Assembly (NCBI GenBank): GCA_002771395.1 | Contig: PCSS01000128.1 | Location: 1-10,484, forward strand | Direction of reading: 5' to 3' | Length of the DNA: 10,484 nt | Origin: Bacteroidetes bacterium CG23_combo_of_CG06-09_8_20_14_all_32_9 | GTDB lineage: Bacteria; Bacteroidota; Bacteroidia; Bacteroidales; GWA2-32-17 | In this document: positions 1 through 10,484 of the stretch, one piece after another | How the letters are laid out: every line of letters begins with the position of its first letter | Position numbering within the stretch: position 1 is the stretch's first letter | The notes under the pieces: model-generated | The model's input: the letters and a program-made list of their open reading frames with translations, nothing else | What the model was told of the DNA's origin: nothing | Database searches by the model: none | Position numbers and translations under genes: made by a program

Positions 1-3000
1 AATAACCTGCTTCAACATCTTTCCAGTACATTCCTAATTCTTCGTGAGTAAGAGAGTTTTCGCGAAGCGAATTAATAATTTCAAGCGGGGCTTTTTTACT
101 TTGGTAACGATATAAACCAAGCGCCATCATGCCTTGCAGATATTTATTTTCATCAAGCCAGTATTTTTCTGCCTGACCTTTATAGTAATCAAATGCTTCC
201 TTGCAACGCGCAGAAACAGGAATTTCGGTAAAAAAGCTACGTGCATAAAGGTATTGCTCTTGTGTTGAGCCAATCATCTTTTTTTGCAATTCTTCTTTTT
301 TGTAATATTTTAACAAATAATCATAATCATCTTTTATGCGTTTATCAAGATAATCAACTCCATCTTCAATTATCTTTTTCAAGTCTTTATCATTTGCATA
401 ATCAATAACTTTTAATTTTTGAAGATGACCAAATCCGGAAATAATGTGTTGCGTAATGTAACGACACTCGGGCATACCGGGGAACCAAGGCCAACCACCG
501 TTTGCCGATTGTTCTTTTTCAAGTTTTGTAAGTGCAGTACGCATTTCGTTGGACATGCGGTTCAAATCGAACAATAAACCGATATTTCTTTTGCGTTGTG
601 TTTCGTCCTGTGCATCGAGAACCCAGGGCGTTTCCTGCAGTAAAACTGATTTAAGTTCCTGGTTTTTTTCGAGATTAGAAAGTAATGCTTTTGAACCGGG
701 AGTATTTTTCCATGAATCAAAAACCGCTTTAATTTTAGGTGACGAATTAGCTATATATGTTGCCAGACTATTTGCATAATAACGACTAAAAGTTTGCTCG
801 CTACATTCGTAAGGATATTCCATAATATAAGGCAATGCCTGAACAGCATACCATGCAGGGTTTGAAGTAAACTCAAGTGTGTATTTAAAACTTTTTAATG
901 TTGATGAATTACCGGATTCGAGCATTTTTTTAAACTCAAAAGTTTTTGAAGTAAATTCACGTATTGGCAATGGCATTGATTCGGTAACCATCATACGGTT
1001 GCTCATTACAGGGATAACGCTTTCTTCACCATCGCTGAAATTTTCGGCAGTTGCAACAATCTTCACAGAAATTGCATTTACATCTTCGGGAACATTTATA
1101 TTCCATATTACGTTTGTATTACCTTTTTTATTAACCGAAAACGATTTAATGTCTTCGTTTTTCTCCAGGATTCCAATTACCTGTTTCATTGTAATTGGGT
1201 CGGTAAACTCAATTTTTGCATTACCCTTTAATTCCTTTTCACTTAAATTGCTAATTTTAACTGACAATTCCATTTTATCATTCTCCCTGAAAAAACGCGG
1301 CAGATTAGGAATAACCATAAGTTCTTTTTGAGTAATAAGCTCGTTACCAATCAAACCATATTCTAAATTTTGAGTGTGAGCGAGTCCGAGCATTTTCCAC
1401 GTTGTTAGAGCTTCGGGGACAGTAAATTTTACAATTACTTCACCATTTTCATTAGTCATTAATGTTGGATAGAAAAATGCCGTTTCGTTTAAATTTGTAC
1501 GTGCTTTAACATTGTTTAGTTTTGCTTTTTCTTCCGCTCTGGAATCAATAGTTTGTTCCGTTGAAATTAAACCTGAAACATCACCTTTGCCTGTTTCCTG
1601 TTTTTTATCAGAAGGTGAATTTATAGTAGCAACTTCAGTAATTTCTTTTTCTTCCAGTACTTCTTCAGCCATTGCGGTCACTGGCTTAGCGGCATATTTA
1701 TATCTTTTACCGTCTTTACCATTACCCTTTCTGTAACTATAATAATTATTGTAATAATAATAAAAACCAAACCAATTTAAAGCATCATAAGTTTGGTAAG
1801 GCATTTCGGGATAACCTTTATAGTTTTTGATAACCTGATTTGAAGTTTGAGTGCCGAATAAATCGGGATTAAGATATAAACTCATATAATCATAAGGAAA
1901 AACATTAAAATTCCAGTAATTGGCTTTAAGTGCATCGAGCGATTTATCATAAAGTGCTGCAACCATTTCGGCAGCAACTTTTTCGCCTTTTGGTCCGGTA
2001 ATTCTTATTCGCCATTCTTCCTGCTGACCGGGTAAAAGTTTATTGCGAAAAGTTTCAAAAGATATTTTCAATTCTTTGTTAGAATATGGAACTGTTACCG
2101 TTTCGTCGCAGGAATAAACTCTGTTATCGGCAACAAGTCTGAAATGTACCGAAAAATTACCACGATACTGCTCTAATACCAGTATTTCAATTAATGTTTG
2201 GTCATCAGTAACCTGCATCCATTTTCTGGAAATTATTTTATCTCTGTGTTCTACTTCGTAAAGTAAAAAAGCATTATTGTAACCGCTTCCTACAACAAAT
2301 TTTGCAATTTCACCGGGTTCGCATTCATTTTTAACAGAGGCATGCCAGAATGGAGTTGCATAAGGAAGTTTAGCAGATTTTTCGCTAAAAACAGTAATAT
2401 ATTTTTTATTGATAACATTTTTACCAAACGAATCTACGGCATTTATTTCTATAACGTATCTTCCGGGGTCCCATTTAATTAAATTTTTTATTTCAAATTT
2501 TTCTTCTTTGCCGGTATCAAAACCATAGTTAAAAACTTGTTTTATAATTTTTAACTTTGTTAAAACATCTTCATTTTCGTATAAATTACCTGGAAATTTC
2601 TTTTCCCATTCTTCTTTTGTATAATAATATTTATCGGGTTTTTCCCATAATCTGTTGCGCAAAACCTGCTTTTCATCTTCAAGTTTTGAAATGGTAATTT
2701 TTCCTGTTGCCGAAATTTTTTCACCATTCAAATTAGTTGTGAAAATTTTGTATTTCTTTTCCTCTGATGAATTAAGTAAAGCGGGAATATCAACATTGAG
2801 CCGTAAAGTAGTGTAACCAACCGAAATTGACCTTGAATCGCTTTGAGTTTCGCCATTAATATCAGTAATATCAATATAAACCTGAAAATCGAAATCGGTG
2901 TAATCATTTGCTTTTATTGATAAATCGGGAATAGCTTTAAACTTAAATTTGAACTCACCTTTGTCATCTGTTAGCATTTTTCCATTTGTTATTTCAACGG

Positions 3001-5320
3001 TAGTTTGTCTGAAAGGCATCCACCACCAGCCGCGCCATATTGGAGTACGAACAACCCGGTATGTAACAATGGCGTCGGAAATACTTGGCCCCGAATACGC
3101 AACTCCTTTTCCTGAAACCTCAACAGAATCGTTTAATCTGTAATTTCCTTTAAACGGGTCAATTTCAGCCATGAATTTTGGGCGTTTATATTCTTCAACA
3201 GAAATTGACATTGAGCCATCGGGAGTTGAAAGTTGAAACGAGCCATTTAAAAGTCCCTGAGGGATTTGCAATGTTCCGCTAAAAGTTCCGAAATCATTAG
3301 TAACATGCTCAACTTTTGTAACAACCTGGTAATTTGGGTCGATAAACGATAAAGTAGTAGAATATTTTTTAGCAATTGAACGACTTGAGCTGTCATTTTC
3401 TATTACAATTCCCTTATAACAGACAGTTTGTCCGGGGCGATAAATCGCCCTGTCGGTAAAAATAATTGTTGAATAAGTTTTGTATTTTTCATTGTTATAT
3501 CTGTAATTATAAAAATTTTGCCGCGATTTTAATGTTTGTTTGTTCCATTTAAACTCCAGTCCTGTGTTATATACATCTCTATCCTTTGCCGACAAAACAT
3601 TAACATAACCATTTTCATCGGTTTTATAAACATTACCTTTTATAATGTTATATTTACGTGTAATATAATTATATTTTGAGTAATATTCCTGAACCGAAAC
3701 ATCATTTAAGGGTTTACCTGTATTGCGGTGCATTACAAAAACATCGTAGCTTCCGTTAGTACAGCGGCGTTGCAAATAACTGATATCTGAAACCATAAAA
3801 TCATTATATGCAAGCGATTCATCATCAAAACTAAAGTCTTTATTTTGTGAAATGAACATTAAATAATGTCCATAAGGTAAAGTATCAATAATTAGTTCAG
3901 TGCTATGGTTGTTATAATCAAGTTCGAGGGGAAGACTAATTTCGTAATTTTTAACCGTAACAGATGATTTCAGAAGTTTATCCACAAACTCATTCCCGTA
4001 GTTATTTTCCTTAATATGTTCATAATCTTCTAAATCAATTGAAGAAATTTTAATCCAAACTTTCGGAATATTTTGATAATTTATTAAAGTGGCATAAGGT
4101 TTATTTGGAATCAGCACTTCTTCAATGTTAAAAGATAAAGTTTTATTTTCAATTTGAGTTTTTAAATTTATGCACTTTGCTGCGCCAGTAGAAGCAGGAT
4201 ATTGCTCAATGGAATTATTGCAAATTTCAATAGATTGAATGCGATAATTTTTATACTTTAAAGTAGTTGAGTCAGCCGAACTATAACTATTTGAAAGATT
4301 ATACAAACATAAAGCTCGCTCGTAAGCCACTTGGGTTGAAAAAGGATTTGTATTAAATTTGTTTTGAAGATTTTTTAAAGCATTAATGTACAAATCATCT
4401 TTTTGTGTATTTACTGAATTTGCATAAACAAACTTTAATCTTGCCAAATCGGCATCAATTAAGGCTTCGGGTTTAGCATCGTGAACATGAAATTGAAGCA
4501 ATTTTTGAATAACGTGAATTCCATAAAACTGAAGTGAAAGTGTATCTTTAGTATTAATTTTTAAATTGATAAATTCAGACGCGTCGGAAAAATAAAAGTC
4601 TTCTTTAAGTTCAAAATAATCGGCGGGTTTTGATAACGCAATTTCTTTGTTCGCGAAAAAACTGATGGCTCTAAAAGCAAGAAAATCGTAAATTGTTGGA
4701 CGAAGCCCTTCGGTTCCTTTTCCTAAATCAATAACCGCTTTAATTTCTGAAATTGGAGTACGTTTTAAACTGTCTTCGCTTTCAAAAGATTTTTCATAAT
4801 GTTTAATACAGGCATCGGCAAGTTTATTCAAATCCCAGGTTTTAATATCATCGTTCTGAAAATTAATAGTTTCGCTTCTGCTATTGAACTTCCATCGGTT
4901 ATTTTGGTAATACATCCAGTACATTTCGGCAACAATAGAGTGATAAACCGCATTGTAAGGATAATGCATAATAGCAGCATCCTTCACAAGGTCGTTCAGA
5001 ATTATTTCGAAAGCATCTTCTTCAATCATGTTTCGATACTTTAACTGATAAATTCTTGCTTTAATTACTTGTGCAGCATTATTTTCGGTATATGCTTTGT
5101 GGTAAATTTGGTTTACTAACTCTAAAGCAGATTTGGGTAATCCTTTCGAATCTAAGCTATCAATTGTAGCCCATTCCTTTTTGTAATCATTTGAAGAATT
5201 AAAATGCAATGGTTTGTCATCCGGCTTCATAATAGGTTTGTCAATAATAACACGGGCAAAAATAATTGAAAAAAAAACTATTGCCGAAACGGTTGCGAGT
5301 AAAACTTTTTTTGTTATCAT
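1..5320 (-). CDS. Alpha-2-macroglobulin family protein, C-terminus beyond the window
   Basis: Large secreted or envelope-anchored macroglobulin; bacterial members are thought to trap foreign proteases in the periplasm or at the surface. The frame opens at the ATG at 5318-5320 and stays open for 1773 codons to the left edge. Seen: a hydrophobic N-terminal segment (about residues 6-22) after MITKK with no lipobox cysteine, so a signal peptide or uncleaved anchor; a largely helical N-terminal part; the MG2 hallmark TDRAIYRPGQTV at about 622-633; further beta-rich macroglobulin domains; a low-complexity Glu/Lys/Ala-rich stretch at about 1192-1270, where a bait region is expected; the A2M-domain signature VPEALTTWKMLGLAHT near 1300-1320; and the thioester motif C1506-S-E-Q1509 (codons 794-805) within PYECSEQTFSRYYAN. 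The last residues, GMYWKDVEAGY, belong to the helical thioester domain, so from family knowledge perhaps 150-250 residues are missing. The 285-base gap upstream suggests its own transcription unit, though no convincing promoter was found. Family assignment is firm; the physiological target is unknown. Confidence 0.93.
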   Translation of the reverse strand, partial: MITKKVLLATVSAIVFFSIIFARVIIDKPIMKPDDKPLHFNSSNDYKKEWATIDSLDSKGLPKSALELVNQIYHKAYTENNAAQVIKARIYQLKYRNMIEEDAFEIILNDLVKDAAIMHYPYNAVYHSIVAEMYWMYYQNNRWKFNSRSETINFQNDDIKTWDLNKLADACIKHYEKSFESEDSLKRTPISEIKAVIDLGKGTEGLRPTIYDFLAFRAISFFANKEIALSKPADYFELKEDFYFSDASEFINLKINTKDTLSLQFYGIHVIQKLLQFHVHDAKPEALIDADLARLKFVYANSVNTQKDDLYINALKNLQNKFNTNPFSTQVAYERALCLYNLSNSYSSADSTTLKYKNYRIQSIEICNNSIEQYPASTGAAKCINLKTQIENKTLSFNIEEVLIPNKPYATLINYQNIPKVWIKISSIDLEDYEHIKENNYGNEFVDKLLKSSVTVKNYEISLPLELDYNNHSTELIIDTLPYGHYLMFISQNKDFSFDDESLAYNDFMVSDISYLQRRCTNGSYDVFVMHRNTGKPLNDVSVQEYYSKYNYITRKYNIIKGNVYKTDENGYVNVLSAKDRDVYNTGLEFKWNKQTLKSRQNFYNYRYNNEKYKTYSTIIFTDRAIYRPGQTVCYKGIVIENDSSSRSIAKKYSTTLSFIDPNYQVVTKVEHVTNDFGTFSGTLQIPQGLLNGSFQLSTPDGSMSISVEEYKRPKFMAEIDPFKGNYRLNDSVEVSGKGVAYSGPSISDAIVTYRVVRTPIWRGWWWMPFRQTTVEITNGKMLTDDKGEFKFKFKAIPDLSIKANDYTDFDFQVYIDITDINGETQSDSRSISVGYTTLRLNVDIPALLNSSEEKKYKIFTTNLNGEKISATGKITISKLEDEKQVLRNRLWEKPDKYYYTKEEWEKKFPGNLYENEDVLTKLKIIKQVFNYGFDTGKEEKFEIKNLIKWDPGRYVIEINAVDSFGKNVINKKYITVFSEKSAKLPYATPFWHASVKNECEPGEIAKFVVGSGYNNAFLLYEVEHRDKIISRKWMQVTDDQTLIEILVLEQYRGNFSVHFRLVADNRVYSCDETVTVPYSNKELKISFETFRNKLLPGQQEEWRIRITGPKGEKVAAEMVAALYDKSLDALKANYWNFNVFPYDYMSLYLNPDLFGTQTSNQVIKNYKGYPEMPYQTYDALNWFGFYYYYNNYYSYRKGNGKDGKRYKYAAKPVTAMAEEVLEEKEITEVATINSPSDKKQETGKGDVSGLISTEQTIDSRAEEKAKLNNVKARTNLNETAFFYPTLMTNENGEVIVKFTVPEALTTWKMLGLAHTQNLEYGLIGNELITQKELMVIPNLPRFFRENDKMELSVKISNLSEKELKGNAKIEFTDPITMKQVIGILEKNEDIKSFSVNKKGNTNVIWNINVPEDVNAISVKIVATAENFSDGEESVIPVMSNRMMVTESMPLPIREFTSKTFEFKKMLESGNSSTLKSFKYTLEFTSNPAWYAVQALPYIMEYPYECSEQTFSRYYANSLATYIANSSPKIKAVFDSWKNTPGSKALLSNLEKNQELKSVLLQETPWVLDAQDETQRKRNIGLLFDLNRMSNEMRTALTKLEKEQSANGGWPWFPGMPECRYITQHIISGFGHLQKLKVIDYANDKDLKKIIEDGVDYLDKRIKDDYDYLLKYYKKEELQKKMIGSTQEQYLYARSFFTEIPVSARCKEAFDYYKGQAEKYWLDENKYLQGMMALGLYRYQSKKAPLEIINSLRENSLTHEELGMYWKDVEAGY

Positions 5321-5419
5321 ATTTTAAATTTTAGGAATTAGATTCAAAAATTGTAAAATTCCATACAAACAATAAAATATTGTAACTATTCAGCCGGCTT
5401 AATATACAGGATGCAGGAC

Positions 5420-5435
5420 ATTTGCTTTTGCAAAT
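5420..5435. repeat. Small perfect hairpin, 6-bp stem
   Basis: ATTTGC and GCAAAT flank a TTTT loop, giving a perfect stem of six pairs. It sits about 100 bases upstream of the macroglobulin start. On the minus strand it is not followed by a T-run, so it does not look like a terminator for the upstream gene. It could be a protein-binding site or chance in A/T-rich DNA. Confidence 0.35.
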
Positions 5436-5513
5436 CTTTACTTTTACAACTTCAAACAAATTTCCATTGATTTATACTTTAAAAAGAAATAATTTGAATT
5501 TTACCTTTCTTTA

Positions 5514-5551
5514 CTCCCCTCTCCAAATTGTAGAGGGGTTGGGGGTGAGGT
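5514..5551. repeat. REP-like G/C-rich palindromic intergenic element
   Basis: CCCCTCT (5516-5522) pairs perfectly with AGAGGGG (5532-5538) around a nine-base loop. A flanking TTGGGGGTGAGGT on the right can partly pair with the C-rich left flank. The block is strikingly G/C-rich inside an A/T-rich gap. From general knowledge, very similar CCCCTCTCC...GGAGAGGGG-TTGGGGGTGAGGT sequences recur between genes in many Bacteroidota genomes, so this is probably a dispersed repeat. The loop has GTAGAGGGG rather than the symmetric GGAGAGGGG, suggesting a slightly decayed copy. It is followed by A-rich DNA on the plus strand and AGTAAAG on the minus strand, so it is not a canonical intrinsic terminator. 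Confidence 0.65.
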
Positions 5552-5605
5552 CATAAAAAAATAAAAACTCAAATTAATGTATCAAAGTATATAATCAATG
5601 CTTTT

Positions 5606-7453
5606 TTAATGCAATTTTCTTGTATTTAAAGGATTTATTATATATTTTTTCTTTAAGGCTATTTTTTTGTAATGCTGTATATAGTTTTTATCTTTCAAAC
5701 CCACATATTTATTTTTATAAAAAACAAACCAGTTACTATTATCAACTTTAAGATTACTTATAATACTTTTTGCATTGGTAGTAGGTCGAAAACGAATTAC
5801 ATATTTTGCAATTTCATTTATATGTTTTGGTTTATTAAATTTATTCAAATATTCTTTTGATATTTTTCTTATTGTACCACCTTTAATATTCCTGTTTGTT
5901 TTTTCCCATTCTTTTAAACCGTAAGTGCTTGTTCTACCGAAACACATAATCTTATCTTTTGCAATTCTATGATAACTACTACGCACAACTTCAATACTTT
6001 TGCAACGTTCTGGTATTTGCTTTTTTAAAATATTAAACATTTCATAAACAGTTAACGGATGCCCTTTTTTTTCTAAAAGTTCAATTATATAATCAGGAAG
6101 TGTTTTTAAGGTATTCCGTTTAAATAAAATATTCTTTTTAGAATCAAGAACCAATGAAAATTCACGAAAAAGAATCTTTTCGCAAATCTCTGAAATTAAA
6201 TTAATTTTTAAAATACTTTTTGATTTGTAAAACTGCAGCAAATACTGATTAAAATTAAGCCAATAAGTTTCACGAATTTTCCCTTTTAAATGTTTTTCAA
6301 GGTCTTCAACAAATTGAGTAAAGTCGAAAATATTTGATAGTTTATTTGAAATCAAATAAGTTTCATTCCAATTGTGCATAAAACGTTTACGTATATGTAA
6401 TACTTTATATCGCTCATTACCTATTAGCGAATGCGTTTTTTGAGTTACAACAGATAGCATTTTGTTTATAAACAACAAATTGAAATTTACATCCTCAGTT
6501 TTATTGATGTTTTCAACTAATTCATTATCAATAGCAATATAAGGTTGATTTAAATCTATATCGTAAAGGTATGTCTGCCGTATATCAATATCTTTTAGTA
6601 TTACAAAATAGTTCGAAAAATTTTCATACAGGAACTTTCTTTTTTGTCTTACTCTTTCTCTTGAAAGATTTAAAATCTTAGCTTGATTTATTAATTTACT
6701 GAAATTACCTTTATTGAAATAGTTCATACAAAATTTGAAAATTATCTTTATCTCTTTGTTAAAAATATAGTCATTGTCTATTAATATTTGTAATGTTTTG
6801 AATATTGGGAATTTACCAATTTTAGAAAAGATAGAAGTAATTTCAGAATAATGGTTTGTTTGTATCTGGTAATATTTTATTAAAATAGAATGAAAGCATT
6901 CTTTTATAAGTTCTTGCTCTGTTCGAAAAGACAATATAGAATTAATTAATTCTAATATTTCTTTTTGAAGCTTAATCAGTTCCGGAACAGTACCAACACC
7001 AACATTTTTTATGTTGTAGAAAGAGAAGTTAATATGCGAAAATATACGTTTGTAAAAACTTGTAATAGTAATATCATTATCTAAATACTTGATAAGTGCA
7101 TTAAATGCCCGTGTTGAAAGATTTCTTAACTTTATTACAATTAAGTTGTTTAATATGGATTCTTGCTGAATAGTAAGATTGTGAATTTTAACAAAAAATT
7201 CATCAATATCTTTTTCGGGCGTTTTCATATATTTCAAATAGTTTTTATACTTTTTGCAAATAGCAACGAGTTCTGCTTCCGATTTTATTCCACAATTTTT
7301 TAATGTTATAAAAGTTCTCTTTTTCTCAAAAAAGGACAAAAGATCTCCCACTGTTCTTAAATTAAAATACCAACAAATATTAAAACTTCTAACACTTATA
7401 TTTTCTATCCTTTTTAATTCTGTTAATGATGTATTTCTATTTACTTTATTCAT
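5606..7453 (-). CDS. Putative DNA-binding regulator with RNAP alpha-CTD-like, sigma region 4-like and HARE-like winged-helix modules
   Basis: A 615-residue, Lys/Asn/Ile-rich cytoplasmic protein without signal peptide or membrane segments. Residues 10-70 (ISVRSFNICWYFNLRTVGDLL, then LKNCGIKSEAELVAI) resemble the C-terminal domain of RNA polymerase alpha, a helix-hairpin-helix fold that binds UP-element DNA and activators. Residues about 105-170 (LRNLSTRAFNALIKYL, then IKNVGVGTVPELIKL) look like a second, more diverged copy. Residues about 247-283, centred on LSRERVRQKRKFLYENF (263-279), match the recognition helix of sigma-70 region 4. Residues 284-447 have no assignable domain. Residues about 448-516 (HPLTVYEMFNIL to TSTYGLKEWE) and 523-587 (KPKHINEIAKYV to NKYVGL) read as two winged helices of the HARE/RNAP-delta type. 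No sigma region 2, nuclease or other catalytic motif was seen. The ATG at 7453 is chosen because the first module begins directly after it and a promoter-like box lies upstream. It appears more A+T-rich than its neighbours. Transcription-related DNA binding is inferred; the role is unknown. Confidence 0.85.
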   Translation of the reverse strand: MNKVNRNTSLTELKRIENISVRSFNICWYFNLRTVGDLLSFFEKKRTFITLKNCGIKSEAELVAICKKYKNYLKYMKTPEKDIDEFFVKIHNLTIQQESILNNLIVIKLRNLSTRAFNALIKYLDNDITITSFYKRIFSHINFSFYNIKNVGVGTVPELIKLQKEILELINSILSFRTEQELIKECFHSILIKYYQIQTNHYSEITSIFSKIGKFPIFKTLQILIDNDYIFNKEIKIIFKFCMNYFNKGNFSKLINQAKILNLSRERVRQKRKFLYENFSNYFVILKDIDIRQTYLYDIDLNQPYIAIDNELVENINKTEDVNFNLLFINKMLSVVTQKTHSLIGNERYKVLHIRKRFMHNWNETYLISNKLSNIFDFTQFVEDLEKHLKGKIRETYWLNFNQYLLQFYKSKSILKINLISEICEKILFREFSLVLDSKKNILFKRNTLKTLPDYIIELLEKKGHPLTVYEMFNILKKQIPERCKSIEVVRSSYHRIAKDKIMCFGRTSTYGLKEWEKTNRNIKGGTIRKISKEYLNKFNKPKHINEIAKYVIRFRPTTNAKSIISNLKVDNSNWFVFYKNKYVGLKDKNYIQHYKKIALKKKYIINPLNTRKLH

Positions 7454-7491
7454 TGTTAATATTAAAAAATTAATTTATAGCGTTATATACC

Positions 7492-7519
7492 TGTTATTTA
7501 TTAAACTTAATAAATAACA
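7492..7519. promoter_or_regulatory. Perfect 11-bp inverted repeat in the leader of the 615-residue regulator gene; candidate operator
   Basis: TGTTATTTATT (7492-7502) and AATAAATAACA (7509-7519) are exact reverse complements around a six-base AAACTT spacer. The element starts 39 bases upstream of the ATG at 7453 and just downstream of the -7-like box at 7534-7541, so it would span roughly the first transcribed bases. A symmetric site there could be an operator bound by a dimer, perhaps by the gene's own product. It could instead be an RNA hairpin in the leader. It is A/T-rich and has no following T-run, which argues against an intrinsic terminator. Confidence 0.5.
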
Positions 7520-7533
7520 TTAAAATACCGCCT

Positions 7534-7541
7534 CAAATGTA
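7534..7541 (-). promoter_or_regulatory. Candidate Bacteroidota -7 promoter box for the 615-residue regulator gene
   Basis: On the minus strand this reads TACATTTG, an exact fit to the Bacteroidota -7 consensus TAnnTTTG. Transcription would begin near 7528, giving a leader of about 75 bases that contains the 11-bp inverted repeat. A clear TTTG at the expected -33 spacing was not seen; only A/T-rich DNA with TTTA about 21 bases upstream is present. Because the motif is short and the region A/T-rich, a chance match is possible. Confidence 0.4.
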
Positions 7542-7593
7542 TAAACTTTTTTATAAATTAAAAAAATCGTCATCTTTTGTGTGTTTATATTTT

Positions 7594-7655
7594 TCAATCT
7601 CTTCTTAAATCTTCCTCAATCTCGTCAATCTTGTCTTCTCAATCTTTTTCAATCT
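7594..7655. repeat. Degenerate short tandem repeat, AGATTGA units
   Basis: Read on the minus strand, AGATTGA occurs exactly five times (plus-strand starts 7594, 7616, 7625, 7639, 7649), with one degenerate copy AGATTTA (7606). Spacing is irregular, about 9 to 14 bases. The array lies just beyond the stop codon of the OmpA-family gene and upstream of the next gene's promoter-like box. It is not in any supported coding frame. It may be a slippage-generated intergenic repeat or a protein-binding cluster; nothing seen decides between these. Confidence 0.6.
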
Positions 7656-7669
7656 TTGCAAAGTATATT

Positions 7670-9607
7670 TTACTTTACTCCCGTAATAATAAATTCAGTT
7701 CTTCTGTTTAAAGCTTTGCCTTCTTCAGTATCATTTGCAGCAATTGGTTTCGAAAAACTGTATCCTTTATAACTGAGCCTTGAAGCAGCAACTCCATGTT
7801 CAATTAAATAATTTAAAACCGATTTGGCGCGGTTTTGTGAAAGATTAAGATTATGAGCTTGTGAGCCAACATTATCGGTATGTCCATCAATTTCTATAGT
7901 TACGCCCGTATTGTCTTTCATAAACATAATTAGTTTAGTGAGTTCGGCTTTTGATTCAGGTTTAAGCTCGTATAAATCCGTATCAAAAAAAATATTTTTA
8001 AGTATCACCGACACACCTGTTTTTATAGGGGTTAAGAAAACATCAAGTTTATAAGGCTTGGTAAAATCGGTAATACCTTGCAACGAAAAGTTATCACTGT
8101 AAAAAACATAGTCTTTTTTTGAAACGTTAAATGCATAATTCTTTTCAGCAGGAATACATACCAGGTATGAACCGGTTATTGGGTCGGATTTAAGACAAGT
8201 AACGGTTTCTGAAGTTTCCAGTTCAATCATTTCAATATTTGCTTCAATTTTTTGTTTTGTAACGGCATCGTAAACTACGCCTGCAACCCACGTAACAGGT
8301 GCAGGACGGGCTTCGGGGTATAGTTCAAATTGATAAATATCCCAATCTTTTGAGTCTTTGCGATTTGAGGAATACATAGCTAAATTTCCGTGTGCATTAA
8401 CAATTAAGCCGAAATCATCAACAAAAGTATTTATTGGATAACCAATATTTTTAGGAATGCTCCATGTTCCATCGCTTTTAAGTCTGGAATAAAAAATATC
8501 TTGTCCGCCCATACCGGTGAAACCATCAGAAGAAAAGTATAATGTTTTTCCATCAGGATGAATAAAAGGTGCATATTCATTTTTAGAAGTATTAATGCTG
8601 TCGCCCAGGTTTACTGGCTCCGACCATGTTCCGTCAAGTTTACGTACAGACATATAAATATCTCTTCCGCCTTTGGAGTCGGGTCTTCCACCCGATGCAA
8701 AAAAAAGCACACGACCGTCGGATGATGGTGCAGGGTTAGATTCCCAATGGTTTGTATTTATTGGTGGTCCTATATTTTCAGGTGTACTCCATTTGTCGCC
8801 TGTTTTTTCGGAAAAATAAATATCACAGGAGCCAAAATCCTCTTTTCTATTACAGGCAGTATAAAAAAGATAACGACCGTCGGCTGAAATGCTTTGTGCG
8901 CCTTCGTTATCTTCAGTATTTAGCGGAGGTCCCGCATTTATTGATGGAGACCATGTTCCGTTTTCGTTTTTGTGTGTTATAAAAAAATCTTCCTGCATCT
9001 GCACAGTTTCCATTGGTTTATGATTTTTTGCAGGAAGCTGAACTGTAAACATCATTGTATTTTCGTCGGCTGTTAGTGAAGGCCAATAATCTTTAAATTC
9101 GGTATTAACATAAGGTCCAAGGTTTACGGGATTAAAGGGGACGGGGTTTTTAACCGCATCGGCTCCAAATTCAGCATTTTTAAGTAATTGCTGAGATATG
9201 TTTATGGTTTCGGTATCAACTTCGGTGTAGCTTAAACATTTTTGTAAATGCTCAACTGCACTATCATAATTTCCGATTTTAAGTTCCGATTTTGCCGCTA
9301 ATAAATATATTTTAGGATTATAATCGGGATTTATCTCTATAACCTTTTTAAATGCTTCTATTTCCTTATCAAAATGAAACTGCTCATTTTCCATATCGGC
9401 TAATAACAAATAAGGCTCTATAAAGTTAGGGTCTTTTATGAGAGCTGCCCGAATATAATTATTAGTATTAACTAAATCGCCTTTATTATAATACCCTAAT
9501 GCTATATTAAACAATGTAATAGCTTTTTTATTTTTTGTTGAATATTTTTCCTGCGAAAATCCTGTAAGTGAAATTAAAACTAATAATATTATTAATATTT
9601 TGTGCAT
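7670..9607 (-). CDS. OmpA-family envelope protein with TPR, PD40 propeller and regulatory-like domain (PorE-like architecture)
   Basis: A complete 645-residue exported protein. Residues 1-19 (MHKILIILLVLISLTGFSQ) form a signal peptide with cleavage likely after FSQ; there is no lipobox cysteine. Residues about 27-130 are TPR-like helices for protein contacts. Residues about 160-430 hold repeated PD40/WD40-like propeller motifs such as SADGRYLFYT, PDGKTLYFSSDG and GGxDIYxS. Residues about 438-525 look like a carboxypeptidase-regulatory-like beta sandwich (VAGVVYDAVTKQKI). Residues about 534-643 are an OmpA C-terminal domain with GHTDNVG, LSQNRA and NRRTEF; D578 and R593 are the usual peptidoglycan diaminopimelate contacts. 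This order matches PorE, which ties the type IX secretion machine to the cell wall, but PorE is described as a lipoprotein and Bacteroidota carry several paralogues of this architecture, so a structural envelope role is safer than a named one. It starts nine bases after the queE stop, so it is probably cotranscribed. Confidence 0.92.
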   Translation of the reverse strand: MHKILIILLVLISLTGFSQEKYSTKNKKAITLFNIALGYYNKGDLVNTNNYIRAALIKDPNFIEPYLLLADMENEQFHFDKEIEAFKKVIEINPDYNPKIYLLAAKSELKIGNYDSAVEHLQKCLSYTEVDTETINISQQLLKNAEFGADAVKNPVPFNPVNLGPYVNTEFKDYWPSLTADENTMMFTVQLPAKNHKPMETVQMQEDFFITHKNENGTWSPSINAGPPLNTEDNEGAQSISADGRYLFYTACNRKEDFGSCDIYFSEKTGDKWSTPENIGPPINTNHWESNPAPSSDGRVLFFASGGRPDSKGGRDIYMSVRKLDGTWSEPVNLGDSINTSKNEYAPFIHPDGKTLYFSSDGFTGMGGQDIFYSRLKSDGTWSIPKNIGYPINTFVDDFGLIVNAHGNLAMYSSNRKDSKDWDIYQFELYPEARPAPVTWVAGVVYDAVTKQKIEANIEMIELETSETVTCLKSDPITGSYLVCIPAEKNYAFNVSKKDYVFYSDNFSLQGITDFTKPYKLDVFLTPIKTGVSVILKNIFFDTDLYELKPESKAELTKLIMFMKDNTGVTIEIDGHTDNVGSQAHNLNLSQNRAKSVLNYLIEHGVAASRLSYKGYSFSKPIAANDTEEGKALNRRTEFIITGVK

Positions 9608-9616
9608 ATTATTTTA

Positions 9617-10240
9617 TTAAGGAATACGCATAAATTTATGCGCCTGTATTGAAATATTCCATTTTGGATTTGCTTTTACATATTCTACTACTTTATCAAT
9701 AATTTTGCTAAAACGGCTCCATTCCGGTTGCAGAAAGAGTTTAGATTCAGGTTTTACCAGCAAAGCATTTTCTTCGGCCCACAAAAAGTCGTTAGAACTT
9801 TGAATAATAACTTTTAACTCATCTGCCTTGTTATAAATTTCAGAAAGTGGCGGGTTTTGTTTTTTTGGCGAAAGGCAAATCCAGTCCCATTTGCCAGATA
9901 AAGGATATACTCCGCTTGTTTCGAGAAAAGTTGAAATTCCATTATTTTTTAAGTTTTCACACAAATCATCGAGATTATAACTGAGAGGTTCGCCACCAGT
10001 TATAACGACGGCTTTTGCAGGAAATTTTGCTGCATTTTCAACAATTTCATTAACACTAACAAGCCATTCTGACTGATTATTCCACGAAAATTTAGTATCG
10101 CACCAGTTGCAGCCAATATCACAACCTGCAATACGTATAAAATATGCCGCTTTACCGGTATGAAAACCCTCACCCTGAATAGAATAAAATTTTTCAATAA
10201 CAGGTAGTTTTATTCCTGAATCTTTTTCCGAAATTAACAT
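9617..10240 (-). CDS. queE: 7-carboxy-7-deazaguanine synthase QueE
   Basis: Radical-SAM enzyme that converts 6-carboxy-5,6,7,8-tetrahydropterin to 7-carboxy-7-deazaguanine, the ring-contraction step toward preQ0, queuosine in tRNA and other deazaguanines. The protein is complete at 207 residues, near the lower end for the family. Seen: the N-terminal signature EKFYSIQGEGFHTGKAAYFI (16-35); the iron-sulfur cluster motif C40-x3-C44-x2-C47 in CDIGCNWCDT; the SAM-binding GGEP at 82-85; ETSG at 107-110; SPK at 124-126; and the C-terminal QAHKFMRIP. The ATG at 10240 fits because a promoter-like box lies about 20 bases upstream and the conserved part begins soon after it. No other queuosine gene (queC, queD, queF) is visible in the window. 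The downstream neighbour is an unrelated OmpA-family gene nine bases away, so cotranscription rather than shared function is implied. Confidence 0.96.
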   Translation of the reverse strand: MLISEKDSGIKLPVIEKFYSIQGEGFHTGKAAYFIRIAGCDIGCNWCDTKFSWNNQSEWLVSVNEIVENAAKFPAKAVVITGGEPLSYNLDDLCENLKNNGISTFLETSGVYPLSGKWDWICLSPKKQNPPLSEIYNKADELKVIIQSSNDFLWAEENALLVKPESKLFLQPEWSRFSKIIDKVVEYVKANPKWNISIQAHKFMRIP

Positions 10241-10260
10241 CTTTTACAAAATTCAAAGTA

Positions 10261-10268
10261 CAAAAGTA
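10261..10268 (-). promoter_or_regulatory. Candidate Bacteroidota -7 promoter box for queE and the downstream OmpA-family gene
   Basis: On the minus strand this reads TACTTTTG, fitting TAnnTTTG. It ends 20 bases before the queE ATG, which would give a leader of about 15 bases. A partial -33-like CTTTAG sits roughly 19 bases further upstream. The short predicted leader leaves no room for a riboswitch. The motif is short, so confidence is moderate. Confidence 0.42.
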
Positions 10269-10484
10269 ATCTTATAAAACGACTAAAGCGAGTTATACTT
10301 TGAAAGGGCATATTTCGGCATGCTCAATATCAAAAATGCGTTTCTTTAACAAGCGGCAGTAAGCAGTAGCGGTAGGCAGGACTACCTTTTAAGGATTTTA
10401 AATCCTAATTCCTTAATCTTTCACTGTTGCTGCCAACTTTAATAAGTAAGTTGTCGCCTATTTAGAGTCTGTCCGTAAAATCGA
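10269..10484. other. Non-coding region upstream of queE to the window edge
   Basis: Apart from the nested repeat block at 10355-10434, no coding frame was recognised on either strand. The last bases, GAGTCTGTCCGTAAAATCGA (10465-10484), look unlike the surrounding A/T-rich spacer and faintly recall the end of an insertion sequence, but no transposase gene or matching inverted end is visible, so no mobile element is called. Confidence 0.5.
10355..10434. repeat. Nested inverted repeats with degenerate GGCAGTA-type units upstream of queE
   Basis: Outer arms GGCAGTAAGCAGT (10355-10367) and ACTGTTGCTGCC (10423-10434) are nearly complementary. Between them lie two smaller inverted repeats: GGTAG/CTACC (10371-10375 and 10382-10386), followed by TTTT, and AGGATTT/AAATCCT (10392-10398 and 10400-10406, one-base centre). 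The left side is also a degenerate run of roughly 7-base units (GGCAGT, AAGCAGT, AGCGGT, AGGCAGG), a style of intergenic repeat common in Bacteroidota. The block could fold into a branched structure in DNA or RNA. It lies about 95 bases beyond the queE promoter-like box, so it is more likely a dispersed repeat or a terminator for a gene to the right than a queE leader element. Confidence 0.5.

Follow-up and report, generated by a model that had tools for sequence, protein, structure and literature searches.

A family of alpha-CTD-like, sigma region 4-like and winged-helix proteins adjoins Dnd-type operons with a predicted DndC tail gene

The locus and its gene product

The window, by which we mean the whole stretch of 10,484 nucleotides analysed here, belongs to a 2.28 Mb assembly of 400 contigs that is 74% complete. 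The gene of interest, P0001, is, as the preliminary description had proposed, a real 615-residue reading frame at 5606-7453; it lies on the minus strand. Its three neighbours, named from reading their translations, look like ordinary genes. Residue k of P0001 corresponds to window positions 7453-3k+1 to 7453-3(k-1), and the features are located as follows.

2-5320, minus strand: very large alpha-2-macroglobulin-like neighbour
5606-7453, minus strand: whole gene P0001, 615 aa, open reading frame
5684-5887, minus strand: winged helix 2, residues 523-590; conserved stretch GGTIR, P542, H544, R556, N567, G585
5903-6112, minus strand: winged helix 1, residues 448-517
6113-6583, minus strand: middle domain, residues 291-447, conserved within the family; F328, G345 and E431 invariant in alignment A1 (below)
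6584-6826, minus strand: sigma region 4-like module, residues 210-290 (profile and structural matches)
6644-6667, minus strand: LSRERVRQ, residues 263-270, start of the recognition helix (alignment)
6932-7168, minus strand: alpha-CTD-like module 2, residues 96-174 (hhalign to module 1, and residues)
7238-7438, minus strand: alpha-CTD-like module 1, residues 6-72 (profile, structure and residue evidence)
7670-9607, minus strand: TPR/PD40/OmpA-like neighbour
9617-10240, minus strand: QueE-like radical enzyme neighbour

Modules derived from the transcription machinery

Scanned alone against Pfam, P0001 matched the alpha-CTD model below threshold (E=0.003) and gave no sigma match, though the LSRERVRQ motif is present. 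Other sub-threshold matches, to DUF3217 (0.0029), D5_N (0.09) and DUF3535 (0.15), were not used. A protein search for relatives of P0001, which we call the family, returned 219 proteins at E≤0.001 (P0001 included; 7990 candidates scored), and 69 of the 120 matches listed out of these 219 make up alignment A1. The A1 profile matched RNA polymerase (RNAP) alpha chains (best 1.5e-6), the HA helicase domain (1.3e-5) and sigma region 4 of RpoS/RpoD (best 2.7e-5) among the 60 of 90 PDB sequence matches listed. When 60 members (56 of the 120 listed plus four from loci) were scanned singly against Pfam at E≤0.01, RNA_pol_A_CTD was found in 48, Sigma70_r4 in 39, HA in 39 and HARE-HTH in one; in one member, L050, both alpha-CTD (7.3e-20) and sigma region 4 (7.8e-7) exceed the curated cut-offs. 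The preliminary description had suggested a profile search against RNA_pol_A_CTD and Sigma70_r4, and it is at the level of the family that both match.

The second alpha-CTD-like module aligns with the first by hhalign at a probability of 94.8 (E=4.8e-8, a single comparison), while five control pairings of unlike modules gave 0.2-0.8%; structure searches did not extend to this second module. For the sigma region 4-like module, title and matched range show each of the 50 structural rows listed to be a sigma chain. Foldseek returned no match at E≤0.001 for either structure model, and its results were not used by themselves for family assignment. At the family level, profile, structure and residue evidence supports both alpha-CTD-like modules, the sigma region 4-like one and the pair of winged helices. 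The winged helices had been ascribed to the HARE/RNAP-delta type; the winged-helix fold is supported, that label only weakly, with HARE-HTH (PF05066) at E=0.058 in P0001 and 0.007 at best among the 60 members, and the RNAP delta model TIGR04567 at 0.029, below cut-off, in L047. We regard these matches as too weak to adopt such a membership.

Of the 16 Pfam families that the 60 members match at E≤0.01, none is a sigma region 2 model, and we therefore do not file the family protein as a sigma factor, in agreement with the preliminary description. NCBIfam sigma matches sometimes extend upstream of region 4 (the sigma-32 model covers 144-277 of P0092), far below cut-off. Nor did we meet the N-terminal assembly domain of RNAP alpha: matches to alpha start no earlier than about position 227 of some 300-330. 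No kinase was detected by Pfam in P0001 or the 60 members.

Many residues expected to contact DNA are retained. Using what we take to be the E. coli alpha-CTD numbering (R265, N268, G296, K298, S299, E302), module 1 of P0001 has equivalents of all six, and module 2 has R265, N268, G296 and E302, with G154 and T155 at the K298 and S299 equivalents. Among A1 members with a letter at the position, module 1 keeps R265 in 61/65, N268 in 53/65, G296 in 64/66, K298 in 56/66, S299 in 52/66 (64/66 if threonine is included) and E302 in 65/66; in module 2 the K298 equivalent is lysine in 40 of 69 and the S299 equivalent serine or threonine in 54 of 69. The sigma helix is similarly retained in A1 (R265 in 56, E266 in 67, R267 in 69, R269 in 68 and Q270 in 69 of 69). 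This conservation fits the earlier suggestion that the chain may bind DNA at several points.

Linkage to Dnd genes

One scan of GTDB genomes yielded 48 loci, mostly Bacteroidota by title, plus one Desulfococcaceae and one Gammaproteobacteria record. In 35 of the 48, dnd genes follow immediately downstream of the family gene, on the same strand and in a fixed order, and because of this adjacency we tie the family foremost to a Dnd-type DNA-scanning system. This linkage lay beyond the preliminary description, whose module reading and non-sigma status otherwise hold.

A full dndC is next downstream in four loci (gap -17 to +4 bases) and dndD is downstream in 31, at a distance of 155-234 bases in 30 and of 498 in one, where the family gene is split. 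A gene for a DndE-HerA fusion is present in 33 of the 35 linked loci; in the other two (L009 and L017) the sequence ends soon after. The products of the neighbouring genes match DndD (L014: PADLOC 2.5e-86, nearly equalled by the 8.4e-83 of the related PbeC model; NCBIfam TIGR03185 6.3e-76, above cut-off), DndC (1.4e-148) and DndE (PF08870 at 1.5e-7 and 7.4e-11, above cut-off, in both proteins scanned), which is fused to a HerA/AAA_10 ATPase. Operon-borne members thus have the adjacent DndD and DndE genes that mark a Dnd component. The usual operon encodes, in order, the family protein (two alpha-CTD-like modules, sigma region 4, two winged helices and, where present, a variable C-terminal end), a DndC tail, the DndD ABC ATPase and DndE-HerA.

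Among the 13 other loci, the contig continues for less than 2 kb after the family gene in three (L006, L040, L045), dnd genes lie elsewhere in the locus in two (L044, L047), and eight have more than 5 kb after the family gene and no dnd genes. The start of the family gene in L047 overlaps by 4 bases with a gene for a cysteine desulfurase (DndA/SspA models, 8.5e-158/9.6e-161), which is weak support because such enzymes are common.

A same-strand reading frame of at least 70 aa lies within 100 bases upstream of the family gene in just 3 of the 35 linked loci, so the family gene is usually first in its operon, and in adjacent loci a small gene is the sole gene between it and dndC or dndD. This arrangement could be due to autoregulation, in which the family protein would replace DndB and bind its own promoter only, outside any DNA-scanning complex; DndB is described in PMC10853773 as a proposed transcriptional regulator. 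We consider this quite unlikely, as at least five DNA-binding modules and an exchangeable C-terminal end (see below) exceed the needs of such a regulator, and a common upstream sequence occurs only in some flavobacterial loci, where it also precedes unrelated genes. We prefer to see the family protein as a target-recognition subunit, a reading that the following sections develop.

A DndC tail in place of DndC

In all 31 loci without an adjacent dndC, a gene of 59-67 residues precedes dndD and ends 4-14 bases inside it (search among reading frames of 45-80 residues). We had considered whether the 155-180 bases ahead of dndD encode a non-coding RNA and rejected this, since the gap is this small reading frame; in five sources no Rfam family reached its gathering score.

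Profile comparisons, on which our claim rests rather than on single-sequence matches, identify the small protein as the C-terminal tail of DndC. By hhalign, its profile aligns with that of seven DndC proteins at 97.6% (E=2.6e-12) over DndC columns 392-456 of 465, and five other alignments used as controls gave 0.1-1.5%. A profile built from DndC alone recovers every one of the 31 small proteins at E≤0.01, with a median of 4.2e-7, versus 3 of 310 shuffled ones. In the reverse direction, the small-protein profile searched against reading frames of at least 70 aa found six DndC proteins (1.3e-12, 6.5e-12, 1.3e-7, 2.5e-5, 8.1e-5 and 0.011) and, beyond these, two overlong versions of the small gene only; it missed the seventh DndC (L083). 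Taken singly, three of three small proteins match NCBIfam DndC models at 0.036-0.09, with unrelated models at similar E, and three of four match the PADLOC DndC model (0.0052, 0.016, 1.8e-5), that of L003 giving no match.

In E. coli B7A, DndC residues 433-482 and the last helix bind DndD according to AlphaFold3 and supporting pull-down results given in PMC12193691. Because the small protein matches this reported DndD-binding region, the docking part of DndC appears to have been retained and the sulfurtransferase lost. With dndC replaced by the tail gene in 31 loci (hereafter stub operons), most linked operons lack a DndC enzyme and have just its C-terminal tail in that position. DndC was also absent at E≤1e-5 from G124 and G290, the two stub-operon genomes of our survey and those covered by this whole-genome search, which detected DndC in two DndC-bearing genomes; the stub operons themselves were confirmed in both (1.9e-33 and 1.3e-20). 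That the tail survives suggests that the site where DndC docks on DndD keeps its importance in the absence of sulfur chemistry.

Evolution of the family

We compared conservation across pairs drawn from 24 of the 31 stub loci; the seven whose genes are split, cut or divergent were omitted. In every one of the 276 pairs, which are not independent, DndD is better conserved than the family protein, and in 226 of them so is DndE-HerA; median conservation is 0.43 for the family protein, 0.68 for DndD and 0.60 for DndE-HerA. Between L013 and L026, DndD is 96-100% and the DndE part 96-98% identical, but identity falls to 26-50% in HerA, and along the family protein it goes from 76-96% down to 14-48% in the C-terminal part. 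Low conservation together with an exchangeable C-terminal end is the pattern that would be expected of a recognition subunit. Between L012 and L015 the DndE part is 38-56% identical and HerA is shared at 72-100%; with L013/L026, this gives the appearance that the DndE and HerA parts are exchanged independently between otherwise alike operons.

In a midpoint-rooted tree of 57 rows (rows below 450 aa omitted, several long branches flagged), the window copy groups with two others (100/100): a second family gene in its own assembly (C299; G000:C299:1-3183, L078), followed by a macroglobulin-like gene, and that of genome G002 (G002:C14, L076). This clade is sister to the stub-operon copy of L003 (100/100), and because of this operon-borne sister the window gene most likely left an operon, making it a detached descendant. 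The orphan label, which also covers L040 and C299, where the contig stops close to the family gene, changes 11-12 times on the tree, at least 8 times by starred branches. Copies from L017 (titled Bacilli) and L022 (titled Rhodobacteraceae) fall among Bacteroidota, and these contigs are probably mis-binned.

The C299 copy is, over 1788 bases, 90% identical to G002 DNA and about 71-74% to the window; it is a paralogue, or else its contig comes from a related strain.

Counting contact positions by genomic context in 57 sequences (threonine accepted for S299 and lysine at the first sigma position), the window protein retains 15 of 15, a count that omits the module 2 K298 and S299 equivalents. The five sigma region 4 positions are kept in 30, 32, 32, 32 and 31 of 32 stub-linked members and in 11, 16, 16, 16 and 16 of 18 orphans. 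The N268 equivalent of module 1 is kept in just 16 of the 30 stub-linked members with a letter there.

The window lineage

Among the window's reading frames there are no adjacent DndD or DndE genes, and no DndC tail at E≤1. DndD and DndE-HerA (E≤0.001) and DndC (E≤1e-5) were not found in the 74%-complete genome either; the DndE-HerA and DndC queries had positive controls in other genomes, the DndD query none. The omega of the window gene is 0.39 (0.29-0.50) against C299 and 0.41 (0.32-0.53) against G002, and that of C299 against G002 is 0.52 (0.33-0.80), with dS rough, from simple counting on an AT-rich gene. Three flanking genes give 0.07-0.14, five chosen operon-borne family pairs 0.13-0.36 and their dndD 0.05-0.12. 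GC is 0.244 in the window gene versus 0.33-0.35 in flanking genes. The G002 copy lacks alpha-CTD module 1, with some 70 bases standing in for the equivalent of window 7216-7665, and the C299 copy, which is truncated by the end of its contig, shows the same pattern.

Such features could mean that the window gene is the decaying, functionless left-over of a lost Dnd-like operon: the dnd genes were not detected, GC is low and omega raised, the C-terminus is shorter than in most operon-borne members (L050 is equally short), and the G002 copy has lost its N-terminal part. We think this unlikely, since the 615-codon frame is intact, every omega interval excludes 1 and all counted contact positions are kept; the genome, moreover, is merely 74% complete. 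The window gene is under weakened yet real constraint.

Another reading is domestication, with the window copy and other orphans now serving as ordinary chromosomal transcription factors that block or help RNAP at upstream promoter elements. Orphans do recur (the 8 of 48 loci with more than 5 kb and no dnd genes), the PD40/OmpA-QueE neighbourhood is common to the window and G002 copies, three Capnocytophaga orphans share neighbours, and the window copy combines its 15 contact positions with an omega whose interval lies below 1. However, the three flanking genes have an omega about 3-5.5 times lower, the G002 copy and apparently C299 have dispensed with alpha-CTD module 1, three of four other same-genus genomes have no match at E≤1e-10, and orphans as a class keep their contacts less well (sigma region 4: 11 to 16 of 18). 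We regard domestication as possible, if doubtful, and continue with the view that the window copy is a detached recognition subunit.

The Capnocytophaga orphans (L037, L038, L042), which lie in a common gene neighbourhood, have ERVRQ intact; alpha-CTD module 1 is poorly kept in L037.

Comparison with known systems

The family operons resemble Dnd (DndABCDE) in their DndD homologue and DndE domain, both above cut-offs, and in the full DndC adjoining in four loci. They differ in that just the DndC tail lies between the family gene and dndD in 31 of 48 loci, in the DndE-HerA fusion and in the alpha-CTD/sigma region 4/winged-helix protein in front. Our verdict is that we have here a variant of Dnd, in which the core lacks the DndC enzyme but retains a remnant for docking and is joined by a multi-module protein that we read as promoter-reading. 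The accessible text of PMC10853773 describes a HerA clade ('clade-3 HerA/FtsK') fused to DndE beside a DndD-like ATPase, as well as DndDE dyads without phosphorothioation (PT) genes, and treats Dnd operons without DndC as known yet unexplained. The DndD/DndE-HerA pair is very probably the same as ours. Neither the upstream alpha-CTD/sigma region 4 protein nor the DndC-tail gene is mentioned in those parts of its main text that were available, and a literature search found no description of this domain combination by title or abstract opening; either may have been described before. The PbeABCD (CxC-ABC ATPase) system, as far as it is covered by the same text, shares an ABC ATPase, a DndE cognate and a small protein, but here the small protein is a DndC tail, not described as disordered, and no HKD-nuclease/helicase gene is among the family's recurrent neighbours.

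Transcription-derived modules in defence proteins are a known theme because of PglW of BREX, which combines a kinase, an RNAP alpha-CTD-like domain and three winged helices, and BrxL, which has a sigma-like domain (both from PMC12839542). PglW is thus a defence protein with alpha-CTD-like and winged-helix modules; unlike it, the family protein has no detected kinase and adds sigma region 4. Residues 174-260 of L050 match the C-terminal part of MzaA, the sigma-70-like protein of the MZA anti-phage system (NCBIfam NF041931, 2.9e-10), but with 39.6 bits against a cut-off of 800 and over that stretch only. Finally, alpha-CTD and sigma region 4 are seen together on UP/-35 DNA in PDB 3n97; here both kinds of module are in one chain, which has neither a polymerase core nor sigma region 2.

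Proposed role

Our main reading, to which we give a probability of roughly 0.55, is that the family protein is the target-recognition, promoter-reading subunit of Dnd-derived operons and that the window copy is a detached example. The alpha-CTD modules and sigma helix would grip UP/-35-like upstream promoter DNA, by analogy with a real promoter, where alpha-CTD and sigma region 4 sit side by side; for a window-type protein, such binding is our best reading of the sequence. The winged helices and C-terminal end may contact neighbouring DNA. The family protein would then place the scanning, translocating DndD/DndE-HerA machine on such DNA, with the DndC tail docking to the machine. Having no DndC, stub operons are predicted to be unable to phosphorothioate and might act by occupying, looping or translocating DNA rather than marking it. 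Outside an operon, the window copy could bind promoter-like DNA alone, as a regulator or a roadblock, possibly in competition with RNAP; the preliminary description had proposed that it might alternatively recruit RNAP. On this reading the family gives some DndC-less Dnd operons a candidate recognition subunit made of promoter-reading parts, and window-type orphans illustrate how such a part can leave a defence-like operon.

It is tempting to go further, though we hold the fuller scenario to be improbable as a whole: a Dnd descendant without sulfur marking might use an alpha-CTD/sigma region 4 mimic to read UP/-35 DNA and load the DndD/DndE-HerA motor, silencing or pulling strongly promoted foreign DNA in a presumed antiviral role, and the protein might repeatedly have escaped as a stand-alone promoter binder.

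Distribution and genomic surroundings

Across 395 genomes of the phylum (own genome included; just 2-3 candidates scored per genome), the family was found in six (E≤1e-15) and DndE-HerA in four (E≤1e-30), with both in two (Fisher p=0.0011). This patchy distribution, like the flanking genes described below, bears only indirectly on a possible defence against phage. A partial match in G323 (332 aa, E 8.7e-11) was left out of the family count. Among 41 close relatives and the own genome, six match at E≤1e-10, three of these in part. Two scans of viral contigs, for close relatives only, found no relative that would point to a viral origin, and P0092 had no match in plasmid or phage records.

We scanned 89 genes (140-900 aa) around 28 operons. 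Represented among the 25 commonest families, out of 90 from Pfam and 96 from PADLOC, are phage integrases and IS200 transposases (two genes each) and CBASS cyclase, SLATT, reverse-transcriptase, methyltransferase and Schlafen/AlbA families (one or two genes each); ordinary metabolic genes also flank these operons. The flanking genes, counted without a background rate, are only consistent with a mobile defence island.

An imperfect, conserved hairpin (around GCACATTTGGTTTTTGCC) lies about 150-165 bases upstream of the family gene in L014, L030 and L010. It also occurs in L090 and L095 and before unrelated genes; in L095 it precedes an HTH gene and then a putative cytosine methylase. It looks like a cassette boundary, and with two mismatches allowed its per-genome frequency is not clearly above that of the reversed control. 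The words enriched upstream of flavobacterial loci belong to this hairpin, and because it also precedes unrelated genes we did not take them as a binding site and rejected them as an upstream target motif. A promoter-like consensus was present in 3 of 28 upstream regions versus 0.4 expected, too few to use.

One 967-aa family protein (L036:1097-4000) has an N-terminal extension that reads, by eye, like pentapeptide repeats. Directly downstream of two stub operons lies a Schlafen/AlbA-type gene (L011:6419-7744 and L013:13817-15637), to which we infer that the two SLFN_AlbA matches belong, and this gene is a candidate occasional effector.
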